From NCBI GenBank assembly GCA_902593735.1, contig CACJJL010000001.1:124001-188000 (forward strand): a DNA stretch of 64,000 bases, in the 5' to 3' direction. A model generated the notes under the pieces. The model did no database searches. It saw nothing but the letters and a program-made list of their open reading frames with translations, and was not told the origin of the DNA. Positions 1 to 64,000 of the stretch are shown here, piece by piece. Origin of the DNA: an uncultured SAR116 cluster alpha proteobacterium (GTDB lineage Bacteria > Pseudomonadota > Alphaproteobacteria > Puniceispirillales > Marisalimonadaceae). Made by a program: the position numbers and the translations under genes. Each line of letters begins with the position of its first letter. Position 1 is the first letter of the stretch.

Positions 1-1164
1 TGGTGCATCCTGAAGTGTGTAAGCACCCATTAGTTCAGTTTGCCCATAAAGTTGTCTAAGAGGTATACCCATTGCAAGAAAGAACTTAAATGTTTCAGGA
101 CCAATAGCAGATCCACCAGTAGCTGCAGATTTAACTTTGCTAAAGCCTAGTCTGTCTTTTAATGAAGAAAATAATAGTTTGTCCGCAAGAAAATCTCTTT
201 TTCCCTGATCAACGGCTTTTAATCCTCTTTCTACCATAGTATTAAATAACCACTGTGTTATTTTAGGGGCGTCTAAGATTCTTGATCTCATATCAGCTGC
301 AATTTGTTCCCATAATCTAGGAGCTCCAAGCATAAAGGTTGGCCCAACTTCTCGCATGTCTTCCATAGCAGTCTCAGGTCTTTCAGGAAAATTTACCTTC
401 ATTCCTCCAACAATATTAAAACCTACACCATAAGTTTGTTCCATTATCCATGGAAATGGAAGCACTGAAACGTACTCATCATCAACAGACTTTGGGTCAA
501 CTTTAAGATACCTTATCACATGTTCAATAAACTTAGCCCCTGGAAGCATCGCCAATTTAGGATTTGAAGTTGTTCCAGATGTAGTGCATAAAATAGCATT
601 TTTTTCACCTGAGATTTTCTCTACCATTTTATTGTATTTATTGGCGTCTTTCGAGGCAATCTCCTTCCCTTCCTCAATTAAATCAGACATGTCTGTAATT
701 TTTGGATCATTCAATTCTTTAAGACCACGACTATCTTCATAGAAAATATTGATTTGATTACTTTTAGGTCTTTTAATAGTCAATATTTTATCTACTTGTT
801 CTTGATCTTCTGCATAAACAAAGTTTACTTTTGCAGCATTTATTAAATAGCCTACTTCTTCATCTAGAGTGTCTCTATATATACCCAAGCTCATTCCACC
901 TAATGCTTGTGCGGCGATTTCAAAAAATAGCCAGGAAGGTTTGTTATCTCCAATTAAACCAATTACGTTACCTGACTTAAAGCCTCTTTTACCCAGACTA
1001 AGAGCTAAATATGAAACGTTATCATTATACTCTTTCCATGTAATTTCGTTCCAAATCCCTAAATCTTTATCCCTCAAAGCTACTGTATTTGGCATAGTTT
1101 CAGCTCTGTGTTTTAGAATTTTTGGAAGTGTGTCGTGAATATTTGTGTTTGGATAATTAGACAT
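1..1164 (-). CDS. AMP-dependent acyl-CoA synthetase (long-chain fatty-acid-CoA ligase-like), 3' part cut by the window edge
   Basis: Not in the ORF track because it is truncated. Own minus-strand translation from ATG at 1164 gives MSNYPNTNIHDTLPKILKHRAETMPNTVALRDKDLGIWNEITWKEY...ILCTTSGTTSNPKLAML...LYGQTEL, with the AMP-binding motif and an open frame to position 1. Confidence 0.88.
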   Translation of the reverse strand, partial: MSNYPNTNIHDTLPKILKHRAETMPNTVALRDKDLGIWNEITWKEYNDNVSYLALSLGKRGFKSGNVIGLIGDNKPSWLFFEIAAQALGGMSLGIYRDTLDEEVGYLINAAKVNFVYAEDQEQVDKILTIKRPKSNQINIFYEDSRGLKELNDPKITDMSDLIEEGKEIASKDANKYNKMVEKISGEKNAILCTTSGTTSNPKLAMLPGAKFIEHVIRYLKVDPKSVDDEYVSVLPFPWIMEQTYGVGFNIVGGMKVNFPERPETAMEDMREVGPTFMLGAPRLWEQIAADMRSRILDAPKITQWLFNTMVERGLKAVDQGKRDFLADKLLFSSLKDRLGFSKVKSAATGGSAIGPETFKFFLAMGIPLRQLYGQTELMGAYTLQDAP

Positions 1165-1416
1165 GTCTACCTTTAACTTAACCTCATAAATATTAAAGTA
1201 ATTACTAACCTAGTAAATTACTCACAGTAAAAATAAATGATGAGATCAAACTTAGAAATAAGCAACCCCCCCCTATATAATTTATAGGCTATCCAAAAAA
1301 ACATTAAAATCAACATAAACTTAAATAAAAATTTAAAAAAAATATAATATTTACTTTCAATGACTTATTCAGCAAAAATACCATCTTTTTTTTATAAAAT
1401 TAAATTAATTTACTTG

Positions 1417-3126
1417 TTAAATAAAAGAATCGTTTGTTGATTGAACTATTGATGCACCTTTAGTTACAATTTTGAAATGAGATTCAACTCTAGGCAAAAT
1501 ATGAAAATCAAAAAATTCAGCTGAGATAATTTTACTTTTTAGAAAATCATCATTTTGAGATTTTTCTGATAATTTTAATTTTGCTTTAACTTTTCCTTTA
1601 TGCATTAGCCATCCACCAATTAAATAGCCAAAACCCATCATGTAATCAAAACTAATACAAGATAGCATTTCAGCATCATCTCTATTTTCTAAAATAAAAT
1701 CTAGAGTATTTGATGTTAAGGCAATCATATTTGACATTTCTTGATTTTGTTCACAATCGACTTTGATTTCTTCTAATAATTCTTTTGCAGTTTTCCCATT
1801 ATCTCTAATAGTTTTCCTGAACATAAAGTCATTGGCTTGAATTGCATTAGTGCCCTCATATATCGGTAATATTCTTGCATCTCTCATATACTGAGCGGCC
1901 CCAGTTTCTTCAATGAAACCCATGCCCCCGTGAATTTGTAGTCCATTACTCGTAACTTCTTGTGCTAATTCAGTTGACCAACCTTTGATTATAGGAATCA
2001 AAAAACCTTCTTTTAATTTACATTTTTCATTGCCGTTATGCGCTCTTTCCATAATTTCGGATGAAACTAATATTAAAGCACGCATCGCCTCTGTAAGACT
2101 GCGCATGGATAAAAGCAGTCTTTTTACATCACCATGTCCTATTATTGGCGTGCCTTTTTCTCTGTTAATAGGAGTTCCTTGAATTCTTGAGTTTGCGTAC
2201 TCTAATGCTTTTTGTCTGGCAGCCTCAGAAATTGCCATCCCTTGAAGTCCTACGTCAAACCGTGCTCTGTTCATCATAATAAACATGTATTCAATGCCTC
2301 TACCTTCTTCTCCCAACATATAACCGATAGCGCCTGCATTCTCTCCGTAGGACATAACTGCTGTTGGGCTTGCTTTTATACCCATCTTATGTTCGATGGA
2401 TATGCATTTAAGATCATTTCTAATTGTATATTCACCACTTTCATCTTTTAGGAATTTTGGAATTATAAAAGTAGAAATACCTTTTATACCTTCAGGTGCG
2501 CCCTCAGTTCTTGCAAGGACTAGATGAATTATATTTTCTGACATATCATGTTCACCATAAGTGATATATATTTTTTGTCCTTTTATTCTCCAATTCTCAC
2601 CATCATGTTCAGCTTTAGTTTTTATTGTAGCTAGATCTGTTCCAGACTGAGGTTCTGTTAAATTCATAGTGCCTGTCCAGGCTCCAGAATTAAACTTGGG
2701 TAGATAAGTTTTTTTTTCTTCTTCTGTGCCTACAAGAGTAAATGCGTCAATTAATCCTTGAGTTAATAAGCTACATAACGCAAAAGACATATTCGCTCCA
2801 TGCCAATATTCATTAATTGCAGCGCTCATTCTAGCTGGTAGTCCCATACCATCATAATTAGAATCACTTGCTACTCCAATCCAGCCTCCCTTAGCAATTT
2901 CTGAAAAGGCATGACTAAATCCTTCAGGTGTTTCAACTTCGTGATCTTGCCGAAGAATAGGATTATTCTTATCACCAAAATGATTTAGAGGGGCTAAGTA
3001 ATTATCGGCCAGCTTTCCAGCCTCAGACAGAACTGCGTCAATTGTTGTATCATCAAGATCCTCATGAGCAGGCAAAAGGTTTTCTAAAACAAATTTTGTG
3101 TCCTCTAAAGGAGACGTGTAACCCAT
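1417..3126 (-). CDS. Acyl-CoA dehydrogenase of the long (~570-600 aa) DmdC-like type
   Basis: ORF 569 aa; motifs MNLTEPQSGTDL, GGMGFIEETGAAQYMRDARILPIYEGTNAIQANDF; length and C-terminal extension typical of the DmdC-type family. Confidence 0.85.
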   Translation of the reverse strand: MGYTSPLEDTKFVLENLLPAHEDLDDTTIDAVLSEAGKLADNYLAPLNHFGDKNNPILRQDHEVETPEGFSHAFSEIAKGGWIGVASDSNYDGMGLPARMSAAINEYWHGANMSFALCSLLTQGLIDAFTLVGTEEEKKTYLPKFNSGAWTGTMNLTEPQSGTDLATIKTKAEHDGENWRIKGQKIYITYGEHDMSENIIHLVLARTEGAPEGIKGISTFIIPKFLKDESGEYTIRNDLKCISIEHKMGIKASPTAVMSYGENAGAIGYMLGEEGRGIEYMFIMMNRARFDVGLQGMAISEAARQKALEYANSRIQGTPINREKGTPIIGHGDVKRLLLSMRSLTEAMRALILVSSEIMERAHNGNEKCKLKEGFLIPIIKGWSTELAQEVTSNGLQIHGGMGFIEETGAAQYMRDARILPIYEGTNAIQANDFMFRKTIRDNGKTAKELLEEIKVDCEQNQEMSNMIALTSNTLDFILENRDDAEMLSCISFDYMMGFGYLIGGWLMHKGKVKAKLKLSEKSQNDDFLKSKIISAEFFDFHILPRVESHFKIVTKGASIVQSTNDSFI

Positions 3127-3202
3127 TTAAAACTCCGGTATATTTTCATAGTTGATAAAATCTAGCACTACTATTATGAATATTATTAGGAGGAAATCAA
3201 CT

Positions 3203-4840
3203 ATGTCTGAAATAGAAAATGGTTTAAGTAAAAATAAAGCAAATTATGCCTCATTAAGTCCTTTATCATTTCTAGAAAGAACAAGAAAAACATTCCCAAA
3301 TCAAATTGCTATTGAATATAAAGATTATAAATTAACTTACCATCAAGCTGGTGAAAGATGTGAAGCATTAGCAGAATTTGTTAGAAATAAAAATTATGCT
3401 GACGGAAGTACAATCGCAGTAATGCTACCTAACATTCCAGTTATGTGGGAGTGTCATTTTGGTATACCGATGGCAACTGGTGTCTTGAACGCAATTAATA
3501 CAAGACTTGATAGTTTTACTGTTAGTTTTATTCTTGAACATGGAGAATCTAAAATGTTCATTTATGATTCTGAATATAGTCAAATAGTTGAGAAAGCCAT
3601 AGAGAATTTAAAAAATCCTCCATTATTAATTGAATATGTTGATAAAATTGCAGGTAATCAAAGGTCTGGTTTTGCAGAGAAATTTAACTGCATGGACTAT
3701 GAGACAGAATTAGAAAAATTTTTTGGTTTTAAATTTGAACATGTTTTGCCAACTGACGAGTGGAATTCAATCGCTTTGAATTACACCTCTGGAACAACGG
3801 GCAACCCAAAAGGAGTTGTTTATCACCATCGTGGCGCATACTTGAATGCCATTGGTAATACGCTTACCTGGGACTTACCAATGCACCCTAAGTATTTATG
3901 GACACTTCCTATGTTTCATTGCAATGGATGGTGCTTTCCTTGGACTATTACAGAAAGAGCAGGTACCCATGTTTGTTTAAGACAGCCAGCTGGAGAATTA
4001 ATTGTAGAGGCTTTTCAAAAACACAATATAACTCATTTGTGTGGAGCTCCAATTGTAATGCAAATGGTAGCGGATTATTTATTGCAAAATAAAATATCTC
4101 TTAAATCAAAAATTAAAATGATGACTGCTGGTGCTCCTCCTCCTGAGGCTGTTCTTAGTAAAATGGAGACCTGTGGTATCGAGGTCATTCATGTTTATGG
4201 CCTTACAGAAATTTATGGGCCTGCAGTTGTCTGTGCATGGCATCCAGAGTGGAGCCAATATGATTCTTCAGAACAAGCCAGATTAAAGGCAAGGCAAGGT
4301 GTTGTTTACTCTGTACAAGAAAATATGAAAATTATAGATCCTGAAACTAAAAAAGAAGTGCCAAAAGATGGAATATCACTAGGTGAAGTCTTTATAAGAG
4401 GTAATATAACAATGAAAGGTTACCTTAAAAACAAAAAAGCGACAGATGAAGCTTTTGAAGATGGTTGGTTTCACACAGGCGACCTAGGTGTCTGGTACGA
4501 TGACGGATACATACAACTCAAAGACAGATCAAAAGATATAATAATATCAGGAGGAGAAAACATATCCTCCATTGAAGTAGAGGACGCTATATATAAACAT
4601 CCTGATGTTATTGCAGTAGCAGTTGTCGCAAAAGAAGACGAAAAATGGGGTGAGACCCCTTGTGCATTTGTAGAATTAAGTGAAGGATCTCTAATTGGAG
4701 AAAATGAGTTAAGAGATCATTGTAAATCTCTATTAGCTGGCTTTAAAGTGCCAAGATATTTTAATTTTGTAGGGCTTCCGAAAACAAGCACAGGAAAAAT
4801 ACAAAAATTTAAACTAAGAGAACAAGCAAAACTTGTTTGA
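3203..4840 (+). CDS. Acyl-CoA synthetase / AMP-binding acid-CoA ligase (AAE/DmdB-like)
   Basis: YTSGTTGNPKGVVYHHRG, GLTEIYGPAVVC, GWFHTGDLG motifs. The ORF opens at 3152, but AGGAGG at 3188-3193 points to ATG 3203 (MSEIENGLSK...). Confidence 0.87.
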   Translation: MSEIENGLSKNKANYASLSPLSFLERTRKTFPNQIAIEYKDYKLTYHQAGERCEALAEFVRNKNYADGSTIAVMLPNIPVMWECHFGIPMATGVLNAINTRLDSFTVSFILEHGESKMFIYDSEYSQIVEKAIENLKNPPLLIEYVDKIAGNQRSGFAEKFNCMDYETELEKFFGFKFEHVLPTDEWNSIALNYTSGTTGNPKGVVYHHRGAYLNAIGNTLTWDLPMHPKYLWTLPMFHCNGWCFPWTITERAGTHVCLRQPAGELIVEAFQKHNITHLCGAPIVMQMVADYLLQNKISLKSKIKMMTAGAPPPEAVLSKMETCGIEVIHVYGLTEIYGPAVVCAWHPEWSQYDSSEQARLKARQGVVYSVQENMKIIDPETKKEVPKDGISLGEVFIRGNITMKGYLKNKKATDEAFEDGWFHTGDLGVWYDDGYIQLKDRSKDIIISGGENISSIEVEDAIYKHPDVIAVAVVAKEDEKWGETPCAFVELSEGSLIGENELRDHCKSLLAGFKVPRYFNFVGLPKTSTGKIQKFKLREQAKLV

Positions 4841-4841
4841 T

Positions 4842-7800
4842 TTAACTTACTTTTCTTAAATTCTGGTTATTTAGAATTTTATCAAAAGATTTGTCCCATT
4901 TTTCTTCAGCAATTTTTATATTTTTTTCTTTAACATGACCATACCCTTTTATTGATAAAGGTATATCAAGAAATTCGATAATTTTTTTATAATTATTATC
5001 ATTTAAAATTTCAGATATTTTATTAATAGTAGTGATAGTTTTTTGAGCCAAAGCACGTTCTTTTTTTCTTTCTGAGGTATATCCAAATATATCTAATTTT
5101 GTTCCTCTTAGAAATTTAAGATAAGACAATACTTTAAAAACTTTATATACCCAATGACCAAACCTTCTTTTAAGTAGATGACCTGTTTCAGGATCTTTTT
5201 TAGAGAACAAAGGTGGTGCTAGATAGTATTCTAATTTCGCGTTTTTATTTTCATTTAAAAAGGTTTGGGCAAAATCTCCGCTAGTATGTAATCTAGCAAC
5301 TTCGTATTCATCTTTGTATCTCATAGCTCTAAATAAAGTAAGAGCAGCTTTCCTGGATAGAGGTAATTCTTTTTCTGATTGATCTATTTGATTTTCTTTT
5401 TTAATTATTTTTTTGACATTAGAAAGAAAAATTTTGGAGTACTCTTTGTTTTGATATTTTTCAAGGATGCCAGAAAAATTATCTACATATTTATCTATTG
5501 ATATAATTTCAGACTTTTTTGAGTTTAAGCCAGCTAAGTTAAATACTGATTGAGGTTGTTCGCACAATAATCGTCCCCAATTGAAAGCCCTTAGGTTTTG
5601 TTCAATAGCCACTCCATTGAGTTCTATAGCTTTTTGCAGAGAATCAATATCTATAGGAAGAAGTTCTTTTTGAGCGGCTATTCCCAACATCATTATATTT
5701 GCAGAAACTGTATCGCCAACTAAAGCTTCAGCTAAGTTGGATATATCAATAAAGTCTATATTTTCAGTTTGAAGATGATTTTCTAAATGCTTTTTTAATA
5801 AGCTATCATCGACAACTGTACCTATGTGAACACCAGCAACTCCAACTGGTTCTACTCTGCCATTAATTATGGCATTTGTTCTAAAAGCATTCAATGTTCT
5901 GGTAATAGAAGGAGAAACTGACACAACAGCGTCACATCCTAAAAGCACGTCGGCTGTTTCGTTTGGAAGTCTTGCAGATCTGTCATAAAGTGATTTTTCT
6001 TTTCCAATTCTAATTTGACTTGTTACGGCTCCATTTTTTTGAGCTAATCCAGTAAAATTCATTGATTGTGCAAATAATCTATCAATTCGAGCAGCCATAA
6101 CTATTATGGCAGCGACAGTAGAGACACCTGTGCCACCTATGCCTGCCATTATTATATTTTGAATATTATTTAATTTTTTCTTAGGTTTTTTTAAGTCATT
6201 TATTATCTCTGGAATATCTGGGAACTTCTTTTTTTCTTTGATTGAAATACTACCAGCTTGCACACCTATAAAACTTGGACAAAATCCTTTTTTACAAGAA
6301 TAATCCTTATTACAAACACTTTGATCAATTTGTCTTTTAATTCCTTCTAAATGTTCAAAAGGTTTTACAGCTACGCAATTTGATTTTTCAGCACAGTCTC
6401 CACATCCCTCACAAACATCAGGATTGATATACATTTTTATATCTCGATCTTGAACATATCCCCTTTTTCGTCTTCTTCTAAGTTCTGTTGCACAAGTTTG
6501 CACATAAATTATTGCTGTAACTCCTGAGATTTCTCTTACTTCTTTTTGGATATTTATAAGTTCATCTCTATGAAATATTCCAACTTTGTCTGCAAATAAC
6601 TTTGTTTCTTTGAACTGTTCTGGTTCATCTGACACAACATAAATTTTTTTAACACCTTCTGCTGCAAGTTGTTTAGAAATTGCCCATGGAGTTGCTCCAC
6701 CAATGGCCTTTTGACCACCAGTCATTGCTACTGCATCATTGTAAAGAATTTTAAATGTTATGTTTACATTTGCTGAAACTGCTGCTCTTATTGCTAGAGA
6801 ACCAGAGTGAGCATATGTTCCGTCTCCAATATTTTGAAATGTATGTTTATGATTTGAAAATGGAGCTCTTCCTATCCAATGACCACCTTCCCCACCCATT
6901 TGACTGAAATTAGTTAATTTTTCAGGATGGAGAAAATATCCAATGGAGTGGCATCCAATGCCAATACCGACAACTTCTTCATCTGGTGTCTTTGTTCCTG
7001 AGTTGTGTGGACATCCCGCACAATACCAAGGTGTTCTTGAAACAACTGGTGGTAAATTTCCACCAATTGATTCTGATTTTGTTTTGGGAACATCAATGCT
7101 TATCGAAGAATGGACAGCTTTTTTTAGCAAACAATCTGCGATAATATCACTGGATAATTCTGATATCTTCGGAACTAACTCCTCTTTAGAGGAAGCATCT
7201 AACTTTCCAGATAATTGAGGTCTAGATTTGGAATTAAAAAGAATATGAGCAACTTGTTCTTCTACGATACTAGCTTTTTCTTCTATAACTAAAATTTCTT
7301 CAAAGTTTTTACAAAAATTAAATATTTCTTGGTCTATTAATGGCCAAGGAATTTTGCATGCAAATAGACCAATACCACTCCTTTCAGGATCTTTAATGCC
7401 AATCTTATCTAAAGCATCTATAGTTTCTGTAGTAGCTTTTCCAACAGAAATTATACCTAATGTTTTTTTTGTTGGATTAAATATCACATTATTAATTTTG
7501 TTTTGTTTAATAAAATCCTTAGACGCAGGTATTCTTCTTTTAATTAGCGCTGCTTCTCTATCTAAAGCTGGATCATGTCTATTGACATGAACATTAATTG
7601 GATTTTCCAACTTGGATGAAATAGGTCTTAATTGCCCGAGGTCAATCACAGAATTTGAATCAGCTGTATCACTTGTAATTTTGAGTGCAACACATACGCC
7701 TGCATGACGTGACAAGGCAAAAGCTTGCAGACCCATTGGTATAACTTCATCTACATTTGCTGGATAAAAAACTGGAATACCTGCAGAAATAAGAGATTGC

Positions 7801-8282
7801 TCTGATTGATATGCAATAGTAGAACTTTTTCCAATTGGATCGTCTGCAACTGCTAATACCATGCCTCCTTTCATTGAAACACCACCCATGTTTGCGTGTC
7901 TTAAAGCATCCATAGATCTATCTAAACCTGGCCCTTTCCCATACCACATTGAAAAAACACCATCTATTTGTGGTCTGTCGTATAAACCGAGCATTTGGGT
8001 TCCCCAAGCTGCAGTAGCAGCTAATTCCTCATTCACTGCTGGTTGAAAAATTATATTATGTTTTTCTAGATGTTTTTTTGATCTTCCAAGTTCTAAATCA
8101 AGTGTCCCAAGTGGTGATCCCGGGTATCCACTGACATAACCATGTGTTACTAATCCATTATCTTTGTCGAGTTTTGCTTGTTCGATTAAAAGACGTACTA
8201 GTGCTTGAACACCATTCATCAGTGCTAAATCATTGTCCTTAGTAAAACAATCGTCTAATCTAATGTTATCAATGTAATTCAA
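4842..8282 (-). CDS. Indolepyruvate:ferredoxin oxidoreductase, fused alpha/beta (IorA-IorB) form
   Basis: 1146 aa; N-terminal 2-oxoacid oxidoreductase/ThDP regions, central ferredoxin-like PDVCEGCGDCAEKSNC, C-terminal IorB-like GIGGTGVSTVAAII. Confidence 0.92.
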   Translation of the reverse strand: MNYIDNIRLDDCFTKDNDLALMNGVQALVRLLIEQAKLDKDNGLVTHGYVSGYPGSPLGTLDLELGRSKKHLEKHNIIFQPAVNEELAATAAWGTQMLGLYDRPQIDGVFSMWYGKGPGLDRSMDALRHANMGGVSMKGGMVLAVADDPIGKSSTIAYQSEQSLISAGIPVFYPANVDEVIPMGLQAFALSRHAGVCVALKITSDTADSNSVIDLGQLRPISSKLENPINVHVNRHDPALDREAALIKRRIPASKDFIKQNKINNVIFNPTKKTLGIISVGKATTETIDALDKIGIKDPERSGIGLFACKIPWPLIDQEIFNFCKNFEEILVIEEKASIVEEQVAHILFNSKSRPQLSGKLDASSKEELVPKISELSSDIIADCLLKKAVHSSISIDVPKTKSESIGGNLPPVVSRTPWYCAGCPHNSGTKTPDEEVVGIGIGCHSIGYFLHPEKLTNFSQMGGEGGHWIGRAPFSNHKHTFQNIGDGTYAHSGSLAIRAAVSANVNITFKILYNDAVAMTGGQKAIGGATPWAISKQLAAEGVKKIYVVSDEPEQFKETKLFADKVGIFHRDELINIQKEVREISGVTAIIYVQTCATELRRRRKRGYVQDRDIKMYINPDVCEGCGDCAEKSNCVAVKPFEHLEGIKRQIDQSVCNKDYSCKKGFCPSFIGVQAGSISIKEKKKFPDIPEIINDLKKPKKKLNNIQNIIMAGIGGTGVSTVAAIIVMAARIDRLFAQSMNFTGLAQKNGAVTSQIRIGKEKSLYDRSARLPNETADVLLGCDAVVSVSPSITRTLNAFRTNAIINGRVEPVGVAGVHIGTVVDDSLLKKHLENHLQTENIDFIDISNLAEALVGDTVSANIMMLGIAAQKELLPIDIDSLQKAIELNGVAIEQNLRAFNWGRLLCEQPQSVFNLAGLNSKKSEIISIDKYVDNFSGILEKYQNKEYSKIFLSNVKKIIKKENQIDQSEKELPLSRKAALTLFRAMRYKDEYEVARLHTSGDFAQTFLNENKNAKLEYYLAPPLFSKKDPETGHLLKRRFGHWVYKVFKVLSYLKFLRGTKLDIFGYTSERKKERALAQKTITTINKISEILNDNNYKKIIEFLDIPLSIKGYGHVKEKNIKIAEEKWDKSFDKILNNQNLRKVS

Positions 8283-8378
8283 AGCTGACCCGATGTAATT
8301 TTGTTCATAATTAATTTAAATAATTAAAATGATTTTAACAAGTAGTAAGAATAATTTAAGGAAAGGTGATTATTTTTT

Positions 8379-10016
8379 ATGCTTAAAAAATTGAATAATT
8401 TTGAAGAGCTATTTTTATCATTTAAATGGAATATCCCAGAATTTTACAATATAGCGTCTGATACTGTTGACCAGGATATTTATCAAAATAGGATAGCATT
8501 AATTAATTTTTTACAAGACGGCAAGATAGAGGAATGGTCTTTTGTTGATATAAAAAGATATGCAAACAAACTTTCTAATGTTTTTGATCATTTTCATCTT
8601 GAGCCCAACGCAAGGGTTGGTATTATTTTAGGTCAATGTCCTGAAACTGCAATTGCACATATGGCTTGCTTCAAGTCTGGAAAAATTTCAATACCTTTAT
8701 TTAATTTATTTGGAACAGATGCATTACATTATCGTTTGTTGAATTCTAGGGCATCCTTGGTGATTTGCGATAATATTGGCTTAAATAAAATTTTTGAAAT
8801 TAAAGATAGATTACCAGATTTAAAAAAAATAATTTGTATAGATAGTAATGACGAAAAAAATAATGTTTTTAATTTTAAAAAGTTAATCGAAAAAGCTTCA
8901 GACAGTTATTCTACAAAAAAAACAAAAGCATCAGATCCCGCATTAATAATTTATACCTCTGGAACAACAGGAGGACCTAAAGGCGCTTTACTCCCTCATC
9001 GTTCATTATTAGGACATATACCTGGAGTAGAATTTCCTCATGAGTTTTTATCATCATCTGAACCGGTTACAGATTTATTTTGGACACCAGCTGACTGGGC
9101 ATGGATAGGTGGGTTGTTTGATGTACTTCTTCCAGCATGGCACTTTGGTATTCCTGTAGTCAGTTACAGATCTCAAAAATTTGATCCTGAATTTACTTTC
9201 GATTTAATATCTAAACTTGAAATAAAAAATACTTTCTTGCCACCTACTGCATTAAAAATGATGAAATCATTTAATCCATCTAAAACAGTAAAAAATTTGA
9301 AACTAAGAACTGTTGGTTCAGGTGGTGAAGCTCTAGGAGAAGATTTGCTAGAGTGGGGGAAAGAAATTTTAGGGGTTGGCATTAATGAATTTTATGGTCA
9401 AACAGAATGCAATTTAACAGTCTCAAATTGTGGTGCGATTATGCCAACTAAACAAGGCTCTATCGGAAAACCAGTTCCCGGACACGAAGTTAGGATAGTT
9501 GACTATAAGGGAGAATTTATTAAAGAACCTGGTTTAGACGGAGAAATTATAGTTAAATCTGATACCCCTGTGTCTTTTTTAAAATACTGGGAAAATGACG
9601 CGGCAACAAAAGAAAAGGTTAAAAATGGTTGGCTCTATACTGGTGATTTTGCTTATAAGGATGAGGAAGGTTATTTTTATTTTAAGGGTAGAGAAGATGA
9701 CATTATAAACACCTCAGGTTATAGGGTTGGACCAAGTGAAGTAGAAGACGCTATTCTCTCTCACCCTGAAGTGAGTATGGTTGCGGTAATTGGGGTTTCG
9801 GATAAATTAAGAGGTCAAATCATTAAGGCCTTTATTGTGACGGGTGATCAAAAAAATGTTTTAACACAAAATGATAAATTAAAACAATCTATACAAAATC
9901 ATGTTAAATTAAGGTTGGCTACTCATGAATATCCGCGACTTATAGAGTTTGTCTATGAATTACCTTTGACAACTACAGGAAAAATAATTCGTAAAGATTT
10001 AAGAGAAAATAATTAA
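8379..10016 (+). CDS. AMP-binding acyl/aryl-CoA synthetase (acetyl/medium-chain acyl-CoA synthetase-like)
   Basis: IIYTSGTTGGPKGALLPHRS, YGQTECNLTV, TGDFAYKDEEGYFYFKGREDDIINTSGYRVGPSEVE, TTTGKIIRKDLR. Confidence 0.88.
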   Translation: MLKKLNNFEELFLSFKWNIPEFYNIASDTVDQDIYQNRIALINFLQDGKIEEWSFVDIKRYANKLSNVFDHFHLEPNARVGIILGQCPETAIAHMACFKSGKISIPLFNLFGTDALHYRLLNSRASLVICDNIGLNKIFEIKDRLPDLKKIICIDSNDEKNNVFNFKKLIEKASDSYSTKKTKASDPALIIYTSGTTGGPKGALLPHRSLLGHIPGVEFPHEFLSSSEPVTDLFWTPADWAWIGGLFDVLLPAWHFGIPVVSYRSQKFDPEFTFDLISKLEIKNTFLPPTALKMMKSFNPSKTVKNLKLRTVGSGGEALGEDLLEWGKEILGVGINEFYGQTECNLTVSNCGAIMPTKQGSIGKPVPGHEVRIVDYKGEFIKEPGLDGEIIVKSDTPVSFLKYWENDAATKEKVKNGWLYTGDFAYKDEEGYFYFKGREDDIINTSGYRVGPSEVEDAILSHPEVSMVAVIGVSDKLRGQIIKAFIVTGDQKNVLTQNDKLKQSIQNHVKLRLATHEYPRLIEFVYELPLTTTGKIIRKDLRENN

Positions 10017-10143
10017 TATTTTAAGATTAATTTTTACGGACTTTTAAATGTGTTTATCTCTAATATTTTTTTATAAGGTAAATTTATATTTTTAAGGTTT
10101 AAGAAATAAGCTATAATAATTTAAATTATTTTAAGGAATTTCA

Positions 10144-11439
10144 ATGAGTGAAAATTACAAATTTGACACCCTATCTTTACATGCTGGACATATTCCTGAT
10201 AAGGAAACTGGTTCACGTGCTGTACCAATTTATCAGACAACATCTTATGTTTTCAATAGTACAGAAGAAGCAGCGTCTTTGTATAATATGGAAGTTGGTG
10301 GACATTTATATACTAGAATATCAAATCCTACAGTTGCAGCACTTGAGCAGAGGTTAGCTGCTCTCGAGGGCGGAGCAAGTGCGCTTGCATGTTCAAGTGG
10401 AATGGCTGCAATGCACCTAGTAATTTCTGCAATCTGCAGTAGTGGGGATCATATAGTCGCATCAAGTAAAATGTATGGAGCAAATATTAATTTGCTTCAG
10501 CATACTATGCCTCGTTTTGGTATTAATACCGATTTTGTTAATCCCAATGATCCAGAAGCAATTAAGAGAGCAATAAAACCAAATACAAAATTAGTATTTG
10601 GAGAAGTTATTGGTAACCCGGGATTAGATATCATGGATGTTCCAGAAATTGCTAAAATATGTAATTCAAAAAATATCCCTCTAGTATTAGACGCTACTTT
10701 TAATACTCCATATTTAATGCAACCATTTAAACATGGAGCTAACATTATTGTTCATTCACTTACTAAATGGTTAGGTGGTCATGGTATTGCTATAGGGGGT
10801 GCTGTTGTAAATGGTGGTAATTTTGATTGGGGAGATAAATATAAGTTTCCTACAATTTCAGGACCACATTTTGCTCTAGGTGGTATAAGTTTTTGGGAAG
10901 AATTTGGTCCATCTGCTTTGATAGCAAAAATAAGAGCAGAAGGTATGTATAATTTTGGACCTTCTTTATCCCCTACCAATGCATTCCATTTAATGCAAGG
11001 AATTGAAACGCTACCTTTGAGGATGAAAAAACATATTGAAAATACTCACTCTATATTAGATTTTTTAGTAAATCATGAAATGGTAGAATGGGTAAAACAT
11101 CCAGATTTAGAAACACATCCTGATCATGAAGTAGCAAAAAGAATATTACCAAAAGGATCTGGGTCAATCGTTGCTTTTGGTATTAAAGGTGGACGTGAAG
11201 CAGGGAAGGCATTTATTGAATCTGTACAATTAGCTTCACATTTAGCAAATGTTGGTGATGCTAAGACACTACTTATTCATCCAGGGAGTACAACTCACTC
11301 TCATTTGAGTTCAGAGGCTATGAAAGAGGGTGGATTAACGGATGACATGATAAGATTGTCAGTTGGATTAGAAGATATTAATGACATAAAAAAAGACTTT
11401 GAAAGAGGTTTCAAGGCAGTAAAAAAGCTAAATAAGTAG
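10144..11439 (+). CDS. metY: O-acetylhomoserine aminocarboxypropyltransferase/sulfhydrylase family (Cys/Met metabolism PLP enzyme)
   Basis: 431 aa; FDTLSLHAGHIPD...AVPIYQTTSY, PLP-lysine motif HSLTKWLGGHG, NVGDAKTLLIHPGSTTHSHLS. Confidence 0.85.
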   Translation: MSENYKFDTLSLHAGHIPDKETGSRAVPIYQTTSYVFNSTEEAASLYNMEVGGHLYTRISNPTVAALEQRLAALEGGASALACSSGMAAMHLVISAICSSGDHIVASSKMYGANINLLQHTMPRFGINTDFVNPNDPEAIKRAIKPNTKLVFGEVIGNPGLDIMDVPEIAKICNSKNIPLVLDATFNTPYLMQPFKHGANIIVHSLTKWLGGHGIAIGGAVVNGGNFDWGDKYKFPTISGPHFALGGISFWEEFGPSALIAKIRAEGMYNFGPSLSPTNAFHLMQGIETLPLRMKKHIENTHSILDFLVNHEMVEWVKHPDLETHPDHEVAKRILPKGSGSIVAFGIKGGREAGKAFIESVQLASHLANVGDAKTLLIHPGSTTHSHLSSEAMKEGGLTDDMIRLSVGLEDINDIKKDFERGFKAVKKLNK

Positions 11440-11446
11440 GAATATT

Positions 11447-12244
11447 ATGATCATTAATTTTAAAGGTGCTAAGACATATATAGGTACAGGTGGTAAAAGT
11501 TTAGATATTAATAAAATGACTTTGTGTTTTTTACACGGGTCTGGTCAAAATCATTTGAGCTTTATTCAACAGGCTCGTTTTTTTGCTTATAAAGGGTATT
11601 CTGTAATTGTCCCTGATATGCCAGCCCATGGATTTTCTGATGGCAATCCCTGCAAATCAATAAAAGAAAATGCAAAATGGATAAATGACCTATTAGTTGA
11701 TCTAAAACTTAAAGACGTGGTTGTTATCGGACATTCTCAAGGGTGTTTGGTTGCTTTAGAATTGAATAGGATTTTGAAAAGTTCTTTAGAAGCACTAATA
11801 TTTGTTGCAGGCTCAAATGAAATTCCAGTTAATCAGTTCTTATTAGATCTTTCAAAAGAAAATCCACAAAAAGCCTCTCAAATGATGGTGACTTGGGGAC
11901 ATGGAATTGATGGAGATATGTCAATTAATAAATGGCCAGGACATTCTCATTATGGAGAAGGTAATAATATAATGTGTATGAACAAACCAACAGCTTTAAG
12001 GTATGATTTACAATCTTGTAATGATTACTCTGACGGAATAGATGCTGCAAACATTATCAAAGTTCCAGCATTGGCTGTTTTAGCAAAAAATGATCAAATG
12101 ACACCATTAAAATCAGGCTTAAAATTTGTAGAACTTATAAAAAATTGTGAAACTCACATTCTTGATTGCGGTCATTTTCTTCCATCTGAAAGGCCTATGG
12201 AATTAAATTCAATAATAAATTCTTTTCTTTCAAAATTAAAATAA
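11447..12244 (+). CDS. Alpha/beta hydrolase
   Basis: FLHGSGQN oxyanion region, nucleophile elbow GHSQG, C-terminal DCGHFLP. Confidence 0.8.
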   Translation: MIINFKGAKTYIGTGGKSLDINKMTLCFLHGSGQNHLSFIQQARFFAYKGYSVIVPDMPAHGFSDGNPCKSIKENAKWINDLLVDLKLKDVVVIGHSQGCLVALELNRILKSSLEALIFVAGSNEIPVNQFLLDLSKENPQKASQMMVTWGHGIDGDMSINKWPGHSHYGEGNNIMCMNKPTALRYDLQSCNDYSDGIDAANIIKVPALAVLAKNDQMTPLKSGLKFVELIKNCETHILDCGHFLPSERPMELNSIINSFLSKLK

Positions 12245-12271
12245 TTTTCAAATAGGGCTTTTGTACATTAA

Positions 12272-13852
12272 ATGAACGAAAAAAATTACTTCTTATTTAA
12301 TAACGTTGAAAATCCAGATCATTGGAAAATTTCCGAAATTATCCTAGATCAATGTAAGAAATATCCAAAAAGAGAAATTATCGAATTTATAAATGGCCCA
12401 AAATGGACTTTCCATGACCTAAAAATTAAATCTTTAGAAAAAGCTCAAATTTTAAAAGAATTGAGTTTAAATAAAGGTGACAATTTAATAGTTTTAATAG
12501 AAGACCCAAAAGAATTCATACCATATTGGATAGCATGCAGTTTTATAGGAGTTATGTTTGTAGCTATAAATACTGCTATAAAAGGCAATGTATTATTACA
12601 CCAAATAAAGACATCTAAATCAAAAAATGTTCTTGTTGAAGATCAATTTTATCATGAAGTAAAAAGCTTGGTTAATCTTCATAAATTAGAAGTTGAAATA
12701 TTAAATTGTAAAGTTTTAAAAAACAAAGAACTTTTGAATGAAGACGAGATTATTTTAGGGAAATTAAGTGACAACGTTTGTACTATGTTTACAAGTGGAA
12801 CATCAGGTCCCTCTAAAGGAGTTATGATGCCTAACGCGCATTGCGTTCTGTTTGCTATTGGAACAATTGAAAATTACAACTTAAAAGATGATCATACTTT
12901 TTACATCTCATTACCTTTATTCCATGCAAATGGATTATTTATGCAGCTTTTAGCGTGTATTATGACTGGTGCAAAAGCAGTTATAAGAACTAGATTTTCA
13001 GCCTCAAACTGGCTTAATGATATTAGAAATTATAACATAACCCATACCAATATGTTAGGGGCTATAGCTGCGTTTATTGTAGCACAACCGCCTACTAAAT
13101 ATGATAAAGATCATAATTTAGAAGTAATTGGTTCAGCTCCATTACCAACTGAACCTGAAAAAATTTTTAGGAATAGATTTGGTGTGAAATATGTATTACC
13201 ACTTTATGGCATGACAGAAGTTAATATTCCAATATATGGTTTAAAAAATGAAATAGGTAATGGTAGGTGCGGAAAACTATATGAAAAATATTTTGAGGCT
13301 GAAATAAGGGATCCTGAAAAAGATACACCTGTTGATGACGGCCTGGTTGGTGAAATAGTTGTGAGACCAAAACAACCATATGGTTTTATGTCTGGTTATT
13401 TAGGAATGCCAGAGAAAACTCTAGAAAGTTGGAGAAATTTTTGGTTTCATACTGGTGACGCAGGGATTAGAGAAAAGTCTGGTCACTTTGTATTTGTAGA
13501 TAGAATTAAGGATTGCATTAGGAGAAGAGGTGAAAATATTTCGTCATACGAAGTTGAACAAGCTTTTTTAGAAATTCCATTTATTACAGAAGCAGCCGCA
13601 TATGCAATTTCAGCTGATGGAGGTGAGGGAATGGAAGATGAAGTAATGGTAGCCTTGATGACTGATAATAAAATCAATATAGATTTTGATAAATTACTAG
13701 AAAAAACAAAAATAAATTTAGCTAAGTTTGCCATACCTAAATATATAAGAGTAATGAGAGAGTTTCCAAAAACACAAACAGGTAAGATCCAAAAAAACAA
13801 GCTAAGAGCAGAAGGAGTTACTATGGATACTTGGCAAAATAAAAATATTTAA
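12272..13852 (+). CDS. AMP-binding acid-CoA ligase (crotonobetaine/carnitine-CoA ligase-like)
   Basis: MFTSGTSGPSKGVMMPNAH, LYGMTEVNIP, FHTGDAGIREKSGHFVFVDRIKDCIRRRGENISSYEVE, KTQTGKIQKNKLR. Confidence 0.87.
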   Translation: MNEKNYFLFNNVENPDHWKISEIILDQCKKYPKREIIEFINGPKWTFHDLKIKSLEKAQILKELSLNKGDNLIVLIEDPKEFIPYWIACSFIGVMFVAINTAIKGNVLLHQIKTSKSKNVLVEDQFYHEVKSLVNLHKLEVEILNCKVLKNKELLNEDEIILGKLSDNVCTMFTSGTSGPSKGVMMPNAHCVLFAIGTIENYNLKDDHTFYISLPLFHANGLFMQLLACIMTGAKAVIRTRFSASNWLNDIRNYNITHTNMLGAIAAFIVAQPPTKYDKDHNLEVIGSAPLPTEPEKIFRNRFGVKYVLPLYGMTEVNIPIYGLKNEIGNGRCGKLYEKYFEAEIRDPEKDTPVDDGLVGEIVVRPKQPYGFMSGYLGMPEKTLESWRNFWFHTGDAGIREKSGHFVFVDRIKDCIRRRGENISSYEVEQAFLEIPFITEAAAYAISADGGEGMEDEVMVALMTDNKINIDFDKLLEKTKINLAKFAIPKYIRVMREFPKTQTGKIQKNKLRAEGVTMDTWQNKNI

Positions 13853-13888
13853 TTATCATAAACTTAAATTAAATATGAAGGGGTCAAA

Positions 13889-14806
13889 ATGGCAAATAAT
13901 AAATTTCAAGGTTGCTGGCCTGTGGCTCCAACACCTTTTAAAGATAATGGTGAACTCGACATAGAAGGCATGAAAAGAGTTCTAGATTGCATGGTCGATC
14001 AAAATGTTGATGGCATTTGTATATTAGCGAATTACTCCGAGCAGTTTTTGTTATCAGATGATGAAAGAGAGATTTTAACTAGACTATGTATTGAACATGT
14101 ATCTGGGAGAGTTCCCGTAATTACAACAGTTAGTCATTTTTCAACAGACATTGCACTTTCACGAGCTAAATTAGTGAAAGAACTTGGTGGTGAAATGCTT
14201 ATGATGATGCCCCCATATCATGGTGCTTTAATGAGAGGAACATCTCAACAAACATTTGAACAATTCGCAAAAGTTGGTGAGGTAGGAGTAACCATTATGG
14301 TTCAGGATGCACCATTATCAGGAGTTGATTTACCTGTTCCTCTTTTAATAAAAATGGCAAAAGAAATAGAAACAGTAAAATGTTTTAAAATTGAGTGTGC
14401 TCAGGCGGCTTCTAAATTACGAAATCTTGTTGTTGAAGGTGGTGACGCTATTGAAGGACCATTTGACGGTGAAGAAGGAATAACATTGTTTGCTGATTTA
14501 GAAGCTGGTGCAACTGGTAATATGAGTTCTGCAATGATACCAGACTTAATTAAACCAGTTGTTTTGGATTATTTGGCTGGAGAATTTGATAAATCTGAAG
14601 ATAAATACAATAATATTTTACCTGTAATTAATTATGAAAATAGGCAATGTGGGTTTAGGGCAACTAAAGTCATTATGAAAGAGGGTGGCGTTATTAATTC
14701 AGATTTTTGTAGACATCCAATCCTGCCTTTAGAAGAACAAACAAAAGCAGGATTAATAAAATTAATTAAGAAATATGATCCAATTGCATTAAGCTGGGGA
14801 AAATGA
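13889..14806 (+). CDS. Dihydrodipicolinate synthase (DapA/NAL) family protein
   Basis: GCWPVAPTPFKDNGELDIEGMKRVLD start, GGEMLMMMPPYHG, probable Schiff-base lysine region VKCFKIEC. Confidence 0.82.
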   Translation: MANNKFQGCWPVAPTPFKDNGELDIEGMKRVLDCMVDQNVDGICILANYSEQFLLSDDEREILTRLCIEHVSGRVPVITTVSHFSTDIALSRAKLVKELGGEMLMMMPPYHGALMRGTSQQTFEQFAKVGEVGVTIMVQDAPLSGVDLPVPLLIKMAKEIETVKCFKIECAQAASKLRNLVVEGGDAIEGPFDGEEGITLFADLEAGATGNMSSAMIPDLIKPVVLDYLAGEFDKSEDKYNNILPVINYENRQCGFRATKVIMKEGGVINSDFCRHPILPLEEQTKAGLIKLIKKYDPIALSWGK

Positions 14807-14843
14807 AATTTAAAATACCTATAAAATAATATTGGAGGAACTA

Positions 14844-15356
14844 TTGCCTTACACTTTAGATGATTTAGTCCAAGATATTAGAGAAATAATTAATACTGAA
14901 AAAATGCCAGATGGCTCAGATAAAATTTGTTATTTTGTTTCAAAAGCTCTAATGGATCAAAATTTTATAACTGACAATCTTCCTGATAGAGCAAATGGCG
15001 AATTACCCAGGCAAATACTTTATGAAGATAAAGATACAGGTTTTTGTGTTTGTGGTCATGTCCATGATAATGAAGCGGTAGGAAGCCCTCATGACCATGG
15101 AACAAGCTGGGCTATTTATGGACAGGCCTCTGGCGAAACAGAAATGACTGATTGGGAAATTGTTGAAAAAAATAATTCAGATGATGTTGTAAATGTTAAA
15201 CTTAAAAAAACATATATTATGAAAGCTGGTGATGTGCATTTTTATGATGTAGGGCATGTCCATTCACCAGTTAGAAAGCATCCTGTTAGATTACTAAGGA
15301 TTGAAGGGACTAACTTGGATAATATAAAAAGATCTAATATTAGAGTAATTACCTAA
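14844..15356 (+). CDS. Cupin / double-stranded beta-helix metal enzyme, cysteine-dioxygenase-like
   Basis: CGHVHDNEAVGSPHDHGTSWAIYGQASGETEMTDW and DVGHVHSPV histidine motifs. GGAGGA at 14834-14839 precedes TTG 14844, so the ORF-track TTG at 14832 is probably too far upstream. Confidence 0.75.
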   Translation: MPYTLDDLVQDIREIINTEKMPDGSDKICYFVSKALMDQNFITDNLPDRANGELPRQILYEDKDTGFCVCGHVHDNEAVGSPHDHGTSWAIYGQASGETEMTDWEIVEKNNSDDVVNVKLKKTYIMKAGDVHFYDVGHVHSPVRKHPVRLLRIEGTNLDNIKRSNIRVIT

Positions 15357-16917
15357 AATATCTCCTTTCTTCTTCATCCATGTTTTTTATTAAATCCGTC
15401 TCCCATTTTAAGTAATTTTTTGCGTGTTCTTTGTTTCCTTGATGACGAAGGTATGTATGAAAATTGAAATCAATAAATTTTTCATCCACCTCAACTTCTG
15501 TTGTATCAATGTAATCTAAATAATTTTCAACGTCTGTTTCATTCCAATGATAAACTTGAACCACATACTTTGGATCTTTTTCTTGAAGATCACTTACAAT
15601 TAGACTTGCTTTGGATAAATTATTGCTTACTAGAATGATAGATTTGACATTGTGTGGCATCTCGTTTGTTATTATTAATCTATTAGTCCAAACTGACTTC
15701 TTTATTCTTTTTTTGCAATAATCAACGCTGTTTCGAATGTCTAATATAGGAATATTTTTTAAAGTTTTTAAATTTTCTAATTTAATTAAATTTATGGGGC
15801 TAGTTTTAAAGTTTATATTATGTATGAGATTTAAATTTTTAATTTTTTTAGGGTTTTCATTTATAACATAACAATGATAGTTCATTTTCTTTAACCATAA
15901 TGCTGTCATACCTGCTCTAACTAGATCACCATCATCAAACAAAATTACATGTGATTTTAATACGCCTATATATTTATCAGTGGCTTGTACTAATTGACCA
16001 CCAGGTACGTTTCTTAATTTAGATAATTTATTTTTTTGATTTGAGTTTGTTCTTACATCAAAAACATATGAAGTTATGTTTTTATCATTAATTAGTTTTT
16101 GGACTTGATTAAAATCGACGATTTCAACTTTATTTTCTAATAAGTTTACTATCTTTTCTCTAAGCTCATCAATTTTTTCATTCTTTGGTGTTTTGTTCAA
16201 AAATTTTGTTTTTTTATGATCTAGTTTTAAGTTAGCTAAAAACCATCCTTGTGTCCCATTCTCTAATGCAAAAACTTTATTTTTGATACCAAAATTAATA
16301 AGTGTCTGAGCGCCAATTATTGATCTCGTTCTACCCGCGCAATTAATTATAATTTCAGTATTTGAACTTTTTATTATTTCAGAAATTCTAAAGGGTATTT
16401 CAGCATTTGGACAACAGACACTTCCAGGTATACTCATCTTGTTATATTCATCAAACGGTCTACCATCTAATATAATAATATCTTTCTTTTCTTTTTGTTT
16501 CTGAGATAATTGAGATGCAGTTATGGATGGTGTATTAAATTTTTGTTCAACTAATTCCCCGAAACTTTTACTAGGCACGTTAATTCCGTCAAACAGATGA
16601 AAGTTAGACTTTTCCCAACCATCAACCCCATTTTTTAAAATAAAAATATTTATATATCTTAAATTTTTCGCTAGTTTATAAACTATTTCTGAAATTCCGT
16701 CATTATTATCAAACAACGCTATTCGAACATTTTTGTTAGGTAATAGCTTTTCCACATTTATCTCAAATTCACTAAATGGAATTGAGATAGAAAACAATGG
16801 ATGACCTGCAGTGTGTTGAGCTGTCTCTCTAACGTCAATAAAAGCTAATTCTTTTTCATCTGAAATCCAACTTTTTACTGTTTTGGCTTCTACAAAATTT
16901 TTCATCATATAATACAA
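15349..16917 (-). CDS. Multi-domain rhodanese (four rhodanese-like repeats, one with a Cys active site)
   Basis: Repeats around AFIDVRETAQHTAGH, IILDGRPFDEYNKMSIPGSVCCPNAEIPFR...INCAGRTRS, YVFDVRTNSN and PILDIRNSVDY. Confidence 0.82.
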   Translation of the reverse strand: MYYMMKNFVEAKTVKSWISDEKELAFIDVRETAQHTAGHPLFSISIPFSEFEINVEKLLPNKNVRIALFDNNDGISEIVYKLAKNLRYINIFILKNGVDGWEKSNFHLFDGINVPSKSFGELVEQKFNTPSITASQLSQKQKEKKDIIILDGRPFDEYNKMSIPGSVCCPNAEIPFRISEIIKSSNTEIIINCAGRTRSIIGAQTLINFGIKNKVFALENGTQGWFLANLKLDHKKTKFLNKTPKNEKIDELREKIVNLLENKVEIVDFNQVQKLINDKNITSYVFDVRTNSNQKNKLSKLRNVPGGQLVQATDKYIGVLKSHVILFDDGDLVRAGMTALWLKKMNYHCYVINENPKKIKNLNLIHNINFKTSPINLIKLENLKTLKNIPILDIRNSVDYCKKRIKKSVWTNRLIITNEMPHNVKSIILVSNNLSKASLIVSDLQEKDPKYVVQVYHWNETDVENYLDYIDTTEVEVDEKFIDFNFHTYLRHQGNKEHAKNYLKWETDLIKNMDEEERRYFR

Positions 16918-16979
16918 TAATTGATTTAAATTTAATAATTTAAAAAATTAATATATGTTTTTTGATAAGGATAGTCAAA

Positions 16980-18644
16980 ATGGGGGATATCATGAAAGAC
17001 TACAATGTGGGAGATTTGGTTTCGGAGTTTTTGCATCAAATAGATGTTAAGGACGTTTTTGGTGTGGTCTCTGTGCATAATATACCAATGCTAGATGCAA
17101 TTGGTAGAAGGAATCATATTAGAATGATCCCTGCAAGAGGTGAAATGGGAGCTGGCCATATGGCTGATGGTTATGCTAGAGCACATAATGGACTTGGTGT
17201 TGTATTTACAAGTACTGGCCCTGGTGCAGCTAATGTTGCGGGTGCAATTGTTGAATCTCGTTTTGCAGGTTCGTCTGTTTTGCACTTTACAGGCCAAACT
17301 GCAACAGAAAATTTAGATAAAAATCAAGGTACAGTCCATGACGTCCCTAATCAATTAGGCATGCTTAGTTCAATTTCTAAAGAGGCCATTAGAATTGATG
17401 ATGAAGATGAGGCTTTAGAAAAATTAATCTATGCATGTAAGATTGCACTTACATCTCCAAAAGGACCAGTTTCAATTGAGATACCTATAGATATTCAAAG
17501 AAAAAAAATCAATAGACCTGCTTTGTTAGACACTATTAGTTTACCTCATATAAATGGTGAATTAGGTGATACAAAATCTCTAGATAAAATAGAAAATTAT
17601 ATAAAATCCTCAAAAAGAAAAATTATATGGGTAGGAAATGGAGCTAAGTTCGCAACTGAAGAAGTTAATCTTTTCATTAAAATGGGCTTTGCAGTAGTAA
17701 CAAGTACTCAAGGTAGAGGAGTGGTTTCAGAAACAAATAAAATGTGTTTGGGATCTTTCAACTCTGTTCCTTTGATAGAGGAGTTTTATAAAACATTAGA
17801 TCTAATGCTTGTAGTAGGGAGTAGATTAAGAGGTCATGAGACTAGAGATATGTCATTAGAGTTACCAAAGAATTTAGTACAAATTGATATAGATCCAAGT
17901 GCCAAAAATAGAACATATAAAACAAATCAATTTCATTGTGGAGATGCTAAAAAGGTTTTAGCCGAATTAGCTAAAAGATTAGACGGTAAGATTTCTGTAG
18001 ATAATGAGTGGACAAACGAGGTTAGTGATTTAAAAAATCGAATTTATTTTGATTATAAAAACATGTTAGGTGCGTATAAAGATTTTCCAGAAATAATAAG
18101 AAATATTCTCCCAAAAGATGGGAAATGGGTTAGAGACGTCACTATTTCCAACAGTATGTGGGGCAATCGAATGATGTATATAAATAATCCTACTGAAAAC
18201 ATTTATCCTGTTGGAGCTGCAATTGGGCCTGGGATGGCTTTGGCTATTGGAGCCTCAATTGCTAGTGAGGGAAAAAAAACAATAGCAATGTGTGGGGATG
18301 GGGGGTTTATGCTTAATGTTCCAGATTTGTGGACTGCTTCTGAAACCAATTGTGATGTTGTATTTTTAGTGATGAATGACAACGGTTATGGTGTCATAAA
18401 ACACATACAAGATAGTATGTATGCTGGAAGAAAGTTTTTTGCAGATTTAATGGTACCAAATTTTGAAGATTTAGCAAAAGCAGCTAAAATGAAATATAAG
18501 AAAATAAACTATGCAAAAGATTTAGAAAAGGTACTTAAGGAGGCTGTAAATTTTGATGGTCCAGTATTAGTAGAGGTAAATGTAGCATCAGTTGGGGAAA
18601 TGCCTCGTTACTTTGCCCCTCCTCCTCACGCTCTTAAAAAATAA
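16980..18644 (+). CDS. Thiamine-diphosphate-dependent enzyme, acetolactate-synthase-like
   Basis: Conserved Glu region PARGEMGAGHMADGYARA and ThDP motif CGDGGFMLNVPDLWTASETNCDVVFLVMNDNGYG. ATG 16980 preferred over the TTG at 16962. Confidence 0.87.
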   Translation: MGDIMKDYNVGDLVSEFLHQIDVKDVFGVVSVHNIPMLDAIGRRNHIRMIPARGEMGAGHMADGYARAHNGLGVVFTSTGPGAANVAGAIVESRFAGSSVLHFTGQTATENLDKNQGTVHDVPNQLGMLSSISKEAIRIDDEDEALEKLIYACKIALTSPKGPVSIEIPIDIQRKKINRPALLDTISLPHINGELGDTKSLDKIENYIKSSKRKIIWVGNGAKFATEEVNLFIKMGFAVVTSTQGRGVVSETNKMCLGSFNSVPLIEEFYKTLDLMLVVGSRLRGHETRDMSLELPKNLVQIDIDPSAKNRTYKTNQFHCGDAKKVLAELAKRLDGKISVDNEWTNEVSDLKNRIYFDYKNMLGAYKDFPEIIRNILPKDGKWVRDVTISNSMWGNRMMYINNPTENIYPVGAAIGPGMALAIGASIASEGKKTIAMCGDGGFMLNVPDLWTASETNCDVVFLVMNDNGYGVIKHIQDSMYAGRKFFADLMVPNFEDLAKAAKMKYKKINYAKDLEKVLKEAVNFDGPVLVEVNVASVGEMPRYFAPPPHALKK

Positions 18645-18645
18645 A

Positions 18646-19398
18646 ATGTTTGAGTTTCCTGAATCAATCTCAAATTTAACAGCATATTTTTTAATTTTGG
18701 CCAGTATGGCCACGTCATTTATTACATCAGCTTTTGGAATTGGAGGAGGAGCAATTTTATTGGGATTATTAGCTGTCAAACTTCCACCTGTAGCATTATT
18801 ACCAATACATGGAATTGTTCAAGTAGGTTCTAACCTTGGAAGAACAATAATTTTTTTCAAAGACATTAAAAAGGAAACTTTAATTCCATTTACTATTGGG
18901 ACTATTATTGGTTCCATAATTGGAGGTTCCATTTTTATTCAAATAAATGCGTGGTTGCTTCAGTTATCAATATCCTTATTTATATTATGGTCAGTATATG
19001 GCAAAATTCCAATTATTGGATCAAAACAAATAACAACTGGTGGTGCGTTCTCAGGTTTCATGACAATGTTTTTTGGAGCATCGGGAACCTTGGTAGCAGG
19101 AATGGTGAAAACATTAAATCTTGAACCAGTAAGACATCTAGCAACACATTCAGCATTAATGTCTATACAACATTTAATTAAGGCAGTGGTATTTGGTTTT
19201 GTTGGTTTTGCTTACTCAGAATATTTTTTACTTATTTTTTTAATGATAATAAGTGGATTTGCAGGAACTATTTTAGGAAAAAAAATTTTAGTAAAATATG
19301 GAAATAAATATTTTAAAATTATTTTAAATGCAACTCTTACAATTATTGCAATATACCTGCTTTGCAATGCAATTATTATGAGTAAAATTTTAGATTAA
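18646..19398 (+). CDS. TSUP-family (TauE/SafE) anion permease
   Basis: Hydrophobic protein with FGIGGGAILLGLLAVKLPPVALLPIHGIVQVGSNLGRT. ATG 18646 directly follows the upstream stop, consistent with translational coupling. Confidence 0.82.
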   Translation: MFEFPESISNLTAYFLILASMATSFITSAFGIGGGAILLGLLAVKLPPVALLPIHGIVQVGSNLGRTIIFFKDIKKETLIPFTIGTIIGSIIGGSIFIQINAWLLQLSISLFILWSVYGKIPIIGSKQITTGGAFSGFMTMFFGASGTLVAGMVKTLNLEPVRHLATHSALMSIQHLIKAVVFGFVGFAYSEYFLLIFLMIISGFAGTILGKKILVKYGNKYFKIILNATLTIIAIYLLCNAIIMSKILD

Positions 19399-19399
19399 T

Positions 19400-20884
19400 T
19401 TAATCTTTTTGCTTAGTTATCCAAGAAAAAATCATAGGTCCACATAAACCTAAAAAGGCAAATACTAAAAACATAAGTGCAAGTGGTTGAGTAAGTATCA
19501 TCCACCACGCTCCATCAAACATTTTAAGAGAATGTTGTAAATTTGTTTCTACCATTTCTCCTAAAATGAGACCGACAGCAATTGGAGCAACTGAAAAACC
19601 ATGTCTTCTTGCAAAAAAACCAATAACACCGAAAATCAATGCTAACCAAACATCTAAAAGTTGTCCTTGAAAAGCATATGCACCAATCACTGATAAAGCA
19701 AAAACAATAGGCCACAAAATCTGTGTTGGAACTAGTGATACTCTAGCAAATAACTTAGCAGCATAAAGGCCCATCAACATAAACATTACATTTGCAACAA
19801 ACATTGAACCGAAGATTTGATAAACTTTCTCTACTTGCTCAGTAAACAAATAAACACCAGGTCTCAACCCATGAACCATAAGTCCAACAAGTATTATTGC
19901 AGTTGTTCCACTACCCGGTATGCCTAGAACCATTGTTGGAACCATAGCTCCACCAGTTGCCGCATTGTTTGCAGCCTCCGCTCCAGCGATACCTTCAATA
20001 GAACCTTTGCCAAATTCTTTCTTATTTTTTGACCATCTTCTTGCTTCTGAATAACCGATCATTGATGCAACAGTTGCACCTTCAGCTGGTAAGACACCTA
20101 TAAATGTTCCAATACCACAAGATCTAAGTATTGTTTTCCAAATCTTTTTATAATCCTCTAGGGTTGGAAGTTTTACAGCTTTCATACTCACTGTCTTAAT
20201 GATCTTATCAACAGTTTTAGACTGAACTAAAAGTTCAGATATAGCAAAAAGACCAATAAATATTGGAACAAAGTGCAAACCTTCATACAATTCATAATTA
20301 CCAAACATAAATCTCTCTATTCCGGTAACACGTTCAGCACCTATGGTTGAAAGCCAAACTCCAAATATTCCGCCAATAAGATTTTTAACAGCACCACCCG
20401 CACTGATACTTGCTAGCATTGATAATCCAAAAACTGTTAAAGCAAAATATTCTGGTGATCTAAACTCGTAAGCAACCCTTGCCAATAATGGAGCAGCAAA
20501 GCATAAAATTAGAACAGAAAATATCCCCCCAACTGTACTTGAAATTACCGCAATACCAAGAGCTCTACCTGCTTCACCTTTTTGCGCTAATGGATATCCA
20601 TCAAAAGTAGTAGCTGCTGCTGCAGAAGTACCAGGAGTGTTGATCAAAATTGCCGTAATTGATCCTGCAAAAGTAGCAGAAACATAAATAGTAGCTAGAA
20701 CGGCAATAGCATGAACAGGATCCATAGTTAATGTAAATGGAAGAAGTAACGCAGCGCCAGTTGTTGCACCTAATCCCGGGAGAACACCAATTATAACTCC
20801 TAATATTGTAGTTGCAAAAATCAATCCTAATAAATAGGGGTCAACTACAACTGATGCCATTGCAGATATTGCTTGTTCAAACAT
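19400..20884 (-). CDS. tctA: Tripartite tricarboxylate transporter large permease TctA family
   Basis: GVIIGVLPGLGATTGAALLLPFT, GTSAAAATTFDGYPLAQKGEAGRALG, LGIPGSGTTAIILVGLMVHGLRPG. Confidence 0.95.
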   Translation of the reverse strand: MFEQAISAMASVVVDPYLLGLIFATTILGVIIGVLPGLGATTGAALLLPFTLTMDPVHAIAVLATIYVSATFAGSITAILINTPGTSAAAATTFDGYPLAQKGEAGRALGIAVISSTVGGIFSVLILCFAAPLLARVAYEFRSPEYFALTVFGLSMLASISAGGAVKNLIGGIFGVWLSTIGAERVTGIERFMFGNYELYEGLHFVPIFIGLFAISELLVQSKTVDKIIKTVSMKAVKLPTLEDYKKIWKTILRSCGIGTFIGVLPAEGATVASMIGYSEARRWSKNKKEFGKGSIEGIAGAEAANNAATGGAMVPTMVLGIPGSGTTAIILVGLMVHGLRPGVYLFTEQVEKVYQIFGSMFVANVMFMLMGLYAAKLFARVSLVPTQILWPIVFALSVIGAYAFQGQLLDVWLALIFGVIGFFARRHGFSVAPIAVGLILGEMVETNLQHSLKMFDGAWWMILTQPLALMFLVFAFLGLCGPMIFSWITKQKD

Positions 20885-20895
20885 AGATATCTTTC

Positions 20896-21354
20896 CTAAC
20901 CATAGTATAAATTCATTAATATACCTCTTGGAAATCTGATTTTTAAAACATAATCAAATAATAAAAAAACCAACCCAGGAGTTATTGTGGCAGTCAAAAA
21001 AGCAACCCAAATCCTTCTCTCACCCCATAAAATACTCATTAAAAAAATTACAATAAAAATTCCAATAAACATATCTGTATAAACAGTTAACAAATAAAAT
21101 AGGAGAAATAAAAACATACTTCCCCAAGTATGATATTTCTCTAATGCTATAGGCTTTGGATTATTTTTATAAAATTGAAAAGTCAAAATTCCGATTAAAA
21201 TCAGTTTCAAAATCATCAAAAAAATCGGAAACGATCTAGCCTGCATACTATCACCAACAATCATTTCAGGTGATGTATCAAGCTGTAAGGCAATTGCAAT
21301 TACTGCAAGCGAAAAAATGGATAGTATTAATGGAATTAAATAGATATTTTTCAT
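20896..21354 (-). CDS. tctB: Tripartite tricarboxylate transporter small subunit TctB family
   Basis: Small four-TM-like protein between tctC and tctA. Confidence 0.85.
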   Translation of the reverse strand: MKNIYLIPLILSIFSLAVIAIALQLDTSPEMIVGDSMQARSFPIFLMILKLILIGILTFQFYKNNPKPIALEKYHTWGSMFLFLLFYLLTVYTDMFIGIFIVIFLMSILWGERRIWVAFLTATITPGLVFLLFDYVLKIRFPRGILMNLYYG

Positions 21355-21364
21355 AGTTTTTATT

Positions 21365-21392
21365 AAAGACCCCTCTTGTTTGAGAGGTCTTT
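21365..21392 (-). terminator. Intercistronic hairpin between tctC and tctB (attenuator-like)
   Basis: Minus-strand RNA AAAGACCUCUC-AAACAA-GAGGGGUCUUU: 11-bp stem with one U-G pair and a 6-nt loop. Confidence 0.7.
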
Positions 21393-21409
21393 ATCTTCTT
21401 TTACTATTT

Positions 21410-22387
21410 TTATTTTAATAAGCCCATTTCTTTTAAGGCAGGACCAAACTCACCCACCATAAATGAAATTTGCTTACCCCAAGGACCGGATGGCTGAGGA
21501 GATGTACTATCTAATCCTGAGTTAGCTAGGTAAGCCTGATACATTGAATGTTTCATAGCTTTTTGAATACCTTTTTCCATTTCAGCAACTCTAGCCTTAT
21601 CTACACCAGCATGTGTCACAAAACCTCTAGTTGTAGATAAAACAAGGTCAATCCCCAATTCTTTAGCTGTCTTAGCTTTTGGAATTGGAGCCATTCCGTT
21701 TTCTGCCAGAATAACAAGTGGACAAATATCTCCAGCTTCAACAGGTGCTGCAGCTTCTGATAAGTTTAATGTTCCTACATCAACTTCACCAGCAACCAGT
21801 CTTGTAGCTAATTCTCCACCACCTTTATAAGGAATGTATTTTGGCATTTTTTGCCCAAGTCTCTTAGCCCACAAAAAGACAGTTATATGGTCAATAGTAC
21901 CAGTGTGTGTGCCACCAAAAGTAATTTTATCGCCTTTTTTCATACCAGCAACAAAATCTTCAGGTGTCTTATAAGGACTTTTCTTACAATTAACCATTAA
22001 AATTTGTGGATCATTAGTACCTCTTGAAATTGGTGCCATGTCCTCAACTTTTAACTTTGTTTTACCCATTGCCATTGTAATTGCATGACCAACAGTAAAT
22101 GTTAAAATAGTGTTGCCATCCGCAGGTCTTGTCATAAAGTAATTCATTGCAGCAGCACCACCGCCACCTCTTTTATTAACAACAACCATATCTTGCTTAA
22201 GAGTTCTTCTTGAACGAAGCATCATCATTCTTGAGTTGACGTCGGTTCCACCGCCCGCTCCTGCATGAGTAATAACTTCAATCGCAGGCTTTTTTGAAGC
22301 AAAAGTAGGACTAGTAGTGAAAGCAATAGCTGATACTATAGCAGCCAGACCAGTTCCAACTTTGAAAAGTGTTTTAGATTTAATCAT
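21410..22387 (-). CDS. tctC: Tripartite tricarboxylate transporter substrate-binding protein (TctC/Bug family)
   Basis: Signal-peptide-like N-terminus, then ITHAGAGGGTDVNSRMMM and VNKRGGGGAAAMNYF. Confidence 0.93.
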   Translation of the reverse strand: MIKSKTLFKVGTGLAAIVSAIAFTTSPTFASKKPAIEVITHAGAGGGTDVNSRMMMLRSRRTLKQDMVVVNKRGGGGAAAMNYFMTRPADGNTILTFTVGHAITMAMGKTKLKVEDMAPISRGTNDPQILMVNCKKSPYKTPEDFVAGMKKGDKITFGGTHTGTIDHITVFLWAKRLGQKMPKYIPYKGGGELATRLVAGEVDVGTLNLSEAAAPVEAGDICPLVILAENGMAPIPKAKTAKELGIDLVLSTTRGFVTHAGVDKARVAEMEKGIQKAMKHSMYQAYLANSGLDSTSPQPSGPWGKQISFMVGEFGPALKEMGLLK

Positions 22388-22410
22388 TTATTTTCCTCCG
22401 TAATGATTAC

Positions 22411-22472
22411 CCAGCTAATGCTGGTTTGAAATACCATTAAAAATAGTATTGTCTTGAGTAACTTAATACTCA
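22411..22472 (-). promoter_or_regulatory. Structured tctC leader with three tandem hairpins
   Basis: Stems at 22411-22424 (CCAGC/GCTGG), 22430-22450 (9 bp, one U-G) and 22455-22472 (TGAGTA/TACTCA), between a TATAAT (22490-22485, minus strand) and the SD at 22395-22399. Confidence 0.45.
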
Positions 22473-22608
22473 TCCCCATTCAACATTATAGCAACTTAGA
22501 AATTTCAAATTACTTACTAAATGAATAGTTTGATTATTACGAATTAAAATTACGAGTCAAGCACTACAAGAGTTAAATAATGAATTTGTTAATAGATAAA
22601 TTATTAAT

Positions 22609-22776
22609 TTAGTTATTAGGTTTATCTTGAAAATTTGATATCATATTATTTCTATACAACTCAATAATTTCTGTTCTTGTAGGATCAGAGTTTTCTTTTT
22701 TTATAAAAATTTTATTAATTTCTGGTGTAAACGTAGATAGTTGAAAAATTACAGAGAGTATTGATAATGGTTCCAA
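22609..22776 (-). CDS. Putative 55-aa small protein, TTG start
   Basis: MEPLSILSVIFQLSTFTPEINKIFIKKENSDPTRTEIIELYRNNMISNFQDKPNN; AAGGAG SD 6 nt upstream of TTG. Below the length cut-off of the ORF track. Confidence 0.45.
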   Translation of the reverse strand: MEPLSILSVIFQLSTFTPEINKIFIKKENSDPTRTEIIELYRNNMISNFQDKPNN

Positions 22777-22930
22777 AATTAGCTCCTTATAATTACATAA
22801 ACTTGCAATTGATGTGCCATAAAAACTCTAAGATAAAGCAAATTGCTGAAAATATAATTTTTTATGTATTGAAAATTTAAAAATTAATTTTACATATTTA
22901 AATAAATATATAATTCTAAAATCGCTTCTT

Positions 22931-23494
22931 ATGTCTAAACATAACATCATAAATAAGTATAACGCTGCTAATATTAATGTTCCTGAATGCATGTTAAATT
23001 GGATGAGATCAAATCATGCTGGAGAAACAGGTGCAGTTTGGATTTATATGGGTGCCAAATGTATTTTTTGGAATAAAAACATTCAGTATATGACCAAACA
23101 ACATTATGAAACTGAAAAGAATCACCTAATTATTATGAGCCATATCTTACCAAAAAATTACCATAGTAAACTTTTAATTTTATGGAGAATATTAGGATTT
23201 GGTTTAGGATTTTTTTCTGCATTATTGGGGTATAGGTTTTTTTGCGTAACAATCCAATCAGTTGAAACTTTTGTTGAGGAGCATTACCAGGAACAGATAG
23301 ATTTTTTGTATAAAAATGCTATATCTTTTAAACTTCTTAGAGTGTTAGAAAAGTGTTGTGATGAAGAAGTGGAACATCAAATTGATGCAAAATTGCATAA
23401 GGGAAATGTTAAGAATTATAGTTTTGTGAGATTTTGGTCAAATTTAATTGGATCTGGATCTAGTTTTGCAGTAAACATCTCAAAACAATATTAA
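22931..23494 (+). CDS. COQ7-family demethoxyubiquinone hydroxylase (di-iron)
   Basis: MRSNHAGETGA, ETEKNHL (ExxH), VETFVEEHYQEQ and CDEEVEHQ (ExxH) di-iron ligand pattern. Confidence 0.88.
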   Translation: MSKHNIINKYNAANINVPECMLNWMRSNHAGETGAVWIYMGAKCIFWNKNIQYMTKQHYETEKNHLIIMSHILPKNYHSKLLILWRILGFGLGFFSALLGYRFFCVTIQSVETFVEEHYQEQIDFLYKNAISFKLLRVLEKCCDEEVEHQIDAKLHKGNVKNYSFVRFWSNLIGSGSSFAVNISKQY

Positions 23495-23505
23495 GGTATA
23501 TATTT

Positions 23506-23883
23506 ATGAAATTAATTAAAGTGTTTTATGATGGGAAGTGCGGATTATGTAGTAAAGAAATTAATTATTATAAAAGAATAGCCCCCAAAAATATTTTTGA
23601 GTGGCATGATATAGCTTCAAACCCCAAAATACTGAGAGAGATTAACGTTTCTCAATACGACGCATTGATGTATTTACATGCAACAGACCAAAAATCCAAT
23701 CTAAAAATTGGTGTAGATGCCTTCATTCTAATATGGGGACAACTTAAGTGCTGGAAAATTTTATCTATTTTGGTAAAAATTCCTATCATTTACTCAATTG
23801 CTAGAATCACATATAAATTATTTGCAAATTATAGATTTAAAAAACTTACACATTGTCAAATGGCTAGTCAGAAGGTTATCTAG
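23506..23883 (+). CDS. DUF393 / DCC-type thiol-disulfide oxidoreductase-like protein
   Basis: N-terminal VFYDGKCGLCSKEINYYKR. Confidence 0.82.
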   Translation: MKLIKVFYDGKCGLCSKEINYYKRIAPKNIFEWHDIASNPKILREINVSQYDALMYLHATDQKSNLKIGVDAFILIWGQLKCWKILSILVKIPIIYSIARITYKLFANYRFKKLTHCQMASQKVI

Positions 23884-23888
23884 TATAA

Positions 23889-24080
23889 ATGCTTAAATGG
23901 GTCAAAAATTTAAAATCAAAAAATATTAGTGTTTCTGTTAAAAAAGAAACCCGATTAGAGCAGATGAAAAAAAATCCTTATAAAAGAGTTGATAGTGAAA
24001 ATATGACAGATATTGAAAAAATGGATCAAGGCTTTAATGGAAAAACTTTCACTATTAATGGTATTGAAATAGATTTTTAA
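23889..24080 (+). CDS. Small hypothetical protein
   Basis: 63-aa ORF, 5 nt after the DUF393 gene on the same strand. Confidence 0.5.
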   Translation: MLKWVKNLKSKNISVSVKKETRLEQMKKNPYKRVDSENMTDIEKMDQGFNGKTFTINGIEIDF

Positions 24081-24124
24081 CCGTATCAACAAAAAATTTT
24101 ATACTTTGCCTTTACGTAAATTGT

Positions 24125-24135
24125 TATATACTCCT
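24125..24135 (+). promoter_or_regulatory. Probable promoter -10 region of the livJ gene (TATATACTCCT)
   Basis: Identical 11-mer in the gdhA upstream region (42681-42691). Confidence 0.4.
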
Positions 24136-24169
24136 GATTCTTATTTAAAGGATTATTAGGGGATTAGAC

Positions 24170-25306
24170 ATGAAAAAGTTTACTACAACATTGGCGGCTC
24201 TGTTGATATTGGGGTCCACATCATCATTTGCAGACGGTCATAAGGTAAAAGTTGGTATGATAACCACATTATCAGGTGGTGGTTCAGGTTTAGGCATTGA
24301 TGTAAGAGATGGCTTTATGCTGGCTGTAAAAGGTAATAAAAATATATCCGTAATTACTAAAGATGATCAGCGCAAACCTGACATTGCAGTTCAGTTGGCT
24401 GATAAAATGATACAATCTGATAAAGTAGATGTGTTAACAGGTATAATTTGGTCAAATTTAGCAATGGCTGTTGTGCCTGCAACTGTAAATCAAGGTAAAT
24501 TTTACTTGTCACCAAATGCAGGTCCATCAAAATTAGCTGGTAAAGGATGTCATAAGAATTATTTTAACGTTGCCTGGCAAAATGATAATTTACATGAAGC
24601 AGCAGGAGGTTATGCTAACTCTGCTGGATTTAAAAATTCATTTATACTAGCTCCAAACTATCCTGCTGGTAAGGATGCATTAACTGGTTATAAAAGATAT
24701 TTTAAAGGAAGCTTAGCTGGTGAAATTTATACAAAACTAGGTCAAAAAGATTATGCAGCAGAAATTGCACAAATAAGAGCATCAGGCGCTGATAGTGTAT
24801 TCTTTTTTCTACCAGGTGGAATGGGCATTGGATTTATGAAACAATTCTCACAATCTGGAATAAAACTTCCAGTAGTTGGCCCAGCTTTTTCATTTGATCA
24901 AGGTATTCTTAAAGCTGTGGGTGATGCAGCACTTGGTGTTAAAAACACTTCTCAGTGGTCAAAAGATATTGTCAATGATGCAAATAAAAAATTTGTTAAA
25001 GATTTTGAATCTGAATACGGAAGACTACCATCCTTATATGCATCTCAAGGTTATGATACTGGTAAGCTTTTAATTTCGGCAATGTCAAAAGCTAAAGTTA
25101 AAGATAAGGATAAATTTAGAGATGCTCTCAGAAAAGCTGATTTTTCGTCAACAAGAGGTAAATTTAGTTTTGATAAAAATCATCATCCTATTCAGGATAT
25201 TTACGTTCGTGAAGTAATTAAGGAAGGTAAAATTCTTACTAACAAGATTGTTTCAGTTGGATTAAAGGATCATTCAAACGCTTATGTTTCTGAGTGTAAA
25301 ATGTAA
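24170..25306 (+). CDS. Branched-chain amino acid-type ABC transporter substrate-binding protein
   Basis: Signal peptide, VKVGMITTLSGGGSGLGIDVRDGFMLAV; first gene of a Liv-type operon. Confidence 0.9.
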   Translation: MKKFTTTLAALLILGSTSSFADGHKVKVGMITTLSGGGSGLGIDVRDGFMLAVKGNKNISVITKDDQRKPDIAVQLADKMIQSDKVDVLTGIIWSNLAMAVVPATVNQGKFYLSPNAGPSKLAGKGCHKNYFNVAWQNDNLHEAAGGYANSAGFKNSFILAPNYPAGKDALTGYKRYFKGSLAGEIYTKLGQKDYAAEIAQIRASGADSVFFFLPGGMGIGFMKQFSQSGIKLPVVGPAFSFDQGILKAVGDAALGVKNTSQWSKDIVNDANKKFVKDFESEYGRLPSLYASQGYDTGKLLISAMSKAKVKDKDKFRDALRKADFSSTRGKFSFDKNHHPIQDIYVREVIKEGKILTNKIVSVGLKDHSNAYVSECKM

Positions 25307-25314
25307 AAATTTAA

Positions 25315-25343
25315 TAGGTGATTTCTAATTTAGAAATCACCTA
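25315..25343 (+). terminator. Intercistronic hairpin between binding protein and permease genes
   Basis: TAGGTGATTTCTA-ATT-TAGAAATCACCTA, perfect 13-bp stem followed by a T-rich tract. Confidence 0.75.
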
Positions 25344-25359
25344 ATTCTTAATTTTTTAA

Positions 25360-26277
25360 ATGACATCTATACTATTTTTTGAACAATTACTAAACGGCAT
25401 ACAATTTGGAACTATGTTGTTTCTTATGTCTGCTGGACTAACTCTTATTTTTGGAGTAATGGGTCTAATTAATTTGGCTCATGGATCTTTTTATATGATT
25501 GGAGCTTTTAGTGCTGCTTTGATAGCAAGTCTTACGGGCTCTTTTTGGCTTGCATTATTGGCAAGTTTGTCAGGTGCTGCGATTGCAGGAGTATTGATTG
25601 AAATTTTTATCATTAGACGTCTATATAGAAGAGACCATTTAGATCAAGTTTTAGCAACATTTGCATTAATATTGTTGTTATCTGAAGGTGTTAGATGGTG
25701 TTTTGGAGCTTTTCCCTTATATTTAGATATTCCAGAAAATCTTAATGGTACTTTACCGATTTTAGATGATATAATTTACTCCAAATATCGATTATTTATA
25801 ATATTTATGGGTCTTTTGATAGCCGCTGGGCTATACATTCTCATAACAAAAACACGTTTAGGTGTTCGAATAAGAGCAGGTCAAAATGATCGCCAAATGA
25901 TATCAGCACTTGGTATTGATATATCAAAACTTTATACGATTGTATTTGCATTGGGTGCTTCTTTAGCTGGTTTGGCTGGAGCGATGATAGGAGCCATTCA
26001 ATCAGTTGAAGTTGGAATGGGTGAGCCTATTTTAATTTTAGCGTTTGTAGTAATAGTAATTGGAGGAATTGGTTCAATAAAAGGGGCATTAATTGGATCT
26101 ATTTTAGTAGGTGTAACTGACACAATTGGTAGAATTTTTTTACCAGAATTTCTAAAAGTTTTTATGGAGCCAGCTAGTGCAACCTCTGTTGGTTCCTCAA
26201 TAGGTTCAATGTTAATATATATATTAATGGCTTTAATACTTATAATAAAGCCATCTGGATTATTTGGAAAAACTTAA
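25360..26277 (+). CDS. livH: Branched-chain amino acid ABC transporter permease (LivH-like)
   Basis: GLTLIFGVMGLINLAHGSFYMIGAF. Confidence 0.93.
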   Translation: MTSILFFEQLLNGIQFGTMLFLMSAGLTLIFGVMGLINLAHGSFYMIGAFSAALIASLTGSFWLALLASLSGAAIAGVLIEIFIIRRLYRRDHLDQVLATFALILLLSEGVRWCFGAFPLYLDIPENLNGTLPILDDIIYSKYRLFIIFMGLLIAAGLYILITKTRLGVRIRAGQNDRQMISALGIDISKLYTIVFALGASLAGLAGAMIGAIQSVEVGMGEPILILAFVVIVIGGIGSIKGALIGSILVGVTDTIGRIFLPEFLKVFMEPASATSVGSSIGSMLIYILMALILIIKPSGLFGKT

Positions 26278-27262
26278 AATGATTATTGAAAAAGTTTTTA
26301 ATAAATGGATTTTGCTTTTTCTTTTTACAATTCCAGTTTTTGGGTTTGTTTTTGAAGAGCCTTATTACATAACTTTAACAACAAAAGTTGTAATTCTTGG
26401 TATAGCCGGTATAGGATTAAATTTAGCACTTGGTTATTGTGGCTTAATTTCTTTTGGTCATGCCGCTTTTTTTGGATTAGGTGGTTATGTAACAGGAATA
26501 CTATCTTTTCATGCTTTGAACTCAGAATTAATGTTTAGTTGGCCTTTTGTCTCTTCTGGTAGTTCTGATATGTTAGTAATTTGGCCAATAGTAATATTGT
26601 CAAGTGCATTTTTAGCTCTAATTATTGGTTTATTATCACTGAGAACTACAGGTGTTTACTTTATAATGATTACCCTTGCATTTGCTCAAATGTTATACTT
26701 TTTTGCAATTAGCTGGCCAAACTATGGAGGTGAAGATGGGTTATCTATATATATGAGAAATTCGTTACCAATAATTAACACAATGGACCCATTGACCTTT
26801 TATTTTATATGTCTTTTTTGGTTGTTAGTAGTAATTTTTATTTCTGCTAAACTAATAAATTCTTCTTTTGGTATGGCATTTCAGGCTATTAAGCAAAATG
26901 AAGAGAGAGTAAAATCTGTTGGTATTGAAACTTTTAAAGTTAAGTTACTAGTTTTTGTTATTTCAGGAACAATTACTGGATTAGCGGGGTCCTTATATAC
27001 TGACTTAAACAGGTTCATAAGTCCTTCTGTTCTTAATTGGCAGATGTCTGGAGAAATAATGATATTTGTAATTCTTGGAGGAATTGCAAGGCTCTATGGG
27101 CCTATTGTTGGCGCAGCTTTCTTTATTGTTATAGAACAAACGTTAGGAGGTTATACAGAAAATTGGCAGTTTTGGTTGGGATTAATTCTTATTTTAGAAA
27201 TATTATATGTACGCACAGGTATTTTAAGTTTGTTTGAAAAAAAATTTAAATATGAAAAATAA
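26264..27262 (+). CDS. livM: Branched-chain amino acid ABC transporter permease (LivM-like)
   Basis: GLNLALGYCGLISFGHAAFFGLGGYVTG. Confidence 0.93.
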   Translation: MEKLKMIIEKVFNKWILLFLFTIPVFGFVFEEPYYITLTTKVVILGIAGIGLNLALGYCGLISFGHAAFFGLGGYVTGILSFHALNSELMFSWPFVSSGSSDMLVIWPIVILSSAFLALIIGLLSLRTTGVYFIMITLAFAQMLYFFAISWPNYGGEDGLSIYMRNSLPIINTMDPLTFYFICLFWLLVVIFISAKLINSSFGMAFQAIKQNEERVKSVGIETFKVKLLVFVISGTITGLAGSLYTDLNRFISPSVLNWQMSGEIMIFVILGGIARLYGPIVGAAFFIVIEQTLGGYTENWQFWLGLILILEILYVRTGILSLFEKKFKYEK

Positions 27263-28001
27263 AATCTTAAATATTAAAAACTTATCAAAATCATATGGCG
27301 CTTTTAAAGTTACCGATGAAATTACAATAGACCTTCATTTTGACGAAATACATGCTTTAATTGGACCTAATGGAGCAGGAAAATCAACATTAATTAAGCA
27401 AATAGTTGGAAGCGTAAAACATGATATAGGTTCGATTATCTTGGATCAAGAAGACATAACTGATTTAACTGATGTTGAAAGAGCTAAAATTGGAATTTCA
27501 AGAACATTCCAAGTTTCTTCTATTATTCCTCAGTTTAGCGCAATAGATAACATAGTTTTATCTCTATTAGACAAATCAAGTAAAACATTTCAATTGTTCA
27601 AAAGTATAAAGAATAACAAAGATTTGTATTCAAATGCCAAAAAAATTCTTAAGGAAATTGAACTATCTGAAAAAAGTGACATTTCAGCATCCGACTTAAG
27701 CCACGGTGATAGAAGAAAACTAGAAGTTGGTTTAGCTTTAGCTATGGATCCAAAAGTTTTTTTATTTGATGAGCCAATGGCTGGCTTGGATGAAAGTGGT
27801 ACAAAGATGATGATTAATTTATTCAAAAAAATAAAGACTAACTCGCCAATTTTATTAATTGAACATGATATGGACGCTGTTTTTGCATTAGCTGATAGGG
27901 TTTCAGTAATAAATTATGGGAAGATAGTTGCTACAGGTACTGTAGATGAGATAAGAAAAAATGAATTAGTGAGAGATGTTTATTTAGGCTATGAGATCTA
28001 A
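27252..28001 (+). CDS. livG: Branched-chain amino acid ABC transporter ATP-binding protein (LivG-like)
   Basis: Walker A GPNGAGKST, SHGDRRKLEVGLALAMDP, LLIEHDMD. The ORF track opens at 27234; ATG 27252 (MKNKILNIKN) is the more usual start. Confidence 0.93.
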   Translation: MKNKILNIKNLSKSYGAFKVTDEITIDLHFDEIHALIGPNGAGKSTLIKQIVGSVKHDIGSIILDQEDITDLTDVERAKIGISRTFQVSSIIPQFSAIDNIVLSLLDKSSKTFQLFKSIKNNKDLYSNAKKILKEIELSEKSDISASDLSHGDRRKLEVGLALAMDPKVFLFDEPMAGLDESGTKMMINLFKKIKTNSPILLIEHDMDAVFALADRVSVINYGKIVATGTVDEIRKNELVRDVYLGYEI

Positions 28002-28690
28002 TGAAAAAACTTCTTGAAATAAATGGACTAAAGTCATGGTATGGCTTAAGTCAAGCTCTCTTTGATGTGAATCTAGAAATAAATGAGGGTGAAGTTGTCG
28101 CCCTTCTTGGTAGAAATGGCATGGGCAAATCAACCACTATCAGATCAATTTGTGGTTTAATAAGTAGTTATGAGGGTGAGATAAAATTTAAAAATATTTC
28201 AATCATAAATCATCCAAGTTATAAAATTGCTCAATTGGGTATCGGCCTTGTGCCAGAGGGTAGAAGAGCATTTACAAACTTGACTGTATTGGAGAATCTT
28301 ACAGCAACTGCAGTTGAAGGAGAATGGACTCAAGAAATGGTTTTTCATTTATTTCCAAAATTATCAGAAAGAAAATATCAAAGTGCTTCTACTTTATCCG
28401 GTGGTGAACAACAAATGCTTGTAATTGGGAGGGCATTAATGACAAATCCAGACTTACTCATTTTAGACGAAGCTACTGAAGGTTTGTCCCCAACTATAAG
28501 GTCAGAAATATGGAGAGTTATAACAATTTTAAAAAATAAGGGTGTTTCGATTTTAATAATTGATAAATCACTTAAACAACTCCAGGATTTAGCTGATAAA
28601 TTTTATATTTTAGAAAAAGGAAAAACAGTATGGAATGGTTTTTCAAATGATTTAACAAGCAAAATTGCTCAGAGATATTTAGGTGTTTAG
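28001..28690 (+). CDS. livF: Branched-chain amino acid ABC transporter ATP-binding protein (LivF-like)
   Basis: Walker A GRNGMGKST, LSGGEQQMLVIGRALMTNPDLLILDEATEGLSP. Confidence 0.94.
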   Translation: MKKLLEINGLKSWYGLSQALFDVNLEINEGEVVALLGRNGMGKSTTIRSICGLISSYEGEIKFKNISIINHPSYKIAQLGIGLVPEGRRAFTNLTVLENLTATAVEGEWTQEMVFHLFPKLSERKYQSASTLSGGEQQMLVIGRALMTNPDLLILDEATEGLSPTIRSEIWRVITILKNKGVSILIIDKSLKQLQDLADKFYILEKGKTVWNGFSNDLTSKIAQRYLGV

Positions 28691-28993
28691 TTAGATATGA
28701 TTATTGAAAGTATCTAGCATATTAATATCAGATTCACCTCCAACACCAGAAACAATTGCCCCCATTTCATTAAATTCTTTACTAACTTTAATCCAATTTT
28801 TTCTACCTTTTTCAAAGTGTGACTTTGAAATCCAATATTTTACAGTAAGAAAATTTGTGTCAGAAATGTCAACAGTTGTTTGTTTTATAAGACCAACTTT
28901 CATTTGCTCATATGCTACTTGATTACTATGTAGCTTTATGGCTTTTTTTGCTGTTTGGTTTGGGCATTTAATAGTTACTACTCTTACATACAT
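28691..28993 (-). CDS. Hypothetical small protein, dimeric alpha/beta-barrel (ABM-like) character
   Basis: 100-aa ORF, MYVRVVTIKCPNQTAKKAIKLHSN; its stop abuts the livF stop. Confidence 0.6.
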   Translation of the reverse strand: MYVRVVTIKCPNQTAKKAIKLHSNQVAYEQMKVGLIKQTTVDISDTNFLTVKYWISKSHFEKGRKNWIKVSKEFNEMGAIVSGVGGESDINMLDTFNNHI

Positions 28994-29040
28994 GAAATTA
29001 TTTTCTATTGAAAGTTAGGATTATATTTAAATCCATCAAA

Positions 29041-30387
29041 TCAAAAGTTACAAACAGAATCAATAGCGATTTTGAGTTTTTCAGAAATTTCATCAATCTC
29101 ATTCTCATTAATAATAAACGGAGGTGCAATTAGAATATGATCGCCAATTTCTCCGTTTATTGTTCCCTGCATTGGATAGCAAATTAATCCTTCGTCCAAA
29201 GCCTTCTTCTTAATTTTTCCTGCTACATTTAATTTTTTAGGAAAAGGCTCCTTTGTTGATCTGTCAGCTACAAGTTCTATAGCTCTGAATAAACCTCTAC
29301 CTCTAATATCTCCAATAAATTGATTTTGGCCTAATGATCTTGTTAAGCTTTTTTGAAGTATGTTACCCTTTTCTCTTACTTTAGATGGATAATTATCATT
29401 TATTAATTTTCCTAAAACTGCATATGAAGCTGCACATGCTATAGGATGACCAAGATATGTGTGTCCATGTTGAAAAAATCCAGAACCACTTTCTATCGCT
29501 TCATAGATATGATTTTGACATATCATAGCTCCAATTGGTTGATATCCTGCTCCCAAACCTTTAGCGATAGTAATAATGTCAGGAATAACTGGTTCATCAT
29601 CGCAAGCAAATAAAGATCCCGTTCTTCCCATACCACACATAACTTCATCTAAAATTAATAAAACATCGTATTTATTACAAATTTCTCTTATAAGCTTGAA
29701 ATATCCTGGTACAGCTGTAAGAGCGCCTGCAGTTGCTCCAACAACTGTTTCGGCAATAAAAGCCATAACATTATCTTGGCCCAAATTTAAAATTTCATCT
29801 TCCAATTCTTTTGCAACTCTTTGTCCATAATCCCATTCAGTTTCGTCTGATCTTTTATTTCTATATAGGTAACAAGGTGAAATTAAGCTGGTTTCAATTA
29901 GTAAATCTTCAAAAAAATTTCTTCTCCAAATATTACCCCCAGATGCTAAAGCTCCAAGAGTGTTTCCATGATAACTTTGTCTTCTAGATATAACTTTGTG
30001 TTTTTTTGGTTTTCCTATTTCAATAAAATATTGTTTTGCAAGTTTTATCGAGGCCTCTACTGCTTCAGAACCACTTGAAACAAGATACACTTTATCTAGT
30101 CCAGATGGAGAAATTTCAGCTAACAAATTTGCTAGTTTTTCAGCAGGTTCGTTAGTAAAAAAAGATGTATGGGCATAAGCTAATTTTTCAGTTTGATTAA
30201 TAATTGCGTCTTTTACAGTATTGTCAGAATGTCCTAAGCATGAAACTGCAGCACCACCTGATCCGTCAATATATTTTTTTCCATTATTGTCCACTATATA
30301 ACATCCTTCACCTTTAATAGCTGTGGGTAGATCATAATTTGAATGTCTTGGAAAAATATTACTACGTCTAATTTTGTTTTCTAAAAT
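29041..30387 (-). CDS. Class-III PLP aminotransferase (aspartate aminotransferase family)
   Basis: LILDEVMCGMGRTG and TIAKGLGAGYQPIGAM. The ORF track starts at GTG 30294, but the frame upstream encodes family-like ENKIRRSNIFPRHSNYDLPTAIKGEGCYIV, back to ATT 30387 with GGAG 7 nt upstream. Confidence 0.85.
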   Translation of the reverse strand: MLENKIRRSNIFPRHSNYDLPTAIKGEGCYIVDNNGKKYIDGSGGAAVSCLGHSDNTVKDAIINQTEKLAYAHTSFFTNEPAEKLANLLAEISPSGLDKVYLVSSGSEAVEASIKLAKQYFIEIGKPKKHKVISRRQSYHGNTLGALASGGNIWRRNFFEDLLIETSLISPCYLYRNKRSDETEWDYGQRVAKELEDEILNLGQDNVMAFIAETVVGATAGALTAVPGYFKLIREICNKYDVLLILDEVMCGMGRTGSLFACDDEPVIPDIITIAKGLGAGYQPIGAMICQNHIYEAIESGSGFFQHGHTYLGHPIACAASYAVLGKLINDNYPSKVREKGNILQKSLTRSLGQNQFIGDIRGRGLFRAIELVADRSTKEPFPKKLNVAGKIKKKALDEGLICYPMQGTINGEIGDHILIAPPFIINENEIDEISEKLKIAIDSVCNF

Positions 30388-30686
30388 GATGTTTCTCCAA
30401 AATCTTGAGTAACTCCACCAACAAAGTGGATTGTTTTAGGTGATAAGGTTTTGACATATTTAGCTATATTTTCGTCAATTAACTTATCAATTTTTTTCAT
30501 TGATTCAGCATCAGGAAACTCCCATAAAACCACACTTACGTTGGGTGTTTGCGGATTTTTCATAGCTCTAAACCTAACTCCTTTTACTTGTTGAAGTAAA
30601 TTAGGCCATCTAGTTTCAAGTATTGATTCGAATAATTCACAATCTTCAGTAGATGAGAAGGTTCTTACAAAAATTTTTATTAACAT
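30381..30686 (-). CDS. Small hypothetical protein (ferredoxin-like/ABM-type fold suspected)
   Basis: 101-aa ORF; its stop codon overlaps the proposed start of the downstream aminotransferase. Confidence 0.6.
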   Translation of the reverse strand: MLIKIFVRTFSSTEDCELFESILETRWPNLLQQVKGVRFRAMKNPQTPNVSVVLWEFPDAESMKKIDKLIDENIAKYVKTLSPKTIHFVGGVTQDFGETSF

Positions 30687-31022
30687 TGTCTCTCCAGACT
30701 AAAAAACATCTTAAATTTATTACAATTTTAAGTTTTGTATATTATGTTAGTTTTTGCAAATAATATAAATTTTTGGTAAGAAATTGATGTTCCATATAGC
30801 ATTTAGAAAGATGTTTTTTTCAGAGCTTTTAAAATGGCTTTGAAAGTAGGAATCATTTTGGCAATAATTAATCATGGGGATCATATTTTTTAGGAACGAT
30901 GTCAGTAACAAATTGGACTAAAATCTTAATTACTTCTTGTGTACCCTTTTGTATTTCAACTGTTTTCTCTGTACTTACAATTAAAAAAGAGCAGTTAACA
31001 GTTAGATGAAAATAATTTGATA

Positions 31023-31805
31023 ATGAATAAATTTTTAAATGTTCTAATTTTTTTAATAATCTTTTCCTTACTTAATTTTTCAGCAAGTTCCAAACAAGAA
31101 AATTATTATTATGAGGTTCAATTTGGAAATTTAATTGTTGGTAAAGCAGAAGTTTTGTTTAGATCAACGTCTCAAAATTTAAATATTGATATTAAATCAC
31201 AAACTGCTGGAATTTTAGACGTATTATATGAGTACAATGGCGTATTAAAATCGTCATCAATAAAAAATAAAGGTACTTGGTTACCAAATAAATTTTCAGC
31301 TGGTGGAGTGTTTAATAAGAAAAAGCGGACTTCAGATATTACATGGGTCAATGATTATAAAACTGTAAGTTATGTTAATGTTCCTACTATAGATCTTAAA
31401 AAATACCATAAAGTTCAAAAGTCAAGTTTGATTAATGTAATTGATCCAATAACAGCCTTTATGAGAGTTATTGAAAAAATTAATGAAGAATATGCTTGTG
31501 ACCAAAACTTCAAAGTTTTCGACGGCAGAAGGCGATATGATTTGGAAATTAAAACAATTGGAAATAGCACAATTGATAATGACAGACCTAAATCATACAA
31601 AGGCGATGTGCTGATATGTGGATTGAGAGTTTTCCCAATAGGTGGTCATAGACTAAAAACAAAATGGAAACCAAGTGAAGATAAGATTTCTGATGTCAAA
31701 GTATTTTTTGGTAAAAATCATAATAAAGATTATGTGCCTGTTAGAGTTCAGATAGAGAGATGGTTTGGAACAGTTGTTATACGTCTTATCCAAAAGACCC
31801 TTTAG
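31023..31805 (+). CDS. DUF3108-like secreted/periplasmic protein
   Basis: Signal peptide, YYYEVQFGNLIVGKAEVLFRS...SQTAGILDVLYEYNGVLKS. ATG 31023 preferred over TTG 31017. Confidence 0.7.
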   Translation: MNKFLNVLIFLIIFSLLNFSASSKQENYYYEVQFGNLIVGKAEVLFRSTSQNLNIDIKSQTAGILDVLYEYNGVLKSSSIKNKGTWLPNKFSAGGVFNKKKRTSDITWVNDYKTVSYVNVPTIDLKKYHKVQKSSLINVIDPITAFMRVIEKINEEYACDQNFKVFDGRRRYDLEIKTIGNSTIDNDRPKSYKGDVLICGLRVFPIGGHRLKTKWKPSEDKISDVKVFFGKNHNKDYVPVRVQIERWFGTVVIRLIQKTL

Positions 31806-31808
31806 ATT

Positions 31809-32660
31809 ATGAAAATTGGATTAATAGGTAACAATATTTCATGCTCAAATGCTCCCGATATTCATATCCGTCTTGCAAAAATATTTCAAATCCCCTTAGA
31901 ATACTTATTGTTTGATTTGAAAGATAAAGGAGAAAATTATTTTGTAGTTTTGTTAGAAGAATTAAGAGTTGCAGGGTTCAAAGGGGTGAATATTACATTC
32001 CCTTTTAAAGAAAAAGTAATCAAGCATGTAGATAATTTATCTAAGAACTCAAGAAATGTTGGATCAGCAAATACACTTATATTCAGAAAAAAAATTTCAG
32101 CTCAGAATCCTGATTATACAGGTTTTTTGAAAACTTATAATTTTCACTTTGGTAAAAATACTCCAGGAAAAATTCTAGTGTTAGGTGCTGGTGGGGTAAG
32201 TAGGGCAGTCACTTTTGCTTTAGCTTCTTTAGGTGTAGAAAAGATTTTTTTAATTGATAAAGATAAACTTAAAGCCGGCAACTTATCCAGAGATTTAAGT
32301 CTTTTAAATATAAATTGTGTTGTAACAAAACCTGATCAAATAGAAAAAATTATATCCAGTTTTGATGGTATAATTAACTGCACGCCAGTTGGTCATTATG
32401 ATTTTCCAGGATGTCCATTAGGAAATCTAATGCCAAACAAGAAACAGTGGATTTTTGATGTAGTGTACACTCCAGCTAAGACCGATTTCATTATCAAAGG
32501 TGAAGAAGTTGGAGCAAAAATTATTTCAGGCATTGACCTTTTTATTTTTCAAGCAATAGACGCTTTTTTATATTTTGCTGAAAACAAAGAAAACAATCAC
32601 GATCTTACGAATCATATACATAAGTTAAGAAAACATTATTTCGATAAGCTATATATTTGA
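31809..32660 (+). CDS. Shikimate/quinate dehydrogenase-like (AroE family, divergent)
   Basis: GVNITFPFKEKVI catalytic-Lys motif, VLGAGGVSRAVTFALASLG, NPDYTGF in place of NTDxxGF. Confidence 0.82.
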   Translation: MKIGLIGNNISCSNAPDIHIRLAKIFQIPLEYLLFDLKDKGENYFVVLLEELRVAGFKGVNITFPFKEKVIKHVDNLSKNSRNVGSANTLIFRKKISAQNPDYTGFLKTYNFHFGKNTPGKILVLGAGGVSRAVTFALASLGVEKIFLIDKDKLKAGNLSRDLSLLNINCVVTKPDQIEKIISSFDGIINCTPVGHYDFPGCPLGNLMPNKKQWIFDVVYTPAKTDFIIKGEEVGAKIISGIDLFIFQAIDAFLYFAENKENNHDLTNHIHKLRKHYFDKLYI

Positions 32661-32661
32661 A

Positions 32662-33870
32662 TTAAGACTTGTTTTCAAAAATAATTTCATTTTCAAAAAG
32701 TCTATTAATTCCATCTTCTGTATAACCATTTTCTCTTAAGACTTCTCTTGTATGTTCCCCAATAACAGGTGGTTTATGTTTAACGCCAACAACTTTAGAT
32801 CTACTAAACTTTATTGGTGAAGAAACGCCTTTGTAATCCTCTTTTGAGATAGTCATTTCTCTTTCTTTTGTTTGAGGATGATTTAAAGCTTCCTCTATAT
32901 TCCTTACTGGCCCTGCAGGAACTCCTGCTGACAATAGTTTTTCTGAAAATTCAACTCCATCTACATTACTAAGAGCGTCTTCTAAATATTTGGTTAGTTC
33001 TATTCTGTTTTTTACTCTATCACCATTAGTTAAAAATCTTTCATCTTTTGCAAGATGGTCTAAATCTAGAGCTTTACAGAGTCTAATAAAACCAGCATCG
33101 TTTCCAATTCCCATAAAAATCTCATTAGTTGCTGTTTTGAATTTATCATAAGGGGAAATATTTGGGTGGGCATTTCCAGTAGCTTTACCTGGTTTTTTTG
33201 ATAAAAAATAATTGCCAGTATGTGGATGCATTAATGCAAGTGCTGAATCATAAAGAGACATATCCAAAAACTGACCTAAGCCAGATTTTTCTCTTTCTTG
33301 CAGTGCCATTAAAATTCCTATTGTTGAATAAAGTCCAGTTCCCATATCTACTACAGGAGCACCAATTCTTACATCGCCTCCGTCAGCATGACCATTTACT
33401 GACATCATACCAGTCATAGCTTGAACTATAGCATCATAGCCTGGTGCGCCACCAAGTGGACCTTTAGCTCCAAATCCTGAAATTCTACAGTGAATTAATT
33501 TAGGAAATTTTTCTCTTAAAACTTCTTCATAACCCAAACCCCATTTTTCCATTGTACCAGTTTTGAAGTTTTCAATAACTATATCTGAATTTTTTAGTAG
33601 TTCTAAAATTATTTCCTTACCTTCTTGTTTGGTAAGATCGATTGCTATAGATTTCTTATTCCTATTTACGTTTATAAAATATGAAGCCATATCGTTTATA
33701 AAAGGTGGTCCCCAAGCTCTAACTTCATCACCAATCTTTGACTCTATCTTAATCACCTCAGCTCCGTGATCTGCAAGTATTTGCGTAGCGTATGGTCCTC
33801 CAAGAACTCTTGTAAGGTCTAAAATCTTAATCCCATCTAATGCATGTTTATTTTTATTTTTTTCTATCAT
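32662..33870 (-). CDS. CoA transferase family III (CaiB/BaiF)
   Basis: LDGIKILDLTRVLGGPYATQILADHGAEVIKIES, VNRNKKSIAIDL. Confidence 0.94.
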   Translation of the reverse strand: MIEKNKNKHALDGIKILDLTRVLGGPYATQILADHGAEVIKIESKIGDEVRAWGPPFINDMASYFINVNRNKKSIAIDLTKQEGKEIILELLKNSDIVIENFKTGTMEKWGLGYEEVLREKFPKLIHCRISGFGAKGPLGGAPGYDAIVQAMTGMMSVNGHADGGDVRIGAPVVDMGTGLYSTIGILMALQEREKSGLGQFLDMSLYDSALALMHPHTGNYFLSKKPGKATGNAHPNISPYDKFKTATNEIFMGIGNDAGFIRLCKALDLDHLAKDERFLTNGDRVKNRIELTKYLEDALSNVDGVEFSEKLLSAGVPAGPVRNIEEALNHPQTKEREMTISKEDYKGVSSPIKFSRSKVVGVKHKPPVIGEHTREVLRENGYTEDGINRLFENEIIFENKS

Positions 33871-33888
33871 TATATTACTTTCTAACTG

Positions 33889-35055
33889 TTAATAAGATTT
33901 TGGTAGTCCAAGAACACGTTCAGAAATATAATTTAAGATCATTTGGGCGCTAACAGGAGCTAATTTTGGGATAAAAGATTCTCTCAACAACCTTTCAACA
34001 TGATATTCTTTAGCATATCCCATTCCACCCAAAGTTACGACTGCTTGAGTGGCTGCTTTAAAGCCAGCTTCAGCTGCAAAATATTTAGCCGCGTTAGCTA
34101 ATCCTCCTGCGTTTTCACCTTTATCGTATTGATAAGCTGCTTTTGCAATTAGTAGTTCCGCAGCTTCTAATTCAATCCAATTTTCTGCTAATGGGTGTTG
34201 AATACTTTGATTTTTCCCAATAGGTCTATTAAAAACTATTCTTTGATTTGCGTATTTAACTGCTCTTGACAATGCATTTTTACCTATTCCTAGAGCTTCT
34301 GCGGCAATAAGAATTCTCTCAGGGTTAAGGCTGTCTAGAATATATTTAAATCCCTTACCTTCTTCACCAATTCTGTCAAATTCAGGTACTTCAAGATTAT
34401 CTATAAATATTTGGTTACTATCAACTGCTGCTCTGCCCATTTTGGAGATTTCTCTTACTTCTATTTTTTCTCTATCTAAATTTGTATAAAACAAAGTTAA
34501 ACCGTCAGTATTTTTTTTACATTCTTCAATGGGACTTGTTCGGGCTAATAAAAGTATTTTGTCAGCTATTTTAGCAGTAGATGTCCAAATTTTCTGACCA
34601 TTAACCAAATATCCATCGTTTATTTTTTTTGCAAATGTTTTTAATCTACCAGTATCTAAACCTGCATCTGGTTCAGTGACACCGAAGCAAGTTTTTTCTT
34701 TTCCTAATATCAATGGTGGTAACCACTTGTCTTTTTGTTCTTTAGTTCCATATACTACAATGGGATGTGGTCCAAAAATATTAATATGTATTGAAGATGC
34801 GGCAGCCATGCCGCCACCTGTTTCTGAAATTTTTTGCATAAAAATTGATGCCTCACTCACACCTAAATCACTTCCTCCAAACTCTTTAGGCATACAAATG
34901 CCTAACCAACCTCCGTTTGCTACCTCTTCGTAAAACTTTTGGGGGAATTGACTTTCTTTATCGCATTGAAGCCAATATTCATCATTGTAGTTTTTCATAA
35001 TATTATTGACGGAATCAATAATAGATAACTGAGTTTGATTTAGATTGAATTCCAT
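33889..35055 (-). CDS. Acyl-CoA dehydrogenase
   Basis: CFGVTEPDAGLDTGRLKTFAKK, YANQRIVFNRPIGKNQSIQHPLA, GGMGYAKEYHVERLLRE. Confidence 0.93.
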   Translation of the reverse strand: MEFNLNQTQLSIIDSVNNIMKNYNDEYWLQCDKESQFPQKFYEEVANGGWLGICMPKEFGGSDLGVSEASIFMQKISETGGGMAAASSIHINIFGPHPIVVYGTKEQKDKWLPPLILGKEKTCFGVTEPDAGLDTGRLKTFAKKINDGYLVNGQKIWTSTAKIADKILLLARTSPIEECKKNTDGLTLFYTNLDREKIEVREISKMGRAAVDSNQIFIDNLEVPEFDRIGEEGKGFKYILDSLNPERILIAAEALGIGKNALSRAVKYANQRIVFNRPIGKNQSIQHPLAENWIELEAAELLIAKAAYQYDKGENAGGLANAAKYFAAEAGFKAATQAVVTLGGMGYAKEYHVERLLRESFIPKLAPVSAQMILNYISERVLGLPKSY

Positions 35056-35059
35056 AAAC

Positions 35060-35656
35060 TTATCTTGCTAAATTATGATAATTATTATTTGGTTCCATTT
35101 CGGTTGCCGAAGCTAGTCTGTTGGTCATGTTAAACAAACCAACAATTGCACTAATGTCCCAAATATCTCTATCTGTATATCCAACATCCCTTAATTTTTT
35201 TCTATCATTTTCACCAATTTCAGATGGGTCTTTCGTTAATTTTTTTGTAAAATTTAGTAATTCCTCTTGTTTTTTTGGCAATTCTGCAGATTTGAAGTTT
35301 GCTGCTATTCGTTCTCCTAATTGAGGGTCATTTGATAATTCTCTAACTGCAGATCCATGAGCTACTAAACAATAAAAGCAATGATTTTCTGAAGAAACCG
35401 TAACGGCAATCATTTCTCTTTCCAATTTTGTTAAACCAGACTCACCTAACATCAAAGCATTATATAATTTTGTAAAACCTTCAAATTGTTTTGGAAATTT
35501 TGCAAAAGCAGCAAGAACATTTGGAATAAAGCCCAGTTTTTGTTGAACAATTTCTAAGTAGTTCTTTACTTGATCTTCTCCGTCTTTAGTGCCTTCATAA
35601 TCCAGATCTAATTTAGTTAAATTACCCTTTTGGCCTTGTTTTGTAATCGTTGCCAT
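35060..35656 (-). CDS. Peroxidase-related / AhpD-like carboxymuconolactone decarboxylase family protein
   Basis: SSENHCFYCLVAHGSAVRELS (CxxC...H motif). Confidence 0.85.
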   Translation of the reverse strand: MATITKQGQKGNLTKLDLDYEGTKDGEDQVKNYLEIVQQKLGFIPNVLAAFAKFPKQFEGFTKLYNALMLGESGLTKLEREMIAVTVSSENHCFYCLVAHGSAVRELSNDPQLGERIAANFKSAELPKKQEELLNFTKKLTKDPSEIGENDRKKLRDVGYTDRDIWDISAIVGLFNMTNRLASATEMEPNNNYHNLAR

Positions 35657-36454
35657 TTACTTCTCCATTAACCAATTTGGTTTTCTCTTCTCAAAAAAAG
35701 CATTAATTCCTTCTATTGACTCAGGATTTTCCCATACATCTGCGAGAGCTTCAACAGTAAATCGAATTGTATTTTCATCTATTTTTACAGATAAATTTCT
35801 TACTAGTTTTTTTGAAGCAGATAACGCAGCAGGCGCATTTTTTAAAAAGGGTAAAATTTCGTTTGTTACAGTATCATCTATTTTATCACTCGTAGTAAAA
35901 GATTTTATTAAACCAATTTTTTGTCCTTCTTGAGGAGAAAATGTGCGGGCACTGGTAAACATGTCTATGGCATTGCTTGATCCAACTTTCAAAACCACAT
36001 ATGGACTAATTGTTGCTGGAATTAAGCCAAGCTTTGCCTCTGTAAGTGCTAATTTTATGTTATCTAAAGATACTGCTATATCACATATAGATATAATCCC
36101 AATACCACCCCCAAAAGCATTTCCTTCAACTTTTGCAATCAAAGGTTTTGGAAAATTATACATTTTAAAAAGAAGCATTGCTAATTTTTTAGCTTCTTTA
36201 ATTCTAGTTGATCTATCAGAAAAAATTTGTTTTTTCATCCAATCTAAATCTCCTCCAGCACAAAAAGATTTTCCATTAGCTGACAAAATTAACACTCTAG
36301 TATTTTCATCTTTTGATAGATTTTCAAAAGCATCACTTAATTCTTCAATCATTGTTGGTGATAAAGCATTATGTTTATCAGGTTGATTTAAAATAATGTG
36401 AGATACTCCGCCCTTGTTCTGTAAAATTATCGATTTTTTTTTAATTTTAGTCAT
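35657..36454 (-). CDS. Enoyl-CoA hydratase/isomerase family, likely methylglutaconyl-CoA hydratase by context
   Basis: GGVSHIILNQPDKHNALSPTM, SANGKSFCAGGDLDWM, EGNAFGGGIGIISICDIAV; inside the leucine-degradation operon. Confidence 0.85.
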   Translation of the reverse strand: MTKIKKKSIILQNKGGVSHIILNQPDKHNALSPTMIEELSDAFENLSKDENTRVLILSANGKSFCAGGDLDWMKKQIFSDRSTRIKEAKKLAMLLFKMYNFPKPLIAKVEGNAFGGGIGIISICDIAVSLDNIKLALTEAKLGLIPATISPYVVLKVGSSNAIDMFTSARTFSPQEGQKIGLIKSFTTSDKIDDTVTNEILPFLKNAPAALSASKKLVRNLSVKIDENTIRFTVEALADVWENPESIEGINAFFEKRKPNWLMEK

Positions 36455-36458
36455 GGTT

Positions 36459-37313
36459 TCAGTTTAAGATTAATTTCTGAGCAATTACACTACATTCTTT
36501 TAATTTATCACTATCAAGGTTCGTTTCATAACCTTTAGATAATAGTAATTTGTTAACTTTTTCGGTTGCTACATTTCCTTTTGCTCCTGGTGAATAGGGA
36601 CAACCACCTAATCCCCCTACGGATGAATCAAACGTCTTTATACCATTTTCTAAGGAGACATTAATGTTATCAAGCGCATTTTGATAAGTATCATGAAAAT
36701 GGCCGGCTAATTTATCTGCTGATAAATATTTTAAGCATTCTTTTACTACCTCTAGTGTTTGTTGCGGTGTTCCTTTGCCGGTAGTATCACCAAGTGAAAT
36801 TTCGTAGCACCCCATTTTAAACAAATCTTTTGCAATTTGACCTACTATTTTAGGACAGACAAAATTCTCATAAGGGCAGTGAGTTGCGCAACTAATGTAA
36901 CCTCTTACAGGTATATTTAATTTCGAAGCTTTTTCAGTTATTGGAATAAATCTTTTAAGACTAGTTTTAATATCGCAGTTAGTGTTTTTTTTGCAAAATG
37001 TCTCAGATGCTGCCGTAAAAATTGCTACTTCATCAACATGAGCATTTAAGGCATCATTAAAACCTCTTTCATTGGGTGTTAATGCAGTGTATTTTGTTTT
37101 TTTATTTCTATAAATTCTACTAAAAACTTCTGCTGCATCAGCTAGTTGAGGAACCCATTTGTGACTCACAAAACTAGATGTCTCTATCTTGTTAAAACCA
37201 CATTGAGATAGTTGGTCAATAAAAAAAACTTTTTCATCAGTTGGAATAAATTTTTTTTCATTTTGAAGCCCGTCTCTTGGGCTCATTTCAAAAATATTTA
37301 CTAAATTTCTCAA
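36459..37313 (-). CDS. Hydroxymethylglutaryl-CoA lyase
   Basis: EMSPRDGLQNEK, ISLGDTTGKGTPQQ, HFHDTYQNAL, GGLGGCPYSPGAKGNVATE. Confidence 0.93.
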   Translation of the reverse strand: MRNLVNIFEMSPRDGLQNEKKFIPTDEKVFFIDQLSQCGFNKIETSSFVSHKWVPQLADAAEVFSRIYRNKKTKYTALTPNERGFNDALNAHVDEVAIFTAASETFCKKNTNCDIKTSLKRFIPITEKASKLNIPVRGYISCATHCPYENFVCPKIVGQIAKDLFKMGCYEISLGDTTGKGTPQQTLEVVKECLKYLSADKLAGHFHDTYQNALDNINVSLENGIKTFDSSVGGLGGCPYSPGAKGNVATEKVNKLLLSKGYETNLDSDKLKECSVIAQKLILN

Positions 37314-37324
37314 AAAAGCACCTA

Positions 37325-39328
37325 TTATTTTATTTTTTCTAAATTTAAGAGTTTGGAATTTTCAGTGACCTGTTCACCATTTTTACAAAAAATCTCTTTA
37401 ATGATTCCGTCTCGTGGGGCAATTAAGGAATATTCCATTTTCATAGCTTCTAATTTCAATAATACTTCGCCCTTTTTAACCCTGTTTTTTATTTTTAAAT
37501 TATTAATTTTTATTATTCCATGCATAGGAGCAAAAATACTATCTTCAAATTTACTATTTTCAACTGAATCTTGAGTTAAAGAATTCTTCAAAATAGCATC
37601 AAATGTATTTTCATCACTAAAAATGGTAAAAATTTTATTACCTGTTGATTTATCTCTAAAAACATAAAACTTTACTTCAAAGTTTTTGTTTTTTGTCTTT
37701 GCTTTTAAAGTTGAGTCTTGAAACGAAACAGAAGAGAAATAAAAATCTTGATTATTAAATGCAACTTCAAAATTTTCATTACTAGTTTTAGTAATACAAA
37801 AAGATATTACTTTCTGACCAATTTTTATATTTATTGGATAAGTAGCTGGTTTCCAATTATACCAATAATTTTGTTGTGAAGGTGTCAGGTTATTAAAAAT
37901 TATTAATGATGCTAAAGCTTTAAGTTGGGGTTCAATATCTTTATCAATAAATTGTTCAATATTGTTTTCTACAAACTTTGTGTAAATATCTCCTTCTCTA
38001 AAGTGTTTATTTTTTAATAATTTTTTTAATAAGTTTAAATTAGTTGTTATACCTGCAACTTCTATATCAAATAAACAATTTCTGAGATGATTTATTGCCT
38101 CCTTTCTGTTTTTGCCATGTGAAATTATTTTTGCAATCATTGGATCATAATAAGGGCTTATAAAATCTCCTTTTTTATTACCCGTATCTATAATGCAATT
38201 GGGATGGTCAGAAATTTTTGGAAATTTAAAATGATGTAGACAACCACTTTGTGGAAGAAAGTTTTTATTTATGTCTTCAGCGTAAAGTCTAGCTTCTAAG
38301 GACCAACCATTTAAATATATTTCATTTTGTGACTTAGGAAGTGTTAGGCCATTAGCTATATGTAACTGCCATTCAATAAGATTAGTTGATGTGATTTTCT
38401 CTGTAACTGGATGCTCAACTTGAATTCTCGTATTCATTTCCATAAAGTAAATTTTATTTTTATTAAGGCCATTAGTAATGTCTGCAATAAATTCTATTGT
38501 TCCCGCACCTTGATAGTCTAAAGACTTCAAAGCGTTTACAGCTAAGTCACCTAAAAATTTGCGAATTTCCTCATTAAGTTTTGGTGAAGGTGCTTCTTCA
38601 ATAATTTTTTGTTGCCTTCTTTGTAATGTGCAATCTCTATCAAAAAAATGTACTACATTTCCGTGATGATCAGAAAAAATTTGCACTTCAATATGACGAG
38701 CTTTAGTTATATATTTTTCAATTAAAATATTTTTATCATTAAAGTTTGTTGAAGCTTCACTTGAGGCCTCTTCTAAAGAAGAAAAAAAATTCTCTTTATT
38801 TTCTACAACTCTCATGCCTCTTCCGCCCCCGCCAGATCTTGCTTTTATAAGAACTGGGTAACCAATTTCATTAGCTTTTTTTTTTAGGAAATACTTATCT
38901 TGATTGTTACCATGATACCCTGGGATTATTGGAATTCCAGCTTTTTCCATAATAAGCTTTGCTTTGTCTTTTTCTCCCATATTTTTAATAATCGTACTTT
39001 TAGGACCTATAAAAATTATTTTGTTATGTTCAACATTTTTAACAAATTCTGCATTTTCAGATAACAACCCGTATCCTGGGTGAATAGCATTAGCTTTGTA
39101 TTTTTTACATATATTAATAATTGCTGATCCATTCATGTATGTCTCCGAAACTATAGATCCAGAGATATTTACAGCTTCGTCAGCAAGTTTGATATGTAAA
39201 CTATCAGCATCTTCATTTGAATATATAGCAACTGTTGGTATATCAAGATTTTTTGCACATTTAATTATTTTACATGCAATTTCACCACGGTTAGCAATTA
39301 ATAATTTTTTTATCTTTTTTTTAATCAT
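37325..39328 (-). CDS. mccA: Methylcrotonoyl-CoA carboxylase alpha subunit (biotin carboxylase + BCCP)
   Basis: KKLLIANRGEIACKII, GGGGRGMRVV, EMNTRIQVEHPVTE, biotinyl motif LEAMKMEY; paired with mccB. Confidence 0.92.
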   Translation of the reverse strand: MIKKKIKKLLIANRGEIACKIIKCAKNLDIPTVAIYSNEDADSLHIKLADEAVNISGSIVSETYMNGSAIINICKKYKANAIHPGYGLLSENAEFVKNVEHNKIIFIGPKSTIIKNMGEKDKAKLIMEKAGIPIIPGYHGNNQDKYFLKKKANEIGYPVLIKARSGGGGRGMRVVENKENFFSSLEEASSEASTNFNDKNILIEKYITKARHIEVQIFSDHHGNVVHFFDRDCTLQRRQQKIIEEAPSPKLNEEIRKFLGDLAVNALKSLDYQGAGTIEFIADITNGLNKNKIYFMEMNTRIQVEHPVTEKITSTNLIEWQLHIANGLTLPKSQNEIYLNGWSLEARLYAEDINKNFLPQSGCLHHFKFPKISDHPNCIIDTGNKKGDFISPYYDPMIAKIISHGKNRKEAINHLRNCLFDIEVAGITTNLNLLKKLLKNKHFREGDIYTKFVENNIEQFIDKDIEPQLKALASLIIFNNLTPSQQNYWYNWKPATYPINIKIGQKVISFCITKTSNENFEVAFNNQDFYFSSVSFQDSTLKAKTKNKNFEVKFYVFRDKSTGNKIFTIFSDENTFDAILKNSLTQDSVENSKFEDSIFAPMHGIIKINNLKIKNRVKKGEVLLKLEAMKMEYSLIAPRDGIIKEIFCKNGEQVTENSKLLNLEKIK

Positions 39329-39339
39329 AATTGTGTTAG

Positions 39340-40947
39340 TTACATCCTAAAAATACCAAATTTAGTGTCTTCAATTTCTTTGTTTAATGAAATTTTAAGA
39401 CTGGCAGATAATACATCTCTTGATTTTTTTGGATCTATTATTCCATCATCCCATAATCTAGCAGAAGCATATAGAGGATGAGATTGATTTTGAAATTGTT
39501 CTAGAATAGGTTTTTTAAATGCACTTTCGATGCTTTTGTTCCATTTAGCTTTTTTGTTAAGAGTGTTTCTTTTTTTTAGAGAGGCTAAAACACTTGCTGC
39601 TTGTTCACCTCCCATTACCGAAATTCTCGAGCACGGCCAAGTCCATAGAAATCTTGGAGCGAAGGCCCTTCCACACATTCCGTAGTTACCAGCGCCAAAA
39701 CTACCACCAATTAACAATGTAATTTTTGGTACTTTTGTTGTTGCTACGGCGTTCACAAGTTTGGCGCCATTTTTTGCTATTCCACCATGTTCAGCTTTTT
39801 CGCCTACCATAAAACCAGTTATATTTTGTAAAAAAATTAAAGGTATTTTTCTTTGACTGCAAAGTTCTATAAAGTGAGTACCTTTTAATGAGCTATCTGA
39901 AAATAAAACCCCATTATTTGCAACAATCCCGCATAAATCACCTTTTAATTTTGCAAATCCAGTCACCAAAGTTGTACCAAAGTTTTTCTTAAATTCATCA
40001 AACTCAGATCCATCAACTAACCTCATGATAATTTCTCTGACGTCAAATGTTTCTTTTGGATCCGCTGGAACTATGCCAGTTAGTTCGTTTTGGTCATATA
40101 ATGGTTCCTCAAAAGATGAAATATTGCTGGCAGTTTTATTGTTTACATTTAAATTTTTAATACACTGTCTAGCTATAGTTAGGGCATGCTCGTCATTTTC
40201 AGCAAGATAGTCAGCAACTCCGGATATCTTTGTGTGGACTTCTCCTCCACCAAGACTTTCAGAATCTATAATTTCTCCAGTTGCAGCTTTTACTAAAGGT
40301 GGTCCAGCTAAAAAAATTGTACCTTGATTTTTAACAATTATAGTTTCATCTGACATCGCTGGTACATATGCACCTCCTGCAGTACAACTTCCTAAAACAA
40401 CAGCTATTTGAGGTATCTTTTTAGATGACATATTTGCTTGATTGAAAAAAATTCTTCCAAAATGTTCTTTGTCTGCGAAAACTTCATCTTGATTTGGTAG
40501 ATTTGCTCCACCAGAATCTACCAAATAAATACAGGGTAAATTGTTTTCAAGAGCAATTTCTTGTGCTCGTAAATGTTTTTTTACTGTTATTGGATAATAT
40601 GTACCTCCTTTAACAGTTGAATCATTACAAATCACCATAACGTAACGGTTATGAACTTTTCCAATTCCTGTAATTATTCCAGCTGAAGGACACTCATTAT
40701 TATACATGTTATAGCCAGCTGTTAATCCTACCTCTAAAAAAGCACTTCCAGGATCTAAAAGCTTAGATACTCTATGCCTTGGTAGCATTTTGCCACGTTT
40801 TTGATGACGGTCATTCAATTTTTTTCCACCACCATTCATGGCAATCTCAACTGCTTTATGTGTAAGTTTATAATCAACAAAAAGTTGTTTTTGGTTTTTT
40901 AAAAACTTTATATCTTTAGAGTTAACTTTTGATTTTAATACCGTCAT
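39340..40947 (-). CDS. mccB: Methylcrotonoyl-CoA carboxylase beta subunit (carboxyltransferase)
   Basis: [63 protein letters not shown]. Confidence 0.94.
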
Positions 40948-42113
40948 TATGATGTTTCCAAGAACAGCTCTCTACCAATCAACATTCTTCTTATTTCAGA
41001 AGTTCCCGCTCCAATTTCATATAACTTTGCATCTCTAAGAAGTCTGGCTACAGGAAAATCATTAGTGTATCCATTACCACCTAATGCTTGTATTGCTTCT
41101 AAAGTTAATTGAGTTGCTTTTTCTGCGGCATATAAAATACAACCAGCAGCATCTTTCCTAGTAGTTTCCCCTCTGTCACAAGCTTTCGCTACTTCGTATA
41201 CATATGACCTACATGCATTCATGGTTGTATACATATCGGCTATTTTACCTTGCATGATTTGAAATTCACCAATTGATTTTCCAAATTGTTTTCTTTCATG
41301 AATATAAGGGACTACGGTATCCATTGCAGCTGCCATTATACCCAAAGGACCTGCAGCAAGAACAACCCGCTCATAGTCCAGTCCACTCATTAAAATAGAA
41401 GCGCCTTTTCCCTCTTCACCTAAAATATTTTCTTCTGGCACAGGACAATTTTCAAAAATAAGCTCTGCGGTATTTGATCCCCTCATCCCTAACTTATCTA
41501 TTTTTTTTCCAGTAGAAAATCCTGTCATTGTTTTTTCAATTATAAATGCTGTGATGCCCTTTGATCCTCGCTTAGGGTCTGTTTTAGCGTATACGATTAA
41601 GGTATCAGCATCGGGACCATTAGTAATCCACATTTTTGAGCCGTTCAATAAATAAGTATTATTTCCTTGTTTTTCAGCATGGAGCGTCATAGAAACAACG
41701 TCTGACCCAGACCCTGTTTCACTCATTGCAAGAGCGCCAACTTTTTCACCTTTACATAAGCTTGGCAAATATTTTTCTTTTTGTTCTTCACTACCATTTC
41801 TATTTATTTGGTTAACACATAAATTAGAAAAGGCTCCATAAGACAGGCCAACAGAAGCACTTGCTCTACTTATTTCTTCCATAGCTATACAGTGAGCCAA
41901 GTAACTCATTTCACTACCACCATATTTTGAATCAGCGGTGATGCCTAAAAGTCCTAATTCACCAAGTTTTGTCCATAGTTGATTTGGAAAGGAGTTTTCT
42001 TTATCTATTTCATCAGCAATAGGAGCTATTTCTTTTTGTGCAAATTTATAAACTGTTTCTCTTAAAGCTTCATTATCTTGGCCGATTGAAAAATTCATTG
42101 AATGAAAAAACAT
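40947..42113 (-). CDS. ivd: Isovaleryl-CoA dehydrogenase
   Basis: [72 protein letters not shown]. Confidence 0.92.
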
Positions 42114-42136
42114 TTAATATTAGATCCTTATATATA

Positions 42137-42589
42137 CTAATCTTGATTTAAAGCTCTTTGTTTTGCTAAAGCACTTTCTTCCCCAGAAATATAAAGTAAT
42201 CCATTCATTCTCCTCATTAAATTAGCTTCAAAGTCGTCAACTATGCCATCTGAAAGAATTACTCCCCACATCATTTCAATAACATCAATTCTTTCTTCAT
42301 GGTTCATTTCATTTAGAATAATTTTTATTTGAGAGAAAATTTCGACCCTCTCATCACTTTTTGCTAGAGCTTCAACTAAATTCTTTTCAGCTTGATCTGA
42401 AGTGAAATTAAATTTATTAACTAATAGTTTTTTTATATATTCAAGCTCAACTTTGCCAGTATCTCCGTCAATTTGACATGCTTCTAATAGCAATATTATG
42501 ACTGCTTGTATGTCTTCTCCTTCGTGTTCGTCTTCATTCTTATCTTTAGAAGTAATATTTTGAAAAGCAGTTTTGAGATTTGAAAACAT
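42137..42589 (-). CDS. TerB-family tellurite resistance-like protein
   Basis: 150 aa; AVIILLLEACQIDGDTGKVELEYIKKLLVNKFNF, WGVILSDGIVDDFEANLMRRMNGLLYIS. Confidence 0.78.
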   Translation of the reverse strand: MFSNLKTAFQNITSKDKNEDEHEGEDIQAVIILLLEACQIDGDTGKVELEYIKKLLVNKFNFTSDQAEKNLVEALAKSDERVEIFSQIKIILNEMNHEERIDVIEMMWGVILSDGIVDDFEANLMRRMNGLLYISGEESALAKQRALNQD

Positions 42590-42680
42590 TTTTGACCTAT
42601 TAAATTAAAATAACGAATTTTTTGTTTATTAATGTCTAAGATGAATAAAATATAAATTTTTTCAAGTTTAAAATAGACAT

Positions 42681-42691
42681 TATATACTCCT
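42681..42691 (+). promoter_or_regulatory. Probable promoter -10 region of gdhA (TATATACTCCT)
   Basis: Same 11-mer as upstream of the livJ-like gene. Confidence 0.4.
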
Positions 42692-42787
42692 TTTCTATTT
42701 TTGGTTTTTGTGTAAATGTTTATTATTAAAAATTGTTAATAGTATGAAATTCTATAAGGGGGCAATCCTAAAAGGATTAAAAGAAGC

Positions 42788-44209
42788 ATGGGTAGTGACG
42801 CATTTCTAAATTCTATTGAAATCAATTTTAAAAAAGCGGCTCAATATATTCAAAAAATTGACGGAAGTGAAACACTCTCGGAAGATTTGTCAAATCAAAT
42901 TATGATGGCAAATGCTACATATGTAGTTAGATTTGGAGTTAGATTAAGAGGCTCAGTATTTACATTTGTTGGTTATCGTTCGGTTCACTCTGATCATTTT
43001 GAGCCAGTTAAAGGTGGTATAAGATATGATTTAGCTGTAAACCAGGAAGAAGTTGAAGCTTTAGCTGCCTTAATGACGTATAAATGTGCTTTAGTAGAGG
43101 TTCCCTTTGGTGGATCAAAAGGTGGACTTTTGATTGATATAAAAGAGTGGAAACCAGAAGAATTAGAGAGAATTACAAGACGTTTTACTCAAGAATTAGC
43201 TAAAAGAGATTTAATACATCCATCTCAGAATGTTCCAGCCCCAGATGTAGGAACCGGAGAACGTGAAATGGCATGGATGGCTGATGAATACCGTCGACTT
43301 AATCCAACTGACTTAAATGCTTGGGCTTGTGTTACTGGTAAACCAGTTAATAAAGGTGGAATTTCTGGAAGGACCGAAGCAACTGGAAGAGGTGTCAAAC
43401 TAGCCCTTAAAGCATTTTTCCAAAATGAAAAAGATGTAAAAAAAACTGGTCTTACCCCAGGATTGAAAGGAAAAAGGATAATAGTCCAAGGTCTTGGAAA
43501 TGTTGGCTATTACGCTGCTTATTTTTTATCCATCGAAGATGGTGCTATAATTACGCATGTTATAGAACGTGATGGTTCAGTTGTAGACAAGAATGGTATC
43601 GATATATCATCATTAAAAAATCACATAATTGAAAAAGGTAGTGTAAAAGGTTTTAGGGGTTTTGTTCAGTCTGGGCCAGAAATTTTGGAAGAAGAAGCCG
43701 ATATTTTAATTCCTGCAGCAATGGAACTAGTTATAGATGAAAAAAACGCAGATAGAATTAAAGCTAAACTCATTGTTGAAGCAGCAAATGGTCCAGTTTC
43801 AGCAAGTGCTGACGAAATACTAAACAGAAAAGGTATTGTAATTATACCAGATCTATATGCAAATGCTGGTGGAGTAACGGTTAGTTATTTTGAATGGATT
43901 AAGAATTTAAGCAGAATTAGATTAGGAAGATTACAAAAAAGAGCTCAAGAAAATCAGGTTTCTAGTTTAATAGAAGGTATCGAAAACATGACAGGAAAAA
44001 TTTTTCCTGCTGATTTTAAGTTAAAGTCTATTGAAGGATCGTCAGAAATAGACTTGGTTCGTTCTGGTTTAGAAGATACTATGCTGGAAACATATAAAGT
44101 TATTAGTGACGTTTGGAACAAACATAGTGAGATTCCTGATTTAAGGACAGCTGCTATGATTGTGGCAGTCAAAAGAATAGCTCAAAGTTATAATTCTCTT
44201 GGAATTTAA
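42788..44209 (+). CDS. gdhA: Glu/Leu/Phe/Val dehydrogenase (glutamate dehydrogenase)
   Basis: KGGIRYDLAVNQEEVEALAALMTYKCALVEVPFGGSKGG, NVPAPDVGTGEREMAWMADEY. Confidence 0.92.
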   Translation: MGSDAFLNSIEINFKKAAQYIQKIDGSETLSEDLSNQIMMANATYVVRFGVRLRGSVFTFVGYRSVHSDHFEPVKGGIRYDLAVNQEEVEALAALMTYKCALVEVPFGGSKGGLLIDIKEWKPEELERITRRFTQELAKRDLIHPSQNVPAPDVGTGEREMAWMADEYRRLNPTDLNAWACVTGKPVNKGGISGRTEATGRGVKLALKAFFQNEKDVKKTGLTPGLKGKRIIVQGLGNVGYYAAYFLSIEDGAIITHVIERDGSVVDKNGIDISSLKNHIIEKGSVKGFRGFVQSGPEILEEEADILIPAAMELVIDEKNADRIKAKLIVEAANGPVSASADEILNRKGIVIIPDLYANAGGVTVSYFEWIKNLSRIRLGRLQKRAQENQVSSLIEGIENMTGKIFPADFKLKSIEGSSEIDLVRSGLEDTMLETYKVISDVWNKHSEIPDLRTAAMIVAVKRIAQSYNSLGI

Positions 44210-44211
44210 AA

Positions 44212-44234
44212 AAAGGGAGCATAAAGCTCCCTTT
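44212..44234. terminator. Bidirectional intrinsic terminator between convergent gdhA and amtB
   Basis: AAAGGGAGC-ATAAA-GCTCCCTTT, perfect 9-bp stem with flanking A/T-rich tracts. Confidence 0.85.
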
Positions 44235-44256
44235 GATAATTTAATTTTGATTAAGT

Positions 44257-45552
44257 TTACTTTTTAAAATCTGGATAAGCTTCCATTCCAATCTCGGCTA
44301 AGTCAACACCTTCAAGTTCTTCTTCGGCAGTAACTCTAATACCTATTGTAAACTTAATTATATACCAGACGATTGCTGATGCTATAATTGTAAATGCACC
44401 GATGGCAAATATTCCATAGAGTTGAGCACCTATCGTAGCATCTGAATTTGAGAAAATAACTGCTATTGTACCCCAAATTCCAGCAAATAAATGTACAGGT
44501 ATAGCACCTACGACATCATCAATTTTAAATTTGTCAAGCATTGGTATAGTAAGTACAACAATTAATCCACCAACAGCACCTATAAAAATAGCTAGCATTG
44601 GAGATGGAGCTAATGGTTCAGCTGTAATAGCAACTAGCCCACCTAGTGCACCATTTAGTGCCATTGTTAAGTCTGTTTTCTTGTAAAATAACATTGTTAA
44701 AATAAGTGCTATTACAACCCCACCAGCTGCGGCAAGATTTGTATTAATATAAATATTTGATATAGCTGTTACGTCAGCTCCAGATCCCATAGCTAGTTGA
44801 GAGCCACCATTAAAACCGAACCAGCCAAACCAAAGTATAAATGTACCTAATGTGGCCAAAGGTAAATTTGAGCCTGGCATTGGATTTACACTTCCATCGT
44901 CAGAATATTTACCTTTTCTCGCACCTAATATTATTGCACCGGTTAATGCTGCCCAACCACCTACACCATGAACTATAGACGATCCAGCAAAGTCTAAAAA
45001 CCCGGCTTGGTTTAAGTACCCACCACCCCATGACCATGATCCTTGTATAGGATATATAAATCCACAAAGTAATACAACAAATACAAAAAAAGCTTTTAAT
45101 TTCACTCTTTCTGCTACCGCGCCACTAACAATTGAAGCAGCCGTTGCACAAAAAACCATTTGAAACCACCAATCTGAACCAGATGAATAAGTTGCATCTT
45201 TTTCGCCACCGAAAGTTGTACCATCAGATGGGCCCCAAATCGAAAAAGAACCTATATAACCTGAAACATCCATATACATAAGATTATATCCAACAATTGC
45301 AAACATAATACCGGCAATGGAATATAAACCAATATTTTTTGCACATTGAACAACTGCATTTTTTGCTCTCACTAAGCCTGTTTCCAACATACAAAAACCC
45401 GCAGCCATCAACATAACCAGAAATCCATGAACCAAGAAAGAAAAGGAATTCAATATATATGCTGTTTCAGCATCAGTTGCAGCAAAAGCTGAACCTGTAA
45501 TACTCATTATGATTGCAGGTATTAGTAGTAATAACCTGATTAAATTAGACAT
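44257..45552 (-). CDS. amtB: Ammonium transporter
   Basis: AGFCMLETGLVRAKNAVVQCAKN, FLDFAGSSIVHGVGGWAALTGAIILGARKGKY, WFGWFGFNGGSQL. Confidence 0.96.
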   Translation of the reverse strand: MSNLIRLLLLIPAIIMSITGSAFAATDAETAYILNSFSFLVHGFLVMLMAAGFCMLETGLVRAKNAVVQCAKNIGLYSIAGIMFAIVGYNLMYMDVSGYIGSFSIWGPSDGTTFGGEKDATYSSGSDWWFQMVFCATAASIVSGAVAERVKLKAFFVFVVLLCGFIYPIQGSWSWGGGYLNQAGFLDFAGSSIVHGVGGWAALTGAIILGARKGKYSDDGSVNPMPGSNLPLATLGTFILWFGWFGFNGGSQLAMGSGADVTAISNIYINTNLAAAGGVVIALILTMLFYKKTDLTMALNGALGGLVAITAEPLAPSPMLAIFIGAVGGLIVVLTIPMLDKFKIDDVVGAIPVHLFAGIWGTIAVIFSNSDATIGAQLYGIFAIGAFTIIASAIVWYIIKFTIGIRVTAEEELEGVDLAEIGMEAYPDFKK

Positions 45553-45731
45553 AATAAATCTCCGTTTAAATTAGTATTTATCGAAGATCTAATGAAATTT
45601 AGTTGATTAAAAGTGAGTAAGCGGAGGTGTAGTTCAGTAAATTAAAATTGATTAATAATTAAACACAAAATGGTGATAAAATTATACCTGATGAAAATTT
45701 ATGCATTTAATTACTCGTCAAATTTTGAAAT

Positions 45732-47222
45732 TTATTGATTTAACAAATTCGTTTCAGATTCTAATATTGAATTTAAAATATTAAAAATATAAATTTTTCC
45801 TTGATTAATTTGTGCTTTTAATGTTCCAAAATCTTTTTCGTTGGTTTCATTAATTAATAAAGATATTGCTTCATTTGGCAAGTTACTCTGGTTATTCACT
45901 GTAAAACAGATATTTACAATTTGGTCTAATTTAAAAAATAAGTTTTCTATTCGTTTAAATAACAAAAGTTTTTTATCTTTTTCATGTTGATCAATAAGGT
46001 TTGACTCATTTTCATAAAAAAATTTTAAAAATTCAATATCTCTTTGTCCACCTGCTACATATTTAGTTTCATACCATTTTGGCAGATTTTTTTTATCTAT
46101 ACTGTCTGTCTTAATATTTACTCTCATTTTTAACACTTCTTTTGCCATTTCTCTATCTGATATTGGGTATGTATTTAATTTATCTAAAAGATCAGTTATT
46201 TTTGTGCTAAATTTATTAACTGTAACAACACGAGTTTTTTTAAGTGCTAGTTTTTCCCAAGAAAAGGATTTATGAGTGTGATAATTTTTAAAATTGTCAT
46301 AAGTGCATGCAACAGGACCCCGATTTCTTGAGGGTTTTAACTTTGTATCAACTTCATATAAAATACCTTCATATGTTTTTGTAGATAATATGTTTATTAG
46401 TTGTCGAAATATATCTAAATAAATCTTTTTGTTATGTTCTCCATCATAAACAAAAACTAAGTCTAAGTCTGAATTAGCTGTCATTGTGAAAGTACCAAAT
46501 CTTCCATATGCTACTATGCAAAAATTTTCGTAATTAATTTTTGTTGAGTTATAAAATCTTGTTTTAATTATTTGTAAAACAAATTCTACGGTAGCTTGTG
46601 CTAAATAGGAAAATTCAGTTGAAGCTCTTTCAATGTTAATGTCTTTATTAATTAATGAATATAAAATCTGAAATTTCAGTAACCTATGTTGTTTTCTCGT
46701 TATATTTAAAATACTTTCAGTATCTAAGTAATCAAAATCAATTTTTTCAAAAAAATTCTTATAAAAAGAAATATTACCATTTAACCTTACTGCATACTCT
46801 GGTTGGATAACCTCTAGCAATTTTATATCTTTTGAAAGAATATCTGTAAGTAATCCTGAAAATGACAAGATCTTTGATAAATTTCCATAAATAAAAGTAT
46901 TATTTTTGATCATTTCTATGTAATCAAGATTTGAGTTTATGGAGTTAATAAATCTCAAAAGTTGATAAAGGCCTTCTTCTTTATGTTTCTTCCGAAAAAT
47001 AATTGGGACTATTTCTCTAAAAATCTTAGATAATTTTTCTTGAGTTTCAGAAGATAGATTGTTTACAAAAAAACTTTCAAATTGTCTTATGGTTGCATCT
47101 ATGTTTATCTTACTTACATTTTTTAATTTATTAATGATATTATTTTCAACTTCATTTATTTCTATTTCTTCATCATTTGCTAATGGCAAATTAATTGGTA
47201 AATTTAGTTTTTTATAAAGCAT
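45732..47222 (-). CDS. Half-length GlnE-like glutamine-synthetase adenylyltransferase (one nucleotidyltransferase domain)
   Basis: 496 aa; AYGRFGTFTMTANSDLDLVFVYD, LYEVDTKLKPSRNRGPVACTYDNF...WEKLALKKTRVV, GGQRDIEFLKFF. Confidence 0.78.
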   Translation of the reverse strand: MLYKKLNLPINLPLANDEEIEINEVENNIINKLKNVSKINIDATIRQFESFFVNNLSSETQEKLSKIFREIVPIIFRKKHKEEGLYQLLRFINSINSNLDYIEMIKNNTFIYGNLSKILSFSGLLTDILSKDIKLLEVIQPEYAVRLNGNISFYKNFFEKIDFDYLDTESILNITRKQHRLLKFQILYSLINKDINIERASTEFSYLAQATVEFVLQIIKTRFYNSTKINYENFCIVAYGRFGTFTMTANSDLDLVFVYDGEHNKKIYLDIFRQLINILSTKTYEGILYEVDTKLKPSRNRGPVACTYDNFKNYHTHKSFSWEKLALKKTRVVTVNKFSTKITDLLDKLNTYPISDREMAKEVLKMRVNIKTDSIDKKNLPKWYETKYVAGGQRDIEFLKFFYENESNLIDQHEKDKKLLLFKRIENLFFKLDQIVNICFTVNNQSNLPNEAISLLINETNEKDFGTLKAQINQGKIYIFNILNSILESETNLLNQ

Positions 47223-47306
47223 TCACAAACCAAAAAAAATTTATTATCCTAGACCAACTTACATACGTTTTAATTTCGTTTCAATATCGTAATAGAAGAA
47301 TTAAAA

Positions 47307-48260
47307 ATGGACCTAGATAATTATTTATTGAAAAATTCTAAAGAAAAAGAGATTTCATCGATTGTAAAATCATTAGCTAATGCTGCAATAAGAATATCTA
47401 ATACTATCAGAGATATTAAACCACAGGAAAGTAAATCAAAAATTGATACCAAATTAAATTCAGATGGTGATATTCAAAAACCATTAGATATAATCTCAGA
47501 TGAAATTTTAATTACTTTTCTAGAAAAATCTCCTGCCGCAGGGTATGCCTCTGAAGAGCAAGAAGGATATATTGACTTTAAAAATAATAATAATTTCATT
47601 GTTTTAGCTGACCCGCTTGATGGATCAAGTAACATTGATGTAAATGTTTCAATAGGTACCATTTTTTCTATAATGTCTAAAAATAATTTACCATTAGAAA
47701 AAGCATTTATTCAAAATGGAAGTCATCAAAAATCATCAGGATTTTTTGTTTATGGGCCACAAACAACTTTATTTATTACAGTTGGTGTTGGAACATCTTT
47801 ATTCGCATTAGATGAAAAACAAGGTAGATTTATCTTAATTAAAGATAATATTACAATACCAGAAACAACTACTGAATTTGCAATAAATGCTGCATACAGA
47901 AGATTTTGGGACAACGCTACATTAAAATATATTTCTGAATGCCAGAATGGAGAAAGTGGACCTAGAAAGAAAAATTTTGGAATGAGGTGGGTTGGTTCAT
48001 TAGTAGCAGATGCTAGTAGAATCTTTAATAGAGGAGGTGTTTTTTTATACCCTTCAGATTTGAGAGAAAAATATAAAAATGGAAGGCTAAGATTGACTTA
48101 TGAAGCAAATCCAATTGCTTTTTTAGTAGAGCAAGCTAATGGAAAAGCTACTGATGGTCATAAAAATATATTAAATTTAGAAGTTAACGATTTACATCAA
48201 AGATCACCATTGATTTTTGGTTCTAAAGAGGAGGTGTTAAAATATAAAAAATCCTATTAA
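47307..48260 (+). CDS. fbp: Fructose-1,6-bisphosphatase class I
   Basis: ADPLDGSSNIDVNVSIGTIFSI, ATDGHKNILNLEVNDLHQRSPLIFGS. Confidence 0.95.
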   Translation: MDLDNYLLKNSKEKEISSIVKSLANAAIRISNTIRDIKPQESKSKIDTKLNSDGDIQKPLDIISDEILITFLEKSPAAGYASEEQEGYIDFKNNNNFIVLADPLDGSSNIDVNVSIGTIFSIMSKNNLPLEKAFIQNGSHQKSSGFFVYGPQTTLFITVGVGTSLFALDEKQGRFILIKDNITIPETTTEFAINAAYRRFWDNATLKYISECQNGESGPRKKNFGMRWVGSLVADASRIFNRGGVFLYPSDLREKYKNGRLRLTYEANPIAFLVEQANGKATDGHKNILNLEVNDLHQRSPLIFGSKEEVLKYKKSY

Positions 48261-48356
48261 AGTTTGTAATTTTTTTAAAACTTTTATGTAATTTTTTTCA
48301 CATAAATGCTATTGATAAATTTAACTTCATTATTCTAATTTCTTGGGAGTGTTTTT

Positions 48357-50345
48357 ATGCAAGGACACATAAGTTCAAAAGATGATATGTCCTCTCAAAT
48401 GGCTAATGCAATTAGATTTTTATCTATGGACGCAGTCCAGGCTGCCAGTTCAGGTCACCCGGGAATGCCTATGGGAATGGCAGATGTTGCAACAGTTCTT
48501 TTCAAAGATTTTATAAATATTTTTCCAGACAAACCAGATTGGCCAGATAGAGATAGGTTCGTTTTATCTGCCGGCCATGGATCAATGTTATTATACTCAA
48601 TTCATTATCTTTTAGGCTACAAAGATATGCCAATTGAAAATATTAAAAATTTCAGACAGCTAAATTACAATACTGCTGGGCACCCTGAATTTGGTTATGC
48701 AGATGGTATAGAGACTACAACTGGACCATTAGGACAAGGTCTTGCGACTGCTGTTGGAATGGCTTTGGGTGAAAAGTTAATGGCATCAAGATTTGGTAAT
48801 AATTTAGTTAATCACTTTACTTATGTTATTGCTAGTGATGGTTGTCTACAAGAGGGCATTAGTCACGAAGCTATTGAGTTTTCTGGACATCTGAAGTTAT
48901 CAAAGTTAATTGTTTTTTGGGATGATAATAAAATTTCAATTGATGGATCAACCAACTTATCTAATTCTTCAAACCAAATTGCTAGGTTTAAAGCGGCAGG
49001 CTGGCACACTCAAATTATAGATGGTCATAATTATTTTGATATAAGCACAGCTATTATGAATGCAAAAAAATCAAGAAAACCATCATTAATAGCATGTAAG
49101 ACTAAAATTGGATACGGTGCACCTAATTTGGCAGGAACAGCTAAAACTCATGGTGCCCCTCTTGGAGCTGATGAAATAGCTGCTACAAGAAAGGCATTGG
49201 GATGGTCAAGTAATCCATTTGATATACCCACAGAAATATTAACAGAGTGGAAAAAAACTACAGAGAGATCAAAAGAACTTTTTAAAGCATGGGAAAAAAA
49301 ATTAGAAGAAAGCCCTAGAAGGAAAAGATTCCAGATGTTTATCGAAGGAAATATTCCTAATTCTTATCAAAGAAAAATGAATTTATTTATTAAACAAATG
49401 AAAAAAGAATTACCTAAACTTGCAACAAGGCAAGCAAGTCAAAAAGCTTTAGAGGTAATAAACAAAACTATCGTAAATACATTAGGTGGATCAGCAGATT
49501 TGACAGGGTCAAATTTAACTAAGACATGTGAAATGAGAACAATTACCTCGAGCAAATTTTCAGGTAACTACATTCATTATGGAATTAGAGAGCATGCCAT
49601 GGGCTCTATTATGAATGGTATCGCTTTACATAAAGGTTTTATACCTTATGGAGGAACATTTTTAGTTTTTAGTGATTACATGAGAGCATCTATAAGACTA
49701 TCTGCATTAATGTCTTTAAGAGTGATTTATGTACTAACTCATGATTCGATTGGTTTAGGTGAAGACGGGCCAACTCATCAACCAATTGAACATCTAGCAA
49801 TTTTAAGAGCAACACCAAATGTAAATTTGATAAGGCCAGCAGATATTGTTGAAACTGCAGAGGCTTGGGATGTTGCACTTAAAACTAATGGACCAACAGT
49901 TTTGGCTTTGTCAAGACAAGGTTTGAGAGCTTATAGAAATGAAAAAAATAATAAAAATATGGTTTCTAGAGGTGGATATATTCTAAATAATATTTCAAAA
50001 GATAGAGATATTACACTAATAGCTACTGGATCTGAAATAGAGATAGCTATGGAAGCTTCTGAAATATTGTCCAAAGAAGGTATTAAGGCTACAGTTGTAT
50101 CGCTTCCATGCTGGGAATTATTTGATAAACAAGATGAAGAATATAAGAATCAAGTTTTAGGAAATTACCCATGTATAGCTATTGAAGCAGCCTCTGAAAT
50201 GGGGTGGAGTAAGTATATAGGTGAAAAGGGGATATTCATTGGTATGAAAAGTTTTGGAGCGTCTGGACCGGCTTCAGACTTATACAATCATTTTAATATT
50301 ACTAGTAAATCTATAATTGATTCAGCAAAATTATTGTTAAAATAA
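48357..50345 (+). CDS. tkt: Transketolase
   Basis: [52 protein letters not shown]. Confidence 0.97.
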
Positions 50346-50373
50346 GTATAATTACAAAGAGTGATTTTTTTAA

Positions 50374-51573
50374 ATGTCTAGTAGCATTAAAAGTATAGTT
50401 AATGAAGATGTAAGAAATAAAGTTGTAATTTTAAGAGCTGACTTGAATATTCCAATTGTTAATGGTGTTGTCCAAGATCGTACAAGGCTTAAAAGGTTAA
50501 TGCCGACAATTAATTATTTGTTAGAAAATCAATCCAAATTAATTATTTGTAGTCACTTAGGTAGACCAAAAGGAAAATTTGATGCAAATTTTTCTCTTAA
50601 GCCATTAGTGAATGTTTTGTCTGAAATTACGAAAACAAAAGTTCATTTTAATTCATCTTGTATTGGTTACGAAGTTTTGAAGCAAAAGAGCACACTAGAA
50701 CAAGGAGAAATCTTATTATTAGAAAATTTACGATTTCATGAAAGTGAGACTAAAAATGACTTTAATTTTGCAAATGAGTTGTCAAAGGGCTGTGATATTT
50801 TTGTGAATGATGCCTTTTCTTGCTCACATAGAGCTCATGCAAGCTTACATGCAATAACAAAATTTCTTCCATCTTTCTCTGGATTATTACTAGATGAGGA
50901 AGTTCAAGCACTAACTTCTGTATTGAACTCTCCAATCAAACCAGTTGCAGCACTAGTAGGTGGTGCTAAAATATCATCAAAGATTAATATAATAGAATAT
51001 TTGTTAACCAAAATGGATTATTTGGTTATTGGTGGAGCGATGGCAAATACTTTTCTTTTTGCGCAGGGTTTAAATATGGGGAAAAGTCTATACGAAAAAG
51101 ATTGTATTGATATTGCAAAATCAATTTTAAAAAAAAGTGAGTTAAATAAGTGTCAAATAATTCTACCCTTAGATCTAGTTGTTTCAGAAAAATTTGAAAC
51201 TAATGCAAAATTTGAAATAGTGCCTTCAAATGTTGTCCCACAAGCAATGATGGCTTTAGATATTGGCCCTAAAACAGTAAGCAAAATAAGTCATATATTT
51301 CAAAATGTTAATACTTTACTCTGGAATGGTCCAGTTGGTGCCTTTGAAACACCGCCATTTGGAGAGGGAACTTTCAAGCTTGCTAGAGAGGCTGCTAGAT
51401 TAACGGTAAATAAAAATTTAATTACTGTTGCAGGCGGTGGTGATACGACTTCTGCTTTAAACAAAGCTAGAGTTGTAGATGATTTTACATATGTGTCCTC
51501 AGCAGGAGGGGCTTTTCTAGAATGGCTTGAAGGAATAGAATTACCAGCAATATCAGTATTAAGTAATAATTAA
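50374..51573 (+). CDS. pgk: Phosphoglycerate kinase
   Basis: VVILRADLNIPI, ICSHLGRPKGK, VAALVGGAKISSKI, TVAGGGDTTSAL. Confidence 0.97.
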   Translation: MSSSIKSIVNEDVRNKVVILRADLNIPIVNGVVQDRTRLKRLMPTINYLLENQSKLIICSHLGRPKGKFDANFSLKPLVNVLSEITKTKVHFNSSCIGYEVLKQKSTLEQGEILLLENLRFHESETKNDFNFANELSKGCDIFVNDAFSCSHRAHASLHAITKFLPSFSGLLLDEEVQALTSVLNSPIKPVAALVGGAKISSKINIIEYLLTKMDYLVIGGAMANTFLFAQGLNMGKSLYEKDCIDIAKSILKKSELNKCQIILPLDLVVSEKFETNAKFEIVPSNVVPQAMMALDIGPKTVSKISHIFQNVNTLLWNGPVGAFETPPFGEGTFKLAREAARLTVNKNLITVAGGGDTTSALNKARVVDDFTYVSSAGGAFLEWLEGIELPAISVLSNN

Positions 51574-51602
51574 TAAATTTATAAATTCAGAAAGGAGAAA
51601 CG

Positions 51603-52610
51603 ATGTCAGTAAGGGTTGCTATTAATGGATTTGGAAGAATAGGTAGAAATATTTTAAGGGCAATAGTTGAGTCAACTCGTAATGATATCATTGTGGTTGG
51701 TATAAACGACTTGGGTCCTGTAGAAACAAATGCTCATTTATTAAGATACGATAGTGTTCATGGAAAGTTTCCAGAAGATGTTCATATTAATGGAAATAAT
51801 TTAGATGTGGGGCAAGGACCGATAAAAGTTACCTCTATAAGAGATCCTAAAGATTTGCCTTGGAAAGAACTTGATGTTGATATTGCAATGGAGTGTACTG
51901 GTATTTTCACTAGTAGAGAAAAAGCCTCTATGCATCTTCAGGCAGGTGCAAGGAGGGTGCTTGTTTCTGCTCCTGCTAGTGGTGTAGACCTTACTGTTGT
52001 TTATGGGGTAAATCATCAAAAGATATCTAAAGATCATCTAGTTTTATCAAATGCTTCATGTACTACAAACTGTTTAGCACCTATTGCTATGGCACTAAAT
52101 AACGGAGTTGGGATTAGTCAAGGTTTTATGACTACAATTCATTCGTATACTGGGGACCAACCTACATTAGATACAATGCATTCTGATCTTTATAGGTCAA
52201 GAGCAGCTGCCGGAAATATGATACCTACCTCTACTGGTGCAGCAAAAGCAGTTGGATTGGTTTTACCAGAATTAAATGGAAAGTTAGATGGAGTTTCAGT
52301 AAGGGTTCCTACTCAAAACGTATCAGTTGTTGATTTTAAGTTTAATGCTACCAGATCAACTTCAGTTGATGAAATTAATAACATTATAAAAGAGTCAGCT
52401 AACGGAAGGTTAAAAAATATTCTTGGCTTTACTGATGAACCACTTGTATCAAGTGATTTTAACCATGATGCTCGTTCTTCAATATTTCACACGGATCAGA
52501 CAAAAGTAATGGACAATACATTTGTTAGAGTATTAAGCTGGTATGATAATGAGTGGGGTTTTTCTAACAGAATGTCAGATACTGCTGTAGCAATTGGAAA
52601 GACAATTTAA
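51603..52610 (+). CDS. gap: Glyceraldehyde-3-phosphate dehydrogenase type I
   Basis: VAINGFGRIGRNILRA, SNASCTTNCLAP, WYDNEWGFSNRM. Confidence 0.98.
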   Translation: MSVRVAINGFGRIGRNILRAIVESTRNDIIVVGINDLGPVETNAHLLRYDSVHGKFPEDVHINGNNLDVGQGPIKVTSIRDPKDLPWKELDVDIAMECTGIFTSREKASMHLQAGARRVLVSAPASGVDLTVVYGVNHQKISKDHLVLSNASCTTNCLAPIAMALNNGVGISQGFMTTIHSYTGDQPTLDTMHSDLYRSRAAAGNMIPTSTGAAKAVGLVLPELNGKLDGVSVRVPTQNVSVVDFKFNATRSTSVDEINNIIKESANGRLKNILGFTDEPLVSSDFNHDARSSIFHTDQTKVMDNTFVRVLSWYDNEWGFSNRMSDTAVAIGKTI

Positions 52611-52652
52611 AAAATAACTCTGAGCTTTTTGAAATTAAAGGGAAATATTTGT

Positions 52653-53312
52653 ATGCCTGAAGTGTTAATAGCTCCGTCAATATTATCTTCAAATTTTTCA
52701 TGTTTAGCTGAAGAAATTAAAGCTATTGATAAAGCAGGTGCAGATTGGATACATTTGGATGTTATGGACGGTCATTTCGTACCAAATCTTACATTTGGTC
52801 CGCCAATTATAAAATCTATTAGAGATTATTCAAAAAAACCTTTCGATGCACATCTGATGGTTACTAATCCAGATGATCTTTTAGAAGAATATGTTAATGC
52901 TGGAGTTAATATAATAACTGTTCACAAAGAAGTTACTCCTCATTTAGATAAAACTTTGAATCGTATTCGTGAATTGGGATGTAAAGCTGGAGTTTCTATT
53001 AATCCTGCCACATCTATTTCAGGTCTAGAGTTTTTGTTAGATAAATTAGATCTTATTCTCGTAATGACTGTAAATCCTGGTTTTGGTGGTCAAAAGTTTA
53101 TTGAATCATCTCTATGTAAAATTAAATTGGTTAAAGAGTTAGTAAACGATAAACCTATAAAAATTCAGGTTGATGGCGGTATTAATGAAGTTATTGCACC
53201 TAGGGTAATTGATGCAGGTGCAAATGTAATTGTTGCAGGCTCTGCCATCTTTAATGGAGATTGTGTGGAGAGTTATTCAAACAATATAAAAGCTCTTCGT
53301 TGTAATATTTAA
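52653..53312 (+). CDS. rpe: Ribulose-phosphate 3-epimerase
   Basis: APSILSSNFSCLAEEI, HLDVMDGHFVPNLTFGP, VNPGFGGQKFI. ATG 52653 with AAAGGG SD preferred over TTG 52629. Confidence 0.95.
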   Translation: MPEVLIAPSILSSNFSCLAEEIKAIDKAGADWIHLDVMDGHFVPNLTFGPPIIKSIRDYSKKPFDAHLMVTNPDDLLEEYVNAGVNIITVHKEVTPHLDKTLNRIRELGCKAGVSINPATSISGLEFLLDKLDLILVMTVNPGFGGQKFIESSLCKIKLVKELVNDKPIKIQVDGGINEVIAPRVIDAGANVIVAGSAIFNGDCVESYSNNIKALRCNI

Positions 53313-53315
53313 AAT

Positions 53316-53978
53316 ATGAAAAAATTACATTTTAATATTATTTTTGATTTAGATGGTACCTTAGTTCATTCAGTTCCTGATATGCATTATGCAATAAATA
53401 AAACTTTAACTAAATATAATTTAAAAAATATCTCTGAGAAAAAACTACAGACTTTTGTAGGTCAAGGTATGTTATCTTTATCAAAAAAAGTAGTTGATTT
53501 TTGTGGTGGAGATGAAAGTTTATACGAAGTAATTTTTAATAGTTACAGGCAAAACTATTCAGACCAGCCTTATAGATATAGTACTTTAATGCCAGGCGTA
53601 ATGGAGACACTTAATTGTCTTTATGAAAAGAAGATACCAATGGGCATATGTACTAATAAAAGACAAAACGTTACAGAAAAATTAATTCAAAAAATGAATC
53701 TAAATAAATTTTTTACTATAATTGTTGGGGCAAGAGATGATATTCCGTTAAAACCAAAGCCAAATATGTTATTATTAGCAATGAAGGGTTTTAGAACAAC
53801 AAACAAAATGTTTTACATGGTTGGTGATACATCAAACGATATTGACGCAGCTAAAGCAGCAAATATAAAATCAATTATAGTTGCAGGCGGTTACACTGAC
53901 AAAGATGTGAACAAAATGGGAGCTACTCACACACTAAAAAACATGAAAGATATAATCAAACTTTTAGGTTTGTCTTAA
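53316..53978 (+). CDS. HAD hydrolase, phosphoglycolate phosphatase-like
   Basis: IIFDLDGTLVHSVPDM, ICTNKRQ, VGDTSNDIDAAKAANI; follows rpe. Confidence 0.87.
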   Translation: MKKLHFNIIFDLDGTLVHSVPDMHYAINKTLTKYNLKNISEKKLQTFVGQGMLSLSKKVVDFCGGDESLYEVIFNSYRQNYSDQPYRYSTLMPGVMETLNCLYEKKIPMGICTNKRQNVTEKLIQKMNLNKFFTIIVGARDDIPLKPKPNMLLLAMKGFRTTNKMFYMVGDTSNDIDAAKAANIKSIIVAGGYTDKDVNKMGATHTLKNMKDIIKLLGLS

Positions 53979-54895
53979 ATTGGATCCCAACTAAAAACAT
54001 CACCACTTCTTTCATTAGGAGTTAATAAATTTTTGAATGAGGGCAGTGCTCTTTCTGCAATTTCAGTTGGGGTCCATCCTTTTTCTGAGTGGATACTTTT
54101 TATTGGTCTATTTTGATTGTAAATAAATAGCTCGTTTAAACGTGCACTAAAGATTTGTCCTGTTATATCCTTTGCAGCTCCTGAAGCTAAAAATACAGCT
54201 AATGGTGCATTTGTTTCAGGTGTCATCTTTTTTAACCTCTCAACCCGTTCTTTTTCTGCTTCAGTATTTGAAGGTATAGAATTTGTCATCCTACTCCAAG
54301 CAAAAGGAGCTATACAATTGGATCTAACATTAAATCTACTCATATCTAAAGAAATTGATTTAGATAATCCAACAATTCCTAATTTTGCTGCTGCATAATT
54401 TGCTTGACCAAAATTTCCAATTAATCCTGATGTACTAGTCATATGTACAAAAGCTCCTGATTTTTGTTCACGAAAATATGGAGCTACAGCTCGGCTAACA
54501 TAAAAACATCCATTTAAGTGGACATTAACAACATCATTCCAATCTGAGGGTTCCATTTTATGAAAAATAGTATCTCTTAATATGCCTGCATTATTTATTA
54601 CAATGTCAATTTTCCCAAATTCATCTAAAGCTCTTTTAACAATTGATTGTGCACTTTCCCAGGAAGAAACACTATCGTTGTTTATAACTGCTTTTCCACC
54701 CTTTTGAGTAATTAATCCTACTGTTTCTTGTGCTGGAGACTCTGATCCTCCCTCACCAGATAAAGAAACACCAATATCATTAACAACTATTGAAGCTCCC
54801 TCATTAGCTAGAGCCAATGCTATTTCACGACCAATGCCGCCACCAGACCCCGTTACAATAGCTACCTTATCTTTTAATCCTAAATTAACTCTCAT
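53975..54895 (-). CDS. Short-chain dehydrogenase/reductase (MFE-2/3-hydroxyacyl-CoA dehydrogenase-like)
   Basis: VAIVTGSGGGIGREIALALANEGASIVVND, INNAGILRD, NYAAAKLGIVGL. Confidence 0.92.
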   Translation of the reverse strand: MRVNLGLKDKVAIVTGSGGGIGREIALALANEGASIVVNDIGVSLSGEGGSESPAQETVGLITQKGGKAVINNDSVSSWESAQSIVKRALDEFGKIDIVINNAGILRDTIFHKMEPSDWNDVVNVHLNGCFYVSRAVAPYFREQKSGAFVHMTSTSGLIGNFGQANYAAAKLGIVGLSKSISLDMSRFNVRSNCIAPFAWSRMTNSIPSNTEAEKERVERLKKMTPETNAPLAVFLASGAAKDITGQIFSARLNELFIYNQNRPIKSIHSEKGWTPTEIAERALPSFKNLLTPNERSGDVFSWDPI

Positions 54896-55032
54896 TGCTT
54901 TTTTCCTAAGAAATTTTGATTATTAAAATACTATTAAAAATTTTTTAATAATTTTCCAGAACTAATATTAAATTATTTAAAATAATCTATTTATTGATAA
55001 TTACATTTTATGTCATAATATTTTAGTTAATT

Positions 55033-55109
55033 GGCCTCGTAGCTCATCTGGATAGAGCGCAAGATTCCTAATCTTGAGGTAACAGGTTCGAGTCCTGTCG
55101 GGGTCACCA
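55033..55109 (+). tRNA. tRNA-Arg (anticodon CCT), CCA encoded
   Basis: GGCCTCG TA GCTC ATCTGGATA GAGC G CAAGA TTCCTAA TCTTG AGGTA ACAGG TTCGAGT CCTGT CGGGGTC A CCA folds as a cloverleaf; loop TT-CCT-AA. Confidence 0.95.
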
Positions 55110-55223
55110 ATAGCATAATAAATTTACATTTTGATTTATTTATTTAAATTAAATTTTTGTTTCTTTACAGTGATATGATGAGATTATTTAAAAGGAAACT
55201 AAAACAACTTAGAAGAGATAAAT

Positions 55224-55883
55224 TTGAAATATAATCCATTTCCAAAAAGTCACAAATATGACGAATTAATTAAAATTTACACTGATATTGCTTGTAAGGG
55301 TGGGTATAAGCGTGATGGGACGTTTGTTCCTCCTGATAAATTATTTGGGATGTCAGGTCAAGTTAAATTCAAAAGTATTTTAAAACAATTATTTGAAAAA
55401 TATAACATTAAGTCATTACTTGACTATGGAGCTGGACAAGGTTCCTGGGAAAAAAAAATTGACGGGAATATTTCATTAAAAGATTTTTTAAATTTAAAAA
55501 AGGTAAACTACTATGAACCTGCCAGAGATCTAAACAAGAAAAATATTTCTGATTGTGTCGTATCTTTTGATGTTTTGGAACATGTTTTTATTTCTGATCT
55601 TCCTTGGGTGATTTATGATATTTTTTCTTATTCTACTAGACTTGTGATAATAAATGCTGCTTGTTATCCAGCAGAAAAAGTTCTCCCGAATAAAGAAAAT
55701 GTTCATATTACTGTAAGACAACCATTTTGGTGGAAAGGAATGATTGATAGTGTTGCAAATTTATTCCCAGATATCAGTTATGTAGTTTTAGCTTCAAAAA
55801 CTATAAAGGACATAACATTATTTGAAGATGTCTCTAGAAATGATTTTTTAAAAGTTAATGGTTATATGGCTTTAGAAAAATAG
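55224..55883 (+). CDS. Class I SAM-dependent methyltransferase-like protein
   Basis: LLDYGAGQGSWEKK (motif I-like), VVSFDVLEHVFISDLPWVIYDIFSY; TTG start. Confidence 0.68.
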   Translation: MKYNPFPKSHKYDELIKIYTDIACKGGYKRDGTFVPPDKLFGMSGQVKFKSILKQLFEKYNIKSLLDYGAGQGSWEKKIDGNISLKDFLNLKKVNYYEPARDLNKKNISDCVVSFDVLEHVFISDLPWVIYDIFSYSTRLVIINAACYPAEKVLPNKENVHITVRQPFWWKGMIDSVANLFPDISYVVLASKTIKDITLFEDVSRNDFLKVNGYMALEK

Positions 55884-56057
55884 AATAAAAAAAATTTGTC
55901 TTAAATATTTTATAATTTTTTGAAATATAATTTTTGTTTAAGACAAAATTATTTAAATTAAATTGATAATGAAACTTGCTATTTTTACTTCTAAAAGTTA
56001 AATGTTAATTATAATTCCAAATCTTAATACGTGTAAATTAAGTAAAGTTTATTAGTA

Positions 56058-56285
56058 ATGGAACAAACTAAAAGTTTAAATATAGATATAATTCTTCCTT
56101 GGGAGATAGGCTTAATAATTGTTATTTTAGGATTTATAATCGTCATAGTTGGCGTTAGACAAAGTAAAAAAAAATTTGAAGATTTTGATAAATATCCATT
56201 CATCAAACCATCTACAAAAATATTTTTTGGTTCAGTTGCTTGTATATTTGGCGCAATACAAATGTTACCTTTATTAAAATTGTAG
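56058..56285 (+). CDS. Small two-TM hypothetical membrane protein
   Basis: 75 aa with two hydrophobic segments (IGLIIVILGFIIVIVGV; IFFGSVACIFGAIQMLPLL). Confidence 0.55.
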   Translation: MEQTKSLNIDIILPWEIGLIIVILGFIIVIVGVRQSKKKFEDFDKYPFIKPSTKIFFGSVACIFGAIQMLPLLKL

Positions 56286-56331
56286 TCTATAATTAAACAA
56301 ATAAATAACATTAATTAGAAAAATTTTATCT

Positions 56332-58275
56332 ATGACAATAGAAGATGACTTAAAATCAATTCAAAATTCTATAGATGAATTAGATATATCAAAAATTTTC
56401 AATGGTATTAGTTTATTCAGAAAAAAATATCCACAAAATAATAAAATTAATTACTTAATAGAAAAAAATAAAAAGTCCTTTTCAAAAAAAGTTTTAATTT
56501 CTAATAAAAGAATTTTAACAATATTGCATTCACGAAATCCACAAGATGCGCTGAAAGAATTAGTATCTATTTATAATAAAGATTTAAATAATGCTTTTTT
56601 AAGTTCAATAATCGGAAATTTATATGGTTCTTTTAAAAAATTTGACAGAGCAATTTTTTTTCAAGAAAGATCAATATATCTAAATCCCTTTGAAGAAACT
56701 TTTTATATCAATCTTCACGAAACCTTAACAAAAAATGGATACATTTCAAAAGCTCTAGGTATAATCCTTATGGCAGAAACTTTAATGCCAAAGCGAGTAG
56801 AAATAGAATTGCCTATTGCTAGGTCTTTATTTTCTAATAAATATTATGATAGATCAATTATACAGTATGAAAATTTATTAAAAAACACACCTAAGGACGA
56901 GAAATTAAAAATTGAATTTTGTCAACAGCTACTAAAACTTAAATACACTAATAAAGTAAAAGAATTAGCTAATAATATTGAGGATCCTAAAAACATAAAA
57001 CAAAAAAATATCATTTTGGGTTTAGCAAATTTTCATGAAGGTAATAACGAACTATCAAAAGATTTTTTTGAAAAAGCAATTGATCTTGATAATGGAAATT
57101 CCAAATACTTTACTTATATAGCGAAATGTTATGAACAAGAAAACGAATTTACTTTGGCGGAACTTACTCATAGTCAAGCTCTGACAAACAATGAAGACAA
57201 CCCTCTAATTCTAAAAAATTTTGGAACTTTCTACTATAAAATTGGAGATTTTGAAAAAGCAGAAAAATTTTTCTTGAAAGCAATAAGTTACAACACTTTT
57301 GATTTTGACATTAGATATAACTTATCATTAGTTCAACTTTTTCAAAGAAAATTTAAAGATGGATGGTTAAATTATAATTACAGATGGTTATCTAATAATT
57401 TTGATTCTACGGAGTTAAAAACAAAATTACCAAAATTCAACAAAAATAAGAACTTTGAAACTATATATATATGGGCAGAACAGGGTATTGGGGACCAAAT
57501 ATTATTTGCACGTTTTTTAAAAAATAAAATTTTTTTACGCAAAAGAATTTACTGTACTGTAAACTCGAAATTAGAAAAGTTATTTGAACGATCCTTTCCA
57601 CAAGTTAAATTTGTACAGAATATTCCTCATGAATACCTTGCTTCACATATGCCTATTGGAGATCTTGGTCATATTTGTCTAGAAACATCAAAAGAGCTTA
57701 AGCATAATTCTGAAAGTTATTTAAAATCATCAAATGAAAAATTAGATTTGATAAATGAAGAAATAAATCTTGAAAATTTGAATTTATCAAATAAAAAATT
57801 TTGTGGAATTTCCTGGTTAAGTAAAAACAATGATTTTGGAAAAGAAAAATCTATTAATTTAAATACATTATTACCAATACTTGAATTAAAAGATTATATA
57901 TTTATTAACTTGCAATATGGCGAAACGTTTGATGAAAGAGATGAATTCTTTAAAAGACATGACATAAAAATTGTAAATATAAAGCTAATTGATAATTATA
58001 ATGACGTTGATGGCCTGGCAACTTTAATTGATTTTTGTGATATTGTGTTAACAGTAAGTAATTCAACAGCACATCTTGCTGGAGCATTGGGCAAAAAAAC
58101 ATTTTTAATGAAATCAAAAGGCAAAGGTAGTCTATGGTATTGGTCAAGTGAAAACAGAAGAAGTTTATGGTATAAATCTATAAAAATCTATGAACAATTA
58201 AAAGTAAATGACTGGAAAAAAGTAGTTGAAGACATTAAGGTGGATATAAAAAAACAAAGACTGTCTAATAAATAG
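56332..58275 (+). CDS. TPR-repeat protein with C-terminal glycosyltransferase (GT-B/GT9-like) region
   Basis: Repeated TPR-like helices (YFTYIAKCYEQENEFTLAELTHSQAL; ILKNFGTFYYKIGDFEKAEKFFLKAI), C-terminal LIDFCDIVLTVSNSTAHLAGALGKKTFLM. Confidence 0.75.
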   Translation: MTIEDDLKSIQNSIDELDISKIFNGISLFRKKYPQNNKINYLIEKNKKSFSKKVLISNKRILTILHSRNPQDALKELVSIYNKDLNNAFLSSIIGNLYGSFKKFDRAIFFQERSIYLNPFEETFYINLHETLTKNGYISKALGIILMAETLMPKRVEIELPIARSLFSNKYYDRSIIQYENLLKNTPKDEKLKIEFCQQLLKLKYTNKVKELANNIEDPKNIKQKNIILGLANFHEGNNELSKDFFEKAIDLDNGNSKYFTYIAKCYEQENEFTLAELTHSQALTNNEDNPLILKNFGTFYYKIGDFEKAEKFFLKAISYNTFDFDIRYNLSLVQLFQRKFKDGWLNYNYRWLSNNFDSTELKTKLPKFNKNKNFETIYIWAEQGIGDQILFARFLKNKIFLRKRIYCTVNSKLEKLFERSFPQVKFVQNIPHEYLASHMPIGDLGHICLETSKELKHNSESYLKSSNEKLDLINEEINLENLNLSNKKFCGISWLSKNNDFGKEKSINLNTLLPILELKDYIFINLQYGETFDERDEFFKRHDIKIVNIKLIDNYNDVDGLATLIDFCDIVLTVSNSTAHLAGALGKKTFLMKSKGKGSLWYWSSENRRSLWYKSIKIYEQLKVNDWKKVVEDIKVDIKKQRLSNK

Positions 58276-58314
58276 TAACTAATAGATTAAAAATTTATTC
58301 AAAAAGGCAACGAA

Positions 58315-59004
58315 GTGACTAAATGTCTAAACATTTTTGTAGGATTTGATCAAAAAGAAGCTATTGCGTATCACGCTTTTTCACAATCTTTGATACAAAA
58401 TTCTTCCATTCCATTATCTATTACCCCGTTAGCTGAAAATACCTTAAATATGTATAATGAAAATCATTTGGATGGTACTAATAAGTTTACTTATAGTAGA
58501 TTTTTAATACCATATTTAATGAACTTTAAAGGATTTGCTGTCTTTGCCGATGGAGACATGACTTGCTTAACGGACATTAGAGAATTATACGAATTGTTTG
58601 ATGAACAGTTTGCAATTCAAGTTGTAAAACATGATTACAAAACTAAATTCAAAAAAAAATATTTTGGTCAAAAAAATGAAGATTATCCTAGAAAAAATTG
58701 GTCAAGTGTAATCGTTTGGAATTGTTCTCATCCTAAAAATAAAGTTTTAACACCAGATTTTATATCAAACAAGGAAGGTTCTTTTTTACACAGATTCAGT
58801 TGGTTAGCTGACAATGATATAGGAGAATTAGACAAATCCTGGAATTGGCTGGCCATGGAATATCCAGAAAGAAATGATGTAAAAATTATTCATTATACCT
58901 TAGGTACTCCTTGCTTCAAAGAATATGAAAAAACGTCATTATCTAAATTTTGGCATGATAGTTTTTCTGAATTATTAGAGGGCTATTATAAGAAATTAAA
59001 GTGA
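58315..59004 (+). CDS. Glycosyltransferase-like protein (GT8-like)
   Basis: FVGFDQKEAIAYHAFSQSLI, TYSRFLIPYLMNFKGFAVFADGDMTC (DxD-type); GTG start. Confidence 0.7.
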   Translation: MTKCLNIFVGFDQKEAIAYHAFSQSLIQNSSIPLSITPLAENTLNMYNENHLDGTNKFTYSRFLIPYLMNFKGFAVFADGDMTCLTDIRELYELFDEQFAIQVVKHDYKTKFKKKYFGQKNEDYPRKNWSSVIVWNCSHPKNKVLTPDFISNKEGSFLHRFSWLADNDIGELDKSWNWLAMEYPERNDVKIIHYTLGTPCFKEYEKTSLSKFWHDSFSELLEGYYKKLK

Positions 59005-59035
59005 TAAATTTTACTATTACTAAAGTGAAAATTAA

Positions 59036-59920
59036 ATGGATTTTTTTAAAGATTTTAAGATATCTTATGTAAATATAAAAAATGGCATAATAAGATATAG
59101 AAGAGCAGGCGCTGGGCCACCAATCTTAATGTTACATGGTAATCCACAAACACATGTTATGTGGCACAAAGTAGCTCCAGCGTTAACAAAAAGATTTACA
59201 ATTATATGTGCAGACATAACTGGCTATGGAAAATCATATAAACCTAAATTATCAAATGATCATAAACATTACTCAAAAATTAATATGGCATCTGATATGG
59301 TTGAGTTTATGAATTTGTTAGATTTCAATAAATTTTATTTTGTTGGTCATGACAGAGGTGCAAGAATAGGTCATCGTTTAGCGTTAAATTATCCAGACAA
59401 AGTTTTAAAAATAATCTTATTAGATATTATACCAACTATTGAACATTTTGAGAGAACTAACAAAGATTTTGCTATGGGTTATTATCATTGGTTTTGGTTG
59501 GCGCAAAGATATCCAATACCAGAATCAGTAATTAACAAAGCATCTGAGGAGTGGTTTTTTGCACATACTTCAAGAGAAAAAAAAGACAATGATTTTTTTG
59601 ACCCTAATGCATTAGCTGATTACCTTGTTTGCTTAAAGAATCCTGAAACAATTAGAGCTATTTGCGAAGATTATAGAGCAGCAGCCTCTATCGATTTGCA
59701 TGATGATAGAATAAGTAGAAGTCAAAATATAAAAATTAAAATGCCAATACTAGTTTTGTGGGGTAAAAAAGGTAAAATAGAACAATGGTATGATCCTTTA
59801 ACAATTTGGCAAAAATATTGTGTTCAAGATGTAAAGGGGTATGGTATTGATACTGGTCATTATCTAGCTGAAGAAAATCCAGAACAAATTATAAAAAGCA
59901 TAAATACCTTTTTAAAATAA
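59036..59920 (+). CDS. Alpha/beta hydrolase, haloacetate (fluoroacetate) dehalogenase-like
   Basis: MLHGNPQTHVMWHKVAP, GHDRGARIGHRLALNYP, YYHWFWLAQRYP, DTGHYLAEENPE. Confidence 0.82.
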   Translation: MDFFKDFKISYVNIKNGIIRYRRAGAGPPILMLHGNPQTHVMWHKVAPALTKRFTIICADITGYGKSYKPKLSNDHKHYSKINMASDMVEFMNLLDFNKFYFVGHDRGARIGHRLALNYPDKVLKIILLDIIPTIEHFERTNKDFAMGYYHWFWLAQRYPIPESVINKASEEWFFAHTSREKKDNDFFDPNALADYLVCLKNPETIRAICEDYRAAASIDLHDDRISRSQNIKIKMPILVLWGKKGKIEQWYDPLTIWQKYCVQDVKGYGIDTGHYLAEENPEQIIKSINTFLK

Positions 59921-59945
59921 AATAAATATAGGTTAAATAATTAAT

Positions 59946-61736
59946 ATGAATGAAATGCAAGTAGAAAAAATGAATAACGAACTACCGATATGGGATCTTT
60001 CGGAAATATATGAAAGCATTAAAGATCCAAGAATAAGAAAAGATATAGATGAAATTAAATATAAAGTAGATTACTTCCAAAAAAAATGGAAAGGAAAAAT
60101 TAACAATCTGTGTTCATCAGACTTTTTATTATGTATAAATAAATATCAAGAAATCAATGAAGCTATATATAAAATTGCAACACATAGTAGTTTAACCTTT
60201 GCTACAAATATGCAAGATCCTGAAATTTCAAAATACAACTCATCTACTTCTGATGAAATAACCGAAATTTTATCAACTCTTGTTTTTGTTACATTAGAAC
60301 TTTCAAAAGTCGAAGATAATACAATTAAGAATTGGTTAAAGGATAAAGATGCAAAGAAATGGGAACCTTATCTCAAAATATTAAGAAAAAGGAATCCTTA
60401 TCTTCTTGATCCTCTTGTAGAAGAAATTTTAATTGAGAAATCTGCTACCAGTAGGTCAGCATGGATAAGGTTATTTGATGAGACATCAGCAGCATTGCGT
60501 TTTCCTTTCAAAAAAAAATTACTTACTGAAGCCGAAATTTTGAGCTTATTATCTGATTCAGATGCAGAAACGAGAAAAATTGCAGGAAAATCACTTTCTG
60601 AAATTTTAAAAAATAATAAGCGTATTTTTGGAATGATACTTAATGTGATTTCTAGAGATAGGTTCATAGAAGACAATAAAAGAGGTTTTAAAAAAATTAT
60701 TTCCTCAAGAAATCTTGATAATGATGTTGAGGATGAGGTCGTAGATAAATTAGTAAATACAGTTGATAAGGCTATGCCTGAACTCACTCATAGATATTAT
60801 AAATGGAAAGCAAATCAATTTGGTAAGACCAAACTAAATTGGTGGGATAGAAACGCACCATTGCCTCAATCTTCAGTAAAACTTATACAATGGTCTGAGG
60901 CTAGAGATATTATTTTAGATTCGTTTTCTTCATTTCACCCAGAGATTTCTAATCTTGCAAAATTGTTTTTTAAAAATAATTGGATAGATGCAAGCTTAAG
61001 AAATGGAAAAGCATCAGGTGCTTTTGCACATCCTTCAGTTCCATCTTTGCACCCATATATATTGGTTAATTATCAAGGAAAAATCAGAGATGTTATGACG
61101 CTGGCTCATGAACTTGGTCACGGTGTTCATCAGATTCTTGCAGGAAAAAATGGGTTATTAATGGCTGAAACACCGTTGACACTTGCTGAGACAGCATCAG
61201 TTTTTGGTGAAATGTTGGTATTTAGAAAGCTATTAGATGAGAGTAAAGTTGAACAAAAAAAACAACTTTTGTCCAGTAAAATAGAAGATATGTTAAATAC
61301 TGTTGCTAGACAAATAGGATTTCACCAGTTCGAGGTCAAGTTTCATGAGGCAAGAATAAAATCTGAATTAACGCCTGATGAAATAAGTGATATTTGGATG
61401 GAGACTCAATCTCATGCAGTAGGTCCACACATTAATCTTAGTGAAGATTACAGGTTCTTATGGGGATATATTCCTCACTTTGTCCATACTCCATTTTATG
61501 TATATGCTTATGCCTTTGGGGATAGTCTGGTTAACGCACTTTGGTATGCATATCAGCAAAGTGATAAAGAAATTTTTTCAAAAAACTATATTGAAATGTT
61601 ATCATCAGGAGGAACCAAAAGTCATAAAGATTTATTAAAACCTTTTAGTTTAAGTGCATATGATAGTAGTTTTTGGGAAAAAGGAATTTCGATGATAACT
61701 GGATTAATGGATGAGTTAGAAGAGTTGGAAAATTAA
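59946..61736 (+). CDS. M3-family oligoendopeptidase (PepF-like)
   Basis: Zinc motif AHELGHGVHQILAG, downstream LAETASVFGEML. Confidence 0.92.
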   Translation: MNEMQVEKMNNELPIWDLSEIYESIKDPRIRKDIDEIKYKVDYFQKKWKGKINNLCSSDFLLCINKYQEINEAIYKIATHSSLTFATNMQDPEISKYNSSTSDEITEILSTLVFVTLELSKVEDNTIKNWLKDKDAKKWEPYLKILRKRNPYLLDPLVEEILIEKSATSRSAWIRLFDETSAALRFPFKKKLLTEAEILSLLSDSDAETRKIAGKSLSEILKNNKRIFGMILNVISRDRFIEDNKRGFKKIISSRNLDNDVEDEVVDKLVNTVDKAMPELTHRYYKWKANQFGKTKLNWWDRNAPLPQSSVKLIQWSEARDIILDSFSSFHPEISNLAKLFFKNNWIDASLRNGKASGAFAHPSVPSLHPYILVNYQGKIRDVMTLAHELGHGVHQILAGKNGLLMAETPLTLAETASVFGEMLVFRKLLDESKVEQKKQLLSSKIEDMLNTVARQIGFHQFEVKFHEARIKSELTPDEISDIWMETQSHAVGPHINLSEDYRFLWGYIPHFVHTPFYVYAYAFGDSLVNALWYAYQQSDKEIFSKNYIEMLSSGGTKSHKDLLKPFSLSAYDSSFWEKGISMITGLMDELEELEN

Positions 61737-61762
61737 TCCAAAATTTAAAGGTTTCAACTTTT

Positions 61763-63133
61763 ATGAGTAAAGATAGTAATATTCAAGATGAGCTAAGTTC
61801 TTCAATGACTGGCGGAAGAATCAAACGGTATGCAAAAGTGACAACTGCAATGGGAGGGCTTGCTGCAAAACTAGCTGGTGAAAGATACTTTGGGATTAAA
61901 ATAAATAGAGAACAACATGCTTCCGATTTAAGGTTGGCCTTAGGTGGGCTAAAAGGTCCTCTTATGAAAGTTGCTCAAATTCTAGCTACTATTCCCGATG
62001 CTCTTCCTAAAGAGTATGTAAATGAACTATCTCACCTTCAAGCAGATGCTCCATCTATGGGCTGGCTCTTTGTTAAAAGAAGAATGAAAGCTGAGTTAGG
62101 AGAAAACTGGCTAAGTCATTTCAAAGTTTTCGATAAACAAGCTTCAGCCGCAGCATCTTTAGGTCAAGTTCATTTTGCGGAAGACATAAATGGAAAAAAA
62201 TTAGCCTGTAAGTTACAATATCCTGATATGGGCTCTGCTGTTCAGGCTGATCTTAAACAACTGAAATTCATATTTTCATTATATGAAAAATACGATTCTG
62301 CAATTTCTACTGAAGCAATACATGAAGAATTGTCAGACAGGCTAAAAGAAGAACTCAATTATTCCCATGAAATTAAAAACTTAAAACTGTATAGGCATAT
62401 GTTATCTAATTTAAATCAAATTACACTTCCTAATCCTATTGATGAATTGTCAACAAATAGACTCCTAACAATGACAAGGATAGATGGCTCAAAAATTATG
62501 GATTTTATTGCTGAAAATAATGATATCAAAATTAGAAATCAAGTCGCTTTAAATATGTTTAAAGCTTGGTACATACCATTTTATAAATATGGAGTAATTC
62601 ATGGAGATCCTCATCTTGGAAATTATACAATACGTCCTGATGGAGGGGTTAACTTAATGGATTTTGGTTGTATTAGAATTTTTAGACCAGATTTTGTAAC
62701 TGGTGTAATTGAACTTTATAAAGCTTTAAGAGATAGAGATGAAGAACAAGCAGTAAATGCCTATAAAAGCTGGGGTTTCGAAAACCCCTCAAAAGAATTA
62801 ATTGGTGTTTTAAATATCTGGGCAAACTTTATCTATCAGCCTTTACTAGAAGATAAAGTCAGGTTGATCAATCCGAGTGAATCTGGGCAATATGGAAGAG
62901 AAACAGCAGAAAAAGTTCATGAAGAATTAAAAAAAATTGGAGGAGTTAAACCACCCAGAGAATTTGTATTAATGGACAGAGCAGCCGTCGGATTAGGATC
63001 AGTCTTCATGCATTTAAAAGCAGAAATTAACTGGTATAGAGTTTTTCACGATTTAGTTGGAGATTTTCATGAAAAGATTTTGTCTAAGAGGCAGAGTAAA
63101 GCTATAAAGCAATCAGGTTTAATTTTAAACTAA
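61763..63133 (+). CDS. ABC1/AarF/UbiB-family atypical kinase
   Basis: LGGLKGPLMKVAQILATIPDALPKEY (KxGQ-like), ASAAASLGQVHFAE, GVIHGDPHLGNYTIRPDGGVNLMDFGCIR. Confidence 0.93.
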   Translation: MSKDSNIQDELSSSMTGGRIKRYAKVTTAMGGLAAKLAGERYFGIKINREQHASDLRLALGGLKGPLMKVAQILATIPDALPKEYVNELSHLQADAPSMGWLFVKRRMKAELGENWLSHFKVFDKQASAAASLGQVHFAEDINGKKLACKLQYPDMGSAVQADLKQLKFIFSLYEKYDSAISTEAIHEELSDRLKEELNYSHEIKNLKLYRHMLSNLNQITLPNPIDELSTNRLLTMTRIDGSKIMDFIAENNDIKIRNQVALNMFKAWYIPFYKYGVIHGDPHLGNYTIRPDGGVNLMDFGCIRIFRPDFVTGVIELYKALRDRDEEQAVNAYKSWGFENPSKELIGVLNIWANFIYQPLLEDKVRLINPSESGQYGRETAEKVHEELKKIGGVKPPREFVLMDRAAVGLGSVFMHLKAEINWYRVFHDLVGDFHEKILSKRQSKAIKQSGLILN

Positions 63134-63138
63134 AATAA

Positions 63139-64000
63139 TTAGTTAATATTTTGTAAAATTGTATCCAAAGATTTTTTTGCATCACCATAAACCATTCTAG
63201 AATTTTCTCTAAAAAATAATGGATTTTCAATTCCAGAGTAACCTTTTCCTTGTCCTCTTTTTGAGATAAAAACCTGTTTTGCTTTCCAAACTTCTAAAAC
63301 TGGCATTCCTGCAATTGGGCTATTAGGATCTTCTTGAGCAGCTGGATTAACAATATCATTAGCTCCTAGTATCATGACTACATCTGTATCAGGAAAATCG
63401 TCATTTATTTCGTCCATTTCAAGTACAATATCATATGGCACTTTAGCTTCTGCTAGCAGAACATTCATGTGGCCTGGAAGTCTTCCTGCAACAGGATGAA
63501 TTCCAAATCTTACTTCTTTATTTTTTGCTCTTAGCCTAGAGGTTAACTCAGAAACCGTACTTTGAGCTTGTGCTACTGCCATACCATAACCAGGAACTAT
63601 TATAATCTTGGCAGCATCATTTAATGCAGCCGCAACAGAATCTATATCTATTGGTTTCATTTCACCTTCAATATCCATTGTTGGACCTGTAACATCACCC
63701 CACCCACCTAAAATAACTGAAAGAAATTTACGGTTCATAGCCTTACACATTATATATGATAGAATAGCACCAGAAGATCCAACTAGAGCGCCAGTCACAA
63801 TTAGTAGGTCATTTCCAAGCATAAAACCTGTTGCCGCTGCAGCCCACCCGGAATATGAGTTAAGCATTGAAACAACTACTGGCATATCTGCACCACCAAT
63901 TGCTAAAACAAGATGAGCTCCTATAACAAATGCTATCATAGTCATTACAACTAAGGTCCAAGTACCCTTATCGATTAAAAACATGTATCCCAATGCTAAG
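63139..64000 (-). CDS. pntB: NAD(P) transhydrogenase beta subunit, 5' part beyond the window
   Basis: [59 protein letters not shown]. The M at 63993 is internal; the frame continues past the window end. Confidence 0.95.

Follow-up and report, generated by a model that had tools for sequence, protein, structure and literature searches.

A half-length glnE gene lies on the reverse strand of the window, the stretch of 64,000 nucleotides from an uncultured SAR116 bacterium that we analysed, with amtB as the next gene downstream and fbp as its divergent neighbour (Table 1). The reading frame opens with ATG, and its 496-residue product (half-GlnE) carries a single PF03710 nucleotidyltransferase domain (Pfam; E=1.1e-32, 113.9 bits against a curated cut-off of 24) as well as the motifs SDLDL (residues 251-255), YEVDTKLKP (289-297) and GGQRDIEF (391-398). 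On both the number of domains and the motifs quoted from the 496 residues, the preliminary description of this DNA was right. Canonical GlnE is a protein of about 950 residues with an N-terminal deadenylylating domain (AT-N, the AR half) and a C-terminal adenylylating domain (AT-C, the AT half). Half-GlnE does not have this two-halved build of AR and AT domains: it reached 169 bits with the NCBIfam models of bifunctional GlnE, far under their cut-offs of 487-724, and covered only positions 466-859 of the 946 in PRK11072 (NCBIfam), which correspond to the C-terminal half.

Table 1. Features of the half-length glnE locus, in positions of the window
Feature	Position	Strand	Evidence
amtB, next gene downstream, same strand; pairing in each of the family's four genera	44257..45552	-	gene order
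glnE-amtB spacer, 179 bp, palindrome-like element near 45649-45665	45553..45731	.	
Half-length glnE (496-aa single-domain protein, AT-C type, probable GS adenylyltransferase)	45732..47222	-	sequence, profiles, tree, model
Third catalytic Asp (D292), invariant in family	46347..46349	-	alignment
Catalytic DxD (D252, D254), invariant in family	46461..46469	-	alignment
Thr248, at position of AR-essential Asn169; AT-type residue	46479..46481	-	alignment
PF03710 nucleotidyltransferase domain, residues 114-335	46218..46883	-	Pfam
fbp, divergent neighbour, context only	47307..48260	+	gene order

The fbp start codon at 47307 leaves 84 bases between the starts of the two genes, and the claim that the missing half has no room before fbp therefore holds. 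Nor does the argument need fbp: in four related genomes (G009, G021, G023 and G049), where two other genes separate half-glnE from fbp, the length of the half is unchanged. Two additional genes between half-glnE and fbp are seen at loci L074, L080, L082 and L085, in some genomes of genera g1 and g3. Close pairs of half-glnE gave dN/dS values of 0.10-0.29, and the gene is therefore maintained. Half-glnE is an intact gene under purifying selection.

We searched 136 genomes of the order Puniceispirillales for PF03710. Forty of them, from all four genera of the window's SAR116 family (f1), had one such domain in frames of about 500 residues; complete frames in this family encode about 494-528 residues, and in genus g4 the start codon appears to be TTG. 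Families f3 and f4 of the order had two PF03710 domains in long frames. Full-length GlnE in close relatives, which had been named as a possible sign of local assembly error, was present only in other families, and in f3 and f4 its gene stands at another locus than half-glnE. Assembly error is ruled out, since four genera share half-glnE and many of the 40 genomes come from single cells (for example, AG-390-L20, AG-426-I14 and SCGC AAA536-G10). We also rejected true loss of glnE in those f1 genomes that seemed to lack it: the contigs of G045, G027, G053 and G060 stop at fbp, that of G022 stops slightly past fbp within the neighbouring gene, and in the remaining glnE-lacking genomes checked fbp was likewise not found.

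A wider sample comprised 398 Pseudomonadota genomes with a completeness of 95% or more, the window's own excepted. PF03710 was found in 379 of these, in two or more copies everywhere but in the window's genome and in G597; the latter was rejected as a second natural one-domain GlnE, its gene being severed by a contig end. When a half-GlnE profile was run across the class, all but the window's own among the matches listed (stronger half) lay in frames of about 700 residues or more. We found no account of a natural single-domain GlnE in the searchable literature, outside which most subscription papers fall, and a 2025 study of SAR116 mentions neither GlnE nor glutamine.

Half-GlnE is the C-terminal adenylylating (AT) half of GlnE, a conclusion on which profiles, tree and the residue at the Asn169 position agree. 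In the PDB it matched the AT-C structure of E. coli (3k7d, E=5e-20) better than the AT-N structure (1v4a, E=1.8e-8). AT-C and AT-N profiles made from the order's full-length GlnE proteins scored 180-211 bits for the C half against 78-101 bits for the N half, and hhalign aligned 459 columns with the former and 280 with the latter. The domain alignment with both halves that had been proposed thus favours the C half, as does the rest of the evidence on the suggestion that the motif was nearer to the C-terminal domain. In a maximum-likelihood tree the half-GlnEs grouped in a single clade (100/100), which fell on the AT-C side (100/99) at the end of a very long stem (1.98 substitutions per site). 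The AlphaFold model (mean pLDDT 88.4, pTM 0.90) had 3k7d as its top Foldseek match (E=8e-17, TM 0.66), with 1v4a close behind (E=1.5e-14); therefore, the fold by itself does not decide between the two halves.

Asn169 is essential for AR activity and dispensable for AT activity (PMC4454073). Half-GlnE has Thr248 at this position, invariant in 36/36 family sequences aligned. Full-length GlnE of the order has Thr here in its AT domains and Asn in its AR domains, and the E. coli AT domain has Gly. At the position of the AR-specific Arg221, half-GlnE has Glu290, like AT domains. The Asp triad D252/D254/D292 is invariant in all 36 sequences; beside the third Asp, genus g4 differs at the residues equivalent to E. 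coli R756 (G or A) and G759 (V).

An AT-N profile run on 58 f1 genomes matched only half-GlnE itself and, weakly, GlnD. A split gene with its AR half elsewhere was therefore rejected, and the second gene for the N-terminal half that the preliminary description had named as a refutation was not found in these genomes. The most complete f1 genomes (G049, 100%; G044, 99%; G009, 95%; G015, 93%) have only one place with PF03710.

The other members of the GlnD-PII-GlnE-GS cascade are retained in f1, where PII proteins, full-length GlnD and type I GlnA occur; the genome search for partners that had been called for recovered GlnD, GlnB and a glnK-like gene, and GlnB keeps Tyr51 of the T loop. The window's own genome (84% complete) gave no match to glnA, and the glutamine synthetase (GS) substrate is for this reason inferred from relatives. 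When GlnA loci were compared (L043-L069, L189, L190), the adenylylation site M-D-x-D-L-Y-E-L-P was found in 20/20 f1 sequences examined. The adenylylated tyrosine is followed by Glu in all 20, whereas Asp follows it in the sequences examined from f2, f3 and f4; this weakly suggests co-change. We rejected the tyrosine as proof of the target, since it is also kept in f2: in five incomplete genomes of that family (G001-G005) the PF03710 search did not detect GlnE, and GlnD was found in 3/5, PII in 3/5 and GlnA-like matches at 3-9 per genome. None of the f1 genomes had an NtrC match above the family cut-off; the best matches scored about 335-390 bits, comparable to the second, NtrX-like match of other families, suggesting that NtrBC control was lost in f1.

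Across f1 the genes keep the order gdhA / amtB / glnE / fbp / tkt. Half-glnE lies upstream of amtB wherever examined in the family, including genera g2 and g4. In the f3 genome G063, glnK stands immediately before an amtB whose product shares 59% identity with the AmtB of the window, and in f1 this place is taken by half-glnE. The position upstream of amtB suggests that the modifier may be made together with the ammonium transporter. A second, divergent Amt also occurs in f1 (L155-L158), about 29-30% identical to that of the window; in G015, G048 and G009 its gene forms a pair with a glnK-like PII gene.

We consider half-GlnE to be probably a monofunctional GS adenylyltransferase, consisting of the AT-C half and the preceding helical segment without the AT-N (AR) half. 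The best reading of these sequences is a natural unidirectional adenylyltransferase that would have been derived once, by loss of the AR half and relocation beside amtB, after which its sequence would have changed in a burst. When nitrogen is sufficient, half-GlnE would be stimulated by unmodified PII, by glutamine or by both, the stimulated enzyme would AMPylate the GS tyrosine, and GS activity would fall. Reversal by phosphorolysis would lie beyond GlnE's own reach. If GlnE cannot undo AMPylation, active GS would have to return via new synthesis with dilution or turnover, or by another route. The broader proposition is that the whole family runs the GlnD-PII-GlnE-GS cascade one-way, with GS AMPylated and never enzymatically re-activated, recovery coming only from new GS synthesis, and the modifier encoded beside the ammonium transporter; to this we would give slightly less than an even chance.

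Half-GlnE is homologous, over nearly its full length, to the AT-C half of the bifunctional GlnE (GS-ATase, 946 residues) of E. coli. The Asp triad and the cascade partners are common to both, whereas half-GlnE lacks AT-N (AR), is about half as long, has a shortened C-terminal helical region and is encoded at amtB. It descends from the AT half of GlnE and would work like it, and its nearest functional analogue is probably the engineered unidirectional adenylyltransferase (uAT). Such uATs are C-terminal GlnE fragments that adenylylate GS strongly and one-way in Azospirillum and Azorhizobium (PMC9249168). Like them, half-GlnE has an AT domain without an AR domain, and its AR half was not found elsewhere in the 58 f1 genomes; unlike the uATs, half-GlnE is natural, fixed in a family, long diverged and set in its native regulatory surroundings. 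The earlier interpretation is partly supported: its structural part holds, and the one-way or differently reversed GS modification that it proposed, which matches engineered C-terminal-only GlnE, would be the best available account. Strong overexpression of uAT appears detrimental (PMC9249168), so that the natural form would need some restraint, be it through PII, through its level of expression or through a lower activity; the long stem branch may record an adjustment of this restraint. The N-terminal domain of DrrA/SidM and MntA-type nucleotidyltransferases, which gave weak Foldseek matches, have the fold and DxD motif in common with half-GlnE, but their structural overlap is far smaller, their targets are others and there is no sequence relation at this depth.

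Three other explanations were weighed against a one-way enzyme acting on GS. A single domain could be bidirectional, AMPylating GS and removing the modification at one and the same active site, either by pyrophosphorolysis or by a newly gained phosphorolysis, under a PII/PII-UMP switch. GlnD, PII and Tyr51 are kept, so that the PII-UMP signal persists, the long stem would allow a gain of function, and a paper of 1970, to judge from its title as cited in PMC12409994, reported that the adenylyltransferase reaction is reversible. However, Thr replaces the AR-essential Asn169 in every half sequence compared, Glu290 is AT-like at the Arg221 position, and engineered proteins with the AT half alone act in one direction in vivo (PMC9249168); we consider bidirectionality unlikely. 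Re-activation of GS modified by half-GlnE might otherwise fall to an unrelated deAMPylase encoded elsewhere, for example of a phosphodiesterase/phosphatase fold. DeAMPylases of other folds are known in other systems (review PMC12409994), and on the AT-N search of the 58 f1 genomes GlnE-like sequences are unable to supply the activity; we consider such a partner improbable.

The third explanation takes half-GlnE off GS, either to AMPylate another partner (a PII protein or an AmtB-associated factor, for instance) or to act as a non-enzymatic regulator. The stem of 1.98 substitutions per site means that its target or control may have shifted; its new site beside amtB is one where relatives carry glnK, the residues near the active site are divergent in g4, and the GS tyrosine is present even in f2, for which no GlnE was detected, so that it does not prove a GS modifier. 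Nevertheless, the invariant Asp triad argues for catalysis, GlnD, PII and GlnA are all retained, and the Glu that follows the GS tyrosine in f1, against Asp in f2-f4, hints weakly at co-change, so that a departure from GS has a low probability in our estimate.

The reversible adenylylation cycle of GS is a textbook covalent switch. A lineage that keeps the inactivating half and the upstream signalling, minus the re-activating half, suggests that this cycle can open in nature. As a one-way adenylyltransferase, half-GlnE would be nature's equivalent of the engineered uATs by which ammonia release is brought about, and it lets one ask how a free-living ocean bacterium copes with one-way control of GS.

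The surroundings of glnE were also scanned for regulatory elements. Promoter-like sites were no more numerous there than in shuffled sequence, and no terminator was found in the same region. The spacer before amtB contains an AT-rich, palindrome-like element of the TGATTAAT..ATTAATCA type, which, allowing at most one mismatch, occurs at only two places in its own genome and is possibly an operator. Similar palindrome-like elements are present in the glnE-amtB spacers of many relatives (L070-L089).
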